From: Lachnospiraceae bacterium
Lineage (GTDB): Bacteria > Bacillota > Clostridia > Lachnospirales > Lachnospiraceae
Assembly: GCA_021770755.1 (NCBI GenBank)
Contig: JAETQI010000025.1
Coordinates: forward strand, 1 to 60,757
Reading direction: 5' to 3'
DNA length: 60,757 nucleotides
Each line of letters starts with the position of its first letter. Positions within the stretch are counted from its first letter, which is position 1. A program made the position numbers and the translations under genes. Under the pieces are notes generated by a model. The model worked only from the letters and a program-made list of their open reading frames with translations, was not told the origin of the DNA and ran no database searches. Shown piece by piece: positions 1-60,757 of this stretch.

Positions 1-3000
1 CTTTGGTTTCTCGCCTCACGGTACATGATGCAGAGGATCATCCCCGACTACGCGGAGAAAACTTTGGTTTCTCGCCTCACGGTACATGATGCAGAGGATC
101 ATCCCCGACTACGCGGGGAAAACTGATTATCTTCCCAGTAACACGCCCGCGCCTTGGGATCATCCCCGCCTACGCAGGGAAAACATTATATGCTATAAAG
201 GCAGATATACACCATTAGGATCATCCCCGCCTACGCGGGGAAAACCGATGGTGAGGCGATGTATGACGCGAGGCGGAAGGATCATCCCCGCCTACGCGGG
301 GAAAACTCAATCTTGATCGGTTCCAACCCCGCAGTCGGAGGATCATCCCCGCCTACGCGGGGAAAACCTATTAAAATCTTTATTAATCTTAAACTATCTA
401 GGATCATCCCCGCCTACGCGGGGAAAACTCCTGGGGGAGAAGCCCACCAATATGGCGCGTAGGATCATCCCCGCCTACGCGGGGAAAACTTTCCAAGGCA
501 CCATTTCAGGATCGGATTGTTAGGATCATCCCCGCCTACGCGGGGAAAACAGTACGACGGATCTGACCAATGCGACGGTACTGGGATCATCCCCGCCTAC
601 GCGGGGAAAACCTGTGGCTCTTATTTCATAGCTCATTTACAGCAGGATCATCCCCGCCTACGCGGGGAAAACGCTTTTTTAATGTCTCCAATTTTTTCAA
701 TTATAGGATTATCCCCGCCTACGCGGGGAAAACTGGACGCAGTGGGCGCTTATTACGATTACTGCAGGATCATCCCCGCCTACGCGGGGAAAACAGGAGG
801 TGATAGTTCCCGAGCATACTGTAGATAGGATCATCCCCGCCTACGCGGGGAAAACAGGAGGTGATAGTTCCCGAGCATACTGTAGATAGGATCATCCCCG
901 CCTACGCGGGGAAAACTTTCAGAATATGCTCATTCTGCATCCTCTGTAAGGATCATCCCCGCCTACGCGGGGAAAACTGCTTGGCGGTACTGTCTGAATC
1001 ACATGAAAATGGATCATCCCCGCCTACGCGGGGAAAACGTATGCAGATCCTAACAAGGCACGGGCATGCTAGGATCATCCCCGCCTACGCGGGGAAAACA
1101 AACAGTCCTGATAAACGTATCTGCAACCATAAGGATCATCCCCGCCTACGCGGGGAAAACCGCCTTTGATAAAAGGGAGGCATCCATGATACAGGATCAT
1201 CCCCGCCTACGCGGGGAAAACACTACCAAGGGGGCTGTTTCAGCGATGTATCAAGGATCATCCCCGCCTACGCGGGGAAAACGTATAGGATAAACTTTTT
1301 GAACTACCCCAGTCAGGATCATCCCCGCCTACGCGGGGAAAACTGCGTCATTGTATTCATCATACGTGCTAACACAGGATCATCCCCGCCTACGCGGGGA
1401 AAACAACCATTCATCGATCCCGACCCGTTCAACAATAGGATCATCCCCGCCTACGCGGGGAAAACTTTTTAATAAAAATGACATTAGATCCACCAATAGG
1501 ATCATCCCCGCCTACGCGGGGAAAACGTCAATACTCTGCGCTTAATCCCCAGCCTAGTGGAATCATCCCCGCCTACGCGGGGAAAACAATGATATTATTT
1601 CGCCGGCTCCATTATACTCAGGATCATCCCCGCCTACGCGGGGAAAACTTGTAATCATTTGGTATCATCACACCCCTGATAGGATCATCCCCGCCTACGC
1701 GGGGAAAACACTTCGTGGTACGGAAACTTCTGGTTCCTGCCAGGATCATCCCCGCCTACGCGGGGAAAACTCCGTTGGATCTGATCAGGGAGTATATAGT
1801 TTAGGATCATCCCCGCCTACGCGGGGAAAACAATGATATCTTTGGGGAAAGCCCGGCAAAAGCAGGATCATCCCCGCCTACGCGGGGAAAACTGGTTATT
1901 TATCGAATATTAGGTGATGGCATGAGGATCATCCCCGCCTACGCGGGGAAAACGATTGCGCTTGTGCTGCTGCATTTGCTGCTGCGGGATCATCCCCGCC
2001 TACGCGGGGAAAACGATAGCGGAAAATTTCAAATAGATGATATGGTAGGATCATCCCCGCCTACGCGGGGAAAACTTGATGTATCTGCAGTTAGGATGCT
2101 TTAGTGTAGGATCATCCCCGCCTACGCGGGGAAAACCAGTCAAAAAACAAAATCCTCCGACAAAAAACAGGATCATCCCCGCCTACGCGGGGAAAACTTG
2201 GTATTGTTGATTACTCCAGATAAGCCGGTAGGATCATCCCCGCCTACGCGGGGAAAACTACATCCATAAGCTCTGTGCTACGTTTCTCTAAGGATCATCC
2301 CCGCCTACGCGGGGAAAACATATATATTTTTGATAAATAAAACAAATGGACAGGATCATCCCCGCCTACGCGGGGAAAACGAAAGGATAGAATTTAGATG
2401 AAAGCAACAGGAAGGATCATCCCCGCCTACGCGGGGAAAACGCACTCATATGCTTTTGGTGCGAATGTTTTACAGGATCATCCCCGCCTACGCGGGGAAA
2501 ACGACATGTCACGCAGGGACACGCCCAGATCACCAGGATCATCCCCGCCTACGCGGGGAAAACAGCACAGGAGTCCGGGTGTCGGAACTGGTAGCAGGAT
2601 CATCCCCGCCTACGCGGGGAAAACCAAAAGCAACGCAAGACGGAAACGGCAGAAATAGGATCATCCCCGCCTACGCGGGGAAAACCGACAATATACCCGC
2701 CCGCTTATCCGAATCGTAGGATCATCCCCGCCTACGCGGGGAAAACTCTGGTGGTGGTTATGATTCCATCGCCTGTGCGGGATCATCCCCGCCTACGCGG
2801 GGAAAACGGAAGAAACTAAGCAGGGACAAGGAAGATATCAGGATCATCCCCGCCTACGCGGGGAAAACGAACAAGTAAAACGCCGATTAGATCCACCAAT
2901 AGGATCATCCCCGCCTACGCGGGGAAAACTATTTTATGCCCGTACCGTCACAGTGACGGTTGGGATCATCCCCGCCTACGCGGGGAAAACAACGGTACAG

Positions 3001-3112
3001 AGGATACTGCAGATGACGTGATAGGATCATCCCCGCCTACGCGGGGAAAACTATTTCGGTGTCACAAGCTTCGGGACTGGCAGGGGATCATCCCCGCCTA
3101 CGCGGGGAAAAC
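1..3112 (-). CRISPR. Type I-E CRISPR array, at least 51 repeats
   Basis: Fifty-one 28-base repeats start at 35, 96, 157, 219, 279 and then every 61 bases to 3085-3112. Spacers are mostly 33 bases; one is 34 (185-218) and one is 32 (247-278). The repeat holds an inverted repeat with arms TCCCCGC and GCGGGGA. By analogy with other I-E repeats, the crRNA strand is minus, where the unit begins GTTTTCCCC and ends GATGATCC, so Cas6e would leave an AUGAUCC-type 5' handle. The leader end therefore faces cas2, and the newest spacers are near 3112. Decay sits at the far end: repeats at 35, 96 and 157 carry substitutions, and single variants occur at 706 and 1560. Position 1 looks like the last base of another repeat, so the array continues beyond the window. 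The spacers at 2-34 and 63-95 are identical, as are those at 795-827 and 856-888. Confidence 0.98.
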
Positions 3113-3156
3113 ACTAAATAAATCCCTTAAAAAAGCACCTGCTTGATCGTGCCACC

Positions 3157-3172
<16 letters not shown>
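3113..3172 (-). promoter_or_regulatory. CRISPR leader region with 11-bp inverted repeat
   Basis: Only 44 bases separate the cas2 stop (3157) from the first repeat, so the leader must be very short or include the 3' end of cas2. The segment is bounded by a perfect 11-bp inverted repeat, ACTAAATAAAT at 3113-3123 and ATTTATTTAGT at 3162-3172. One arm touches the first repeat and the other covers the cas2 stop codon. On the minus strand a short GCAC/GTGC pair followed by six T residues lies between the arms and could act as a weak terminator. No convincing promoter was found. The leader role is inferred from position. Confidence 0.55.
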
Positions 3173-5605
<2,433 letters not shown>

Positions 5606-5610
5606 CTATA

Positions 5611-6306
5611 TCACCCCATTTCCATCATTGGATCATGCTCTGTTGAAACAGGTATATTTCCTCCTGTCACTATTTTAGGTTTCAGTTCCCTCACATACCG
5701 ATATCGATACTCGCGTTTGAACGGTGAAAAAGATACTGGCACATCCTTTTTCACTGCATCATTACAGGAACCATCAACTACAATTCTCAATGGAATCTCG
5801 TTCTGAAAACGGAACAGTGCACTTCTCTGCCATTTGGGTACGAGCCATTCCTCCTCGCGCAGCGCAGATTCCAGATCTGTCTCCCGTATCCCCAGAACAA
5901 GCGGCTGCGTCGGCGGACAAGACCTCCTGCCAAGAAAAAGCGGATATCCCGGATGCTTCAGCGCTTTCTCGAGTTCTTCCAGAAATGCCTTATCCCCACA
6001 TGCCAGACCCGCCAGAAAAACCGCATCGCTCAAATAAACTTTATTCGCCAGATTGGCATTCAGCTTTTCACCCATATATGTAATCTGAAAATCCTCCAGT
6101 CTCGCGCCTGGCCGGTCTACCCTGATTCCAAATTCCAGCTTCAAAAGATCATCCACCGCTTCGTCCCTTTTTCTGCCCAGCGCGGCTGCCAACATACCGA
6201 TCACGCCGCTCTTCGTCGGAATATAGTCCGTATCCCGGCGATCATACATCGATTCCGAGCCCCATGACTGCAGCGGTGCACTGAACCTAAGCAACAATGT
6301 ATACAA
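5611..6306 (-). CDS. cas5e: Cas5e, Cascade subunit holding the crRNA 5' handle
   Basis: Cas5e is the RAMP protein that caps the 5' end of crRNA in Cascade. The conserved N-terminus LLLRFSAPLQSWG is immediately followed by SKSGVIGMLAAALG-like sequence, which is typical of the family. The open frame continues upstream to 6372, but that extension overlaps cas7e and is not family-like. The best start is TTG at 6306, ten bases after an AAGGGA ribosome site that overlaps the cas7e stop. This gives 231 residues, close to the 224 of E. coli CasD. It is tightly packed between cas7e and cas6e. Confidence 0.93.
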   Translation of the reverse strand: MYTLLLRFSAPLQSWGSESMYDRRDTDYIPTKSGVIGMLAAALGRKRDEAVDDLLKLEFGIRVDRPGARLEDFQITYMGEKLNANLANKVYLSDAVFLAGLACGDKAFLEELEKALKHPGYPLFLGRRSCPPTQPLVLGIRETDLESALREEEWLVPKWQRSALFRFQNEIPLRIVVDGSCNDAVKKDVPVSFSPFKREYRYRYVRELKPKIVTGGNIPVSTEHDPMMEMG

Positions 6307-6310
6307 TATG

Positions 6311-7408
6311 TCACTTCCCTTCTGCACAATACTGATCAATGCCGACGGCAATTTCTTCCAGCAGTTCCGCAAACGTTACCTTATCCGCGAAACCTTCCTC
6401 TGCATCTCCCACGACCCACGCCTTTAGCGGAGCGGCCGTATAATCCTTATATATTTTCTGAGCCTCTGATACAAGCGCTTTTCCCGATTTCCCGACATAA
6501 CCGCCGCCCGCCTCGGCACACACGGGTTTTTCAAACGCGCTGGCAAAATTGATCGGCTGATCCTCCCTGAAAGTGACATATACGATATTCGGAAGCGTCC
6601 TATTGGCAAAGGTATTCTGCTTTCCCGTAGGCATGGAACGGATAAATGCGTCCGCAAATCCTTTCACAGCCAGTTTCAGCTCATCCGCCTTAAGATTACG
6701 TGACAGCTCGCCGACATTGACGGTTGCATATCGATAGAGTGTCGATGCATTGAACTCCACAGTTCCGATATGACCTGCCCCTGTGTCTTCTGTACAGTCG
6801 TCCACCGCGGTAAAATAGTCATACTCATTTGAGATCGTATGCGTAGAAATACTGTGCGCTACCTGCGCCGCCGCATCGTAATTCAGGCTGGGATTGTTCG
6901 CGGCCATACGTCCAAACAGGAGTATGTCCACACTTGGATTGTCCCTGAGTGCACTCTCTATGCGTTTTTTATATATTTTCTCCTTCTCTTTCTTCTCTGT
7001 CGCATCGCTGCGATATTCAACTGCAAGCCTCGCCAGTGTCTCAACCTGCAGGCCGCTCACAAAAAACAGTACATCTTTTTTCTCTGCATCTGCCTTTATA
7101 CCAGCCAGACCCAAAATCTCGGATGTCGCCTTCTCCGCTGCATCAGTTCCAAAATCAGGATTCTCCGCACATATCTTTTCCATGACTAAAGAATTAATTT
7201 TTCTTGTCCGATAGCCCATCATATCTGATGTAAAGAGTTCTTTAAACCGAACCCGCATCGCTCTCTTCCACGCCTGCGAAGAGACTCTCGCCCTGAGTGT
7301 TCCCCCATATACCGCAGTCTTCGGGCTTCCTGTATCATCCCTGTTAATGCAACTTGGCGGTACTGTTTGGATCACGTGAAAATCGACATACAAATTTTTG
7401 TTCATCAT
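6311..7408 (-). CDS. cas7e: Cas7e, Cascade backbone subunit
   Basis: Cas7e forms the six-subunit helical backbone that holds the crRNA spacer. The start is fixed by an AAAGGAGGAATT ribosome site and two consecutive ATG codons (7408 and 7405); the first overlaps the cse2 stop. The protein has about 365 residues. The family hallmark near the N-terminus, VPPSCINRDDTGSPK, is present, as is an SLNYDAAAQVAHSISTH segment typical of CasC. Residues 9-20 are encoded by 7351-7383, which closely match the array spacer at 978-1010. The differences inside codons are silent, so that spacer appears to come from another cas7e gene. Confidence 0.96.
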   Translation of the reverse strand: MMNKNLYVDFHVIQTVPPSCINRDDTGSPKTAVYGGTLRARVSSQAWKRAMRVRFKELFTSDMMGYRTRKINSLVMEKICAENPDFGTDAAEKATSEILGLAGIKADAEKKDVLFFVSGLQVETLARLAVEYRSDATEKKEKEKIYKKRIESALRDNPSVDILLFGRMAANNPSLNYDAAAQVAHSISTHTISNEYDYFTAVDDCTEDTGAGHIGTVEFNASTLYRYATVNVGELSRNLKADELKLAVKGFADAFIRSMPTGKQNTFANRTLPNIVYVTFREDQPINFASAFEKPVCAEAGGGYVGKSGKALVSEAQKIYKDYTAAPLKAWVVGDAEEGFADKVTFAELLEEIAVGIDQYCAEGK

Positions 7409-8004
7409 AATTCCTCCTTTGTTTCTTTCCTGTACATTTCCCGATAAAAATCCTGCCCCCATCTCAAATTTACATGGTTTCTTGCCTCAGGAAATTGAAA
7501 TTCATATAAATCTGCAGACAATAATACATAATTGACCGCAATTCCTTTCGAACCCAACAACTGTATCATATTTTTTAAATGATGAGATGCCTCTTTCATG
7601 TCCACAGATGTCGCAAACGCCTGCAATTTTTGAAGCATTCTTCCCTCTGCATTGGTGTCCTCAGAAGCTTTTGCCATTTTTGCCAAAGCAGCCCCCATGC
7701 TGACATTTTCATCTGTATGCATTGATCTGTTCTTTGCGTCATACCCCTGCTGATGCATCGCATATAGCGTGAGTGCCATGTAGACTGACCACTCAGCTCT
7801 CGTCGGTACACCGCTTTGACTCATAAGGTTTTCCGGCAAATCCATCAGGATTGTCCCAAACAACTGCGGGAGCGCGCCTGGTTCGTGGCCAACACCCCGT
7901 CTTAAATCCGCAAACATGGCTTTCCCTGCACCGATGTCCGCTTCGGCCTGCAGGATACCTATTTTTTTGCCCACAAAAGATTTTATATCTGACTTTGTGC
8001 TCAT
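7405..8004 (-). CDS. cse2: Cse2 (CasB, Cas11-type small subunit)
   Basis: This 199-residue, mainly helical protein is the small subunit found in two copies along the belly of Cascade, where it stabilises the R-loop. The RRGVGHEPGALPQLFG segment near residues 35-50 is characteristic of CasB. Length is within the usual 160-200 range. Its ATG overlaps the cas8e stop (ATGA) and its own stop overlaps the cas7e ATG pair, so translation of the three Cascade genes is coupled. Confidence 0.93.
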   Translation of the reverse strand: MSTKSDIKSFVGKKIGILQAEADIGAGKAMFADLRRGVGHEPGALPQLFGTILMDLPENLMSQSGVPTRAEWSVYMALTLYAMHQQGYDAKNRSMHTDENVSMGAALAKMAKASEDTNAEGRMLQKLQAFATSVDMKEASHHLKNMIQLLGSKGIAVNYVLLSADLYEFQFPEARNHVNLRWGQDFYREMYRKETKEEL

Positions 8005-9638
8005 TGGCTCTCCTTTCCATGTAATTGTGCCGCCTTCGGATAAATTTTTCGCAATTCACCCAGATACATATTTAGCGCTTGTGGTATTGTCAAAATTCTG
8101 CCCTCATCCTCCTTATGCACATAGATATTCATATTTCTCATATGGATAAACTCTTCAACAACACCTTTAGCATAATAATAAGACTTTTGTTCCCACTGTT
8201 CAATCTTTTTCTCGCGTTCTCCCTGCAAAGGTTCAATCCCAGATAACCATTCCCGAAACGCTATATTGATATGAAAATAGTAATTTTGCACCAGCATCGC
8301 CTTTATATAATTTGTTCCACCGCCAAAAAGCTTACATACACTCGATGAAAAATGACCGATTGCCTTAGATGCAATATTCTGGCATTTCTCCACCTCGTCA
8401 GTTATCACTGAAATCCACTCCTCACCTAAGTCCATGAGCAGATCAGATGACATCGTTAAAGTATTGTGAATGCTGTCCCCATATGTGTACTTCATCTGGT
8501 CGCCATATACTATCCCTATCATTTTAAAAGTGATCAGACGCTCTGACACAAACGTCTTCGTCTTTTTTAATGTTCTTATCCATTCAACAATTCCCGGAAT
8601 ATGGCCTGCGCTTCGTTCACTCATCAAAGAGTGAAACTCTTCCCATACCTGCACTGACGGATTGTGTATTCTGGGGATATGAAATACCCTTTCGGACTTC
8701 TTATCCACTTTCTGTTCTTTCCATAGTGTCATAGGTTCATTAAAATCATCTTCCGTTGAATAAAAATCACCGCCGATTGCCCGATATCCTACTACCCAGC
8801 CGTCCTTCCTGTCAAGTTGGATCCGTCTCGACTGAATCGTGTACAGTTCAGGAAGATTATCCGGCGGTGCGATTTCCCGCCCCTGCTCCAAATGAATCTC
8901 CTGCTCCCAGACTGGTCTTGGCAGCCCCCATATATCCGCATTATCTTTCAGCGGGCACAGATTCAGCATAATGATCCGAAACAAATCATCTCCATTCACC
9001 ATGACCATTCCCAACTGTCCAAGTCTGCCAACTCCCACAGGAAGATTTGGTCCCGGTAATTTTTTATCTGTTTTAACATTCACACCATATGCATTTAAAT
9101 GAATGATCCATCTGGCTGCCTCTGCATAGCTGATTCGCTCCAGCCTGTCGCCCTCTGTCATGCTAAAATGATGTCTTGTCGCTTTGTTATTACTTTCCTT
9201 GAGATTTCCAACCAGACATTCAACTCCATATTCTGTTCCATATGACAGATCATTTACCTGCCAGAACGGCGTCTCTGGATGGAACAGCCAGAAACGCTCA
9301 CTGTACCGCTGAAAGTATTTCCGTACTGCCGTTTCCGGAAACGCCCCTCTCTCCCAATATTTTTTCCACCGCTCCAGCACTGTCTCGTCGTCCGAATCAT
9401 TTTCCTCGGATATCTCGTCCTCATTTCCATTTTCATCATATCTGTAGAAAATGGTCAGTGCCGCCGCAAGCAGTACCCTCAACAGCGCGGCGTCCTGCGT
9501 GGGCGTCTCGCCTGCAAGCCCCACATACTCCTGTGCGTGGAGCATCGCGTCCATCAGGGACACTTCTTTCTGCTCCAGAGATCGTGTACTGACTTTGATC
9601 CACGGCTCTTTCAAAAGGTCAAACTCCTTCTCCTGCAT
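8001..9638 (-). CDS. cas8e: Cas8e (Cse1/CasA), Cascade large subunit
   Basis: Cas8e recognises the PAM, opens target DNA and recruits Cas3. The protein begins FDLLKEPWIKV a few residues after ATG 9638, the standard Cse1 N-terminus. The open frame extends upstream to 9701 but overlaps cas3 and lacks family features. A strong AGGAGGAGAAGG ribosome site directly precedes ATG 9638. Length is about 545 residues, somewhat longer than the 502 of E. coli CasA; an acidic low-complexity stretch (about residues 80-95) accounts for part of this. Segments such as ETPFWQVNDL and an extended middle region fit the family. It overlaps the end of cas3 by 20 bases. Confidence 0.94.
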   Translation of the reverse strand: MQEKEFDLLKEPWIKVSTRSLEQKEVSLMDAMLHAQEYVGLAGETPTQDAALLRVLLAAALTIFYRYDENGNEDEISEENDSDDETVLERWKKYWERGAFPETAVRKYFQRYSERFWLFHPETPFWQVNDLSYGTEYGVECLVGNLKESNNKATRHHFSMTEGDRLERISYAEAARWIIHLNAYGVNVKTDKKLPGPNLPVGVGRLGQLGMVMVNGDDLFRIIMLNLCPLKDNADIWGLPRPVWEQEIHLEQGREIAPPDNLPELYTIQSRRIQLDRKDGWVVGYRAIGGDFYSTEDDFNEPMTLWKEQKVDKKSERVFHIPRIHNPSVQVWEEFHSLMSERSAGHIPGIVEWIRTLKKTKTFVSERLITFKMIGIVYGDQMKYTYGDSIHNTLTMSSDLLMDLGEEWISVITDEVEKCQNIASKAIGHFSSSVCKLFGGGTNYIKAMLVQNYYFHINIAFREWLSGIEPLQGEREKKIEQWEQKSYYYAKGVVEEFIHMRNMNIYVHKEDEGRILTIPQALNMYLGELRKIYPKAAQLHGKESQ

Positions 9639-12396
9639 CCTTCTCCTCCTTCCGCTCGTATTCCAATCCCTTATCGTAACTGTATGACAACCGGTATCCA
9701 TTCAGTTCCGCCCGGTTCTTCTCATCCAGCAGCAGCACCAATTCACCACGTATCCACGATGACCGCTGCCACTGCTCCAATTCCCTGGCGTTGAGGTTTT
9801 CCAGCTCCCTGATCGTACCATCAATCATGTATCGTGTGCTGAAAATATGCGGCAGTTTCAGGCGCTGTCTGGAAATCCTGTGAGCCTGCTCAAAGTCAGG
9901 GACATCCGCCGCCAGGATTCCCGGCGAGGTCAATGGGTCCTCATCCACAAACAAAATTCTCTCATCCTGGCTCTTTTTCATCAGCAGCACTTCAATGGAT
10001 GATTCGCTGTCCCGCACACAAGCCTCTGACAATTTTTCATCAGACTTCTCCGGATTGACTAACAGATCGTCAATTCCCTTTTTAGGCTTCGGCTCCATCA
10101 TCAGATATTTGTCCGCACGCCGCTCTTTCTGCTGCTTCTTCTCCTCATACTTGGCAACGGCATTCCTGTATTGTTCGCCTTCCAGCCCCAGATCATCCTC
10201 CTCATCATAGACCCGCTGGACCAGGTCTGGAATTTCTTTGGGTATCTCTACTGTATCAGCGAGCACTTTGTCTGTCCTCATCAGATGATACGCTCCATAT
10301 ATAGTCTCCGTACCAGAATCATATAGAGCCGCCTCTTCCTGCAGTATGATACATTCCGGCATCTGTAATCGTCTGGGTCTGACCCGCTTATGCCTGTGTA
10401 GCCTTCCAATCCGCTGCAACAGCAAGTCGGCAGGGCAAAGCTGTGTCACCATGATATCCGCGTCGTAATCCAGGGACTGTTCCAACACTTGCGTGCCGAT
10501 CAGAATCAGTCGTTTTCTGTCGCCCTCCCCAGATGTTTTTCCCATCTTTTCAAGCACCAATTGCTCCTTTGCCATCCGATCCGGCATGGTAAACTGTGCA
10601 TGGTATAAAATAACATGGTATCCTTCCATCTGCCTGCTGCACTCCGCATAAAGTTCCTGGGCTTTTTTGACCGTATTTGCTATAATGCAGGCACACCCGC
10701 CTTCCTCCAGACGATCTCCCAGCAAATCGAACATTTCCTGTGTGGAGCAGATTCTTCTTATCCGGACGCATTTTTCCGCCACCTGACATGGAACGGCTTC
10801 CTGTCCGATCGATTCCCCGTCTGTCCATGTGATGAGCGGATAAGCCTTACTCTTCTGCCACCCTTCCTTAGACTGTGTGATCTCTGCCTTGCGCTTATTT
10901 AAACGATACTTTGAATAAGCTTTCACATAGCATTCGACAAGTTCCCTCCGTCGCTCAGATGGCAAAGTCGCCGACAACAGTATGACTGGCACCCCGTACG
11001 CTGCCATCCATTGAAGCGAACGTTTCAGATATTCGTACATATAGAGATCATACGCGTGGCACTCATCGATCACGACTACTTTTCCTGCCAGTCCGATATG
11101 CCTTAGCATAAAATGCCGCTTCCGCAAGGACGCCATAAGAAACTGGTCAACTGTACCGATCACAAAATTGGACAACAACGCCTTTTTATTCCCCTGAAAC
11201 CACGGATGGACTTCCAGCGCATCCTCACTGTCCTCTCCATTTGCTATGCTGGCTCTGCTCTCCATTAACAGACGGTTATATTGCTCATGAAATTCCGCGG
11301 AACCATGCGCCAGACAGATTGCATTTCTCATTCCCTCCGATACATGGCCGCTCCACGCATACAGCCTGTCAAACAGGCCGTTGCTGGTTGCCTGGGTAGG
11401 AAGGCCGAAGAAAATGCCGCCCTCCTGTTTTCTGCAAGCCAACACTTCCGCCGCCGATAGCGCCGCCTCGGTCTTCCCGATTCCCATCTGAGCCTCGAGC
11501 ACAAAAAGCCCCGGATTCTCACAGGCATTGACGATGTGAAACAGCGCTTCCTGAATCTCATTGGGTGGAAATCCAAAGCGGTCTTTAAATATATTCTGAT
11601 CCATGTAATTGACTTCCGAGCGCCAGCTATCCGGAAATTTCAGCCTGCGCCATCCGTCGCGAACTCTCTTGGGATACAGCCCTTCATCCCCGTACTCATC
11701 AATTGATACCAACGGAAAATAGGTGGAATTGCTTGCGATCCAGTCTGCTGCGATGAGAAGCCCTGATAACAGCACCTGCGCTCCGAGCGTGACCTCCGGC
11801 AACTCGTGAACAGACTGGATTCCTGCTATTTCAAGCGCCCTGCCGACAATCTCGTGCCACGAATCTTTCCATATCTTTTTCACAGTATCATCGCATTCTG
11901 CGCCAAAGAAATTAACCGGATAAACCTTTATCAGATCCGCCACACCCATGACAACAATACTGCTATCTGGTTTCCCGTGATGTGCCCCGACGATCATTGC
12001 TATCTTTTCATCCAGCTCAAACTCATTGGTGTCACTCTGGAGAATCCACTGCCCCGCATAGGCATGCGGCGTCTTTCCTGGTTCCCGGTATTCCTGATTG
12101 ACCACATAGCCACTTGCTGTTACGTCCTCATATTTTTCCGGGCAGGATTTTGTAATGATATGTTGAAAATAAGATGTTGCCTTGCCAATATCATGCACTG
12201 CAGCAAGAAAAGCCGCGATCACCATAAACTGGTCATAGTCCATTCCGGATGCGTTGATCACAGCTTCCGGAATCCATGATGCGACCAGCTTCCTCATAAC
12301 TCCGGCCGTGTCTTCCAGGTGCATCCACAGCGGAAGCCACATCTGCCCTGTATCCGGGCTCGATTTTGCCATTAATTGGCGATACTGCTCTGTCAT
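9619..12396 (-). CDS. cas3: Cas3 nuclease-helicase
   Basis: Cas3 is recruited by Cascade to unwind and degrade target DNA. With the start at 12396 it has 925 residues. The HD nuclease comes first: His26, His68-Asp69 in VHDIGK, His111, His139-His140 and Asp218 in AADW. The SF2 helicase follows: Walker A QMGIGKT at 303-309, DECH at 444-447, SAT at 475-477 and a QRIGRLHRH motif VI around residue 655. The frame is open to 12462, but that ATG lies inside the preceding lipoprotein gene. ATG 12396 has a GAAAGGGCTG ribosome site. Only 49 bases separate it from the lipoprotein stop and no terminator is visible there, so transcription may enter from upstream. All helicase and HD residues appear intact. 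Confidence 0.96.
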   Translation of the reverse strand: MTEQYRQLMAKSSPDTGQMWLPLWMHLEDTAGVMRKLVASWIPEAVINASGMDYDQFMVIAAFLAAVHDIGKATSYFQHIITKSCPEKYEDVTASGYVVNQEYREPGKTPHAYAGQWILQSDTNEFELDEKIAMIVGAHHGKPDSSIVVMGVADLIKVYPVNFFGAECDDTVKKIWKDSWHEIVGRALEIAGIQSVHELPEVTLGAQVLLSGLLIAADWIASNSTYFPLVSIDEYGDEGLYPKRVRDGWRRLKFPDSWRSEVNYMDQNIFKDRFGFPPNEIQEALFHIVNACENPGLFVLEAQMGIGKTEAALSAAEVLACRKQEGGIFFGLPTQATSNGLFDRLYAWSGHVSEGMRNAICLAHGSAEFHEQYNRLLMESRASIANGEDSEDALEVHPWFQGNKKALLSNFVIGTVDQFLMASLRKRHFMLRHIGLAGKVVVIDECHAYDLYMYEYLKRSLQWMAAYGVPVILLSATLPSERRRELVECYVKAYSKYRLNKRKAEITQSKEGWQKSKAYPLITWTDGESIGQEAVPCQVAEKCVRIRRICSTQEMFDLLGDRLEEGGCACIIANTVKKAQELYAECSRQMEGYHVILYHAQFTMPDRMAKEQLVLEKMGKTSGEGDRKRLILIGTQVLEQSLDYDADIMVTQLCPADLLLQRIGRLHRHKRVRPRRLQMPECIILQEEAALYDSGTETIYGAYHLMRTDKVLADTVEIPKEIPDLVQRVYDEEDDLGLEGEQYRNAVAKYEEKKQQKERRADKYLMMEPKPKKGIDDLLVNPEKSDEKLSEACVRDSESSIEVLLMKKSQDERILFVDEDPLTSPGILAADVPDFEQAHRISRQRLKLPHIFSTRYMIDGTIRELENLNARELEQWQRSSWIRGELVLLLDEKNRAELNGYRLSYSYDKGLEYERKEEKDAGEGV

Positions 12397-12445
12397 TTTA
12401 TCAGCCCTTTCTAAAATTATCATTCCAGGTCGCAGAATACTAATT

Positions 12446-13627
12446 TCATTTAATACTCCCATGATCCGTCACTTTGACGCCCACCTTTGGCATTGACGAA
12501 ATATCGGCAGAGACAGCAAGTTCACCGCTGTACATCGCTCTCACAAGGGCGCGGTAATCGTCCTCCGTAAAGGTGTCGCACCAAAGCGTGCTCCGGATCG
12601 GCAACTGTACGTAATTCTCCTCCGGTTCTTCCGAGACGATTCCTAAGTTTTCGAGCTTTCCTGCGTAATCACTCCATCTTCCGTCCCGTATGCCTGTGAG
12701 CACATCCCTGACAGTCTCGGTGAGTCCCTTCATCGCCGATGTGACCGTCATACCTTGTCCGTATCGCCCGTCAATGACAGCCTGCTGGTCGGAGTCGACA
12801 CCGATCACCTTTCCACCATGCTTTGCCGCCGCTTCCGCCGCCGATGTATAGATCTCACCGCCACATGCAAAGACAACCTCCACGCCCTTATCGCCATACC
12901 ATGTATCAATAACACCTGTAATTTCATCATCTCCGTAAAACTGGCCGCCATATACGTACTCTACCTCGACCGCATCCGTGACACCAAGCTCCGACGCTGC
13001 CGCATCGATCCCCTGCACATAACCGTATCCAAACCGTTGGACCGCCGGAGCGGATATACCCCCAAGAAATCCAAGGTGCCTGTAGCCAGATCTCACGGCC
13101 GCATACCCCGCCATGTATCCCGCAAGCTCCTCCTGGTATGTACAGCAGTATACATTCTTCTCCCTGTAATAATCCGTCACGTTGTAATCCGCCGGGTTTC
13201 CTGTATAATCCTCCCCCACACCTTTCTCACAGATGTCGCCCGCACTGACAGCAAGCGCCACAAATTTCACATCGGGATACTGTTCTGGCTGCGAGACGAC
13301 CGCCTCCGCAAACCGATACCCCGGCATAACGATCACATTGGCGCCTTCGGATACCGCTTTATCCACGCTCGCATCCCGCGCCTCATCGGAATCACTGTCA
13401 GGCTTGTAATACACAAACGGCACGTCGTTGATCTCTGACCAGTTCCTACATGCCTCGTATGTCGTCTGGTTAAATCCCTGGTCTGTGATATCGCCTGAAT
13501 CTGTGATCATCGCGATACTCATGTCTGTACCGTTCATGTCCACTTCCATGTCCGCATTTGTACCGCACGCCATTAGTGCGATTATCATAACAGCAGCCGG
13601 CACCAACGCCAGTCCTTTTCTCCTCAT
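12446..13627 (-). CDS. BMP/PnrA-family lipoprotein (nucleoside-binding ABC component)
   Basis: This 393-residue exported lipoprotein has a type II signal peptide (MRRKG, hydrophobic core, lipobox ALMAC) and a periplasmic-binding fold of the BMP/PnrA family. The family signatures are clear: an SIAMITDSGDITDQGFNQ block early on and a GGEIYTSAAEAAAKHGGKVIGVDSDQQ block near residue 265. PnrA-type proteins bind purine nucleosides for an ABC importer; no permease or ATPase genes are in the window. The start at 13627 is chosen for its GGAGG ribosome site; the open frame begins ten codons earlier. Its place directly after purA fits a purine-salvage role, but the ligand is not proven by sequence. Confidence 0.88.
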   Translation of the reverse strand: MRRKGLALVPAAVMIIALMACGTNADMEVDMNGTDMSIAMITDSGDITDQGFNQTTYEACRNWSEINDVPFVYYKPDSDSDEARDASVDKAVSEGANVIVMPGYRFAEAVVSQPEQYPDVKFVALAVSAGDICEKGVGEDYTGNPADYNVTDYYREKNVYCCTYQEELAGYMAGYAAVRSGYRHLGFLGGISAPAVQRFGYGYVQGIDAAASELGVTDAVEVEYVYGGQFYGDDEITGVIDTWYGDKGVEVVFACGGEIYTSAAEAAAKHGGKVIGVDSDQQAVIDGRYGQGMTVTSAMKGLTETVRDVLTGIRDGRWSDYAGKLENLGIVSEEPEENYVQLPIRSTLWCDTFTEDDYRALVRAMYSGELAVSADISSMPKVGVKVTDHGSIK

Positions 13628-13734
13628 CAATTTATCCTCCGTTAACATACGCAGCACGGAGCTGTGTATGATCGAGCAGTGCGCCGAGCGTGCGCCGCCT
13701 TAGCGGCATATTTCCTCTGGGTGCCCGTGCGCAT

Positions 13735-13772
13735 AAAAAGCCAAAGGCAGACACCGCTCACTGCCTTTGGCT
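13735..13772 (-). terminator. Rho-independent terminator after purA
   Basis: An 11-bp perfect stem (GCCAAAGGCAG at 13740-13750 with CTGCCTTTGGC at 13761-13771) encloses a 10-base loop. On the minus strand it is followed by a run of five T residues. It lies 16 bases downstream of the purA stop and should end the purine transcript, so the lipoprotein and possibly the cas operon need another promoter. Confidence 0.9.
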
Positions 13773-13788
13773 CTTGATCTTATCTATT

Positions 13789-15087
13789 TTATTTTGTCCC
13801 CTTTAATCGACTCTTTCTGTATATGATATCGTCCCTTGCCGGCCCGTTGCTCACGAGTGTGATCGGATAGCCGATCTGTTCCTCGATAAACTCCACATAC
13901 CTGCGGCAATTCTCAGGAAGCTCGTCGTAATTCCGGATCCCCCTGATATCCGTCTTCCAGCCCGGAAGTGTCGTGAACACCGGCTTTGCCTTCTCCAGCT
14001 TTGCTGTGACAGGGAACTGCGTCGTGACCTCGCCGTCTATCTCATATCCGGTACATACCGGTATCTCGTCGAGATATCCGAGCACATCAAGCACGGTAAA
14101 GCAGACATCGGTCGTTCCCTGTAAGCGGCAGCCGTATTTGGACGCCACGCAGTCAAACCATCCCATGCGCCTGGGGCGTCCTGTTGTCGCACCGTACTCT
14201 CCGCCGTCTCCGCCGCGCCGTCTGAGTTCGTCAGCCTCATCACCAAATATTTCCGACACAAAAGCGCCCGCGCCGACAGACGACGAATATGCCTTGCAAA
14301 CCGTATAGATCTCTTTGATCTCATAGGGCGGTATCCCTGCACCGATCGCACCGTACGCCGCAAGTGTCGACGAGGAGGTCACCATCGGGTAGATGCCGTG
14401 ATCAGGGTCTTTTAAGGTGCCAAGCTGTCCTTCGAGGAGAATGTTCTTCCCCGCCCTCAATGCTTCGTCGAGATACGCGGACACATCACATACATACGGC
14501 GCGATCATATCCCTGTACTCGTGCAGTGTCGCAAGAAGCTCTGACGGAACGATCGCGGGCTTATGGTACAGATGCTCCAGGATCACATTTTTCTGCTCTG
14601 TCACCCGCTCGACCTTCTCCTTCAATAGTTCCTCGTCAAAAAGTTCGCTCACCTGGAAACCGATCTTTGCATATTTGTCAGAATAAAACGGCGCGATGCC
14701 TGACTTCGTGGAGCCGAACGATTTCCCGCCCAGACGCTCCTCCTCATACTGGTCAAACAGCACATGATACGGCATCACGATCTGTGCCCTGTCTGACACC
14801 AGGATCTTTGGCATCGGTACATTCCTGTCCGTGATCGACTTGATCTCTCCGATCAGGATCGGAATATCCAGCGCCACGCCGTTGCCGATAATACTCGTCG
14901 TATGATTATAAAATACTCCTGAAGGCAGGGTGTGAAGTGCAAACTTGCCATAATTGTTCACGATCGTGTGACCTGCATTTGCGCCCCCCTGAAAACGGAT
15001 AACAATATCTGCCTCGCGTGCGAGCATATCGGTAATCTTACCTTTTCCCTCGTCGCCCCAATTAGCTCCTACTACTGCTTTTACCAT
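13789..15087 (-). CDS. purA: Adenylosuccinate synthetase
   Basis: PurA makes adenylosuccinate from IMP, aspartate and GTP, the first committed step to AMP. The GTP-binding N-terminus AVVGANWGDEGKGKITD and the NAGHTI motif are intact, as is the GRPRRMGWFD block. Start ATG 15087 (432 residues) is preferred over the ATG two codons upstream because the GGAGG ribosome site is correctly spaced only for it. Length is normal (about 430). A promoter-like element lies at 15189-15217 and a terminator follows, so purA can be expressed on its own. Confidence 0.97.
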   Translation of the reverse strand: MVKAVVGANWGDEGKGKITDMLAREADIVIRFQGGANAGHTIVNNYGKFALHTLPSGVFYNHTTSIIGNGVALDIPILIGEIKSITDRNVPMPKILVSDRAQIVMPYHVLFDQYEEERLGGKSFGSTKSGIAPFYSDKYAKIGFQVSELFDEELLKEKVERVTEQKNVILEHLYHKPAIVPSELLATLHEYRDMIAPYVCDVSAYLDEALRAGKNILLEGQLGTLKDPDHGIYPMVTSSSTLAAYGAIGAGIPPYEIKEIYTVCKAYSSSVGAGAFVSEIFGDEADELRRRGGDGGEYGATTGRPRRMGWFDCVASKYGCRLQGTTDVCFTVLDVLGYLDEIPVCTGYEIDGEVTTQFPVTAKLEKAKPVFTTLPGWKTDIRGIRNYDELPENCRRYVEFIEEQIGYPITLVSNGPARDDIIYRKSRLKGTK

Positions 15088-15188
15088 TGACATACCTCCG
15101 GTTCTTTTTCAGATTCATGTATGCGGGCAGGTTTACCACACCCGCTGTTCCATGTGAAGCGCACAATGTACGCCCCACACCGCTATTA

Positions 15189-15217
15189 ATCATACAACTT
15201 TTTGGCAGAGAAGTAAA
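15189..15217 (-). promoter_or_regulatory. Candidate purA promoter
   Basis: On the minus strand TTTACT (15217-15212) and TATGAT (15194-15189) are separated by 17 bases, matching the vegetative -35/-10 layout. The 100-base untranslated leader that follows contains a hairpin (GCGGG at 15123-15127 with CCCGC at 15141-15145). No known purine riboswitch core was recognised. Confidence 0.5.
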
Positions 15218-15225
15218 GACTATTT

Positions 15226-16677
15226 TCAGACACTGATCTCCGCCCGGATGCCCAGCTCGGACTGGTTTTCTTCGAGCACCGGTTTTACCACATTGGCAAG
15301 GAAACTGTCGACCTGCACGGGCGATCTGCCCACATACCTGGACGGATCCATCGCCGCCTGCAGCTCTTCCAGCGTCAGATTGAACTCCGGATCGGCTGCG
15401 ATCAGCTCCAGCAGGTTGTTGTCCTTTCCCTCCACCTTGACATTCTTTCCGGCTTCCATCGAAAGCGTCCTGATCTTCTCGTGGAGCTCCTGCCTGTTTC
15501 CGCCGTTCTTGACCGCGTCCATCATGATGTTCTCCGTCGCCATGAATGGCAGCTCCGCCATCAGATGCTTCGTGATCACCTTATCGTAGACCACAAGGCC
15601 GTCAACCACATTGAGGCACAGATCGAGAATGCCGTCAATTGCAAGAAATCCTTCAGGGATCGATAGTCTCTTATTCGCCGAGTCGTCGAGTGTCCGCTCA
15701 AACCACTGTGTCGCGGAAGTGATCGCAGGGTTCAGTGCATCGACCATCACATAGCGGGACAGCGACGCGATGCGTTCTGAGCGCATCGGATTCCGCTTGT
15801 ACGCCATCGCGGACGAACCGATCTGATTCTTTTCAAAAGGCTCTTCCACTTCCTTCAAATGCTGCAGCAGCCTGATATCATTTGACATTTTGTGTGCACT
15901 TGCCGCGATCCCTGCCAGGATATTTGCCACCCTGGTATCCACTTTTCTCGAATACGTCTGTCCTGACACGGCATAGCACGCCTTGAACCCCATCTTCTCC
16001 GCGATCATCGGATCGATCTTGTCGATCGTCTCCTGATCGCCCTCAAACAGTTCCAGAAAACTTGCCTGTGTGCCCGTCGTTCCTTTCGAACCAAGCAGCT
16101 TTAAGCTTCCCATCACATACTCCAGATCTTCCAGATCCATCAGAAACTCCTGCATCCAGAGTGTGGCGCGCTTCCCGACAGTCGTGGGCTGTGCCGGCTG
16201 GAAATGCGTGAACGCGAGCGTTGGCAGGCTCTTGTACTTCTCCGCGAATTCTGCAAGTTCACTGATCACGTTCACAAGCTTCCTGTGCACGAGCTTTAAC
16301 GCCTCGTTCATCACGATGATGTCCGTATTGTCCCCCACATAACAGGAAGTCGCCCCCAGATGGATAATGCCTGCCGCCTTCGGGCACTGCTGCCCGTAAG
16401 CATAGACATGGCTCATGACATCATGGCGGACAAGCTTCTCGCGCTCCCTTGCAACCTCGTAGTTGATGTCCTCGGCATGTGCTTTCAGCTCGTCGATCTG
16501 CTCCTGGGAGATGACCGGCTTTCCGTTCTCGCTCAGTCCCAGCTCCATCTCCGTCTCCGCAAGGGCGATCCAGAGCCGTCTCCATGTGCAAAACTTCATA
16601 TCCTGTGAAAAAATATACTGCATTTCCTTGCTGGCATAGCGCTCAGAAAGGGGGCTTGTGTATCTGTCTGTACTCAT
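15226..16677 (-). CDS. purB: Adenylosuccinate lyase
   Basis: PurB acts twice in purine synthesis: it cleaves SAICAR to AICAR and adenylosuccinate to AMP, releasing fumarate each time. The fumarate lyase signature GSSAMAYKRNPMRSE is present, as is the TSCYVGDNTD nucleotide-binding segment. The start at 16677 (MSTDRYTSPL, 483 residues) follows an AAGGAGAAGAG-like ribosome site; the longer frame to 16773 overlaps purF and is not conserved-looking. It lies 34 bases downstream of purF in the same operon. Confidence 0.96.
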   Translation of the reverse strand: MSTDRYTSPLSERYASKEMQYIFSQDMKFCTWRRLWIALAETEMELGLSENGKPVISQEQIDELKAHAEDINYEVAREREKLVRHDVMSHVYAYGQQCPKAAGIIHLGATSCYVGDNTDIIVMNEALKLVHRKLVNVISELAEFAEKYKSLPTLAFTHFQPAQPTTVGKRATLWMQEFLMDLEDLEYVMGSLKLLGSKGTTGTQASFLELFEGDQETIDKIDPMIAEKMGFKACYAVSGQTYSRKVDTRVANILAGIAASAHKMSNDIRLLQHLKEVEEPFEKNQIGSSAMAYKRNPMRSERIASLSRYVMVDALNPAITSATQWFERTLDDSANKRLSIPEGFLAIDGILDLCLNVVDGLVVYDKVITKHLMAELPFMATENIMMDAVKNGGNRQELHEKIRTLSMEAGKNVKVEGKDNNLLELIAADPEFNLTLEELQAAMDPSRYVGRSPVQVDSFLANVVKPVLEENQSELGIRAEISV

Positions 16678-16711
16678 ACTCTTCTCCTTGTCTCCCATAC
16701 TTTTCCAAATC

Positions 16712-18160
16712 CTATCTGTCAAAATCACCCCGGATATCCTGCGTCGGCGGCTCCATCGGATAATTGCCGTCAAAGCACCCGGTGCAGATACCCAGTCCGT
16801 CCACCATACCTTTTAATCTGTCTATATTCAGATATCCAAGCGAATCAGCGCCTATGATCTCCCTGATCTCGTCGATGGTCCTGTTGTTCGCGATCAGCTC
16901 GCCCTTCTCTGGAACATCTGTTCCAAAATAGCACGGCCACAGAAACGGCGGAGAACTGATGCGGACATGGACTTCCCTCGCCCCGGCTTCCCGCAGCATC
17001 CGCACGATCCTGTCCGAAGTCGTCCCGCGCACGATCGAGTCATCGATCATGATGACCCGCTTTCCGTTGACTGCCTCCTTTAAGACATTGAGCTTTACCT
17101 TTACGCTCGACTCGCGACTGCTCTGCTTTGGCTTGATAAACGTCCTGCCAACATATCCGTTTTTCACAAAAGCAGTGCCGTAAGGGATCCCCGACTGCAG
17201 CGAGTAGCCGAGCGCCGCCGCATTGCCCGACTCTGGTACGCCCACGACAAGATCCGCCGCCACAGGTGAATCCATGGCGAGAAAACGTCCTGCCTGAATG
17301 CGCGACGCGTACACGCTCACACCATCGATATGGCTGTCCGGCCGTGCGAAATAGATATACTCAAAGATACATCGCGCCTCCTGCCCTTTTGGAACGGCGC
17401 GCGACAAATCAGAGACGATACCACCGTCAGGCGTGACCGTAACCGTCTCCCCCGGAAGCACATCCCGCACGAACTCCGCGCCGATCGTATCCAGCGCGCA
17501 GGTCTCCGAGGTGATGATATAGCTGTTCTCCCGCTTTCCGATGCAGAGCGGCTTAAAACCATACGGATCCCTTGCGCCGATTAGTTTTCTCGGACTCATG
17601 ACCACCAGGGAATACGCGCCCTTGATCTTCTGACATGCCCTGTTCACAGCTTCCTCAACCGTCTTTGTGTTCAGCCGCTCCCGCGCGATATGGTAAGCGA
17701 TCACCTCCGAGTCGATCGTCGTCTGGAAAATGGCGCCTGTGTATTCGAGATCATGCCGAAGCTCCGCCGCGTTGATCAGATTGCCGTTGTGCGCCAGTGC
17801 CAGTGTACCCTTCACATAGTTTAATACCAGTGGCTGGGCATTTTCCCGCGTGGAAGCCCCTGCCGTCGAGTAGCGCACATGTCCTACGCCGATATCGCCC
17901 CTCATTGTATCCAGGCTATCCTGTGTGAACACTTCATTGACAAGCCCCATACCTTTATGGGAAGTCACTTTTCCCTTCGGTCCGTCCGTCTCGCTGACTG
18001 CGATCCCGCAGCTCTCCTGTCCCCTGTGCTGCAGCGCAAAGAGCCCGTAATAGATCGTAGAAGCGACATCCTGTCCGTCAAAATCGTAGATGCCAAAGAC
18101 GCCGCACGCCTCCTTCAAGCCTGTCCCGTCAAGATTTCTGTCGATATCTTCATTATACAT
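16712..18160 (-). CDS. purF: Amidophosphoribosyltransferase
   Basis: PurF catalyses the first step of purine synthesis, converting PRPP and glutamine to phosphoribosylamine. The N-terminal nucleophile cysteine is Cys19 in EACGVFGIYD, so an 18-residue propeptide would be removed, as in the Bacillus enzyme. The PRPP loop VIMIDDSIVRGTTSDR is intact. Cysteines in RCIFEY, WPCYFG and GICTGCFD match the 4Fe-4S ligands of the Bacillus-type, oxygen-sensitive form. Length is 482 residues. It sits between purC and purB with a 32-base gap to purC. Confidence 0.97.
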   Translation of the reverse strand: MYNEDIDRNLDGTGLKEACGVFGIYDFDGQDVASTIYYGLFALQHRGQESCGIAVSETDGPKGKVTSHKGMGLVNEVFTQDSLDTMRGDIGVGHVRYSTAGASTRENAQPLVLNYVKGTLALAHNGNLINAAELRHDLEYTGAIFQTTIDSEVIAYHIARERLNTKTVEEAVNRACQKIKGAYSLVVMSPRKLIGARDPYGFKPLCIGKRENSYIITSETCALDTIGAEFVRDVLPGETVTVTPDGGIVSDLSRAVPKGQEARCIFEYIYFARPDSHIDGVSVYASRIQAGRFLAMDSPVAADLVVGVPESGNAAALGYSLQSGIPYGTAFVKNGYVGRTFIKPKQSSRESSVKVKLNVLKEAVNGKRVIMIDDSIVRGTTSDRIVRMLREAGAREVHVRISSPPFLWPCYFGTDVPEKGELIANNRTIDEIREIIGADSLGYLNIDRLKGMVDGLGICTGCFDGNYPMEPPTQDIRGDFDR

Positions 18161-18192
18161 AAATTTTTTCTTTTCTCCCCGATCATCCGTGC

Positions 18193-19065
18193 TTATACGA
18201 ACGCTTTTCCTGTGAGCAGCTCAAACGCTTCCCTGTATTTGTCAACTGTCTTGATAACAACTTCATCCGGCAGCAGGTTGTCATTGTCCGGATTTGCCTT
18301 GAGCCAGTCGCGCACGAACTGCTTGTCGAAAGAGGGCTGACCCTTTCCTGCCTCATAGCCTTGCAGCGGCCAGAAGCGCGAGCTGTCCGGTGTGAGCATC
18401 TCGTCGCCCAGCACCACATTGCCATTCTCGTCAAGACCGAACTCAAACTTGGTATCCGCGATGATGATCCCCTTGCTCAGCGCGTACGCCGCACACTTAT
18501 TGTAAAGGGCGATCGTGGCATCCTTGATCTTCGCGGCATACGCTTCACCCTTTCCGGGAAACTTTGCCTCGAGTACCTCGATACTCCGCTCAAAAGAAAT
18601 GTTCTCGTCATGCAGCCCGATCTCCGCCTTTGTGCTTGGCGTGTAGATCGGCTCAGGAAGCTTCTCAGACTCCTTTAATCCTTCCGGAAGCCGGATGCCG
18701 CACACCGTACCGTTTTCCTGATAGCTCACCCAGCCGCTACCCGTGATATAACCGCGCACGATACACTCGATCGGGATCATCTCGAGCTTGCGGCACATCA
18801 TGCTGTTGCCGTCAAACCTGTCATTCTGGAAAAATTCGGGCATATCCCTGACATCGACAGAGATCATGTGGTTTGGCACGACATCCTTTGTGAAATCAAA
18901 CCAGAACTTTGACATCTGTGTGAGTATCGCACCCTTTTTCGTGATCTGATTCTTCAGGATCACATCGAAAGCGGAGATCCTGTCCGTCGCCACGATGATC
19001 AGACTATCCCCGTTGTCATATACCTCACGTACCTTGCCCTCTTTGATTGGTGCAAATTCCTGCAT
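18193..19065 (-). CDS. purC: SAICAR synthetase
   Basis: PurC joins aspartate to CAIR to give SAICAR. The start at 19065 (MQEFAPIKEGKVREVYD) follows an AGGAGGAAGAAACA ribosome site; the longer open frame to 19257 is antisense-like overlap with the next gene. The signatures IPIECIVRGYITGSGW and the C-terminal DTKFEFG block are intact in about 290 residues. It lies only 22 bases after the membrane coiled-coil gene, so the purine genes may share a transcript with the uncharacterised genes upstream. Confidence 0.96.
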   Translation of the reverse strand: MQEFAPIKEGKVREVYDNGDSLIIVATDRISAFDVILKNQITKKGAILTQMSKFWFDFTKDVVPNHMISVDVRDMPEFFQNDRFDGNSMMCRKLEMIPIECIVRGYITGSGWVSYQENGTVCGIRLPEGLKESEKLPEPIYTPSTKAEIGLHDENISFERSIEVLEAKFPGKGEAYAAKIKDATIALYNKCAAYALSKGIIIADTKFEFGLDENGNVVLGDEMLTPDSSRFWPLQGYEAGKGQPSFDKQFVRDWLKANPDNDNLLPDEVVIKTVDKYREAFELLTGKAFV

Positions 19066-19087
19066 TGTTTCTTCCTCCTCATTATAA

Positions 19088-20281
19088 TTATGTGTTGATA
19101 AGCAGTTTCTCATAACCGGACACCAGATCCAGTATCCTCTCCGCATATTCAGGATATTTCGCCATGATATCCTTGACTTCGTCCTGCGCCTCCTGCGCGG
19201 CCTTGGCATTGTACTCCATCTGCTTTCTGAGTTTCTGGCGCCTGATGATGAGCCCATGCCTGATCTCGACCATTTCCTTGCTGTCGATCAGCGCCTCCGC
19301 CTGATGGAGCCATACGTTCGGATCGGCAATATTGCAGCTACGCAGAAGCTTGATCAGTGCCGCCTCGTTCAGATCCAGGTCCTGATCCATCTGCTTCTCC
19401 TGCTCTCGGTGGATATTCTCCTCGATATATCTGTCCCAGAGCTTCTTTAGCTCATTGGAGCTGTTGACATTGTATTTCACATACAGATATTCCAGCAGAT
19501 TCGTATTGTTGACATAACGGATCTTCACTGTATTCTGCAGGAGAACAAGCTTGTTGATCCCCTTCTCAACCTTTACAAGCTCTCTCTGTGCCTCGTGGAA
19601 CTTCACGAACACAAAAGCGAGCGTCGATGCCGCGATGATCACTGCGACCGCGTATCCAAGCGAGACGTCAAGATGCCATGCCGCACCTATGATCGTGAGC
19701 ATCAATGCCAAAAACAGCATGGAGCCGACGCTCATGAACGTGATCCCCTTCATATTCTGCATCGAATTCTGAAGCTCATTTTTCCTGAAATAATAGGCAT
19801 GCCGCTCACCGTCCAGCCTTCCCATATCCTTCTTTACCAGTACCTGGTAGTCTTCCGCCTCTTTCAGCCTCGTGTAACCCTCAGGCATATACTGCTCGAT
19901 GCGCTCCATGCGAAGGTAGTCCTCCGCTTTCATGATCCGCCGCTTTTTGTCAAGCTTCGCCCTGCTGTTCTCCAATTCCAGAATCTTTGAGGCGTATGTC
20001 TTTAACTGTTCCCTGATCTCATCGGGCTGCGCCTCGATCTCCTCCATATCTGTCAGGTAGGAAGTCACAAGGTTATACTCCCCGCCAAGCGTGTCCAGCT
20101 CCCTGGATGCCTCCGACATCTGCTCCATGCACGCCTTGACATAGTGCTCGCGCTGTGTCTGGTCATGCATGTCGATATCGTCGCGTTTCAGGCTCTCTTC
20201 CTCCCAGTCAGGTCTGTACTCATTTTCCCCCTCGTCCGCCTGCCGGTTAAAAAAGCCTTTGATCTTTCCCAGTAATCCCAT
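19088..20281 (-). CDS. Membrane coiled-coil protein, function unknown
   Basis: I do not recognise a named family. The 397-residue protein is very hydrophilic and helical with two adjacent membrane segments in the middle (about residues 179-197 and 205-225), so both long arms should face the same side. Both arms are rich in charged heptad-like sequence, suggesting coiled coils. The N-terminus, MGLLGKIKGFFNRQ, is a possible amphipathic helix. It follows the TPR gene by 30 bases and precedes purC by 22. Together with the TPR, ATPase-like and 1211-residue genes it forms a compact co-directional set, so a shared role is plausible but unproven. Confidence 0.75.
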   Translation of the reverse strand: MGLLGKIKGFFNRQADEGENEYRPDWEEESLKRDDIDMHDQTQREHYVKACMEQMSEASRELDTLGGEYNLVTSYLTDMEEIEAQPDEIREQLKTYASKILELENSRAKLDKKRRIMKAEDYLRMERIEQYMPEGYTRLKEAEDYQVLVKKDMGRLDGERHAYYFRKNELQNSMQNMKGITFMSVGSMLFLALMLTIIGAAWHLDVSLGYAVAVIIAASTLAFVFVKFHEAQRELVKVEKGINKLVLLQNTVKIRYVNNTNLLEYLYVKYNVNSSNELKKLWDRYIEENIHREQEKQMDQDLDLNEAALIKLLRSCNIADPNVWLHQAEALIDSKEMVEIRHGLIIRRQKLRKQMEYNAKAAQEAQDEVKDIMAKYPEYAERILDLVSGYEKLLINT

Positions 20282-20311
20282 TTAGTAACCCCTTTCTCAA
20301 TGTCAGGCACA

Positions 20312-21145
20312 CTAATCCTTCGTCTGACGCTTATAGTCCTTCTTGATCTGCCTGATCAGTGCCTCCGACTGCTGGCGGTACGCCTCCATCTGCCCGCTTT
20401 CCTTAAGCTCTGTAAGCTCTGTCACCAGCTTTCTCTCCCTGGATGCAAGCCACTTATCGTCCGTCTGCGCGCACATCTGCTCCACCTGTTGAAAATCCTC
20501 CTCCCAGTTGGGATTTTCTCTCTTAAACGCACCGTAAGCATAATCTGTGAGCGCCTTTTTGTTAGCAAGGATATACGCGCATCTCGTCTGTCTGTCAGGA
20601 TGCAGCAGATATGCCTCGTAGTACAGGTCCGCTGCCTGTTTGTACGCAAAATCCATGGCGTAGATCGACGCCATGTTGTAATATAGCAGTGCCTTTCCTG
20701 CACTGTCCCTCGATGGGATATACTCCACAAGTTCCCTGTAAATGGCAAGCGCCTGCCGGAATCTCCCCTGCTGGTACAGATACTCCGCGCGTTTCTTGTA
20801 TTTCTCCGTGAGCGTCAGGCTGGACTGCTCCTTTAAGATACGGTCCACCTGCTTGGCGGTATTACTGTCATACATACCGGTCCGCTCAAAGATCGTCGAG
20901 ACAAACGCGGCAGCCGACACATGCTTCCTGACATACACATCCAGCTCGTCCGCAAGCTCTGTAAGTCCGCACTCATAACGGATCCAGTTGACGAGCTCCG
21001 CAGAGACGATCGAGTCATCCAGCAGATGTACTCTTTCCATAAAATAATAACATAACTCTTCCATGGAATACAATGAAATGTCAGAAAATTTTATATAAAA
21101 TGGATTTTTCGCATATTTTCCGATACATAGGCAAACGTTGTTCAT
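20312..21145 (-). CDS. TPR-repeat protein, function unknown
   Basis: The C-terminal half of this 277-residue protein has tetratricopeptide-like repeats (around residues 115-205, for example AEYLYQQGRFRQALAIYREL and YNMASIYAMDFAYKQAADLY). These usually bind partner proteins. The N-terminal 100 residues are mixed and unrecognised. No signal peptide or membrane segment is visible, so it is probably cytosolic. It is packed between the actin-fold gene (33-base gap) and the membrane coiled-coil gene. I infer it may bridge the two. Confidence 0.75.
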   Translation of the reverse strand: MNNVCLCIGKYAKNPFYIKFSDISLYSMEELCYYFMERVHLLDDSIVSAELVNWIRYECGLTELADELDVYVRKHVSAAAFVSTIFERTGMYDSNTAKQVDRILKEQSSLTLTEKYKKRAEYLYQQGRFRQALAIYRELVEYIPSRDSAGKALLYYNMASIYAMDFAYKQAADLYYEAYLLHPDRQTRCAYILANKKALTDYAYGAFKRENPNWEEDFQQVEQMCAQTDDKWLASRERKLVTELTELKESGQMEAYRQQSEALIRQIKKDYKRQTKD

Positions 21146-21177
21146 TTACATAACCTCTAAATCTTGTCAGACGTCTT

Positions 21178-22527
21178 TTATGTGATCACCTCGAGCGGCA
21201 GACATTCCCTCCAGACCTGTCCCGTGGAGGGGAAAAATTCCCCAAACCCTTTGTCCGTTATCTCGATCTGTACTGCATTCGGATCTTCCATATAGAAATG
21301 AAGTTCCACGCGGTTGGTCTTATTGCCCCGCACTTTCAGCCCCTCGAGGGAAATCCTCGCCACCCGCGTCTTTCTCCCATCCACCGGCGCGATGTTGAGC
21401 GTGATCGCATTGTTCTTCACGAGCATCACGTCAAATGTATTCTGCGCCTCATACCAGTTTGTGCCCGCGTCAAGGATCGGATAGTAAACCTCGGTCTGTC
21501 CCTTGTCGCAGGTCATGCCGATATTTGCCCGAAGCTTGTCCTCCGACAGATAGACATAGGACGCAGACAGCGTGGAGGGATATACCCGCTCCCGCGCGCC
21601 GTAGCAGGCTCCCTTGCTGAACAGATTGTTGCCCTGGAACACGCGCCTTCCCCGGCACATAAATTTCAGGGACTCCCGGCACCAGTCCCGGGAAAACGAA
21701 TCACCCAACAAAAAAACAGACGTTATCACTCTCTGGTCACAGTTTTTCCGCACGATCTCAAGCAGCGCCGAATCCAACTGTTTGAAAAAAGCACCTTTTG
21801 CCGTCTCATTCTTGTCCGCCAGATCAGGTATCTTCATCTGGGGATAGTGCGCCGCTTCTATAAAACACGCCACAGGGTTCGTCTTTCTGTTCATGGACAG
21901 CAGATAACTCTTGATGCCGTCGCTCCTGTAGTCGTACAAGAGTACGTCATGGATCCACATCTCCTGCGGCTGGTGGATGATATACTGGAAAAAACAGTCC
22001 TCATGGCTCATGAAATAGACTTCCGCCTTCCGTCTTCCAATGTGCTTTGATATGTTCCTGAGCATTTTCATAACACCCGTATTCATATCTTTCATGGAAA
22101 ATGCGACCGCTGCAATATCATCGTTCACAATGTACGCTGACAGGATCGAGAGCGCTTTTTTGACAAATATCCGCAGAAGATACTCCGCAGATATTTCCTC
22201 TTCGGAGAGGGAATCCGTCCCGACTTTGACACTGACATTGTTTTTAGCTAACAGCAGCAAGTCCTCGACGAGCACGCCCTGCCCTTCCTTCGCTGCTTTC
22301 AGCGCCTCATTGCCGATCAGCCACGCGGCATCTCCCTCGACGTCATTTCTCCTGCACAGGAGTGTCGGGATATTGTACTGTTCCTCCCCCATCACAAGGC
22401 TGACCGTGTCGGGCATACTCTGGTTCTGTCTGCAGTAGCTGATCTGTGAATAATCATTTCCCAGGTCAAAGCCTACCACCACTCTATTCTTTTTTGTCAT
22501 TTCGTCCAATGCCCTGTCAATCAACAT
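21178..22527 (-). CDS. Actin/Hsp70-fold ATPase-like protein
   Basis: The 449-residue protein opens with VVVGFDLGNDYSQISY (about residues 16-31), the phosphate-1 loop pattern of the Hsp70/actin/sugar-kinase fold. It continues with an Hsp70-like order: a VNDDIAAVAFSMKD region, then SVFLLGDSF (about residue 291), resembling the adenosine loop. A substrate-binding domain like that of DnaK is absent; the C-terminal 120 residues are beta-rich instead. From memory it resembles a family catalogued as DUF5716 in Lachnospiraceae, but I cannot verify that. It follows the 1211-residue gene by 30 bases, and the two probably work together. Confidence 0.7.
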   Translation of the reverse strand: MLIDRALDEMTKKNRVVVGFDLGNDYSQISYCRQNQSMPDTVSLVMGEEQYNIPTLLCRRNDVEGDAAWLIGNEALKAAKEGQGVLVEDLLLLAKNNVSVKVGTDSLSEEEISAEYLLRIFVKKALSILSAYIVNDDIAAVAFSMKDMNTGVMKMLRNISKHIGRRKAEVYFMSHEDCFFQYIIHQPQEMWIHDVLLYDYRSDGIKSYLLSMNRKTNPVACFIEAAHYPQMKIPDLADKNETAKGAFFKQLDSALLEIVRKNCDQRVITSVFLLGDSFSRDWCRESLKFMCRGRRVFQGNNLFSKGACYGARERVYPSTLSASYVYLSEDKLRANIGMTCDKGQTEVYYPILDAGTNWYEAQNTFDVMLVKNNAITLNIAPVDGRKTRVARISLEGLKVRGNKTNRVELHFYMEDPNAVQIEITDKGFGEFFPSTGQVWRECLPLEVIT

Positions 22528-22557
22528 CTTCCTTACCTCTTTATGCGGGAGCCGGCA

Positions 22558-25500
22558 TCACAATACCTTGAACAGCTCCCTTACACAGAAATCCTGGTAT
22601 ATGTACTCCTCTGTCAACTGCTGCGCGGTCGCCTCGTCGTGGAGGCCAAGACTCAGCAGGATATCGTTCAGTATGTCAAACCTGTCATCGGTATTGTACT
22701 GCTGTCTGCCCGGCTCCGGACTGCCAGGATCCGCTTCCGACTTGCCAGTCAGTGTGCCGCTCTGCGTCACGCGTTCCTGCACTTCGCCGTTCTCAAAAAA
22801 GCTCTCCGTGATATAGTACTGTATCGTTTCCCCATGGAAGAGCTGGAACATGCTCACATGGATCCCCTCGTACATCTCCTTCATTTCCCTGATCTCATAA
22901 CATTCGTAGTCTGCATTTTCCTCCGGCTGTCCCTCATGCTCCGTCCGGCCGTCGCCAAAGGCGGCATCATCAAACGCATAATGTATATATACCTGGCTGC
23001 CTGGCTGTGTCCGGTACTCGACGAACACACTGTTCTTGATATAGTGCAGCTCGGGCACCATATCCACAAGCCCCGTATAAAATGGAAAATACACTTCGCT
23101 GCCCAGAAGCTCGTTGACAAACTCCCGCACGGCGTCCTCCGGCACTTCCATGCCTTTTTGTATGTTCTCCGACCAGAATTTCAAAAGCGCAAGCCTGCAG
23201 ACCTTGTCCGCCAGCTCCCTGCGCACATACTTCTGATACAGCATGTCAAAAACACCCTGGCACAAAATCGCCTCACAGACAAAGTACTCATAGGACATAT
23301 CCGCAAGAACCTTGTCCACCAGCTCCTGGTCAGGTTCCGCGCACTGCGCATATGAGGTCAGCAGCGTATCCATGTCCGGTATCGTGACGCCCGTGTACTC
23401 GATCTGTCTCAGGATCCGTTCCATGATCTGTTTCGCGTCAAGCTCCAGATCGACGGCGGACTTCCACAATTTCCTAAGCTCTGACACTTTTCCGTCGTAA
23501 TTGATCATTAAATAGCGCAGGATATTTTCATCGTATTTCATATTCTTGTAAATGTAATACGCCACGTTCACAAGAAATTCGTCATACTCGTAATCTTTAT
23601 TGACGATCCGCTTGCTGACAAGCCTTGCCACCGATTTGGGCTCGACATCCGCCACGCCGTAGGAGCGGAGCCAATAATACGCCTTGTCAAACATTCCCCT
23701 GGAAATCAGATACTTGATAAACTCCGCGCGCTCAGCCGCCTCCATCTCGTCCGCCTCCGTGTCCTCCAGAAAAGCATCGAGCTCGCCGATCATATCATTG
23801 TCATAATAAAACCGCAGAAGCTTTGTGCGGATCTCCTTCTTAAAGCTCTCCACCACCTGCGGAGACTCCACAAGGTTCTTAAACCGCCTGACATTGTCCT
23901 GAGAGATCGTTATATAATTCTTGTCCACCTCACACAGATAGATGTCAAACCGCAGCCGCCCCTGCATATAGCTGCTCACGTATCCTAACTGCCGCTTTGG
24001 CTCCATCAGTTGCTTGTTCTCATAATGGATGCTCTTCGTGAACCGGTTGCCGTTCGCATCCTGCAGAAAAAGCTTGTACTCACTGCCGTAGATCGGTATC
24101 ATGCAGACACAGTTCTCCACCGGATACGAGCTCTCGCCGCTCACTTTTTCGTGGATGACAACGATATTTTTTACCTTTGCATTATCCACATAGATGCGGT
24201 GCATGAAGAGAAGCGGCGTGTAGGCGTAAGCCGTCTCATCCATCACCATCTGGGGCGCAAGCATATTTTTGTACAGATACGCGAGATTTTCATTAATATG
24301 CCCCAGCCGGATCTGATCCACCACAAACCGCTCGATCGCGATGCGGTAGCTCTGTTCCAGATCCGGGTATTTGTCCCTGTTCTTGATGATATATGTGTAC
24401 AGAAAAGCGTTCAGCTCATACTCGAGGCTGCTCTGATACGCAAAGTACATCAGCACCATCTTGGGGATCTCGATGTCATCCCTGATATCACCGTACTTGT
24501 CCAGCTCAAGCGACATCATATAGTATTCATAAAGTCCTGTCACCCGGACGGAATGCTCCACCCCCAGCGCATACCACGGATAGTAGTCCACTCCCCTCTT
24601 ATCCCCCAGGATCAGGATATGGCAGATGGATGCCACTGTCTGCGGTGATCTGTAGGTACGGTACACCTCGCCCAGTATCCTGAGCAGCAGCGCGGAGTAC
24701 TCCTTCTTGCGGGCAGCAAGATACTGCAACTGCTCGATCAGCTCCGGCCGGAGCATCTGGCGCCTGGCTCCATGCCACAAAACGTTTTCCTCAAAGCTCT
24801 CCAGCTTTAGCAGGAAAGTCGGATGATCCAGCAGCAGCAGCACCGCCTCACACAACAGCAGCGGGCTTGTACAGCCATTGCGGAACATCTCCTCCATAAA
24901 CTGCCAGCGAAGCTCCCTGCTGCGGAGCAGGTCTTCATTGAGCTGGAGGACGAACCAGCCAAGCTGCCACGCCGCCGGATTGTTGACATAGACCGTCTCG
25001 ATCTCATCGCTGACATCCCGCACGTAATCCTCCGCGCAGTTGATCAGCGTCGTCAGATACATATAGTAACAGTTCTGGAAAATATTGGCCGGCTCCTTTG
25101 ACAACCGCTGTTCCAGCATATCCAGATACCATTTTGCCTCGTTGAAGCGCTCCTTCGTGATCAGAAGCTGTACCCTGTGCAGATTGAAGAGGATACTATC
25201 CTCATCGATATCCAGAAAAACTTTGAGCTCTTTCTCAAACCGGCTGATCCACTGCGTCATCGTCAATTTGTCCAGTCTCATATCGACATAGCCGTTGACC
25301 AGATTGCACAGCGCCTGTCTCTGTTTCCTGCTGTCCGTTCTCTTCTCCGGCTCCTCTTCCATCAGGATATCAAACGGGATCGTGTATTCATTGCATGCAT
25401 CCGAAAAAATGACCGCACCGCTGTTCACACCGTCATGTAGTTTCGAAGCATCGATATAGATATTAAAGTCACACTTATTATTAACAAAATCCGCACTTGT

Positions 25501-26193
25501 CAAAAGCTGTCTGTCCGTGCTGATGAAATCACCGTTGACCCATATATTGACATAGCTGTAGCCCCAGCCGCTCCGCGTTATGACAATGCTCTTTGCAATG
25601 CTGTCCTGAATATCCTCGAGCAGAAAGCCCTCGATATCAAAGCTATATATGATGGGCGTTTTCTTGCTGACTTCGATCAGGAACTCCTCAACGTTCTGCT
25701 CATTTCCCTCATAGCGCGACTGCCCTACATATGACAGGTACGCATTTCTGTCACTCTTCTGCAGAATGGAGACAAAATTGCGGGAATAAAAGAGCGCAAC
25801 CGCCTCCTCCCAGTTTGTCTGTGCAAGGTTCGTAAAATGAAACAGATTCTTGATGATCCCGAGGGAACTCTGAAGCTGCGGTTTCTGCACGTTGATCTTG
25901 TACGGGATCCCGTATTCGCCGCGATTGCTGATGATCACGATCTCTCCCCGGATGCTGCTGCCAGCCTCGGCTGTCGTACCATCAAAACAATACCCGATCT
26001 GTGTCTCCACATCGTGAAACGTATTCTCGTACAATCGGATCCTGGTGTCCGACGAATAGATTTTACCCTCCGCATACTTGTCAGCGGCATGTATGGTAAA
26101 GCTGTCCTCGACAATTTCCCCCGGCTGTGTATTAAATTCTATATTCTGACAGGAAAATTCGAGATATTCCGGCTTCTCCCTGTTGTCATCCAT
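22558..26193 (-). CDS. Large cytosolic protein of unknown function
   Basis: This 1211-residue protein has no signal peptide and no membrane segment. The first 290 residues are beta-rich, with paired segments (RGEIVIISNRGEYGIPYKI and GAVIFSDACNEYTIPFDI) that look like two immunoglobulin-type domains. The following 700 residues are mostly helical and solenoid-like, and the last 200 are again beta-rich. From memory it resembles a family listed as DUF5717 in Lachnospiraceae; this needs a search. A good AAGGAAGTGAAG ribosome site supports the start. Its constant neighbour here is the actin-fold protein, so a co-chaperone or scaffold role is a guess only. Confidence 0.7.
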   Translation of the reverse strand: MDDNREKPEYLEFSCQNIEFNTQPGEIVEDSFTIHAADKYAEGKIYSSDTRIRLYENTFHDVETQIGYCFDGTTAEAGSSIRGEIVIISNRGEYGIPYKINVQKPQLQSSLGIIKNLFHFTNLAQTNWEEAVALFYSRNFVSILQKSDRNAYLSYVGQSRYEGNEQNVEEFLIEVSKKTPIIYSFDIEGFLLEDIQDSIAKSIVITRSGWGYSYVNIWVNGDFISTDRQLLTSADFVNNKCDFNIYIDASKLHDGVNSGAVIFSDACNEYTIPFDILMEEEPEKRTDSRKQRQALCNLVNGYVDMRLDKLTMTQWISRFEKELKVFLDIDEDSILFNLHRVQLLITKERFNEAKWYLDMLEQRLSKEPANIFQNCYYMYLTTLINCAEDYVRDVSDEIETVYVNNPAAWQLGWFVLQLNEDLLRSRELRWQFMEEMFRNGCTSPLLLCEAVLLLLDHPTFLLKLESFEENVLWHGARRQMLRPELIEQLQYLAARKKEYSALLLRILGEVYRTYRSPQTVASICHILILGDKRGVDYYPWYALGVEHSVRVTGLYEYYMMSLELDKYGDIRDDIEIPKMVLMYFAYQSSLEYELNAFLYTYIIKNRDKYPDLEQSYRIAIERFVVDQIRLGHINENLAYLYKNMLAPQMVMDETAYAYTPLLFMHRIYVDNAKVKNIVVIHEKVSGESSYPVENCVCMIPIYGSEYKLFLQDANGNRFTKSIHYENKQLMEPKRQLGYVSSYMQGRLRFDIYLCEVDKNYITISQDNVRRFKNLVESPQVVESFKKEIRTKLLRFYYDNDMIGELDAFLEDTEADEMEAAERAEFIKYLISRGMFDKAYYWLRSYGVADVEPKSVARLVSKRIVNKDYEYDEFLVNVAYYIYKNMKYDENILRYLMINYDGKVSELRKLWKSAVDLELDAKQIMERILRQIEYTGVTIPDMDTLLTSYAQCAEPDQELVDKVLADMSYEYFVCEAILCQGVFDMLYQKYVRRELADKVCRLALLKFWSENIQKGMEVPEDAVREFVNELLGSEVYFPFYTGLVDMVPELHYIKNSVFVEYRTQPGSQVYIHYAFDDAAFGDGRTEHEGQPEENADYECYEIREMKEMYEGIHVSMFQLFHGETIQYYITESFFENGEVQERVTQSGTLTGKSEADPGSPEPGRQQYNTDDRFDILNDILLSLGLHDEATAQQLTEEYIYQDFCVRELFKVL

Positions 26194-26215
26194 TGCTTCA
26201 CTTCCTTAAAACGTG

Positions 26216-26884
26216 CTAAATTCCCTCACAATAGCGTCGGATCTCCCCGATGACTTCCCCGTACGGCCGCCCTTTTCCGAAAAGAAGTGTTGTGCCAAGC
26301 ACAAAGCCATCCATACCCATCGGCGCAAATTTCAGGATCTTGTCCGCGCTGCAGGCTCCGTCCCAGTAGAGCTGGAACTGCATCTCTTCCTTCAAAGTCA
26401 GCAGCCGCTTGATCTTTTTGCCGACATAGGGCATGTACATCTGCCCTGCATTGCCCGGATTTACCGTCATGACAAGAACCTTCCTGACGATGCGGAGCAT
26501 CTCATAGACGGTCTCCACGCTCGTCCCCGGATTGATGGCGATCCCCGGAACCATGCCCGCGTCGATGATCTTCTGCAGGGTTGTGGACGGGTGGTATTCC
26601 GCCTCCGGATGAATGTACACTGTGTCACCGCGCCTTAAATTATTCAGAAAAAGCTGGACGTTATTGTTGGGATGCTCGATCATCAGATGAACATCAAGCG
26701 GCTTTCTGGTCGCGCTGGCTATGTATTTCATATCATTCAGCGACATAGCAAAATTGGGAACATATCGCCCATCCATAATATCAATATGGAAGGAATCGAT
26801 CCCGCCTTCATCCAGTTCCCTGATCTCCCTCTCCAAATGACCGTAATCAGCACACATCAACGATGCGGTAAGCTCAAAGTACAT
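26216..26884 (-). CDS. Pentulose-phosphate 3-epimerase family protein
   Basis: The 222-residue TIM-barrel protein carries the ribulose-phosphate/allulose-6-phosphate epimerase signatures: SLMCADYGHL, FHIDIMDGRYVPN, LDVHLMIEHP, MTVNPGNAGQ and a terminal DGFVLGTTLLFG. The catalytic His/Asp positions are kept, but the usual VDGGI strand reads YWDGACSADK. That is closer to the allulose-6-phosphate epimerase branch (AlsE-like) than to housekeeping Rpe. The substrate cannot be settled from sequence. It heads the region-3 gene set, 22 bases before the 1211-residue gene. Confidence 0.85.
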   Translation of the reverse strand: MYFELTASLMCADYGHLEREIRELDEGGIDSFHIDIMDGRYVPNFAMSLNDMKYIASATRKPLDVHLMIEHPNNNVQLFLNNLRRGDTVYIHPEAEYHPSTTLQKIIDAGMVPGIAINPGTSVETVYEMLRIVRKVLVMTVNPGNAGQMYMPYVGKKIKRLLTLKEEMQFQLYWDGACSADKILKFAPMGMDGFVLGTTLLFGKGRPYGEVIGEIRRYCEGI

Positions 26885-26990
26885 CAGTTCTCATCTCCGT
26901 TTTCCCTGTTTTCACTATTTTCTCTGTGTTCTCAACCGATACGTGGTCTATCATATCATATTTCGACCAGATTCGCAACGGTTAAATGCC

Positions 26991-27019
26991 TTGACACGGA
27001 CGTCACATTTAAATACAAT
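26991..27019 (+). promoter_or_regulatory. Near-consensus vegetative promoter
   Basis: TTGACA at 26991-26996 and TACAAT at 27014-27019 are 17 bases apart, almost the consensus sigma-A promoter. Transcription would start near 27026, giving a leader of about 60 bases before the plus-strand gene at 27087. The downstream A/T-rich stretch (27013-27040) adds to the promoter character. It is the clearest promoter in the window. Confidence 0.85.
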
Positions 27020-27086
27020 AATAATTATTATAATAAAAAATCCTTTATACACTTTATGCATACAAAAGAATTCAGAAAGGCGGATC

Positions 27087-28400
27087 ATGAAAAAATCTCT
27101 AATCCCAGTCATTTTGCTGTTCCTCTCCATCGCGGCCGGATCGATCGGTATTATACGCGGCTGCTTCCCCGCCGCAGAGGACGATTCTCAATATTTCTTT
27201 CACATCGAGCATCACACCATGGATATCCCTCCGGAAAGTTCAGATCCTGGTGAATCCTCCCCGCAGACAGATCCACCGGACCATTCAGATCTCATGGCGG
27301 AAACAACACCCTCAGACGATGTCTTTGTTCTTGATGACTGGGTGGATCAGATCGACGAATTTCTTGGAAAAGTCGACGCGGCTGCACAGGAACAGGCGGA
27401 AGCGTTGTCTGCTGCCTACGACGACGATGACGAAAGTCTCGACGATTACTACACCCCGAAACGTGTCTCCCAGGTCATCATCGATACAGACTTTGCTTCG
27501 GATGCGGACGATATCGTTGCCATCAGGCTTGCCATGTGCTTTCAGGACCTTGGCATGCTCGATGTCATGGGGATCGCGCTGTCGACTACCTACTCACGCT
27601 CCCCGCTCGCAGTCTATGCCCTGTGTACCCAGGACGGATACGGCAGCATCCCTGTTGCCATGGATACTTCCGGAAACGGTGTTCAGGTCCACACGGATTA
27701 TGTGGATGTCATGTACGATCTGCCAAAGAACAAAACCGATTACGAGCAGCCTGTCCCGATGTACCGCCGCATCCTGTCGTCATCCGATGCCAGAGTGAAC
27801 ATTATCACGCTTGGCTTTCTGCAGAATATCCAGGGGCTGATGAACAGCGCCCCCGACCAGTATTCTCCCCTCACAGGTATGGAACTGATCGCCCAGAAAG
27901 TGGACACGATCTATATCGTCGGCGGAAACAGCACCGGAAGACCCTCCTTCAATTTTTACTGGACAGGCGAAAAGGTGATCAATGCCGCCAGGGATGTCGC
28001 ACGCGATTTTCCTGCCAGGGTCGTCTTTCTGCAGAGCGATCTGAGCGACGATACTTTTTGCGGACAGCTCTATAACACAAAAGATACCCGCCAGCGCGAT
28101 ATCGTGACAAGGGCACTGAGGGCAAACGGTCAGAGCGGCGGTGTCGTAGCCTGGGATGTGTTCTCCGTGTGGTGCGCAGTTCAGGACATGAACGGACTCA
28201 CGGAATCTGCCTTTCTGACTCTCGAACAGGGCAACCAGTATGTCAGCGCCACGGGGGCGACCGAGTGGACTGCCTCCGACTCCGGCAGGCACTATAAAAT
28301 GTACAAGCACAGGGAGGGCGCATACTACAGTGAGATCATGAACCATATGCTTTTACAGAAATATGATCAATTTGTCACACAGTCTTATCCATCAGAATAG
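27087..28400 (+). CDS. Membrane-anchored nucleoside-hydrolase-like protein
   Basis: This is the only credible plus-strand gene. ATG 27087 has an AGAAAGG ribosome site and gives 437 residues. An N-terminal hydrophobic segment (about 5-25, IPVILLFLSIAAGSIGIIRGC) serves as signal or anchor, followed by an acidic, proline-rich linker. The nucleoside hydrolase domain starts near residue 130: VIIDTDFASDADD supplies the Asp-rich calcium site, GGNSTGRPSFNF matches the ribose-binding loop and GVVAWDVFSVW matches the C-terminal aspartate region. It should act outside the membrane on N-ribosides. It has its own strong promoter and converges on the injection operon, overlapping its last gene by 16 bases. 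It could be a salvage enzyme feeding the purine-uptake lipoprotein, or accessory cargo. Confidence 0.82.
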   Translation: MKKSLIPVILLFLSIAAGSIGIIRGCFPAAEDDSQYFFHIEHHTMDIPPESSDPGESSPQTDPPDHSDLMAETTPSDDVFVLDDWVDQIDEFLGKVDAAAQEQAEALSAAYDDDDESLDDYYTPKRVSQVIIDTDFASDADDIVAIRLAMCFQDLGMLDVMGIALSTTYSRSPLAVYALCTQDGYGSIPVAMDTSGNGVQVHTDYVDVMYDLPKNKTDYEQPVPMYRRILSSSDARVNIITLGFLQNIQGLMNSAPDQYSPLTGMELIAQKVDTIYIVGGNSTGRPSFNFYWTGEKVINAARDVARDFPARVVFLQSDLSDDTFCGQLYNTKDTRQRDIVTRALRANGQSGGVVAWDVFSVWCAVQDMNGLTESAFLTLEQGNQYVSATGATEWTASDSGRHYKMYKHREGAYYSEIMNHMLLQKYDQFVTQSYPSE

Positions 28401-29110
28401 ACAAAAAATCCCTCCTCTGCCCTGCCGCTCCAGAACAGGATCTTCCCGTCCTGCCGCGCACCCCTGCGCAGCGCCGCCAGAAAATTGCCGCTGCCGTCCG
28501 TGTGAACACGCAGGACTTTGTACACTTTTGTTCTTCCTCGATAAAACACATGCCGGATGGGTTCCCTGGTGCAGTAGCTGCGCACGTCATCCTGCAGCTG
28601 ACCCACAATCGTGACAAGCTCCTTTATGCCGCTGTCCTCGCAGAGCAGAAGCATCCGTCCCTCCATGACGCCGTCGACACCCCACAGGGAGAGGCATCCA
28701 GCTCCCGCGGTTGTCGTTTCTGCCAGTTTATACCGCTCACCGGACCACAGTATGTACAGCTCATCTGCGAGGTTCTGTGTGCACTCAATGACCGTCATAT
28801 CTTCCTGAAACGGATAGCATCCAGACGGCTGCAGCCATACCGGGTACACTTTTGGCGTTGGATCTGTCGTCAGATCTATGTGCAGCTGCATCTCCCGATA
28901 AAACTTTCCCGATATCAGGGCATCAATGCGATCCACAGAAGCGGAATTGCCCCTGTCCTGCGCCAGGATCACTGCGCAGCCGGTATCTTTCCAGATCACC
29001 TTGTGCTGCTGCACCGTCTGTATCTGTATGTCCCTGTACTGCACTGCGCGCTCTGTCACGGCATCGATCAGCCGGATCACAGCCGCCGCCCTTGTATGAA
29101 CATGTGCCAT
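28385..29110 (-). CDS. Last gene of injection operon, function unknown
   Basis: I do not recognise this 241-residue protein. It starts at 29110 (MAHVHTRA), six bases after a GGGAGGTG ribosome site, and overlaps the sheath-cap-like gene stop at 29116 only through the longer frame. It has no signal peptide or membrane segment; it is mixed alpha/beta with a WLQPSGCYPFQEDMTVIE segment. Its position at the end of the structural operon suggests a minor component or assembly factor. Its 3' end overlaps the convergent nucleoside-hydrolase-like gene. Confidence 0.7.
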   Translation of the reverse strand: MAHVHTRAAAVIRLIDAVTERAVQYRDIQIQTVQQHKVIWKDTGCAVILAQDRGNSASVDRIDALISGKFYREMQLHIDLTTDPTPKVYPVWLQPSGCYPFQEDMTVIECTQNLADELYILWSGERYKLAETTTAGAGCLSLWGVDGVMEGRMLLLCEDSGIKELVTIVGQLQDDVRSYCTREPIRHVFYRGRTKVYKVLRVHTDGSGNFLAALRRGARQDGKILFWSGRAEEGFFVYSDG

Positions 29111-29115
29111 GCCGG

Positions 29116-29682
29116 TCACCTCCCTGATACGCGCACATCCACATCCGTCACCCGCACAAACGCATGGCTGACCGCAGAATCGACTGCAACCGGGGAGATC
29201 CTGTAAAACAGGGATAGTCTGTTCCCCACATTTGGAAAACTCCAGATCTTCGACTTCTCGTCGCTATCCGGATTCAGCATCTGAATGTGCAGCTCTATGC
29301 CGCCTTCCGCCTGTGCATCGACCGCCTCTAACGGAATGACTGGATTGTCGTACAAAAACTGTATCACGCGCCCCAGAATCAGCTCCTCCTGCGTCAGCCT
29401 GTACGCCGCGTCACCCTTGGCATAAGCAGTGATCATATAGTACAGACTCAGGTAAAGCGGCGGTCTTGAGATCCGCTCACTGTGCACCGTGCGCGTCGGC
29501 AAAAAGACCTCCTCGCTCTGCCGCACATCATACAGAAACACTCCCAGAACCGCATCTCCCCTGTCCTCAGGACTTCTAAGCCCGATCTCACTGATATCCG
29601 ATATCAGTTCCGGAACCAGCGCTTCCTGCAGCATCGCCACAAGATGGGCTCCAGTATCCGCAATGACCGTATAGTCTCCCAT
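29116..29682 (-). CDS. Sheath/tube terminator-like protein (Pvc16/DUF4255-like)
   Basis: The 188-residue protein resembles the cap proteins that end the tube and sheath in Photorhabdus PVC and antifeeding prophage particles. The supporting segments are an N-terminal helix pair (VIADTGAHLVAMLQEALVPE), a VFLYDVRQSEEVFLP strand pair, RPPLYLSLYYMITAYA, and an LGRVIQFLYDNPVIP helix. All follow the order typical of DUF4255. The ribosome site GGAAGGGG supports the start. It follows the tail-protein-I-like gene by 28 bases. Confidence 0.8.
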   Translation of the reverse strand: MGDYTVIADTGAHLVAMLQEALVPELISDISEIGLRSPEDRGDAVLGVFLYDVRQSEEVFLPTRTVHSERISRPPLYLSLYYMITAYAKGDAAYRLTQEELILGRVIQFLYDNPVIPLEAVDAQAEGGIELHIQMLNPDSDEKSKIWSFPNVGNRLSLFYRISPVAVDSAVSHAFVRVTDVDVRVSGR

Positions 29683-29710
29683 AAAACCCCTTCCTCTTTT
29701 CCTGATCCTT

Positions 29711-30823
29711 TTATTTTAGAACTATTGTTCCGTCCATCCGGATCCCGCCGTCCATGCTGCCCTCCCTTTGGGCGGAAAGGACCGCGTTGTGATCCAGAAA
29801 GCAATATGTATCAAACCGATCACCACGCGGACAGAATACCAGCCTGATACGGCAACGCGCCGGTTTGAACTGATCCAGCAGATACATCATCTGTGCCTGC
29901 AGATTCTCGTCTCCCTCCCTTTTTAACAGGATCGTGACATCCTGCATGGAAGTGCCGTACAGCCTTTGACATGTATCCATATTATCATGCGGGATATATC
30001 CTTCCATCCTGTTTCTTTCCACGATCACCGGCTCCTCACCGAGCATCATCCGGATCAGCCTCCGGATAACCTCCTTTGTCCCCTTCATGCGATTGAGCGG
30101 GTAAAGTTCCCGGATCAGGCTGCGCAGCATGTTCTCGTCAAGGAAATCTCCCTCCGCCGAAAATCCAAGCCATTCGGCCATCTCCACCAGAAACGGCATC
30201 GGCGCCGTCCCGGGATCCAGATATCTGTCCATATCCGCGATCCTGTCTGCCATATCCTGATAGGCAGAGGAAAAGACAGACATGTACCGGTGAAAAAATC
30301 CCCCCTCCTCCTGATAGATCTCTGGAAATGTCTGCATAAAATTGTCACCCTGACTGTCCAGGAACATCTCACGGATCCGCTCCCCCTGCCCTGCATCGAT
30401 TCCGTGTGCTCCGCCGCTCCCGGCGATCTCCAGTGCGATCCACAGATATTCGCCCGCAAGCGCGTACAGAAGAACATCCTCATGGTTTACAAAACAGACA
30501 CCGCTTTCCACAAAACGCGCCCGCTTCTGAGACCACAGTACACTGCTGTCATGAAAATACTGGTTCAGCCCGTCCGCCTGTGTATCCGCTGCATCTGCTG
30601 CGAACGCATAGATCGTGAGCGTGCTGCCCGGCGAAAGGATACACTGGCAGTGAAAACGCCCCCATTTCGTACCGCTCTCATAGCTTCTGAAGCGATCGAG
30701 GATCACAAAATGTCTGGCATTTTCCGCCGTCGTATACAGCGCACTGCCGCTCTGCACAAATCCCTCATAATATGCCATCGCAAGCTTTGACTCGCCCAGC
30801 GTGTACCTTCTCTTGACCTGCAT
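29711..30823 (-). CDS. Tail protein I-like baseplate protein
   Basis: The 370-residue protein has a C-terminal region (about 170-290) that matches the phage tail protein P2 gpI/TIGR02242 pattern: TFPEIYQEEGGFFHRYMSVF, YLDPGTAPMPFLVEMAEWLG and an RMKGTKEVIRRLIRMMLG helix. These proteins connect baseplate wedges or fibres. The N-terminal half is beta-rich and not recognised. Start ATG 30823 follows GGTGGAGAC; the earlier in-frame start lies inside the upstream gene. It follows the 716-residue baseplate gene by 13 bases. Confidence 0.82.
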   Translation of the reverse strand: MQVKRRYTLGESKLAMAYYEGFVQSGSALYTTAENARHFVILDRFRSYESGTKWGRFHCQCILSPGSTLTIYAFAADAADTQADGLNQYFHDSSVLWSQKRARFVESGVCFVNHEDVLLYALAGEYLWIALEIAGSGGAHGIDAGQGERIREMFLDSQGDNFMQTFPEIYQEEGGFFHRYMSVFSSAYQDMADRIADMDRYLDPGTAPMPFLVEMAEWLGFSAEGDFLDENMLRSLIRELYPLNRMKGTKEVIRRLIRMMLGEEPVIVERNRMEGYIPHDNMDTCQRLYGTSMQDVTILLKREGDENLQAQMMYLLDQFKPARCRIRLVFCPRGDRFDTYCFLDHNAVLSAQREGSMDGGIRMDGTIVLK

Positions 30824-30836
30824 GTCTCCACCCCTC

Positions 30837-32987
30837 TCAAAACTCCTGTCTTCCCACACTTTCTATATGTATATATCCAGGATAGTACAATGCGTCTGGT
30901 CTCAGCTGAATATCCATGCCGTCCCTGTCCGCCCACTGATAATTCTCGGGAAACACGGAAAGGTCGATCACTTCCTCCACACAGTCCATCCCTTTCAGAC
31001 GCTCATATAATGCATGAAAAACGATCCGGCTTCCAAACGGCGCCTCAGAATAGACGCCGTCGAGCATCTTTCTGAGTGTTCCCTCGATCTGCTCCCTGCA
31101 GTGCACAAAATGTTTCCTGACAGAGACCACTCCTTTTACATGGATCGCAACATAGACAGGCTGCCGGATCAGGATCTTCGTCGTGAGCATCCGGCAGCGC
31201 TCCACCCAGCGTCTGATCTCCCTTTGATAAATGTCCGCCAGTCTGGGAAATGCCGCTGTACTGTTGGGCTTCACTGTGATGCGGATCTCATTGTGCTCCG
31301 GCACCGGGTCGACACCGATCTTGTGGATCGACAGACCCGGCGTTTTTTTGACGATGTACTCGCAGTCCGTCCGCGTTATCATTGTCTCTGGCCTTGTCAG
31401 ATCCCGCACAAACCGCCTCCTGACCTGCTCAAAATCCTCCGCAAAGCTTCCTGCGGTATGGCTTGCGGCATCCGCGTCCGAACAGTTTATAAACGTCAGC
31501 CGAAAATTCCTGTCCGCACTTTCAAGCCGCGTTCCTGCACGGATATTTCCCCTGTCTCCCCTATAGTATGTGACGTTTCCAAGACGCAGTTCTGCCCCCT
31601 CATATCGGCCGCAGTCCTGCACTGTCAGCACGCCATCCGGCTCGCTGACACGGTAAGACACCTCTCCCGTCGTCCGGTCTCCAGGTGTGACCACATGGCA
31701 GATCTCGTCACCGTCCCCGCGCTGCTCCACCACAAGCACCGAAAAATCCTGTGAACAGGCCGCCATGGATTCCAGCTCTGGAAGAGCCATCTCCTGACTG
31801 TCATAGCCGTACAGCCTGCCAAGACTGCCATACTCCGCAAACCTGGCCTCCCTGCACACAACGAGCGCTTCATCTGGCAATTCACCTGCCGGCGCATCGT
31901 ATCTGGCAAGTGTCAGCACCACAGTGAAATCTTCCTCATAAGCTGCCTGATAACCCCTCTTTTGCACCACTGCATCTGCATTCATACGGTTTAGATCGTG
32001 ATATCTGTGATATGCGCCGTCCGATTCCTTTCCGTAGACCTCAAAAGACCCGATCAGATCATCCGTGATGCGGAGCTTTCCCTCCCGAACAGGCAGCAGC
32101 TGCACGTGCGACCGTGTATCCTTCTGAACCGCCGGAAGCAGCAGACCGCATACCCGCTGAACACGCGGAACGATGTCATACGCCGCGCGCACCAGCGTGG
32201 CACGTATTTTGTAAGTATTGTCCGCACTGTCGCGCGCCAGACTGCCGCGGAGCTTTTCATCCACGGAAAACACGACATATCCACTCTGAAGGAAACAATG
32301 TGTACCGTCCTCGACTTCGAGCACCGCATAGCCGTCCTTCGTCCTGACCTCCCACACGGTCTCTGCAAAAGGATTGGCAGGATCCATATCATCCGAAAAA
32401 GGATTGCGATCAAACTGATGTGTTATTTCTATATATAGTGCCACCCTCTGGCCTGCGTCCGGGAAATCACACACAGAGAACGATACTGTCTCACCACCTG
32501 CCGGCTGTTCCCCAAACAGGGCAATTCCACCTTTCACACCATATGCTTCCAGCAGCTCGGACGCCGCTTCGGAATGCGGGACACCGTCCCGACTTGTCCA
32601 AACGGCTCTCAGACGCATATTTCTGACAGCCGCACACTGTTCCAGTTCAAAACAGATATCCTGCGCATACAGTTTCATCCGGGGCGGCGGCAGACAAGGC
32701 TCATCCGCATCTTCCGGCAATTCCGGCATCAGATACGCCCTGGCGCACCTGCCTTCCGCTGCTATAAACCCGGCAAGCGACAGAAGGCACATCTTTATCC
32801 TTTCGGGAATCTCGTTCATCTCGCTCTGCTGCAGCGCCATAAAGGCAGAAAAATTTTCCAGTATCGTGATGCCGGGATCCGAGACATTATAGTTCGTCCA
32901 TTCCCTGCTGTAGATCGGTATCCTGCCAAGGGCTTCCTCCCGGATCCGTTCATATCCTTTGTCGTCCAGATCAATATTACTGAGCAT
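30837..32987 (-). CDS. Baseplate J-like protein, smaller
   Basis: This 716-residue protein begins with IPIYSREWTNYNVSDPGITILENFSAF (split here by function, not sequence), the N-terminus typical of the large baseplate proteins of extracellular contractile systems (Afp12-like or gp6/gp7-like). The C-terminal third contains an EYIVKKTPGLSIHKIGVDPVP segment, like the baseplate J core. It overlaps the 978-residue gene by 11 bases and has a GGGGAGACGT ribosome site. Together they should form the wedge ring around the spike. Confidence 0.82.
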   Translation of the reverse strand: MLSNIDLDDKGYERIREEALGRIPIYSREWTNYNVSDPGITILENFSAFMALQQSEMNEIPERIKMCLLSLAGFIAAEGRCARAYLMPELPEDADEPCLPPPRMKLYAQDICFELEQCAAVRNMRLRAVWTSRDGVPHSEAASELLEAYGVKGGIALFGEQPAGGETVSFSVCDFPDAGQRVALYIEITHQFDRNPFSDDMDPANPFAETVWEVRTKDGYAVLEVEDGTHCFLQSGYVVFSVDEKLRGSLARDSADNTYKIRATLVRAAYDIVPRVQRVCGLLLPAVQKDTRSHVQLLPVREGKLRITDDLIGSFEVYGKESDGAYHRYHDLNRMNADAVVQKRGYQAAYEEDFTVVLTLARYDAPAGELPDEALVVCREARFAEYGSLGRLYGYDSQEMALPELESMAACSQDFSVLVVEQRGDGDEICHVVTPGDRTTGEVSYRVSEPDGVLTVQDCGRYEGAELRLGNVTYYRGDRGNIRAGTRLESADRNFRLTFINCSDADAASHTAGSFAEDFEQVRRRFVRDLTRPETMITRTDCEYIVKKTPGLSIHKIGVDPVPEHNEIRITVKPNSTAAFPRLADIYQREIRRWVERCRMLTTKILIRQPVYVAIHVKGVVSVRKHFVHCREQIEGTLRKMLDGVYSEAPFGSRIVFHALYERLKGMDCVEEVIDLSVFPENYQWADRDGMDIQLRPDALYYPGYIHIESVGRQEF

Positions 32988-35913
32988 ACGTCTCCCCCGC
33001 TATATAAACCCTGTGTGTGCCGCTGCAGCATATCATGAACGGACTGGCCACGACCTCATCCAGCTCCTTCTCCAGCAGGCGTTGTCCGTCAAAATACTGC
33101 GCCAGCACATCCATATGTACGACCCTGGCAGTGTGCTCCAGCGCCCCCAGCATCAGCCGGATCTGCTTCACTCCCGGAAGTCTGCCGATCTGCCACCGGA
33201 TCTCTCCCCTCGAATTTACCGGCTCCAGAAAATCAACCATTCTGTCCATCCAACGCTGTCTGATCCCAATGCTCTTTGACAACTCCGGCACATCCAGCCA
33301 GACTTTGATCGAAATCCTGACAAAAACAGGCGGGCAGACTTGTATCAGGGAATTCCCGCACGCCGCCTCACAGCAGCTTTGCAAGTGCTCTTTGAGCGGA
33401 TTTTGTATCCTGCGAAAAGCGTAATCTCCCTTTTGATGATCCCGCATCAACAGGACAATTCTGACCACATTATCCTCCCCTGTGACACATGCTGCCTGTG
33501 CGACCGCATCGGAAAACGCAAGCGCCTCCCTGACAAAATCCCGTTCTGTCACTACCCGTCCCCGTGAAGAGAGCACATTACTTCCTCTTTCCAATGTACG
33601 CTGTATCCGTTCCAGATCTGTCCCGCCGTAAGCATCAACAGGATTTGTAACCTGCTCCACGGAGATAACGGTGCTGCGAAAACGGTCAATGCTGCCTGCC
33701 CTGATATTGGCTTTCTCCCCGTCGCAGCAAAAGACCCTGGTCCTGAACGCAATGCTGGTAGTGTTCTGCGGCGTCCTGACCTGCACACCGTCACCAAAGA
33801 TCAGTTCATTTCTGTCTCTGTCCACACAGTAGCAGCGCTCCCCGGATCCCGCGCACTCCAAACTGTCAACCTCATGCCATAATACATAAAAATCCTCGAT
33901 CTCCCCAAGGAAATTGTACTCCGCCCTGACCTGCTCAGCTCCCCCCTGCCGGGCAGCGTCCATCAACTGCGCTCTCTCATCCACTGTCAACTGCTCTTTC
34001 TCGTTCACCCACACCTGAACAGACAAGATATTCTCCGCATACAGCGGAAAACGCATATCCGGCGTCACGGCATCAATATAATGATCCTGCTCTTCCTTTA
34101 TGATGATATTCTCCGCCATCACAGCGTTCATGTGAATCTGTCCGACCACAGGAATGTGGTCATCCACAGGCATGTGGTCATGGTCATGCTCCTGAAGCTG
34201 CAGCCGAAGCCACCAGCGGCTTGATCCGTCCACTTCACTCTTTGCCATATCGATCGGCGGCACAAACTGGAGAATCCCGGAATGTTGAAAGGCATTCGTA
34301 TGGTCGATCACCCGCAAAGGCTTAAAACCGTTACCATCCGAGTAGGCAAAGGAGCATTCCAGCCCTGGTGATGCTGGTCTTTCCAGCTCGACAAACATGG
34401 AAACCGGCTCCTGTTGAAGGGGACGGTCAAATCCCCAGTACACATAATCCTCCTGGAACTGCATCAGCTCAAAGGCACAAAAGCCATCCCGCACCCGCCT
34501 GACCTGCGTCCCCTGCATGACCGCCACAAGATCCGGAGCAATCCCTTTTTCCGGCTCCTCCATACAGAGAGTGACGTCCGAAAGCACCGGATCGATATAT
34601 TCCACCTCCTGCAGATAACAATTGTCTGCCCGCACGATCTGTATGCGTAGGCATTTTCCCTCATATCCGCCCTGCACCACGCTCTCCCAGTCGTCGGGAA
34701 CCACAAAGCGGATCCGATACTCCCCCGCGTTCTCCTCCCTGGAAAACAGTGCAGTTACATCCATGTCCACCGCCAGACGCCGCCAGCCCTTTCCGTTAAA
34801 ATATGTGAGCACTGCCTCGTCCACACAGCATTCACGGTACGGCTCCTCCCTGACCTTTTTCGGTTTTCTTCTGATGATACGCAGATCCGGCGGCACATCA
34901 ACCGCCCTATGCAGGCGATACCGCTCAAATTCCAGCCGGAAACAGAAACTGACAGGCGCTCCCTTCCACTCAAACAGATCTGCCTGCCCGATAAAACATT
35001 CATCATAAAGCGCAGGCTGTCTGCCAAATGGAAAAAAACGCTCTGCTGCCATTTCCTCCCTGCCGTTCCATATAAAATCCGGGCGGGCGGACTGACGTGC
35101 AGTGCAGACCTCGATCCTATCGATAAAGACGTTCCTGTACCCTGTCTTTTCTGCAGGCGGCCTTAGCATATCCAGAATCAGGACAGTCATCTCCCCGCCA
35201 TTGACAGACACCACGGGCAATGGCTGTTGACCATCGATCACCAGCTGTCCGTCCTGGTCTGCTGCTGTCTCCAGGATCATCCTGTTCACGCCGGAAACAG
35301 CGTTCAGATCCATATCGTCCAACGCTGCAGAAAGCGCAAAGTACGCACTGTCCGCAAACAGCTCCGTTATCGGAAGGGATTCAGGCTTTCCCCGAAACCG
35401 GAGCGACACACGCTGTTCCTGCAGGTTTGGAAAATGTTTGAAGCACATCACAACCGCCTGTCGGCGAAACGCTCTTCCCTGATGCGGAAATAGGGAAAAA
35501 TGTGCGGATGTCTCTATGATATCTGTCAGTCCTGCGTTCACCGCATAGAGATCCTCCATAAAGGAGAACACGACCTCCTCACCGTTTTCCGCCGTGCCGA
35601 TCACCTGCGTTCCCGCCGGCAGTGCGACACCTCCCTCAATGCTGTCGCTGACTTGGAGCGTGCAGACCGTCCTCGCCGGTATCGCGGGTTTTCGCGATAG
35701 TCCGTACATGTTGGCAAATTCTATGCGGTATTTATCCCACATCTGATTGCGCTTATTGACATTCTCCATCATCTGATGTGAGAATATCAGTCCGATCACC
35801 GACGCCGCATCCGGATGCACAGTATCAAATTTCCACTCTGGTGTATAGGACCGCGCCCTTTCCTGCAGTTCCTCCAAAATGTCCTGACGGTCTCTGTCAT
35901 CAACCTTTTTCAT
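32977..35913 (-). CDS. Large baseplate assembly protein J-like
   Basis: The 978-residue protein carries the baseplate J pattern twice over. The N-terminus (WKFDTVHPDAASVIGLIF) is the wedge-anchoring region. The region around residues 700-850 (GDGVQVRTPQNTTSIAF, RAGSIDRF, PVDAYGGTDLE, ERDFVREALAF) is the classical gpJ core of the TIGR02243 type. It is longer than P2 gpJ (about 300) because of beta-rich insertions, as in Afp11-like proteins. It is translationally coupled to the gp25-like gene (ATGA overlap). Confidence 0.88.
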   Translation of the reverse strand: MKKVDDRDRQDILEELQERARSYTPEWKFDTVHPDAASVIGLIFSHQMMENVNKRNQMWDKYRIEFANMYGLSRKPAIPARTVCTLQVSDSIEGGVALPAGTQVIGTAENGEEVVFSFMEDLYAVNAGLTDIIETSAHFSLFPHQGRAFRRQAVVMCFKHFPNLQEQRVSLRFRGKPESLPITELFADSAYFALSAALDDMDLNAVSGVNRMILETAADQDGQLVIDGQQPLPVVSVNGGEMTVLILDMLRPPAEKTGYRNVFIDRIEVCTARQSARPDFIWNGREEMAAERFFPFGRQPALYDECFIGQADLFEWKGAPVSFCFRLEFERYRLHRAVDVPPDLRIIRRKPKKVREEPYRECCVDEAVLTYFNGKGWRRLAVDMDVTALFSREENAGEYRIRFVVPDDWESVVQGGYEGKCLRIQIVRADNCYLQEVEYIDPVLSDVTLCMEEPEKGIAPDLVAVMQGTQVRRVRDGFCAFELMQFQEDYVYWGFDRPLQQEPVSMFVELERPASPGLECSFAYSDGNGFKPLRVIDHTNAFQHSGILQFVPPIDMAKSEVDGSSRWWLRLQLQEHDHDHMPVDDHIPVVGQIHMNAVMAENIIIKEEQDHYIDAVTPDMRFPLYAENILSVQVWVNEKEQLTVDERAQLMDAARQGGAEQVRAEYNFLGEIEDFYVLWHEVDSLECAGSGERCYCVDRDRNELIFGDGVQVRTPQNTTSIAFRTRVFCCDGEKANIRAGSIDRFRSTVISVEQVTNPVDAYGGTDLERIQRTLERGSNVLSSRGRVVTERDFVREALAFSDAVAQAACVTGEDNVVRIVLLMRDHQKGDYAFRRIQNPLKEHLQSCCEAACGNSLIQVCPPVFVRISIKVWLDVPELSKSIGIRQRWMDRMVDFLEPVNSRGEIRWQIGRLPGVKQIRLMLGALEHTARVVHMDVLAQYFDGQRLLEKELDEVVASPFMICCSGTHRVYIAGETYAQ

Positions 35914-36314
35914 CGCGCTTCACCAGTCCCTAAATAAAACGGAAACACCAGACTGTCTGCGGTATGACTGCCCGCGATCATGTAACGGATCTCTATGATC
36001 AGACATCCCTTGTCAAGCTCAGGCCGGATCTGAACCTCCACATCTGAAATCCTTGGTTCCTGCGTCAGAAGTGTCTGCTCGATTTCTCTCGCCATCATGT
36101 TCATCCGCGTGACGGAAGTGTCCATAAAGGTATAAGACAGCAACCTGCTTCCAAAACGCTCACGCGTAAAGCGTTCGCCCTTCTGCGTCATCAGTATGAT
36201 ATACACGGACTCCCGCACACTCTGCACACCGTCCGCCATCACGCTGCGCCCCGTCGCGGGGTTTACCTGGATCGGGAATTTAAGTCCGCTCCCGAGATAT
36301 GTGTTGTCCTCCAT
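35910..36314 (-). CDS. gp25-like baseplate wedge protein
   Basis: The 134-residue protein shows the GPW/gp25 pattern: LKFPIQVNPATG at the start, VRESVYIILMTQKGERFTRERFG in the middle and a closing beta-sheet region. gp25 proteins staple the sheath to the baseplate in T4, T6SS and eCIS particles. Length is typical. It lies 48 bases after the spike gene and overlaps the large J-like gene. Confidence 0.9.
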   Translation of the reverse strand: MEDNTYLGSGLKFPIQVNPATGRSVMADGVQSVRESVYIILMTQKGERFTRERFGSRLLSYTFMDTSVTRMNMMAREIEQTLLTQEPRISDVEVQIRPELDKGCLIIEIRYMIAGSHTADSLVFPFYLGTGEAR

Positions 36315-36362
36315 CCTGCCTGCCTTCTTTCTTTATATAGCGCCATATCACGATTTGTTGTT

Positions 36363-37175
36363 CTACCCCAGCTTCACGGGTTTGCCGCTCAGCGTCAGCA
36401 TTCCGCTGCTCTCATTCTTTAAGAGCGAGGTCGCCTCTGTGCTCACCTGTCTGCCGGAGATCTTTACATTGCCGTCCGCCTCAAGTTTGATGTTTGCGGA
36501 CGCTTCCGCAGAAAACTTTTTTGTCTCGATACTCATCTTGCCGCTCTCTCCGTTCATGACGATCTTGATCGTATCACCAACAGTGATCTCAAGCTTCTGC
36601 TGTGCGTGCACTTTCATAACTCCCTGCCCTGTGTTCATCTCCACAAGGCAATGCTTTTCCTTGTCGTACACAGCGATCCGATCGGACTCATTGTCAATAT
36701 CGATATGGTGTTCATCCTGCGCAGTCGCGATCGTTATCTTGTCCTTTGCGCCATCCTCATTCTCATCGTCCCAGAACGAGATCCGGCTGCCGTTGCGTGT
36801 CTGCAGCTGCTTTGTCTGATTATGCTCATTCGCCGAACCTTTCAGAAATCTGTCTTTATCCTTTGGAATACAGCCTATGACATACGGCTTTTCGATATTT
36901 CCATCCTCAAATACCAGAAGCACCTGATCCCCCTTCTCCGGTAGAAAATAGATCCCCCATCCCGATCCCATGTAAGGCATCGCCATCTTTGCCCACTTGA
37001 GCTGGTTGGCGTCCGTATCCCGCACCGGGATCGTGACACAGAGCCTCCCCGGCATTTCCTGTACATAGTTTTCCGCCACGATCCCGACCACGGTTCCATA
37101 GATCCGCTCGTCACCGTATTCCGTCTTCGTGACCTGTCTCTCTGTCACCGCGTCGAACACATCAAAAAGCGCCAT
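36363..37175 (-). CDS. Spike protein, gp5/gpV OB-fold part
   Basis: The 270-residue protein has an N-terminal OB-fold domain of the gpV/gp5 type (YGTVVGIVAENYVQEMPGRL, WAKMAMPYMGSGWGIYFLPEKGDQVLLVFEDGN). A long repetitive beta region follows (from about residue 120), with short repeats such as IDIDNESDRIAVYD and KLEADGNVKISG, consistent with a trimeric beta-helix needle. In T6SS VgrG the gp27 and gp5 parts are fused; here they are separate genes. The second of two close ATGs is chosen because of ribosome-site spacing. Confidence 0.88.
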   Translation of the reverse strand: MALFDVFDAVTERQVTKTEYGDERIYGTVVGIVAENYVQEMPGRLCVTIPVRDTDANQLKWAKMAMPYMGSGWGIYFLPEKGDQVLLVFEDGNIEKPYVIGCIPKDKDRFLKGSANEHNQTKQLQTRNGSRISFWDDENEDGAKDKITIATAQDEHHIDIDNESDRIAVYDKEKHCLVEMNTGQGVMKVHAQQKLEITVGDTIKIVMNGESGKMSIETKKFSAEASANIKLEADGNVKISGRQVSTEATSLLKNESSGMLTLSGKPVKLG

Positions 37176-37199
37176 TTTCATACTCCTTCTTTCGTACGT

Positions 37200-38354
37200 T
37201 TACACCAAAGCAGCCGCTGCCGCTGTGATATGCGTGTGATAACCACTCTCAGACGACATGCTGTGACGCACCTGCGTGATGTAAAACCGATTGTCACAAG
37301 GTCCCCCCAGATTCGTCACCCTGATAAAATGTCCCGGTTTTAACTCCGGTATCCCGACACACTCACATTCGAGCATCCCAAAACGGTACGAGATATCCTC
37401 CATCAGGGCGCCGGCACGGTACTGTGCCTGTTCCTTCGACACAGCGCCGCCATCGATCACGATCCGATGCGTCTGACCGATCAGTGCTTTCGCCCTGTTT
37501 CCCGTCGAGATCTTGTTGGAAACCTTTGTCACCGCCGACACCATGGCCGCCTTGGCTGTATCCATCCCCCGAACCTCCACACTTTTAACCAGACCAGTCA
37601 TATCGTAGGTCATGTCATAGCTGATCATCCCCCGCTCCATTCCGATCTCCAGCAGGCACTCCTCCTGCGCCTGCTTCGCTTTCCGAAACAAAATGACGCC
37701 TGTATCCACAAAAAATTCATAGTTAAAGCGTCTTGCTGCCCGTGTGACAAACTCATAATCGCTCTCTGACACCATCTCAACAGTGTACGATGATACTTTC
37801 TTGTCAGAACAGCCAGTACTCCCGTTCTTGTCGGGCGTGTCCTCTATCTGAACCGACTTACAGATCCCCTCCGCATTCATCTTCTGATACAGGGGTTTGT
37901 CAAAGATCTCCCGGATCGCCTCGCCATAACTGCCGGCTGTCATCTGCCTTGCATAGCTGCCCGACATCATAAGCCCCTTGGCGTCCATCGCCGTGACAAC
38001 CACATGGTGCATATCCCCCTCCTCGCAGACAAAGCGGGTCTGCGCGATAAATCCCATAAACAGCGCCTCCTCAGCGCCATCATATCCCATGGAAACACTC
38101 ACGGCGCTGCCCAGCTGCACATACTCCTTGAACCATGCAAATTCATAGCATCCCTTTTCCAGACTGTAGACATTGTAGATCGAGTATGTGACAGTGGACG
38201 CTTCCAGGCCGCAGCTCAGCTCCGCCTCTATATCGCTCAGCACCAGCTGGTGCCTGTTCTCCGAAAACAATCTGCCACCGACCTGCAGCGTGACTGCAGG
38301 ATAGACGAAGCCGCCATATTTTTTTCGGAGGTCACTGTACTTTTTCTGTGTCAT
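37200..38354 (-). CDS. Spike hub protein, gp27/late control D-like
   Basis: This 384-residue protein corresponds to the phage late control D/gp27 hub. Features include YPAVTLQVGGRLFSENRHQL at the start, TVEMVSESDYEFVTRAARRFNYEFFVD in the middle (a VgrG/gpD hallmark) and a closing GHFIRVTNLGGPCDNRFYITQVRHSM beta segment. The hub seats the spike trimer and connects it to the tube. It lies 24 bases before the OB-fold spike gene, so together they form a split VgrG. Confidence 0.87.
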   Translation of the reverse strand: MTQKKYSDLRKKYGGFVYPAVTLQVGGRLFSENRHQLVLSDIEAELSCGLEASTVTYSIYNVYSLEKGCYEFAWFKEYVQLGSAVSVSMGYDGAEEALFMGFIAQTRFVCEEGDMHHVVVTAMDAKGLMMSGSYARQMTAGSYGEAIREIFDKPLYQKMNAEGICKSVQIEDTPDKNGSTGCSDKKVSSYTVEMVSESDYEFVTRAARRFNYEFFVDTGVILFRKAKQAQEECLLEIGMERGMISYDMTYDMTGLVKSVEVRGMDTAKAAMVSAVTKVSNKISTGNRAKALIGQTHRIVIDGGAVSKEQAQYRAGALMEDISYRFGMLECECVGIPELKPGHFIRVTNLGGPCDNRFYITQVRHSMSSESGYHTHITAAAAALV

Positions 38355-38366
38355 ATCTGTTGTCTC

Positions 38367-39029
38367 CTACGCATCCCTTTTTTCCGATTTCTCTAATTTA
38401 TCGATCGTCCTGCTTGTTTTCTCCGATCTCACCGAAGTTTCGATCGTCAGATCCATGTGTCCGCTGACCGGCACGCCTGACGCATCAAACATGTCATACT
38501 CTCCTGAGAAGGACACCAGCCTTCCCGCCATCTGTATGCCTGACCACTGAAATCCTACCTGCCTTGTGGGACTCTGCCGTATCATTTTTAATAAATGCTC
38601 CATCTGCTGCCGCACGGACAGATCCCCCGGAAAACGGCTGTGAAAGACAAGAGAAAAGGACATATCCACAGAGCCCTCACCTGTGACGGACGTGAGCTGA
38701 TCATGTACGTTCCCTTGATTTTCGTACTTGATACTACTGTTTTCCGACACACTGGCGTGATACCGGATGCTTGCCGGATTGTACTGCACTGTGAGTTCCT
38801 GTATGCCGCTGTCAAAAGGATCCGTCTGCGCGTTCCGGACAGCGGTGCTGACCGCACCCTGTTCTAAAACCCTCCGCGCCGCCTGATTCTGCGATCTTCG
38901 GATCTGCCCGCCCTCCCGCGCATTTTTCCCCGATGATCCCGACAGTGATGCCGTATTCTCTCTGTCCCTGCTGCAGTCGATCGTAAGGATCGCCTTGCAC
39001 AACGTCTTGTCCTGTTGTTTTTGTTCCAC
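38367..39029 (-). CDS. Tube adaptor (Afp7/Pvc7-like), copy 2
   Basis: The 220-residue protein contains the CIS tube-adaptor pattern LTVQYNPASIRYH followed by VDMSFSLVFHSRF and FDASGVPVSGHMDLTIE. This family joins the tube to the spike hub. It is a paralogue of the next gene upstream; both have the core FNP/YNPAS and FDASGxP motifs. A GTG start follows a GGAGTC ribosome site. No LysM domain is apparent, unlike Afp7 itself. The first 65 residues are polar and low in pattern. Confidence 0.78.
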   Translation of the reverse strand: MEQKQQDKTLCKAILTIDCSRDRENTASLSGSSGKNAREGGQIRRSQNQAARRVLEQGAVSTAVRNAQTDPFDSGIQELTVQYNPASIRYHASVSENSSIKYENQGNVHDQLTSVTGEGSVDMSFSLVFHSRFPGDLSVRQQMEHLLKMIRQSPTRQVGFQWSGIQMAGRLVSFSGEYDMFDASGVPVSGHMDLTIETSVRSEKTSRTIDKLEKSEKRDA

Positions 39030-39035
39030 ACTGCA

Positions 39036-39572
39036 TCAGACTCCTTCCAATGTCAGATTGACTGTCGCCCTGGTAGGCATCCCGGATGCGTCAAACAGGA
39101 CGTACTCTGCTTCCACATTTTTCAGCATACCTTTGTATGACAGCTCTCCCCAGCAAAATGCCGCCTGCCGCACATAGGGATTCCTGACCAGCGAGAGAAA
39201 ATTTTCCACGTCTGGCTGCACATCTGCATCCTGATCCACTGACCTGTCAAATATAAGCCTAAAACTCACATTGACAGACGCGTCCGACGCATCCGCAAAA
39301 GCGGTCGCCACCTCATCCTGGCCGCTCTGGATCAATGAGGTTTTCTTTCTCTTCTTCTCTTTCTTTTCCCACGACCTGTCACGCGTAGAGAAAGAAAGGG
39401 TAGAAGGATTGAACTGCACTTTGATGATCGTACTTTCATGTCCCCGATCGATGTCACTCCGGCTGTCAGTCCTGCCCGACAACCGATCTCTGACAACAGC
39501 GCTGCGAGGCGTGTCCGCCCCTGCATCTGTGCCGTGAAATACCTGAATATACGCTGTTTCAATCTGTTCCAT
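39036..39572 (-). CDS. Tube adaptor (Afp7/Pvc7-like), copy 1
   Basis: The roughly 178-residue protein has the same core as its downstream neighbour: IIKVQFNPSTLSFSTR, VNVSFRLIFDR and VLFDASGMPTRATVNLTLEG. It probably is one ring at the junction between tube and spike. A tandem pair of such adaptors suggests two stacked rings or a hexamer-to-trimer transition shared by two proteins. The start is either TTG 39578 or ATG 39572; the ribosome-site spacing is compatible with both. Confidence 0.78.
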   Translation of the reverse strand: MEQIETAYIQVFHGTDAGADTPRSAVVRDRLSGRTDSRSDIDRGHESTIIKVQFNPSTLSFSTRDRSWEKKEKKRKKTSLIQSGQDEVATAFADASDASVNVSFRLIFDRSVDQDADVQPDVENFLSLVRNPYVRQAAFCWGELSYKGMLKNVEAEYVLFDASGMPTRATVNLTLEGV

Positions 39573-39632
39573 GCTCAATATCCCCTCTTACACCGTTTTT
39601 ATCCGAATGCATATTCTATCCATATGCCAGCC

Positions 39633-42608
39633 TCAATATCCTCTCCTGCGCTGCTCGTTTTTGAGTCTGCGCTCGAGTTCGCGATAAACGATGTCCGAAA
39701 TTGCGTGCACCTGCGATTTCAGACTGCGATCCATCATCCGTGTAAGCTGTTCTTCGCTCTCACTGTACAGTTTGCGCTCTATCTCCTGCAGCTGTCTTTG
39801 CAGGAGCTTCTTTTGCTCAGCCTGCTCCTGCCGGATCTGCGCCTGCAGCTCCATCTGCAGCTCTTTGCTGCCTGAAATCTGTTCCGCGTTGACCGCTTTG
39901 CCCTCTAGGACATCTAGAAACTCCGGCGGCATCTGCTGTTCTGATTTGTAGACGAAATCAATGGCTTCAAATCCGGCAGTCTCGCCCTCCCCGACTCGCC
40001 TCACTGCAAGATTACATTGATCTGGATCAATGTGATCTTGAAGCTGTCCCTGTTCTGCATTGTCCGTTCTGTGGTTTGAAGCCTGTGATGAAATCTCCGG
40101 CCGCTCCACACTGACTGCCGCAATTCCGGCTTTTGCAGTAATGTCTGCCTCTGTTCCTGCCGTCATACCATCCGGGTCTTGCGGACTTTCCTGATATCCC
40201 AGAAGCCTTTTATAAAAAAGCTGCGTACTTTCGTCCGTAATCCGCAGGATCCTCTCTATTTCATCAGACGGTTTTTCCTCCACCGCATGCGCACTGTCAT
40301 AGATCTCACGCAACACCGCATACGGATCCTCCAGGGCGCGAAGCGCACTCTGTCTCGCTCTTGTCTGATCTACAACGATCTGCTTTGGCGGCATCCCCTG
40401 CGCATTTTTGAGATTCTCCTGCTCCAGCAATCGCTTCATATGAAGGTTATGAAGATTCACCTGGTCCAGCAACGCTTTGTTCTCCGCGAACGAAGGATCT
40501 GACGCCGACATCCATTCGCTGTAACGATCCAGAAATGCACTTATGTAGTCATGCCCTGGATCCTGTCGCGGCTGCGCTGAAGTATGTATTGGCATATCAC
40601 GCTGCAGTGATTGTATCTGTTCACGCTCTTGTCCGCCCAATATGTCCACACTGCTTTGAAAAATCGTTTGATCTTCTGATATATTATTATGTCCCTGCCC
40701 CGTCTGTACGCTGATGCCATTTTGACTATAGTCTGCTTCAAGCATCTGTAATATCTGCCTGTATTCAAGTTCACTGCCTTGTCCGTCTGACCTCAACTGT
40801 TCAGATGCAGAGTTCCATATCAATGATGTGTGTCCCCATTCACTGCCCTGCCCGTCTGAATCCTGCTGGTCGCTTGCTGGATTCCTCGCCAGCAGTGTGT
40901 TCTCTTCTGATTTACTGCCCTGCCCGTCTGAAATCTGATGGTCACTTGCCGGATTCCACATCAATGATGTGCGCTCCTGTTCCTGTCCACTCTGAATATC
41001 TATAATGCCCTGTAACGCATTCACTGTTTCCTGAATCTGCTGTACATGCCATCTGTGTTCACTTTCTGTCATATTTGCCGCATTGACGCCATGCTGTCCA
41101 TTCTCTGCCGGCAGTCTATGCGAACCATCCTCCTGAATTTGTCCATCTGCATCATTCCAGTCATGATCTATCGGATACATCTGTCGTATTTCTCTCTGTT
41201 CCCGCTCACCTGTACCATCTGAAATACCATCCGTCACATGCATCTGCAATACATCCTGTCCGCCTGGCTCTTCCAGTTCATACAGCTGCTTCGCTCCCGT
41301 TCGCTCTCCCTGATGGCCTTTTACTATCTCACGGAATGACTGATATTCCTCCCGGAATGTGCGCAGCGTTTCCCTGTATTCCCGCTCTTCCTCCACGACT
41401 GCATCCGTCAAAAACGCCTGTCCTGCCAGCCATCTCTCAAGCTGTATTCTCCCGGAAAACTGTCTCTGAATATTCTGGTTCTCCCACAGGGACAGCACCA
41501 GGCTGCCTCCCGCCGCCTCCCCTTCAGAATCTTCTTTTGAGTACGGCAGCTGTCCCAACAGCTGTGTCAGCTTCAATTCACCCTGCACCAGTTCAAACAT
41601 TCCCTGCGCATAAGCCTGATATTCTTTCACATTGGCATTTTCCTGATATGGATCATGCCAGAACCGCTCCAGCACATCCGACGCACCCTGGCAGAAAATA
41701 TGTGTATAGTCCCTCCACCAGGTCTCAACAGAACCTGATCCCTCACGGCACTGCTGCCATCCACAGTGTATCTTCTGGATCATATTTTCCAGAATCGCCG
41801 CCGCGACATGCTGTACTGCCTTTTCCCCGCTCAGCTCTCCCTGCCCGAACGGCCGGATCTCATAATACATATGCTCCTGCCACACAGCCGGATTGGTCTG
41901 GTCAAGCACAAGCTTCCTGAACCTGGAGAGCCAAATGGCATCCGCCTGTTCCATCCAGGCTGCCTCCCGGATCCCACGCACGGCACTCCTTCCCCTGTCC
42001 GCCTGACAATTGTATGCATACATGATACGATCACACTCCGCAGTCATCAGCCGCTCGAAAATCTTATCGTGCAGGTAAAGGCTGAACCTGCATTCCTTAT
42101 CCCATGTATTCTGCAATGCAATCTCACTGCTCTCATGAAGATGCTGCTGAAACCAGCCAACCGCCCCCGCAATTTTCATTCCATGCTCAATATAGTGGTG
42201 CAGCAGCCTGTTCAGCAAAGTGTTCCGCTCCATATGGCGATGCATCTGCCGCATAAATTCACGGACATCAGAAATACCGATCTTCTGCAGTACGGACACC
42301 ACAAACACTTCATCCTGATAGGTAAACTGCGGTGTAAAGCAGAGCAGCAGCCTGTTGATCAACTGGTTCAAAAGGTCCAGTTTCATTCGGTTCTCCGTAT
42401 GAACACGGTTCTCCACCGTCAGAAAACTATGACATTCCATATTCAGAAACTGTTCCGGCTCGCGCATCGTCATGTGAAGGAGATCCGCACTTGTGATCTC
42501 TGTGCCGATCAGCCGATAGTTTGCTGCGATCTTCTCTCCCAGCAGATCTGAGCCGATCCGGATCGGTGAAATGCTCTGCAGACGCATCGGCGTTTTGATC
42601 GTCAGCAT
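39633..42608 (-). CDS. Large hydrophilic protein of injection operon, unknown
   Basis: This 991-residue protein is hydrophilic, Gln/Glu-rich and without membrane segments. The first 430 residues are helical and Trp/His-containing, with MRLQSISPIRIGSDLLGEKIAANYRL near the start in separate blocks. The middle (about 545-615) contains three near-repeats of 23-24 residues with the shared core SDGQGSE, encoded at 40771-40982. The last 100 residues are coiled-coil-like (EQKKLLQRQLQEIERKLY). The position between the second tube gene and the adaptors is where minor tail proteins occur. A tape-measure role is possible, but the hydrophobic segments usual for those are absent. I do not recognise a family. 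Confidence 0.72.
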   Translation of the reverse strand: MLTIKTPMRLQSISPIRIGSDLLGEKIAANYRLIGTEITSADLLHMTMREPEQFLNMECHSFLTVENRVHTENRMKLDLLNQLINRLLLCFTPQFTYQDEVFVVSVLQKIGISDVREFMRQMHRHMERNTLLNRLLHHYIEHGMKIAGAVGWFQQHLHESSEIALQNTWDKECRFSLYLHDKIFERLMTAECDRIMYAYNCQADRGRSAVRGIREAAWMEQADAIWLSRFRKLVLDQTNPAVWQEHMYYEIRPFGQGELSGEKAVQHVAAAILENMIQKIHCGWQQCREGSGSVETWWRDYTHIFCQGASDVLERFWHDPYQENANVKEYQAYAQGMFELVQGELKLTQLLGQLPYSKEDSEGEAAGGSLVLSLWENQNIQRQFSGRIQLERWLAGQAFLTDAVVEEEREYRETLRTFREEYQSFREIVKGHQGERTGAKQLYELEEPGGQDVLQMHVTDGISDGTGEREQREIRQMYPIDHDWNDADGQIQEDGSHRLPAENGQHGVNAANMTESEHRWHVQQIQETVNALQGIIDIQSGQEQERTSLMWNPASDHQISDGQGSKSEENTLLARNPASDQQDSDGQGSEWGHTSLIWNSASEQLRSDGQGSELEYRQILQMLEADYSQNGISVQTGQGHNNISEDQTIFQSSVDILGGQEREQIQSLQRDMPIHTSAQPRQDPGHDYISAFLDRYSEWMSASDPSFAENKALLDQVNLHNLHMKRLLEQENLKNAQGMPPKQIVVDQTRARQSALRALEDPYAVLREIYDSAHAVEEKPSDEIERILRITDESTQLFYKRLLGYQESPQDPDGMTAGTEADITAKAGIAAVSVERPEISSQASNHRTDNAEQGQLQDHIDPDQCNLAVRRVGEGETAGFEAIDFVYKSEQQMPPEFLDVLEGKAVNAEQISGSKELQMELQAQIRQEQAEQKKLLQRQLQEIERKLYSESEEQLTRMMDRSLKSQVHAISDIVYRELERRLKNEQRRRGY
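40771..40982 (-). repeat. Three coding tandem repeats of about 70 bp
   Basis: Units begin near 40771, 40840 and 40912 (69, 72 and about 71 bases), each starting with a TTCACTGCC-like block followed by TGTCCGTCTGA or TGCCCGTCTGA. They keep frame and encode 23-24-residue repeats with core NPASDxQxSDGQGSE. Unit differences indicate age. Copy-number change could alter the length of the 991-residue protein. Confidence 0.85.
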
Positions 42609-42623
42609 GTACAGCCCTCCCCT

Positions 42624-43094
42624 CTATTCCATAACCCCCATAGCATTTTCAACAGAAACCTGCTGATAAGCGATCTCTGTCGTCACAGACAGAAGACCGC
42701 CCTTCTCCGCATCCAGCTCCCCGTACTTTTTGCTGACAACCGTCACACCAGAAAATGTAAATACCATCGTCGCACGGTTAAACTCGCGTACATAGCGGCT
42801 CACATAGAGCACCAGCGGCATCGTGCTCTGGTATCCCACCGGGAGCGGATCAAAATGGTTTTCCCCGATATAGCGCTCGACCTGCAGGATATTGGGTTTG
42901 GAAACCGGCTTTTCCCTCAGCTGCACATATTCATTCACGCCGCCCTCCATAATGTTCTCGTACTCTTTCTCCTGCACGATACCGCTCACCCTGGTGCACG
43001 GCAGATCGTACAGGGCGTCCACCCTGAGCAGAAAAATGTAGTTCGGCATTGGATTGTTAACAATTTCTTCTGTTGGCTGTGCGATCAGTCCCAC
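42624..43094 (-). CDS. Second tube protein (Afp5/gp19-like)
   Basis: This 156-residue protein has the T4 gp19/eCIS tube pattern: NNPMPNYIFLLRVDALYDLPCTRVSG (opening strands, two blocks), then YVSRYVREFNRATMVFTFSGVTVVSKKYGELDAEKGGLLSVTTEIAYQQ as separate segments. It differs from the main tube gene at 48250 and likely forms the ring nearest the spike. The open frame starts at GTG 43094, but that codon touches the AGGAG ribosome site; CTG 43088 or an internal start would have better spacing. The AT-rich island ends just upstream, so its normal expression context has been altered. Confidence 0.83.
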   Translation of the reverse strand: MGLIAQPTEEIVNNPMPNYIFLLRVDALYDLPCTRVSGIVQEKEYENIMEGGVNEYVQLREKPVSKPNILQVERYIGENHFDPLPVGYQSTMPLVLYVSRYVREFNRATMVFTFSGVTVVSKKYGELDAEKGGLLSVTTEIAYQQVSVENAMGVME

Positions 43095-43137
43095 CTCCTA
43101 ATCATTGTCTAGATAGAAGTATTCTAAACAACTCTGT

Positions 43138-43698
43138 TTATTTCAAATCCAAACAATGATTAAATTTAATACCTCTATCTGATAAAGTTTCCCAAAAATT
43201 ATTTTGTACAAAGCCGGTTATTGAAATATTATAATGTAAAAATTCAACCAACTTCATAAATTCACTTGGCAAAGGATACTTATATAATGCGAATCTTACA
43301 TCTTTTGCACGATACCCAAAATGTACATGGTAAGACTCATGACCATAGTCTTTTTCGTTTTTCAAATCCATATCAAACCTAAAATACTCACTATATGTAT
43401 ATGGATTTGGAAGATACGCCATTGATCCTTTATATACTTCAATCTTTTTTCCAACCTTTTCTCCTTCAAAGAAAAATTGTACAAAAGAATCTTCATTTAA
43501 TGAAAAACTATACTGTAAATTTTCATTTACCCACAAATAATATTCTTCATACGATTCAAACTTCTCATTACTTACGTGATTTACCCATGTTATCTGATTC
43601 AAATTGTTTTTGCAAAACCGAGGATTCATTATACCATACTTTACTCTGTTGATATGATATATTTTCTCAATATTTGTATATACTCTGCTTAACTCCAT
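43138..43698 (-). CDS. Small unknown protein of AT-rich island
   Basis: I do not firmly recognise this 186-residue protein. It is AT-rich in coding sequence, unlike the injection genes on both sides. A central YGHESYHVHFGYRAKDVRF segment (about residues 117-135) with conserved-looking histidines, followed by a YPLPSEFMKLVEFLHYN helix, recalls proteins catalogued as DUF2290; this is from memory and uncertain. It overlaps the helicase gene by 10 bases, so the two are co-translated and probably function together. Confidence 0.65.
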   Translation of the reverse strand: MELSRVYTNIEKIYHINRVKYGIMNPRFCKNNLNQITWVNHVSNEKFESYEEYYLWVNENLQYSFSLNEDSFVQFFFEGEKVGKKIEVYKGSMAYLPNPYTYSEYFRFDMDLKNEKDYGHESYHVHFGYRAKDVRFALYKYPLPSEFMKLVEFLHYNISITGFVQNNFWETLSDRGIKFNHCLDLK

Positions 43699-45872
43699 TC
43701 TTTTCCACCCAACTTGTTTATTAACTTTTCCTTTATCTCATCTGGTAAATTATCCACAAAATCTGAATCAATCTCTAATAAATCCGCAATTGCTTTTTCT
43801 CCTGTCTTTTTCACATATTTTCTTCTGGCATGTTCCTCTGAACTTAATTTTCTTGCTATGTGATTTGTATCTGGAAACACAAAATCCATCTTTTGTTCAT
43901 CCCTGACATCATGAATCACTATCTTACATTCATCCAGAACCTTATCCATATTTGCCCCTACACCTGTGATGACCAGCCAGCCTTTTGAACGTGTAAACGC
44001 AGTAAACGCCCTGTTCCTTGCTTCCACGAAATCCACATAGTCATATATGCTTTCGCATCCCATAACATAGACAACAAATGCTTCGTTTCCTTTTGCTTTA
44101 TGCACTGTTGACAGGGTTACCGAACCTTCGATCCCAAAAGCATCCCGATCAACGTCAAATCCCGGTGCTACACTTCGTATCCCATTAGAAAATAATTTTG
44201 ACTGCAACATTGAAAATCTGTTTTTCAAACCACTATTTGTCAACGAAATGACAACAATATCATGAGGCAAGACACTTTCGATTTTTATCATTTTCACGAT
44301 ATCATTGGCAACAGTATCTATTTCCTGTTCCAGAGAGTCAACTTTTCTGGCTCTAACTGCTTCAATATTTCCACAATAAAAACTTCTCGCAACGCTCACA
44401 CTGTTCTCAGGCGGACGCTTTATTACCATGTGATCCCCAGCCTTGCAATTTCCCTCTAAAATATCATAACCTATAGAATTCCAGATTTTCTTATCCTCTA
44501 TCACCTGCATATAACCTGACGGATTATGAATTCCCAAACCAATTCCGTGAGCCAGCATCAGAATCTCCAGCGGATTCCTATATGACTTGCGGAGCATATA
44601 ATCCATCTCAATCCCATTTCCATATGTCCCCTTACTGAAATCCACTAAATAGTTCCCATTTTCATCTCTTCCAAAAAGCTCTTCCACATCGACTGTTTCA
44701 ATATTATCTAAACTTTGTAACTCATCATATGCAAAAATAATCCTTTTTGGCTGTTTTGTTAACTTATAAATAACCTGAAAAAAACTCGCTGGTAAATCCT
44801 GCGCTTCATCAATCAATACATAATCATACTCTTCTTCTAATTCTTTTCTATTTAAATCAGAAAACACATAGTCTAGTGGATTATCATACTGTCTCGAAAA
44901 ATTTTTCGGAACTACAGAATTCCTAAAACAGGCTCTTGTATAGACTCCCTCCCTATATTTTGATCCCCATGAATGCCTGACCAACATCCTGTCCCAATCC
45001 GGTTCTGTCCCTTTCGCGTCCCTGTAAAACTTTGATATCAAATCCCTGATCTGATTATATAAAGCTTGTGTATGAAATGTATAAAGTATTTTTGCGTTTG
45101 GCTCATACATATGCAGATAAGCGGCTTTCAGTGTCAATATAATCGTTTTCCCAGTTCCCGCCATTCCACGTATTCTTTGAGGCCCATCTGGTATCTGAGT
45201 AGCCGCCAAATGCTGTTCATTCGCCAAAACATTTATTTTATGAGAAATATTTTTTATAGCATCCCCTATTCTTTCGCTCTTCTCTTCTTTGATAATCCGT
45301 TTAACAGTATTTAAAGCCCCTGCTCCCTGCATAACAGAAATGAACAGCTCAGATAAGTCCTCTTTCAGATTAGCTTTATATCGAAACAAGTCCTCAAATC
45401 GTAAATTATCTGTTTTTCCCAAAATAATTATTTCTGTATCACTATTCTGAAACTGACTCAGTTTCTTTCTCATCGCATCGTTCTCCGCATTTATAAGCGG
45501 AAATATGACAACCCTGTTAATTTCAATTTTGTTTCGCAGCAATCTTTGTTTTTGAAAATTGTTACCCAGCTCCGTTGCATAGTCATCCAATACCAGAAAT
45601 GGATTATCCCTCTCCTCTCCATTAACCACCCAAAACTCCTGATTAATTTCTTCAATATCACTCTCATACCACTCATAAAAATTTATAATAGATACACCGT
45701 ATTCTTTATCTGCGATCACAATATCTGGTATCTCATCATAGTTCGTTGTAGACATAGGATATTTATAATATAAATATCCTTCCCTTTGCGATCCCATCTC
45801 TGCCATTTTATAAAAAAAATCTTTTATTGTCTGATAATTATTTATTTCATTACTTCTAATAATTGCTTGCAT
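43689..45872 (-). CDS. SF1 (UvrD/Rep-type) helicase of AT-rich island
   Basis: The 727-residue protein is a superfamily 1 helicase. Walker A GMAGTGKT is at 236-243, motif II VLIDEAQD at 352-359, motif III AYDELQS at 381-387, motif IV LRKSYRNP at 427-434, motif V STVHKAKGNE at 588-597 and motif VI RNRAFTAFTRSKG at 619-631. The first 200 residues recall a nuclease-like fold (IPDIVIADKEYGVSIINF), but the expected E-x-K is not visible, so nuclease activity is doubtful. A GGAGG ribosome site and an upstream palindrome (45914-45927) precede it. AT-rich codon use marks it as acquired. Helicases of this type occur in many phage-defence systems; that role is inferred here. Confidence 0.88.
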   Translation of the reverse strand: MQAIIRSNEINNYQTIKDFFYKMAEMGSQREGYLYYKYPMSTTNYDEIPDIVIADKEYGVSIINFYEWYESDIEEINQEFWVVNGEERDNPFLVLDDYATELGNNFQKQRLLRNKIEINRVVIFPLINAENDAMRKKLSQFQNSDTEIIILGKTDNLRFEDLFRYKANLKEDLSELFISVMQGAGALNTVKRIIKEEKSERIGDAIKNISHKINVLANEQHLAATQIPDGPQRIRGMAGTGKTIILTLKAAYLHMYEPNAKILYTFHTQALYNQIRDLISKFYRDAKGTEPDWDRMLVRHSWGSKYREGVYTRACFRNSVVPKNFSRQYDNPLDYVFSDLNRKELEEEYDYVLIDEAQDLPASFFQVIYKLTKQPKRIIFAYDELQSLDNIETVDVEELFGRDENGNYLVDFSKGTYGNGIEMDYMLRKSYRNPLEILMLAHGIGLGIHNPSGYMQVIEDKKIWNSIGYDILEGNCKAGDHMVIKRPPENSVSVARSFYCGNIEAVRARKVDSLEQEIDTVANDIVKMIKIESVLPHDIVVISLTNSGLKNRFSMLQSKLFSNGIRSVAPGFDVDRDAFGIEGSVTLSTVHKAKGNEAFVVYVMGCESIYDYVDFVEARNRAFTAFTRSKGWLVITGVGANMDKVLDECKIVIHDVRDEQKMDFVFPDTNHIARKLSSEEHARRKYVKKTGEKAIADLLEIDSDFVDNLPDEIKEKLINKLGGKEWS

Positions 45873-45913
45873 AGATCTCTGCCTCCAATGATCATATATA
45901 CATTTTTAACCCC

Positions 45914-45927
45914 ACACTTTAAAGTGT
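45914..45927. promoter_or_regulatory. 14-bp palindrome upstream of helicase, possible operator
   Basis: ACACTTTAAAGTGT is a perfect palindrome 42 bases upstream of the helicase start. A related half-site (GAACACTTACTTTAAC) lies about 75 bases further upstream, inside the same 156-base gap between the RES and helicase genes. This layout fits a dimeric repressor, but no regulator gene is present nearby. Confidence 0.4.
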
Positions 45928-46028
45928 TCTTACTATGAATCATATATTCAATTCATTTACTGCATCTTATGAAATATTATTGGTCTCCATATAGAACACT
46001 TACTTTAACATATTTCCTAAATCTTCTC

Positions 46029-47207
46029 TTACAAATCAGGCGAAATAACAACACTGCCATCCAGTCTATCCAACCTATTATCCGACTCTAAAACCTGTTC
46101 AATTCTTCGGAAAATACTCTTTTTATATCCGAAATAACCATTATCAGATGTGTATATTTTCGCGTAATCTAATGGTGAACTGTTGTCAGAATCAAACTGT
46201 CCTTCATAATCTTCAAAGATTATTTCAGGTTTTCTGACAATATCTGTTAGTATTTGTAATTCCTTTCCAGAATAGTTTTTTATTACACTTAAAAATTTGT
46301 GCAGATATGGACATTCATTCGTTGCGCTAAACTCAAAAGATCTTACCGGAAAAACATAGTTGGTATATGTCTGCCATGCTTCTGTATACTGACATCTAGA
46401 AATTTGTCCCGCCTTGATAGAAGCATATTTAATACCTATTAACTCATAATCCTTTTTGTCATTTACATTAAGCACATACTCAAGCATAAATTGTGGAAAA
46501 ATGTATTCAGGTTTAAAATCATCTGCCTCATTCTCTACAACAATTGAACATAATGCAATCAAAGGCCAAAGCAAAAGATACTTTTCTAATGTAATTTTGG
46601 GGTTTTCTGTATTTAACTGAATAAATTCTATTTCTGGTAAAATACTTAAGTCTATTACTCTTAAATCAGAATCACTATCTGTTTTACTAATTAGCGCTAC
46701 TTGAAACATTTCTGTAGAGGGGCGATCCAATTCAAGCCAACAGACATATGAAGATGCTCCCAAATATAAACAGGGCAACCCTGGAAAACTATATCGCTGT
46801 GTCTTAACTTTTCCGCGTAAATCAAAAGGAATATGATACATTTCATTATTTTTAAAATCTCTATTCCCAGCATTATAACGGGCTCGATAAAAATTCGTCT
46901 CTTCCAACTTAGAAATTAATAAATCTTCCTCTATTATCAATGTTTCAATTGCCTTAACAAAATATTGATAGGATATACTATGATGTCCCAAAAAATAATT
47001 GTCATACATTTGCCTGCATAATTCTTTAAAACTTTCGATTTGAGATACTATGCTATAATCAACTCCATTTACCTTTAATGTCTCTACATACTTCTCTATT
47101 ATCCCTAGCATGCCAGCTGTAAATCCATTCTTGGAATCATAAACAACAGGAATTACTAATGTTTCATCCTTTAATATATCATTATTCACAATTACTTCTC
47201 CATTCAT
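46029..47207 (-). CDS. RES-domain protein (possible NAD-degrading toxin)
   Basis: This 392-residue protein has a RES domain in its first half: NFYRARYN (Arg108/Arg110), KTQRYSFPGLPCLYLGAS (Arg138, Ser140, residues 135-152) and VCWLELDRPS (Glu159). These supply the Arg-Glu-Ser set that names the family. RES toxins degrade NAD+. About 100 helical residues precede the domain and 200 follow, so it is longer than classical Xre-RES toxins and no Xre antitoxin is next to it. It lies 156 bases upstream of the helicase in the same direction and is strongly AT-rich. I infer an abortive-infection-type effector partnered with the helicase. The start ATG lacks a strong ribosome site. Confidence 0.83.
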   Translation of the reverse strand: MNGEVIVNNDILKDETLVIPVVYDSKNGFTAGMLGIIEKYVETLKVNGVDYSIVSQIESFKELCRQMYDNYFLGHHSISYQYFVKAIETLIIEEDLLISKLEETNFYRARYNAGNRDFKNNEMYHIPFDLRGKVKTQRYSFPGLPCLYLGASSYVCWLELDRPSTEMFQVALISKTDSDSDLRVIDLSILPEIEFIQLNTENPKITLEKYLLLWPLIALCSIVVENEADDFKPEYIFPQFMLEYVLNVNDKKDYELIGIKYASIKAGQISRCQYTEAWQTYTNYVFPVRSFEFSATNECPYLHKFLSVIKNYSGKELQILTDIVRKPEIIFEDYEGQFDSDNSSPLDYAKIYTSDNGYFGYKKSIFRRIEQVLESDNRLDRLDGSVVISPDL

Positions 47208-47378
47208 ATCAAATTATTTTGAATCTCGTTCCATATAACATCCTTCCTAACAATCCCACCTCGAAATAACATCCTCCATACCGAACAAACTATATCTTTG
47301 ATTGTCCTTCATCATCCTATACTCGTTTTATTATGTATCGTTTGGAAACAAATTTCAAGAAACTTGTGAAAACAAATA

Positions 47379-47568
47379 CCTGAATCCATGAAGTTCAAAC
47401 TGGTACTATTCCATCACAGTCCAAATCTTATACAGATCTCTTGGGTTTAGAAAACCAAAATTTTCTTCACCCATTGGGTGATAAAAATTAAGCACTTCAA
47501 AATACTGAAATACAGCATAAATACTAGATTTCTATATCAATTAAGCAATTGAACTTCACGGATTCAGG
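47379..47568. repeat. 190-bp segment bounded by 20-bp inverted repeats
   Basis: The arm CCTGAATCCATGAAGTTCAA (47379-47398) is mirrored at 47549-47568 with one mismatch. The enclosed 150 bases are non-coding and AT-rich. The arrangement fits a small non-autonomous mobile element or a transcribed structured RNA. No target-site duplication was evident and no reverse transcriptase is nearby. Confidence 0.6.
47459..47489. terminator. Hairpin, possible terminator upstream of RES gene
   Basis: TCACCCA (47467-47473) and TGGGTGA (47475-47481) form a 7-bp stem with a one-base loop, extended by AATTTT/AAAATT flanks after a two-base mismatch. On the minus strand a T-rich stretch (TTTTGGTTTT) follows. 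It could stop transcription coming from the sheath/tube genes before the island. The one-base loop makes it atypical. Confidence 0.35.
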
Positions 47569-47636
47569 AAATAATTAACCATTTTCCCAGATATCGCTAT
47601 CTAATATATTCTAACCAGATATCCTTTTTGTGATAT

Positions 47637-47864
47637 TCATATATCATACCGCGCCGCGCTCGTCGGCTTCATGTCCAATATACTGATCTCCCGCGGCTTC
47701 CCACTCTTATTTTCCGAGGGAGTTAAGCTTCTGTTGATATCCGAGATCTCGCTGCACCACTTCCGTCTCATCGTGTGCTCCATACCAAGGACCGATTCCT
47801 CGCTCCAGTGGAAATAGTAGGAGATAAACGACATCTCGCGGTACAGCTCCTCTGTCGGATACAG
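47637..47864 (-). CDS. Small conserved injection-system protein (DUF6760-like)
   Basis: The conserved part reads YREMSFISYYFHWSEESVLG followed by MEHTMRRKWCSEI, a pattern I recall as DUF6760, a small protein found next to tube genes in eCIS loci. The open frame reaches 47915, but that ATG has no ribosome site and overlaps the previous gene by 49 bases. A GGAGGG site lies six bases before CTG 47864, which would begin the protein at YPTEELYREM (75 residues). A CTG start is rare, so this choice is tentative. It is the last injection gene before the AT-rich island. Confidence 0.72.
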   Translation of the reverse strand: MYPTEELYREMSFISYYFHWSEESVLGMEHTMRRKWCSEISDINRSLTPSENKSGKPREISILDMKPTSAARYDI

Positions 47865-47866
47865 CT

Positions 47867-48229
47867 TTATCCCTCCCGCGTAAAATTTAAGGGCACCTCG
47901 TGCGTCTGCCCGCATGAGGGACAGACGACCTTGAGCATGACTGGCTCCACATTGTTGATCTTCTGATACATATCCTGCAGAAAAGCCATATCCGCGGTAA
48001 AGAGCTTTTCGATCAGCGTCGTCGTGACCATCTCCACACCCTCCAGCTCTATGATGACCTTGGCCAGCACCACCACACTCAGATAGGACGGGTTGTTCAG
48101 CACACGCGGATCCCTTGTCGCGCTGATCTCATCCCCTGCGGTTGCCAGGCGCATCCTTCCGTGGCGGTGCACTTCACCCGCACTGTCCACATAGCCTTTG
48201 GGCAGATCAAATTCATATACTGTCTGCAT
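47867..48229 (-). CDS. Conserved tube-associated protein with Cys motif
   Basis: The 120-residue protein is compact, with a beta-rich N-terminus (MQTVYEFDLPKGYVD), a VLNNPSYLSVVVLAKVI segment, an MAFLQDMYQKIN helix and a terminal CPSCGQTHEVP that could bind metal with a partner cysteine pair. Proteins of this size and position follow the tube gene in many eCIS clusters and may be assembly chaperones. It has an AAGGGGAAAG ribosome site and lies 20 bases after the tube gene. Confidence 0.75.
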   Translation of the reverse strand: MQTVYEFDLPKGYVDSAGEVHRHGRMRLATAGDEISATRDPRVLNNPSYLSVVVLAKVIIELEGVEMVTTTLIEKLFTADMAFLQDMYQKINNVEPVMLKVVCPSCGQTHEVPLNFTREG

Positions 48230-48249
48230 TTTTCTTTCCCCTTGATTTA

Positions 48250-48744
48250 TTAATTGGGTATCACAAGCTCCTCATAGGCAAGCTCCACCGACTCGATCGC
48301 CACCTCGTTCGCCGTGGCGTTCAGATCCGGCGCACTGTATTTTGCCACCCACGCGTTGGTCAGTACCCACACTCTTGTTCCCTGTATACTGGTCACCGCC
48401 GTGGAAGGCGCACCCGCATTGATGTCGATCAGCTCGATCGACACCTTGGAGCGGGGCATTTCCTTTCTCGTCTCGCTGACGCACTCCTGGATCCAGGTCT
48501 TAAAAGCATTGTCCAGCGTGTAACCCATCTTCAATGTGACGTTCCCATGCTTTACCAGTCCCGGAATCTTGACTGGCGCCAGGCTGTGGGCATTTCCCTG
48601 CCGGAATTCGATCACATCCACAGATGCCTCCACCCCGCTCACTTCACTAAAAGCCGCCGTACCGCTCACCGCATCGACCGTGACAAGAAAATTCATCTTA
48701 GTCAACGGGTATGCCAGACCCGAACCGTTATCATATGCTGCCAT
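48250..48744 (-). CDS. Main tube protein (Afp1/gp19-like)
   Basis: The 164-residue protein follows the inner-tube pattern: YPLTKMNFLVTVDAVSGTAAFSEVSGVEASVDVIEFRQG in two blocks, then KIPGLVKHGNVTLKMGY and an AWVAKYSAPDLNATANEVAIESVELAYEEL tail in pieces. Stacked hexamers of this protein form the needle expelled on contraction. The gene directly follows the sheath gene (33-base gap) with a GGAGG ribosome site, the usual order in such loci. Confidence 0.92.
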   Translation of the reverse strand: MAAYDNGSGLAYPLTKMNFLVTVDAVSGTAAFSEVSGVEASVDVIEFRQGNAHSLAPVKIPGLVKHGNVTLKMGYTLDNAFKTWIQECVSETRKEMPRSKVSIELIDINAGAPSTAVTSIQGTRVWVLTNAWVAKYSAPDLNATANEVAIESVELAYEELVIPN

Positions 48745-48777
48745 ATTCCTCCACTCCTTCGCATGTAATCAATTTCC

Positions 48778-50466
48778 TCACTCCGCATCCGCCGTAAACT
48801 GTGTCACGCGGAAGATCACGAACTCCGCCGGGCGCGAGGGCGCGATCCCGACATTGCAGATCAGGCGTCCGTTCCTGACATCATCCGCCGTCATCGTGGA
48901 CGCGCCGATCTCGACAAAATAACTCTCCTCCGGGCTTGCACCCGCCAGCATGCCGCTGCGCCACAATGTCTCCAGGAAGGACGATATCGTGATGCGGACC
49001 CTCGTCCACAGCGTCGTGTCATTCGGCTCAAATACCACCCAGTTTGTGTTTGCCCGGATACTCTCCTCCACATAGATGAACAGCCGCCGGACATTGACAT
49101 ACTTGAAAGCGCTGTTGCTGCCTGCCGTCCGCGCTCCCCACACGCGGATCCCCTGTCCCGGAAGCTTGCGGATCAGGTTAACGCCCGCCGGATTTAAGAT
49201 GTCCTGTTCCCCTTTATTGTAGTTCACACTGAGGTCAGAGCACATCACAGTCTCGTTTGCGGGTGCTTTATGTACGCCGCGCGCAAGATCCGTCCGCGCA
49301 TAGATCCCCATCATTGCTCCCGAGGGCGGAAAAAAGCCCGCTTTCTGCGTAGAACGGTCAAAACACTGTATCCATGGGTGGTACATCGCCGCGTATGTAC
49401 TGTCGATCATCTCCCGGTATTCGAGCAGTTCCTTTGTCTTCATGTACTCCTGCGGCATGTCCAGCACGGCGAAGCGGCTTCCCAGATTCTCGCAGTGCGC
49501 CACGAGCGAAACCACCACATCCGGCATCGTGATCCCCGGAACTGCGAGCATACTCACCTGGTCATTCTCCAAAAATGCCTGGATACCGCTGCGTTTTCCA
49601 GGTCCGTTGTCCTCCCCGATAAATGTGCCTGCATTCACTGCATTCATACTGCCGTCACTGCCGCCTGCCAACAGAATATCCCCAGCCAGCTGTTCCGCCC
49701 CAAAGATCTGTCCCACAGGATCCTGCAGCCTGTCCGCTGGATCCACATCGACACGGACCAGTTCGCTCTTCTGCAGCCTGTGCGCTATATAGTCCGGCGA
49801 TGCCACATTGAAGCTCAGTCCCGTATACACCTCCGTCTCCGCCCCATAGCGAACCTGCAGATCCGTCTCTACAAGATATAGCAGTTTCCTGGGCACAAGT
49901 CCCGCATCCACAGGTTCCTCCTCAAATTCCGACGCAAAAGTGATGACATTGTCAAATATGGATACAATGCGGTTGTACGCTGTCCCGAAAAGCACCAGAT
50001 CACCCTCCAGCAGCCCGTCCACACTCTTTGCCCTGTAGGCTTTTTCGCCTGTTTTCTCCAAAAGCTGGATCTTCTTTTTTGTCACCGATTCCAGATGTAT
50101 CTGTATGCGGTTCCCCCAGATTCCTTCGTTCGCCGCGCGCACATGAAATATCCCTTCATCCGCAGCTGCCGCACAGGCATCAAGCGCCGCCACGCGCGCG
50201 ACATAGCAGCGTGTGCCGCCATTTGCAAAAAACTGCTCCACACTGCCCGCCAGATACCGGCAGCTCCCATGTGTGAACTCACTCAGATATCCTCCAAATT
50301 CCCGCAGGAATCCGGCAAAACCTGTGACAAGCGATGGAGCGCCTTTCGTCGCCCCCTTTACAGCCATTCCCACAAATCCGGCAGTGCTCGTGCCGACACC
50401 CTCGATCGAACGCGGGGAATTGTCATACTCCTCCACGTATACTCCCGGTGATAAATATTCTGCCAT
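48778..50466 (-). CDS. Contractile tail sheath protein
   Basis: The 562-residue protein begins MAEYLSPGVYVEEYDNSPRS, the standard sheath N-terminus (SPGVYVEE). It ends with the conserved C-terminal domain: FKYVNVRRLFIYVEESIRAN, WVVFEPNDTTLWTRVRITIS and a RPAEFVIFRVTQ strand. The end domains interlock neighbouring subunits, while the middle (about 100-350) is the variable outer part. Only one sheath gene is visible; Afp has three. AAAGGAGACTGGG provides a strong ribosome site, and the AT-rich 54 bases upstream could hold a promoter. It is the best single marker of a contractile injection system here. Confidence 0.97.
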   Translation of the reverse strand: MAEYLSPGVYVEEYDNSPRSIEGVGTSTAGFVGMAVKGATKGAPSLVTGFAGFLREFGGYLSEFTHGSCRYLAGSVEQFFANGGTRCYVARVAALDACAAAADEGIFHVRAANEGIWGNRIQIHLESVTKKKIQLLEKTGEKAYRAKSVDGLLEGDLVLFGTAYNRIVSIFDNVITFASEFEEEPVDAGLVPRKLLYLVETDLQVRYGAETEVYTGLSFNVASPDYIAHRLQKSELVRVDVDPADRLQDPVGQIFGAEQLAGDILLAGGSDGSMNAVNAGTFIGEDNGPGKRSGIQAFLENDQVSMLAVPGITMPDVVVSLVAHCENLGSRFAVLDMPQEYMKTKELLEYREMIDSTYAAMYHPWIQCFDRSTQKAGFFPPSGAMMGIYARTDLARGVHKAPANETVMCSDLSVNYNKGEQDILNPAGVNLIRKLPGQGIRVWGARTAGSNSAFKYVNVRRLFIYVEESIRANTNWVVFEPNDTTLWTRVRITISSFLETLWRSGMLAGASPEESYFVEIGASTMTADDVRNGRLICNVGIAPSRPAEFVIFRVTQFTADAE

Positions 50467-50520
50467 CCCAGTCTCCTTTCTTTTTTAATAAATATATTTG
50501 AATCCAAACTATATACACGA

Positions 50521-50907
50521 TCAGAGAATCACCGTTTTCTGCCCTGCATCGACGATACTCAGCTTCCCTCCATAACTGCACATAACTGCCGCATCACTGG
50601 TCAGACATGGCTTGCCATCCGCCAGGCAGACTGCCTGTGCCGGGATCCATGTACCTGCGACCGCCGGAATACACGGCTGTGGTGTCAGCACGCCCAGCGC
50701 GGCGGCAGTCGCCGACGCGACCTGCGGATTGGCGAGTGAGGAACACATGCCAAACCCTGGTATATTGGCGCCCGGCGCGGCATCCTGTATTGTCGCCACC
50801 GGTTTTCCCTCCGCCAGCACCACACTCTGTGACGTGACGGAGAGATTCGCGGAGGCAGTGCCAAACGGACACATCAGCAATGCCCCGGCAACAACGATCA
50901 ATCCCAT
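50521..50907 (-). CDS. PAAR-like tip protein (DUF4280-like)
   Basis: The 128-residue protein is small, Gly/Ala/Cys-rich and beta-structured. It begins LIVVAGALLMCPFGTASANL and has NIPGFGMCSSLANP, CIPAVAGTWIPAQAVCLADGKPCLTSDA-type cysteine-bearing loops. This is the pattern of DUF4280 PAAR-like proteins that sharpen the spike. The N-terminus looks hydrophobic but is part of the fold, not a signal peptide. Its ATG overlaps the stop of the 886-residue exported-protein gene, so the tip is translated from the same message as the membrane-associated genes upstream. This is evidence that these genes belong to the injection system. Confidence 0.87.
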   Translation of the reverse strand: MGLIVVAGALLMCPFGTASANLSVTSQSVVLAEGKPVATIQDAAPGANIPGFGMCSSLANPQVASATAAALGVLTPQPCIPAVAGTWIPAQAVCLADGKPCLTSDAAVMCSYGGKLSIVDAGQKTVIL

Positions 50908-53558
50908 CCATATCCGCCTCCCCCGGACAATCCTTCCCGCAGCTCCCCAAGTATCCTCTGCGCCTCCTCAGCCGTTTCACTGCTGACAAGCACCGCATAA
51001 TCCGTGCCGTCAATATCCCGTACAGTGCACGCAAACTGCTCCTCGGCAAAAGAACACGGGATCCACAATCCATCAGAAACCCCCGCCGGATTTTTCATGG
51101 AAAGAAATGTGCCCGTCTCATCTTCCACATCGCTGTCATACCAGCGAAAACGGTAAAACTGCCTGCCCTTTGACAATACCGCAGTGTGATCCGCATCACT
51201 CCACACATAGCGGTATCCGCTATACTCCGCGAGCAGCCTTGCCGGCACATAGGATTCCCCGCCCGATCTTTTCGACTGAAACACGCCGGACGCCCCCGTC
51301 TGGTACAGTGCCGCCGACAGCCCCTGTGTGAGTGCCTGTATGGATTCTGCACCCGTCTCAGTGTCGAACGCCCCGAGCGCGATCAGTGCGGCAGCCAGAT
51401 CCTCCTGCTGCACTTCTGACGGACCGCCCGGTGACGCCAGCGACGCAGGGAGACTCCCGCTCTCGTCAAACAGCGCGTCAATCCCCAGCACATCGGCAAT
51501 GAATGCCTCCGCCGCCTGCGCGGACGGCTCCCCAGCCAGACCCGTGCGCACATCGCTCCCGACGATCGCATTTTCTATCTGCTCCTGCAGATCCCGGTAT
51601 GCCGTCACACCCTCAAGCTCTGACTTTGCGGTCAGCTTTTGATAGACCTCCTTCGATGCCTCCAGCGCCAGCGCAGAACCGTCATCGAGCATCGACATCA
51701 GCACATCCAGATCACTGTCTAACAGATCCATGGCGGCATCGCTGGTATCTCCTTCCGCGATCAGGCTCAGGATCTCACTTTTGCACGCCATGATATTTGC
51801 CGCCTGACTGTCCTGCGGCAATCCGGTCTGGCAATCCGCGATCTCTACTTCCAGCCTGCTAAGCTGTGCCTGGAGAACTGCATTCTCCAAATCCTCCGCA
51901 AGCTGTGCCTCCAAATCTGTCTTTTGCTGCAAAAGCTCCTCCAGCCGTTCAGAAGAATTCCCCTCCGAAACACCGATCTTCGCATCGATATCAGCGATCT
52001 TTGCATCGATCCTTTTCGCAGTGTCCAGATCCAGCACATCAAGTGCCTGCAGTTTCTGTTCCTGCAGTGCCGCTTTCTGATCATAGAGGGTCTCCTCGCG
52101 GCTCTGACTGGCGCTGTCCTTCCTGATATTGGAGAGCAGGCGATTCAGCCACTCAACATAGTCTGTCACGCTGTCCTGATACCCCTGTCTGTACTCGTCC
52201 GACTTGATCGCGGTCCTGAACTTTGCCGCGTCCTGTATCCGTATGAGCACAAAATCTGCCGCCTCTGCACCCTCCAGCCGGTCCGCCTTTGCCTGCACCA
52301 GAAACTGCAGTTCTCCCTGTGCCGCGCCCGTATCTGCCATATCCGCCTGCATTCTGTCCGCAAGCGCTGCGCGCGATGCATCCTGTTCCGCCAATACCGT
52401 ATACTGCATCGTCACCCCGCCCGACAGTCTGACGCCATACGCCACATCCGCTGCGTCGATGAGCTCGTCCAGCAGTCCCAGCTCATCCTGCCTGCTAACA
52501 ATCCGCCCGCTGCTGATATTGTCGAGCCACTGCAGCTTTTGATCCGACGCGTCGCATCCGGCACGATCGGCGCCTTCAGCGTTCGCGATCAATTCCGTTT
52601 CCAGTTCATAGCGCTTCCCTGACAGTACGGTGCTGCCTTTTTCCAGCATATTGGCCTGTGCGGCGGTCAGACTCTCCGCAAGCGCATACCGGCTGTCCCC
52701 GATGGCTGTGAGGAGCGCGTCGTCAATCTCCAGCGCTCCATTTCTGCCCTGCACATCGGCGACACTGTCCTGCAGTGCGGAAAGCCTTCTGTCCAGCACG
52801 GTAAACACTTCAGCCCTTCTGGCATTGTCAAGCTTCCCCATCACCGCAAGCACCGGATCCAGCGCTCTGCTGTCCGCCCCTTCCGCCGCCAGCGCATCGT
52901 AGTACCACTGCAGTGCCATGAGCTGCGCATCAATCTGATCCGTCTTATCCGAGCGCACCTGTGCACTGAAAAAATCTGCTGCCAGCGCCCTGTTGCGCAC
53001 GGCTGTCGCTGTCGTGCTGTTCGACTCCCGCATCAATTCATACTGCATCTGCAGCGCTTCGAGCTCCTTCATCTTCTCCAGCTCATATATCACCCGGATA
53101 TCAAAGATGCACACTGGCTGGTTCGTCTGCAGACTGTAGGTGATCCCGTCCGACTTGGTGTAATGCGTGAAAAACAGTTCACGGATCTCGCGATCCTCCA
53201 CTGTTTTTCCAGCCGCGGTAACGTCTTTTATCGAACCTGCATCCGTGATGTCGATCCACATTCCCCCTGCAAGTTCCGACTTGTAATACCACTTGTCCTG
53301 GCCGGATCCGGATGCCGATTCCAGTGCGATCGCATAGATTTCCTCATTCATCGAATGCAGGTAGATCAGATGCGTGCCTATGGCAAGCGTCCCATTCTCG
53401 ACCGATGCCGGCTCAATGTGGATCGCCTCCTCCTCACGAAAGCGCGCCGCTTCAGCCGTCCCCAGACGCAGCGCCACAGCAAACGCCGCCAGTACGCCGG
53501 ATACCACGATCAGCTGGCACATGCGGCTATAACGCGATTTTAACAGCCTTCTCATCAT
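50898..53558 (-). CDS. Exported coiled-coil protein with copper-amine-oxidase-N-like end
   Basis: The 886-residue protein has a signal sequence or anchor (about residues 14-36, QLIVVSGVLAAFAVALRLG). The middle (about 170-620) is almost all helix, with coiled-coil stretches such as QEQKLQALDVLDLDTAKRID near residue 520. The C-terminus (about 770-860) resembles the copper amine oxidase N-terminal-like domain common in clostridial surface proteins (SYVPARLLAEYSGYRYVWSD). It precedes and overlaps the tip gene, and follows the TolC-like gene by 12 bases. It could span the cell wall and hold the injection machine; that is inference. Confidence 0.75.
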   Translation of the reverse strand: MMRRLLKSRYSRMCQLIVVSGVLAAFAVALRLGTAEAARFREEEAIHIEPASVENGTLAIGTHLIYLHSMNEEIYAIALESASGSGQDKWYYKSELAGGMWIDITDAGSIKDVTAAGKTVEDREIRELFFTHYTKSDGITYSLQTNQPVCIFDIRVIYELEKMKELEALQMQYELMRESNSTTATAVRNRALAADFFSAQVRSDKTDQIDAQLMALQWYYDALAAEGADSRALDPVLAVMGKLDNARRAEVFTVLDRRLSALQDSVADVQGRNGALEIDDALLTAIGDSRYALAESLTAAQANMLEKGSTVLSGKRYELETELIANAEGADRAGCDASDQKLQWLDNISSGRIVSRQDELGLLDELIDAADVAYGVRLSGGVTMQYTVLAEQDASRAALADRMQADMADTGAAQGELQFLVQAKADRLEGAEAADFVLIRIQDAAKFRTAIKSDEYRQGYQDSVTDYVEWLNRLLSNIRKDSASQSREETLYDQKAALQEQKLQALDVLDLDTAKRIDAKIADIDAKIGVSEGNSSERLEELLQQKTDLEAQLAEDLENAVLQAQLSRLEVEIADCQTGLPQDSQAANIMACKSEILSLIAEGDTSDAAMDLLDSDLDVLMSMLDDGSALALEASKEVYQKLTAKSELEGVTAYRDLQEQIENAIVGSDVRTGLAGEPSAQAAEAFIADVLGIDALFDESGSLPASLASPGGPSEVQQEDLAAALIALGAFDTETGAESIQALTQGLSAALYQTGASGVFQSKRSGGESYVPARLLAEYSGYRYVWSDADHTAVLSKGRQFYRFRWYDSDVEDETGTFLSMKNPAGVSDGLWIPCSFAEEQFACTVRDIDGTDYAVLVSSETAEEAQRILGELREGLSGGGGYGWD

Positions 53559-53570
53559 ACTGCTTTCCTT

Positions 53571-55649
53571 TCATTCTTCTTCAACCGATATGGAGGCCGT
53601 AGCGGCCACAAAATTCCCCCGGTACAAGAGCTGTTCGGACTGGTCGTAGAACACCGCCTGCAGCTGGGACAGATCGCCCGCCAGCAGCGGCAGATACCGA
53701 AATTCCTCACTGACCGGGATCAGCTCCTCTCCGAAAATACCGGCTCCGTCCCTGTTTTCCAACCGATAATACGCGATCGGCTCCCCGCTCCTTGGCGACA
53801 CCGAGAGCTCGACCATGTTCGTGCCCTCCTCCTGCCGAAACGTATATGATGCCACTGTGCGCACTGACTTTTCCTGCACCAGCGTGTAACCGCCTCTGAT
53901 ATCGAGCACGTCCTGATACACCGCCGCGTCGATCTCGCACACCTCCGCCAGTTCCTGTTCATCATACAGATAGATCTGCACACGCTCCGTCTTGTCCAGA
54001 TCCAGCGCCAGATGCTCCAGCACATCCGCAGTCTCTGTCCTGTTCCCGACCTGCTCTCCGTCGACATACAGTGAGAAATGCGTGATCTGTGTCGCGCCGT
54101 CAGTAAAATAGTTCTCCGGAATGCTGACACCCAGCCGGAAGAGATGATCCTCCACCGCGTATTCTATATAGTAATATGCCTTTCCCTTGATCTCGTCCGC
54201 CAAAAAGCTGTTTCCTCCCTGTGCGGCAGTCATATTGATGTCCGTGCCCTCCAGAAAGGCCGTGATCCCCCCGCAGGTCAGCCGGTCATAGGCATACAAA
54301 AGCTGCGTGTACTCTCCCAGAAGCTCCAGCTGGGATAATTCCTGCTCCTCATACTCCTGCTGGATATCCGCCAGTTCCTCGTAGGTAAGGCTTCCCAGCC
54401 GGTTCAGCTCCAGCCCCTTTCGCAGATCCTCCGCAAGCGCTTCCCGTGCCCGCACCGCGTCCGCATACGCGATCTGCATCGTCCTGACCGTCTCAAAGTC
54501 GTTTCGGACAGCCTGTGTCAGCTCTTCTTTCGCTGACTGCTGCTCCCGCACTGCATCCGCATACTCCAGCGCCCCGGCGTACAAGGCATAGGGATCATCC
54601 TCCACATATCTGGAACCGTCAACCGCACCCTTGAACCATTCCTTGTTGATCCTGATGAACAGTATTCGTATACTACCGTTCCACGGCGCATCGATGTTCT
54701 CCAGCATCTGACCGTAAACCTTCCTGAATGCAGAACTGTCGATCGTCTCCCCGTTCAGCGCCTGCTGTATGTAAGGTTCAATACAGTCCATCTTGTTTCC
54801 ATACTGGCTGCGCATCATACTTTTCATCATGTTCAGACTCTCGAGCGAGAGCGCTGTCTCGAGCTTTGTCTCATAGTACTTCTGATCATTGTCCAGCGTA
54901 TAGGTCACCAGTGCATCCAGCACACTGCGGGAAATATCCGCCTCCACAAAAGGATCAGAAAATACATAACCGGAAGTGACATCGAGATTGATCAGTTTTG
55001 ACAGCTGGCTCTTCCTGTTCTCAAAGGTTCTCTGCTGCAGTGAGAGATCCGTCGTAAGTCTGCTGATCTTTTTCTGCATTTTGTCGATGTCAGCCTGCGT
55101 TGCGCCCCCCAGGATCAGCCTTGCCTGATTCCTCTGCAGGGTATCCTCTGCCGCTTCCAGACTCTCCTCATAAAAGCGTATCTTCTCCTGACAGATATAA
55201 GTCTCTGTAAATAAGACCGAGACCTTCTCCTTTCCGGCGAGCAGCTCATCCTTCATCTGATGCTTCAGTTCATTGATGACACAGGTGATCTGCAGGGGCT
55301 TGTACTGCCATTCGTACTCGTCCGCCAGCGTCGGTTTCTGAGGAAACTTAAACGAGAGTAGCGGTGTCCACCGGAAAGTCGCCATGTTTTTTTTCTTCAT
55401 TTTGATGGACTTGACTGCCGTGGCGTACTTGATCTCCTGAATCTCGATCTTGTTCTGTATCTTTCTCAGCTCAGCGGAGTTTGCCACCGCCAGATCCTGC
55501 GCTTTTTTCAGCGACAATTCCCGCAGTCCCCCGCTTGCTGCCGCTCCGGCGCGCATCGGACAGGCACACAGGACAAGCTGCACGACCAGTACCGGAAACA
55601 GCAGCCACAGCACCCTTTTTCTGAAGTTATTGCCCTGCCAAAATACCAT
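53571..55649 (-). CDS. Exported TolC-like coiled-coil protein
   Basis: The 692-residue protein has an N-terminal signal (VLWLLFPVLVVQLVLCAC). Its mature part begins LSLKKAQDLAVANSAELRKI, which is the opening of the outer-membrane efflux (TolC) fold, with long helical segments up to about residue 470 including RNQARLILGGATQADIDKMQ. The C-terminal 220 residues are beta-rich and unlike TolC. In a Gram-positive cell a true outer-membrane channel is unlikely, so it may be a wall-spanning helical barrel or scaffold. It lies between the MORN gene and the coiled-coil gene with gaps of 6 and 12 bases, clearly one operon. Confidence 0.75.
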   Translation of the reverse strand: MVFWQGNNFRKRVLWLLFPVLVVQLVLCACPMRAGAAASGGLRELSLKKAQDLAVANSAELRKIQNKIEIQEIKYATAVKSIKMKKKNMATFRWTPLLSFKFPQKPTLADEYEWQYKPLQITCVINELKHQMKDELLAGKEKVSVLFTETYICQEKIRFYEESLEAAEDTLQRNQARLILGGATQADIDKMQKKISRLTTDLSLQQRTFENRKSQLSKLINLDVTSGYVFSDPFVEADISRSVLDALVTYTLDNDQKYYETKLETALSLESLNMMKSMMRSQYGNKMDCIEPYIQQALNGETIDSSAFRKVYGQMLENIDAPWNGSIRILFIRINKEWFKGAVDGSRYVEDDPYALYAGALEYADAVREQQSAKEELTQAVRNDFETVRTMQIAYADAVRAREALAEDLRKGLELNRLGSLTYEELADIQQEYEEQELSQLELLGEYTQLLYAYDRLTCGGITAFLEGTDINMTAAQGGNSFLADEIKGKAYYYIEYAVEDHLFRLGVSIPENYFTDGATQITHFSLYVDGEQVGNRTETADVLEHLALDLDKTERVQIYLYDEQELAEVCEIDAAVYQDVLDIRGGYTLVQEKSVRTVASYTFRQEEGTNMVELSVSPRSGEPIAYYRLENRDGAGIFGEELIPVSEEFRYLPLLAGDLSQLQAVFYDQSEQLLYRGNFVAATASISVEEE

Positions 55650-55655
55650 ATCCCC

Positions 55656-56735
55656 TCACTCCTCTATCCGGTAAAAGTCAAAGCCAGAATCCCTGTCCTT
55701 ACAGAAGAACGTGTACAGGATCCCATCCTTGTCAAACACATAGATGTACGCCTGATACACTTTCTCAAGACGGCTGACCTCCGCCACATCGTCAAAAATA
55801 CTGCGCATTGCGATCTTTGCCCTTCCGTACAGCACCTCTTTATCTGACGCCTCACAGCACAGGTTCAGCGCAACTGCATCCTCCAGCGTCAGAAACGTGT
55901 TTCCCTGATAAACCGCCTCGCCCAGCGCTTCTGTGAGCTGCGGGATCTGATCACACCTTCCTCCTGCCAGGCAGATCTCCGGCTGCAGCACATACAGCCC
56001 TGATACCTGAAAAGTCTCATCCAGCGCACTGCTCCCGTCCCCGCCAAAAGATACAGCGCCGATCTCCTTCATATGCACACCGCGGACTGCTCCTGTGTAA
56101 ACCTCCCGCTGCCCCAGATAGATCTCTGCTGTCTCTGCCGCACTCCTGCCCAGAAAGATCGGATAGAAGATCTGGTCATCACGAAACGCACCTGTGTACA
56201 CTTTATCCTGCACCACACTGTACAGGGTTCCATCCCCTTCCCTTTGTCCCCGGTCAAAATTTCCGTCATACCACAGCGTACCATCCTCGCGATACTGCCT
56301 GCCCTCACCGTTGTAAAGATTGTCCTGGAATTCCCCTTCATACAAAAGCAGCGCATTTTCACTGTAATATCTCCCTGTACCATTATAAGCGTTGGCGTCA
56401 AACTCCCCCTCGTACACCACCTGCTCCTGCGGATCATATAAAGTGCCCCTGCCCTTTACCATTCCATGATCCACATCACCGACATATGCCGTGTAACCGG
56501 ATTTCCCGAGAATCCTGACCTTCCCGGTGGCAAATCTCAGAGACAGCGCATCGTATCGATAGGTTCTGTACAGACCTGCCGGTCTGGCACTCCACAGGAT
56601 GCACAGGCAGCATATACTGATCGCCGCCACAAGCGCTATGGCAAGCTTTCTGCTCATCTGCCAGATGAGGAAAGTGCAGTATTCATTCTCATTCTGCGGA
56701 CGCAGATCGAAAAAACGTACCAGAAAATCTTTCAT
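55656..56735 (-). CDS. Membrane protein with MORN repeats
   Basis: The 359-residue protein has one N-terminal membrane segment (about residues 29-50) and at least four MORN-type repeats (for example YEGEFDANAYNGTGRYY, YEGEFQDNLYNGEGRQY, YDGNFDRGQREGDGTLY) at about 80-180, placed outside the membrane. MORN repeats form flat beta scaffolds that bind lipids or proteins. The C-terminal 170 residues are unrecognised. The start at 56735 follows GAGGGGGCT; nine further codons upstream are open but overlap the receptor gene. It is one of a cluster of membrane proteins upstream of the tip and sheath genes. Confidence 0.78.
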   Translation of the reverse strand: MKDFLVRFFDLRPQNENEYCTFLIWQMSRKLAIALVAAISICCLCILWSARPAGLYRTYRYDALSLRFATGKVRILGKSGYTAYVGDVDHGMVKGRGTLYDPQEQVVYEGEFDANAYNGTGRYYSENALLLYEGEFQDNLYNGEGRQYREDGTLWYDGNFDRGQREGDGTLYSVVQDKVYTGAFRDDQIFYPIFLGRSAAETAEIYLGQREVYTGAVRGVHMKEIGAVSFGGDGSSALDETFQVSGLYVLQPEICLAGGRCDQIPQLTEALGEAVYQGNTFLTLEDAVALNLCCEASDKEVLYGRAKIAMRSIFDDVAEVSRLEKVYQAYIYVFDKDGILYTFFCKDRDSGFDFYRIEE

Positions 56736-56758
56736 AGCCCCCTCATCCCCATTCCGCA

Positions 56759-59425
56759 TCAAAATGATCTCCAGAATAACTCATGGTGCCCGTCCACAGC
56801 CCCCTCCTTATTCAGGCAGTTCAAACGCCCATCGCAGGCAAACACATACCATCTGGCGATGCCATCTTCCGGACATTCCCTGACAACCTCCGTAAAAGCA
56901 CTCCTTGCCGGATATAGATCATCTGCGTAATACAATTCCAGAGCCTTCGCGAATAGCTCATTGTTTTTCAGCTTTCCAAGCTTCTGCATCTGCGGGCACG
57001 CATCCAGGATCTCATACAGCCAGAATATACGATCCCCATCCGGTGATGCCACGTATCCGATCCGCCGTCCCTGCACCTGCACCTGCTGCCAGGTCTGCTC
57101 CGTCACGACAACCCGTGCACCGCTGCGCTTCAATTCATCGATATAGCGGCTTAACGTATCCATCTCCATCGATGTCACATAGGGATATACCTGCTTGCTC
57201 CCGCCCGCAAGCCCGCAGCGAAACTGATCTGTGTGCAGCAGGATAAACGGGTTGGTATCATATGCATCCTCTGTCTCCGCCAGCAGCTCCTCCATACAGT
57301 CGATGCTGTACCGCACAGCCGTCCGCGCACTCTGCGCATCCCCCTGAAAGATGACCTTGACATTTTCCAGATTGCTCCCATCCTGCAGGAAGACAGCCTT
57401 TCCAGATTCCTGCTGCGAGAACAGCAGTTCCATCAGCTTGTTCACATACTGCACATACTGTCCCTGCAGCTTCCCTGTCAGCAGCGTATCCTTGTCGATC
57501 ACCGAGATCATCCCGAGCGTCGCCGCCATCTGCACCGTCTCCCCGACTGCAATATCCTGCAGCTTTTCCTTTCCAAACAGGCATTCAAAATTCTGAGGCG
57601 CATACTGGTCAAGATAGTCAAGCGTCTCATCTGTCCTGTATTTCTGCAGCTGCAGGTTCCTGCACATGCGCTCCAGTCCCAGCCACATCAGGCCAAACTC
57701 GTTGTCCGGCGCCCTCCGGCTGTCAACAGCATACTCTCCCCTTGACACCCTGTCCATCGCGGTACACAGCAGGCCGATATTTTTCCATTCCTTTCCCAGA
57801 AAAAATGCGATCGCAGTCATAGCCAGCAGCCAGCCTGCAAACGCCGCGATATAAAATCCCGCATCCACTCCATGATGTGTATTCATTCCATACAGCGGCA
57901 CGCGCGACACCATGCAGACCGGCTCCCCGCCGATCTCAACCTTCGAAACTGCCATCGCATAAGAGATCCCGTTTACCTTATCGATAAATTTATACTCTTC
58001 TGTCTGATCCAGGATGCAGCCACTGACCTTCTCAAGCGTCAGCGCATCGTAAAAGGTATCCGCCCTCCTGCCATAAGGCGCTTCCTCCGCAAAGAGAAAC
58101 ACCAGCTCATTCCCGTCCATACAGACGAGCTCCTCCCGGACATAAAAGGACTGGCTTGCATTCCCCATCGTACTGCCGGCAAAAGTCTCCTGCACCGATT
58201 CCCACTGTCTGGAACCTCCGAATGCCTCGTACGCGACCGTCCCCTGCACAGACTTTATATTTTCCAACAGCTCTTTTTTCTGGACATCCATACAGGTATC
58301 TGCAAGAAACATCTGCTGCTGCCGCTCCTCCTCCATCTCATGCGCCCGCACACCCGCGGCCGTCGCCACAAGCCATATGCCTGTCAGCGCCGCAAGCACC
58401 GCCATCGTCTGGTATAAGAGCCTTCTGCGCTTCCACACCAGATGCCAGAACAGCTCCCACACGATCCAGACCGACACAGATGCCAGCGTGTAGATCAGAA
58501 ATGGAAACCCTGTGCACTTTAGCTTTTCCCGGAGACCGAGTGTCGTGCAGTCGACCTTCCTGCCGTCCGCATGATCCTCCCCATCCCAGGTCAGGATCAG
58601 CAGCTCATCCCTTCCGCCTTCGCCCGCCCTCAGCAGCGCCGTATTCTGCGCACTCTCCGAGTACTGTATATTCCACACGGCCCCTGTCTCAATGAATGTA
58701 TAAAAACCCACACCCTCCTCGGGCAGATAAGTGATATCCCCGCTGTCCTTCACCTGATAATACAATCCGCTCCGGTCTGCGAGAAAGAATACAACCTCGC
58801 CAAGATCCCTGCGTTCAAGCACACCCTCCACCGTGATAAAGTAGATCTGATTGTCCTGGGAGAGCGTGTACATCCCATCCTTTCCCCAGCAGACCGTCGT
58901 CGGCACAAAATCCGTCCTGTAACGCACCGGATTCTTCTCCCCGCCATCCCAGACATACAGCAGGATATTCTCTGTCTGCTGGTCAACCCCTGTCACATAC
59001 AGCCTGTCCTCCCGCACCTGAAAATCAGTCAGCGTCACATCCTCCGCGATGGACTTTGTCCAGATGCGCTGAAAATCCTTCTCCAACGCCTCTTTTCCCC
59101 ACACGCTGAACCACTGTTTCCCATCCTCATACCACATCTGCGCGAGATAGAGCCTGTTCTCCTCATATTGGCAGAAGAGCTGCATCTCCCTTGCCTCGCC
59201 CTTGCATCGGAACAGCTGCTGCGGATTCCCCCCGGCATCCAGCTGATAAACAAACACCCCTGTGCCTGTCTCCCCGGCTGCATAGATGTTTCCCGCCGGA
59301 TCCCTTGTGATGTCCTCCACATTAAAATTGCGGGAGGGCAGATAGAACTGTACGCCCAATGCACCGATGACAGCATAGATGAGCACTGCTATGAATATCC
59401 CGATCACTTCCCTGTTTCCCTTCAA
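56759..59425 (-). CDS. Membrane receptor: propeller, HAMP-like and cyclase-like domains
   Basis: The 888-residue protein starts at TTG with an AAAGGAGAGCAG ribosome site. An N-terminal membrane segment (about 7-28) leads to a beta-propeller-like domain (to about residue 300). Two membrane helices follow (about 308-365), then an extracytoplasmic sensor of about 165 residues and another helix (about 530-552), a HAMP-like linker, and a C-terminal domain resembling class III nucleotidyl cyclases (ILLHTDQFRCGLAGG, SARVVVTEQTW-type, FWLYEILDA). The metal-binding aspartates of true cyclases are not evident, so it is probably a non-catalytic signalling domain. A TPR-like tail ends the protein. I infer a sensor for the injection machine. 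Confidence 0.72.
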   Translation of the reverse strand: MKGNREVIGIFIAVLIYAVIGALGVQFYLPSRNFNVEDITRDPAGNIYAAGETGTGVFVYQLDAGGNPQQLFRCKGEAREMQLFCQYEENRLYLAQMWYEDGKQWFSVWGKEALEKDFQRIWTKSIAEDVTLTDFQVREDRLYVTGVDQQTENILLYVWDGGEKNPVRYRTDFVPTTVCWGKDGMYTLSQDNQIYFITVEGVLERRDLGEVVFFLADRSGLYYQVKDSGDITYLPEEGVGFYTFIETGAVWNIQYSESAQNTALLRAGEGGRDELLILTWDGEDHADGRKVDCTTLGLREKLKCTGFPFLIYTLASVSVWIVWELFWHLVWKRRRLLYQTMAVLAALTGIWLVATAAGVRAHEMEEERQQQMFLADTCMDVQKKELLENIKSVQGTVAYEAFGGSRQWESVQETFAGSTMGNASQSFYVREELVCMDGNELVFLFAEEAPYGRRADTFYDALTLEKVSGCILDQTEEYKFIDKVNGISYAMAVSKVEIGGEPVCMVSRVPLYGMNTHHGVDAGFYIAAFAGWLLAMTAIAFFLGKEWKNIGLLCTAMDRVSRGEYAVDSRRAPDNEFGLMWLGLERMCRNLQLQKYRTDETLDYLDQYAPQNFECLFGKEKLQDIAVGETVQMAATLGMISVIDKDTLLTGKLQGQYVQYVNKLMELLFSQQESGKAVFLQDGSNLENVKVIFQGDAQSARTAVRYSIDCMEELLAETEDAYDTNPFILLHTDQFRCGLAGGSKQVYPYVTSMEMDTLSRYIDELKRSGARVVVTEQTWQQVQVQGRRIGYVASPDGDRIFWLYEILDACPQMQKLGKLKNNELFAKALELYYADDLYPARSAFTEVVRECPEDGIARWYVFACDGRLNCLNKEGAVDGHHELFWRSF

Positions 59426-59447
59426 CGACTGCTCTCCTTTAGATATA

Positions 59448-60287
59448 TTACTGCAGCAGCGACTCCGTACCGATCACCTCCAGCGGGCTCCCGGACAATT
59501 TCCAGAAAAATGCTTCACCGAAAAACAGCCGCCCCGCGATCACGAGCGCTGCCAGACAGACCAGCACGGCACAGACGCACGACAACAGACGATAAACCCA
59601 GATCCACCCGGACGCACCGTACCGTCCGAACCACTTTTTCCCCGCACTGTCCGTTCTGCCCAATACCCGGATGTCCCGGTACAGCTGGATCAGCTCCAGG
59701 TACTCCCTCCGCTCCAGTTTCCGCGTCAGCAGTGACGCAGCCTGCAGTCTGACCCTGTCTCCCTTTCGATCCGGATCCTCAAGCAGCGCCAGACGCGCGA
59801 CCGCGTCCGCACAGGCAATGACGATATCCTTCTCACATATGGAATCATCATATTCTGACAAGTCCAGCTGGAATCCAAACCGAATGCTGCCGTCCGGCAT
59901 GATATGCACCTGTTCCTGACACAGTATCAGATACACCACCGCAGACGGCAGCTTTGAGACCATACACTGCTCTACGAGTGCGAGCCACACCTGCTGACAG
60001 CTGCAGGATCCTTTTCTGATACTGCCCAGATAAAATTTCTGCAGCGGTCTTTCCTGAAAATATGGAAACACAAACCCCATGCGTTCACTCTGTGCAAATG
60101 TCTCCTCACAGTAGTCGTCGACATTTTCCAACAGCCGCCGCACGATCCCGCGGTCCTTTACGATCCATACCGTCTTGTACGGCGCACCGATCCCTTCCGT
60201 TTCCCGGCAAATATATACATCGTTTGCCTCTCCCGCCAGGACTTCCCGAATGACCAGATACGCCTTCTTTTCTGTATTCAGAACCAT
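59448..60287 (-). CDS. Kinase-fold membrane protein, probably inactive
   Basis: The 279-residue protein resembles a degraded protein kinase: a VIREVLAGEANDVYICRE glycine-loop-like start, a VWIVKDRGIVRRL segment that would hold the ATP lysine, and HIMPDGSIRFGFQLDLSEYDD in place of the HRD/DFG region. Clear catalytic HRD and DFG residues are missing, so activity is unlikely. A single membrane helix lies near the C-terminus (about 228-257), leaving the kinase-like part in the cytosol and a short tail outside. The ribosome site is GGGGGAAAA. It lies 22 bases before the receptor gene. Confidence 0.62.
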   Translation of the reverse strand: MVLNTEKKAYLVIREVLAGEANDVYICRETEGIGAPYKTVWIVKDRGIVRRLLENVDDYCEETFAQSERMGFVFPYFQERPLQKFYLGSIRKGSCSCQQVWLALVEQCMVSKLPSAVVYLILCQEQVHIMPDGSIRFGFQLDLSEYDDSICEKDIVIACADAVARLALLEDPDRKGDRVRLQAASLLTRKLERREYLELIQLYRDIRVLGRTDSAGKKWFGRYGASGWIWVYRLLSCVCAVLVCLAALVIAGRLFFGEAFFWKLSGSPLEVIGTESLLQ

Positions 60288-60305
60288 TTTTCCCCCGCTA
60301 TCTTC

Positions 60306-60757
60306 TCACTTTCCGATCCCCAACGCCAGTTCCTTATTCACAACTGCATACACATAAGTCGAGATCTTCGGCATATCCGTACAGTAGATATAGATCTCGT
60401 AGACACCCTCCTTTGCCGGCGCCGTGTACATGCCATCCGCCGTGATCTCGCCGCTTCCCGGCTCCGTCAGCTCATAGCTCAGGCGGCACGGCTGCAGATT
60501 GTGGAAGCTCACATTGAAATAATAGCTCTCCTTGGCACGCAGACGCACTGTCGGCGTCTCCGGCACGATCGAGCGGTTCTCCTCCTCCTGCATCTCATCT
60601 GAGTCCTTCACGGAGCCGAACCGGACTGCCACCCAGCCCAGCTGCAGGACGATACTCTTCTGCTCTCCGAGCAGCTTCGCCGCCACCTGGAAACTGCCCT
60701 TGTCATTCAGCACACGCACCGCCGTCTCCACCTCCATGCACTCGCGGAAACCAAACA
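60306..60757 (-). CDS. Partial gene at window edge, unknown
   Basis: The frame is open to the window's end, so the 5' part is missing; the first ATG seen (60737) is probably internal because the codons before it (reading FRECMEVETAV) continue the same style. The visible 150 residues are beta-rich and Ig-like at the C-terminus: VRLRAKESYYFNVSFHN, EPGSGEITADGMYTAPAKEG and IYCTDMPKISTYVYAVV. The DGMYTAPAKEG motif is typical of bacterial Ig-like repeat domains. It lies 18 bases before the kinase-fold gene, in the same operon. Confidence 0.7.
   Translation of the reverse strand, partial: FGFRECMEVETAVRVLNDKGSFQVAAKLLGEQKSIVLQLGWVAVRFGSVKDSDEMQEEENRSIVPETPTVRLRAKESYYFNVSFHNLQPCRLSYELTEPGSGEITADGMYTAPAKEGVYEIYIYCTDMPKISTYVYAVVNKELALGIGK

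Follow-up and report, generated by a model that had tools for sequence, protein, structure and literature searches.

The window analysed here is a stretch of 60,757 bp from a Lachnospiraceae bacterium (contig JAETQI010000025.1 of assembly GCA_021770755.1), and it opens with a type I-E CRISPR array followed by its cas genes (Table 1). All eight type I-E genes were found in one cluster, at 3157-12462 and in the order cas3, cse1, cse2, cas7e, cas5e, cas6e, cas1e, cas2e, when the translations were compared with NCBIfam models; seven scored above the cut-off of models named for type I-E, and cas3 scored above that of the general Cas3 models. The true start of cas7e is probably the methionine of either MMNKN or MNKN. 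The array beside cas2 has 28-nt repeats that read GTTTTCCCCGCGTAGGCGGGGATGATCC in the minus-strand sense, and all 50 of its 50 spacings are 61 nt. Repeats of 28 nt and spacers of 33 nt are also found in the type I-E system of Streptococcus thermophilus.

Table 1. Features of the type I-E locus in the window
Feature	Position	Strand	Remarks
Type I-E CRISPR array	1..3112	(-)	51 repeats and 51 spacers in the window
Spacer 35 (counted from the leader), 33 nt, anti-cas7e	978..1010	(-)	crRNA sense ATTTTCATGTGATTCAGACAGTACCGCCAAGCA; between two 28-nt repeats
Presumed leader, start	3113..3156	(-)	separates the first repeat from the end of cas2
cas2e fused to DnaQ-like 3'-5' exonuclease	3157..4032	(-)	TIGR01873, residues 1-85; exonuclease models, residues ~113-290
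cas1e	4029..4934	(-)	TIGR03638
cas6e	4976..5605	(-)	TIGR01907
cas5e	5611..6372	(-)	TIGR01868
cas7e, gene resembled by spacer 35; longest frame	6311..7462	(-)	TIGR01869, E 2e-86
Match site of spacer 35 in own cas7e	7351..7383	(-)	28/33; upstream flank TCG, that is CG/A and not AA/T (slash before the first protospacer base)
cse2 (casB)	7405..8004	(-)	TIGR02548
cse1 (casA)	8001..9701	(-)	TIGR02547
cas3, HD and helicase domains	9619..12462	(-)	TIGR01587, TIGR01596

In the minus-strand sense the spacers begin, at the PAM-derived position, with T (43 of 51), C (7) or A (1), while the opposite end of the spacers is without a comparable base bias. The repeats also become more degenerate toward base 1 of the window, and the array carries on in another contig of the same genome (C20) with five further distinct spacers and still more degenerate repeats. 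The T/C bias, the sense of the repeat and the degeneration of the repeats away from cas2 together place the presumed leader on the cas2 side, and the array reads on the minus strand, which is a correction to the preliminary description. The array also contains two duplicated units: spacers 37 and 38 (795-888) are identical, as are spacers 50 and 51 (1-95), a copy of which is present on contig C20. In addition, spacers 4 (2869-2901) and 27 (1466-1498) have their first 16 bases in common (TATTGGTGGATCTAAT) and then differ, as though two acquisitions had used one PAM site in elements whose sequences diverge beyond it.

Within the genus, Cas7e was detected in 1 of the 38 genomes (1 of the 18 with completeness of 90% or more and contamination of 5% or less); within the family, 15 of 397 have it. 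A Bmp match, by comparison, was found in 35 of the 38 genus genomes, this one included, and six of the relatives with such a match were fetched. In all six, a distance of 1.3 to 6.6 kb separates the genes for a Bmp lipoprotein and a MATE transporter, and cas1 and cas3 gave no match. Here the Bmp and MATE genes flank the I-E locus, on two contigs that share the end of the array and that we take to be joined there. The rarity of Cas7e and the arrangement in the relatives point to the I-E locus being, probably, an insertion that arrived by horizontal transfer, and such an arrival would make contact with other I-E loci plausible. In three of the six relatives (L076, L079, and L080) the Bmp gene is followed by what look, by eye, like the genes of an ABC transporter operon, and in this genome (window 12446-13657) the I-E locus occupies the place of that operon and Bmp seems orphaned. 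A long minus-strand cluster at about 29000-60700, whose translation starts were read by eye, resembles a contractile injection or phage-tail-like system.

The preliminary description had reported that one spacer, number 35, matches cas7e of its own locus without gaps at 28 of 33 bases, and our realignment bears this out. In the crRNA orientation the mismatches fall at positions 8, 14, 17, 32, and 33. As had been described, four of the five are silent changes at third codon positions (His, Ile, Gln, and Ser), and the fifth is the first base of a Cys codon, with the excess of third-position mismatches being modest by itself (hypergeometric P = 0.033). Read in frame, the spacer encodes the cas7e motif FHVIQTVPPS and then a codon starting with A.

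This match is not a product of chance, which the preliminary description had named as a way in which its reading could fail. Outside the array, no other spacer among the 51 matches the window at more than 23, the 51 reversed spacers reach at most 22, and 300 shuffles of spacer 35 reach at most 23; for a single spacer, the expected number of 28/33 matches in the window is about 7e-7. Against the background of 23, spacer 35 thus has the above-chance cas-gene match of an anti-cas spacer, both to its own cas7e (28/33) and to a foreign one described below (L005, 30/33). That the resemblance is accidental and the true source an unrelated gene is, on these numbers, extremely improbable, and the match lies in the coding frame with the motif kept, while the match rises to 29 and 30 of 33 in other cas7e genes. 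What can be said for an accident is that the collections searched yielded no exact protospacer, the widest scan being aimed at cas7e and bacterial sources other than cas7e being partly covered.

We also compared cas genes with a pool of 577 distinct spacers, which come from the array in the window and its continuation as well as from 16 other loci (18 array stretches). At a threshold of 25/32, at which close relatives of the cas genes are visible at the DNA level, and with spacers containing N dropped and sites preceded by a repeat end filtered out, spacer 35 is the only one of the 577 to match a cas gene (at least 25/32). The other matches at this level, two between L049 and L050 (27/32 and 25/32) and one within L053 (25/32), all lie within array spans; several pairs at 24/32, some perhaps in cas regions, were treated as background.

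For possible sources of spacer 35, 84,980 species genomes were scanned with a degenerate pattern, a cas7e-like motif with transitions allowed at third positions, which would catch an identical source but not a source other than cas7e. The scan returned three loci, titled Lachnospiraceae, Clostridiales Family XIII, and Clostridiales, and all three are cas7e genes within I-E operons. Spacer 35 matches L005 at 30/33, L004 at 29/33, and L003 at 28/33, compared to 28/33 for its own cas7e, and over 19 distinct cas7e genes the match ranges from 17 to 30 of 33. The own copy is therefore not the best match, as it would be for a true self-targeting spacer, since L005 and L004 exceed it. The corresponding 33-mer of the own cas7e gives 27 to 28 of 33 against L004, L003, L015, and L005, genes that are about 50 to 71% identical in protein, so a value of 28/33 indicates no special tie to the own gene; in the table of pairwise cas7e comparisons the L017 row took a wrong motif, which spoils the value for L017 and some entries of the table, and its correct flank is AG/A. 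Spacer 35 is no closer to its own cas7e than to several other cas7e genes. The earlier proposal that the source was another, diverged cas7e is supported by two genes that match better and one that matches equally, and by sequence the most likely source is some diverged cas7e other than the present own copy.

The spacer could also be an old acquisition from the cas7e that this locus carried ancestrally, a gene that later drifted or was exchanged by recombination. The own cas7e ranks in the top four matches, a gene that drifts for a long time would be expected to gather silent changes, and array and cas genes may travel together. We nevertheless consider this origin unlikely, given that the own gene and the spacer differ as much as do cas7e genes about 50 to 71% identical in protein, and that the final A of the spacer suits a gene of the Ser-Asn type such as L004, not the Ser-Cys type of the own gene. 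In addition, neighbouring spacers, seven distinct ones, still match elements of the same genome at 33/33, by which measure the array seems young compared to such drift.

The check put forward in the preliminary description, a search for a perfect protospacer, gave no exact source in the family genomes, the pattern scan or IMG/VR. With up to 3 mismatches allowed, spacer 35 found only itself in 397 genomes of the family and only G399 in 296 genomes of the family of G399. In IMG/VR there were 0 matches to the 30-base core of the spacer and 0 to degenerate patterns for FHVIQTVPP and HVxQTVPP, and a query with a single Cas7e protein, which reaches close relatives only, found none. The array had no match among phage records; among plasmids it gave five records with pieces of about 70 to 79% identity, most likely repeats of other arrays, and in all 234 of the 234 plasmid records with a Cas7e relative that relative is less than 60% identical. 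A phage or plasmid carrier, as had been envisaged, was accordingly not found with a closely similar cas7e in IMG/VR or the 234 plasmid records.

Two kinds of candidate were set aside in the course of these searches. The best 'phage' record, MT835722.1, has a whole I-E locus beside genes that look bacterial by eye and was rejected as evidence for a viral carrier; this record (L002), which GenBank names 'Bacteriophage sp.', holds a full type I-E locus with an array and may be a bacterial contig. Solo cas7e genes acting as decoys were also rejected, as none stands alone among the 19 loci: tblastn with the own proteins placed cas5e and cas6e next to cas7e in 19/19, cse2 in 17/19, and cse1 in 15/19, with some loci stopping at contig edges.

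Other spacers show that the array is partly aimed at mobile DNA: five are perfect to one conjugative element (C68), one to a prophage tail gene (C113), and one to an integrase-bearing element (C9). The conjugative element (G000:C68; L030, L037-L039) is perfectly matched by I-E spacers S2, S3, S17, S28, and S30, and it is matched as well by two type I-C spacers (36/36 and 34/34), with two near-matches (34/36 and 33/34). The two CRISPR systems with which it coexists both seem complete, which suggests that there is an anti-CRISPR, that interference is inactive or that a foreign contig was co-binned. The locus on G000:C54 (L075) is type I-C by appearance, with its Cas7 recognized by PF05107, its neighbours judged by eye, and an array of 46 spacers (L075:3252-6265). 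None of these 46 spacers comes within 9 mismatches of the I-E locus, and the pooled I-E spacers reach at best 23/32 in the I-C locus, which gives no anti-cas match between the genome's two systems. The integrase-bearing contig (G000:C9) has a type I-C cas7 gene at L032:3914-4750 (csd2; TIGR02589, E 1.6e-74), with no other cas gene recognized among the neighbours scanned. An integrase of the DNA-invertase type is encoded about 7 kb away, the product of the cas7 gene is 46% identical to the resident I-C Cas7, and spacer S18 is perfect to the same C9 region. A mobile Cas7 of this kind might serve as a decoy subunit.

To define the flank that the array normally uses, we took the 12 other distinct spacers whose protospacers could be located, at 28/33 or better, in this genome or in the genus (S2, S3, S16, S17, S18, S22, S28, S30, S34, S37, S43, and S50). 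Ten of the 12 have AA upstream and T or C as the first protospacer base. The type I-E system of S. thermophilus, with its AAN PAM (PMC10281945, excerpt), has an AA-type PAM as well, whereas here the first spacer base, the third base of the PAM, is T or C in 50 of the 51 spacers. The two exceptions both match at 33/33: S28 has the flank GA/T, and S3 has the flank TT/C, which in the opposite orientation is AA/T, so that S3 looks like an inverted capture.

At the site of spacer 35, in contrast, none of the 19 cas7e genes has an AA flank (0/19 versus 10/12 for the other spacers). A G precedes the site in every one of them and derives from a GAN codon (Asp in 17, Glu in 2), and the flank reads xG/A against the usual AA/T or AA/C of the array. 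The preliminary description had predicted an AAT/AAC-like PAM, and what we found was an NGA-type flank in 19/19, so the cas7e match comes without a usable PAM in these genes. When the site is shifted one base inward, genes with Asp give GA/T or GA/C, the same as S28, and in the reverse orientation genes of the Asn type give AT/T or GT/T. We could confirm that spacer 35 is the sole one of the 51 with an A at the PAM-derived position, and an A is found there in 8 of the 577 pooled spacers, spacer 35 included. Slips and flips of the spacer do occur in type I-E adaptation. The initial A, together with the lack of an AA flank in any cas7e examined, suggests that spacer 35 was captured slipped or inverted, and S28 (GA/T) and S3 (AA/T only in reverse) are precedents in this array for such non-standard captures. 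There are two points on the other side: no exact protospacer was found, and a source with Asn at that codon would give AA/T one base further in; and since 2 of the 12 other spacers are also without AA in the orientation encoded, spacers of this kind are not exceptional in the array.

Mismatches had been proposed to protect the own cas7e, and this stands in part. The mismatch at protospacer position 7, which lies inside the seed as defined in E. coli (PMC5904413, excerpt), contributes, but the missing PAM (CG/A) comes first, and judging from the flank the own gene would be spared by the missing PAM more than by the mismatches. The perfect matches to the own genome bear on this as well, in that 5 of the 7 have AA/T. 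The system may therefore not interfere at all, and a tolerated match says little about PAM use.

In E. coli, arrays without the cognate type I-F cas genes contain anti-cas spacers that were proposed to exclude such loci (Touchon and Rocha 2010; PMC2886076, excerpt), and interference by such arrays was shown with plasmids carrying cas genes (Almendros et al. 2016, as reviewed in PMC8616872, excerpt). With this precedent, spacer 35 might guard the cell against incoming type I-E loci as the orphan arrays are reported to do against type I-F; the I-E locus looks horizontally acquired in the genus, and an own cas7e with no PAM and a seed mismatch would allow such a guard to be tolerated. We regard working immunity of this kind as unlikely, however, and the preliminary description's view of the spacer as immune memory against a rival I-E system was not supported: none of the 19 cas7e genes has the AA flank, no mobile carrier of a closely similar cas7e was found, an A at position 1 is rare, and a single cas-gene match among the pooled spacers gives no sign of enrichment. 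From its flank and first base, the working immunity of spacer 35 is doubtful, and the spacer probably works poorly.

The likeness to the E. coli orphan I-F arrays is that there too the best matches are cas genes, with the same idea of blocking the entry of a locus of the same subtype. The E. coli arrays, as far as the excerpt of PMC2886076 describes them, are short and lie in genomes without matching cas genes, each of which, where examined, had one or more of these spacers. Here, in contrast, the spacer is one of about 56 in a full array, the neighbouring operon is intact and of the same subtype, the own homologue is present and no usable PAM was seen. Spacer 35 also shares with self-targeting spacers, which are tolerated when the PAM is missing or the target is mutated (PMC6990116, excerpt), that it resembles a gene of its host with a flank that is not a PAM, but other cas7e genes match it better, which looks like cross-reactivity rather than self-acquisition. 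Anti-cas spacers as such are already known, and what is unusual is one beside an intact operon of the target's own subtype. In searches of open-licence literature we found no description of a lone anti-cas spacer in a complete locus of the same subtype without a usable PAM.

Partial complementarity to the own operon also raises the question of regulation, in which Cascade, guided by the crRNA, would bind at the own cas7e and lower cas expression while leaving the DNA uncut. CreR provides a model for this, as autorepression by crRNA-like RNAs with a partial match to the own cas operon has been described (PMC12737573, excerpt). However, CreR binds the promoter region of the cas operon (PMC12737573, excerpt), while the match of spacer 35 lies in the coding region of cas7e, the fourth gene, and spacer 35 is an ordinary spacer between ordinary repeats whose target lacks the usual PAM. 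The flank CG/A is unusual, seed position 7 is mismatched, and in vivo binding by E. coli Cascade mostly needs AAG and the seed, with other flanks bound more weakly and with a longer seed match (PMC5904413, excerpt). Two foreign cas7e genes also fit the spacer better than does the own gene. A CreR-like function is not supported by this comparison, and we consider regulation by spacer 35 very improbable.

Given the match, its excess over chance, the class of gene it comes from, the usual PAM of the array and the absence of that PAM from 19 cas7e genes, we favour, with a probability of about 0.6, the explanation that spacer 35 is an off-register or inverted capture from a foreign, diverged cas7e and not from the own copy, and that it causes little or no interference. 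DNA of a different, diverged type I-E locus would have entered the cell, or a previous owner of the locus, and the resident type I-E system would have taken the spacer from the cas7e of that DNA, the present own cas7e not having been the template. The start with A, and not T or C, would reflect capture in the wrong register or in inverted orientation. As encoded, the spacer 35 crRNA would bind cas7e DNA weakly and interfere little or not at all with rivals or self, although residual priming may persist.

These findings indicate that the foreign DNA from which CRISPR arrays draw spacers includes CRISPR loci themselves, in this case within a single subtype and in an array with an intact cas operon next to it. 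The analysis of the PAM adds that a spacer can show a striking match and yet probably have little effect. It is quite doubtful that the complete resident I-E system holds spacer 35 against the cas7e of competing loci while silent differences and an unsuitable flank hide its own cas7e; if this were true, the arrays of rivals would press cas genes to change silently at conserved motifs. If a working version with a matching PAM is found, the exclusion of incoming rivals by resident CRISPR systems would become testable.
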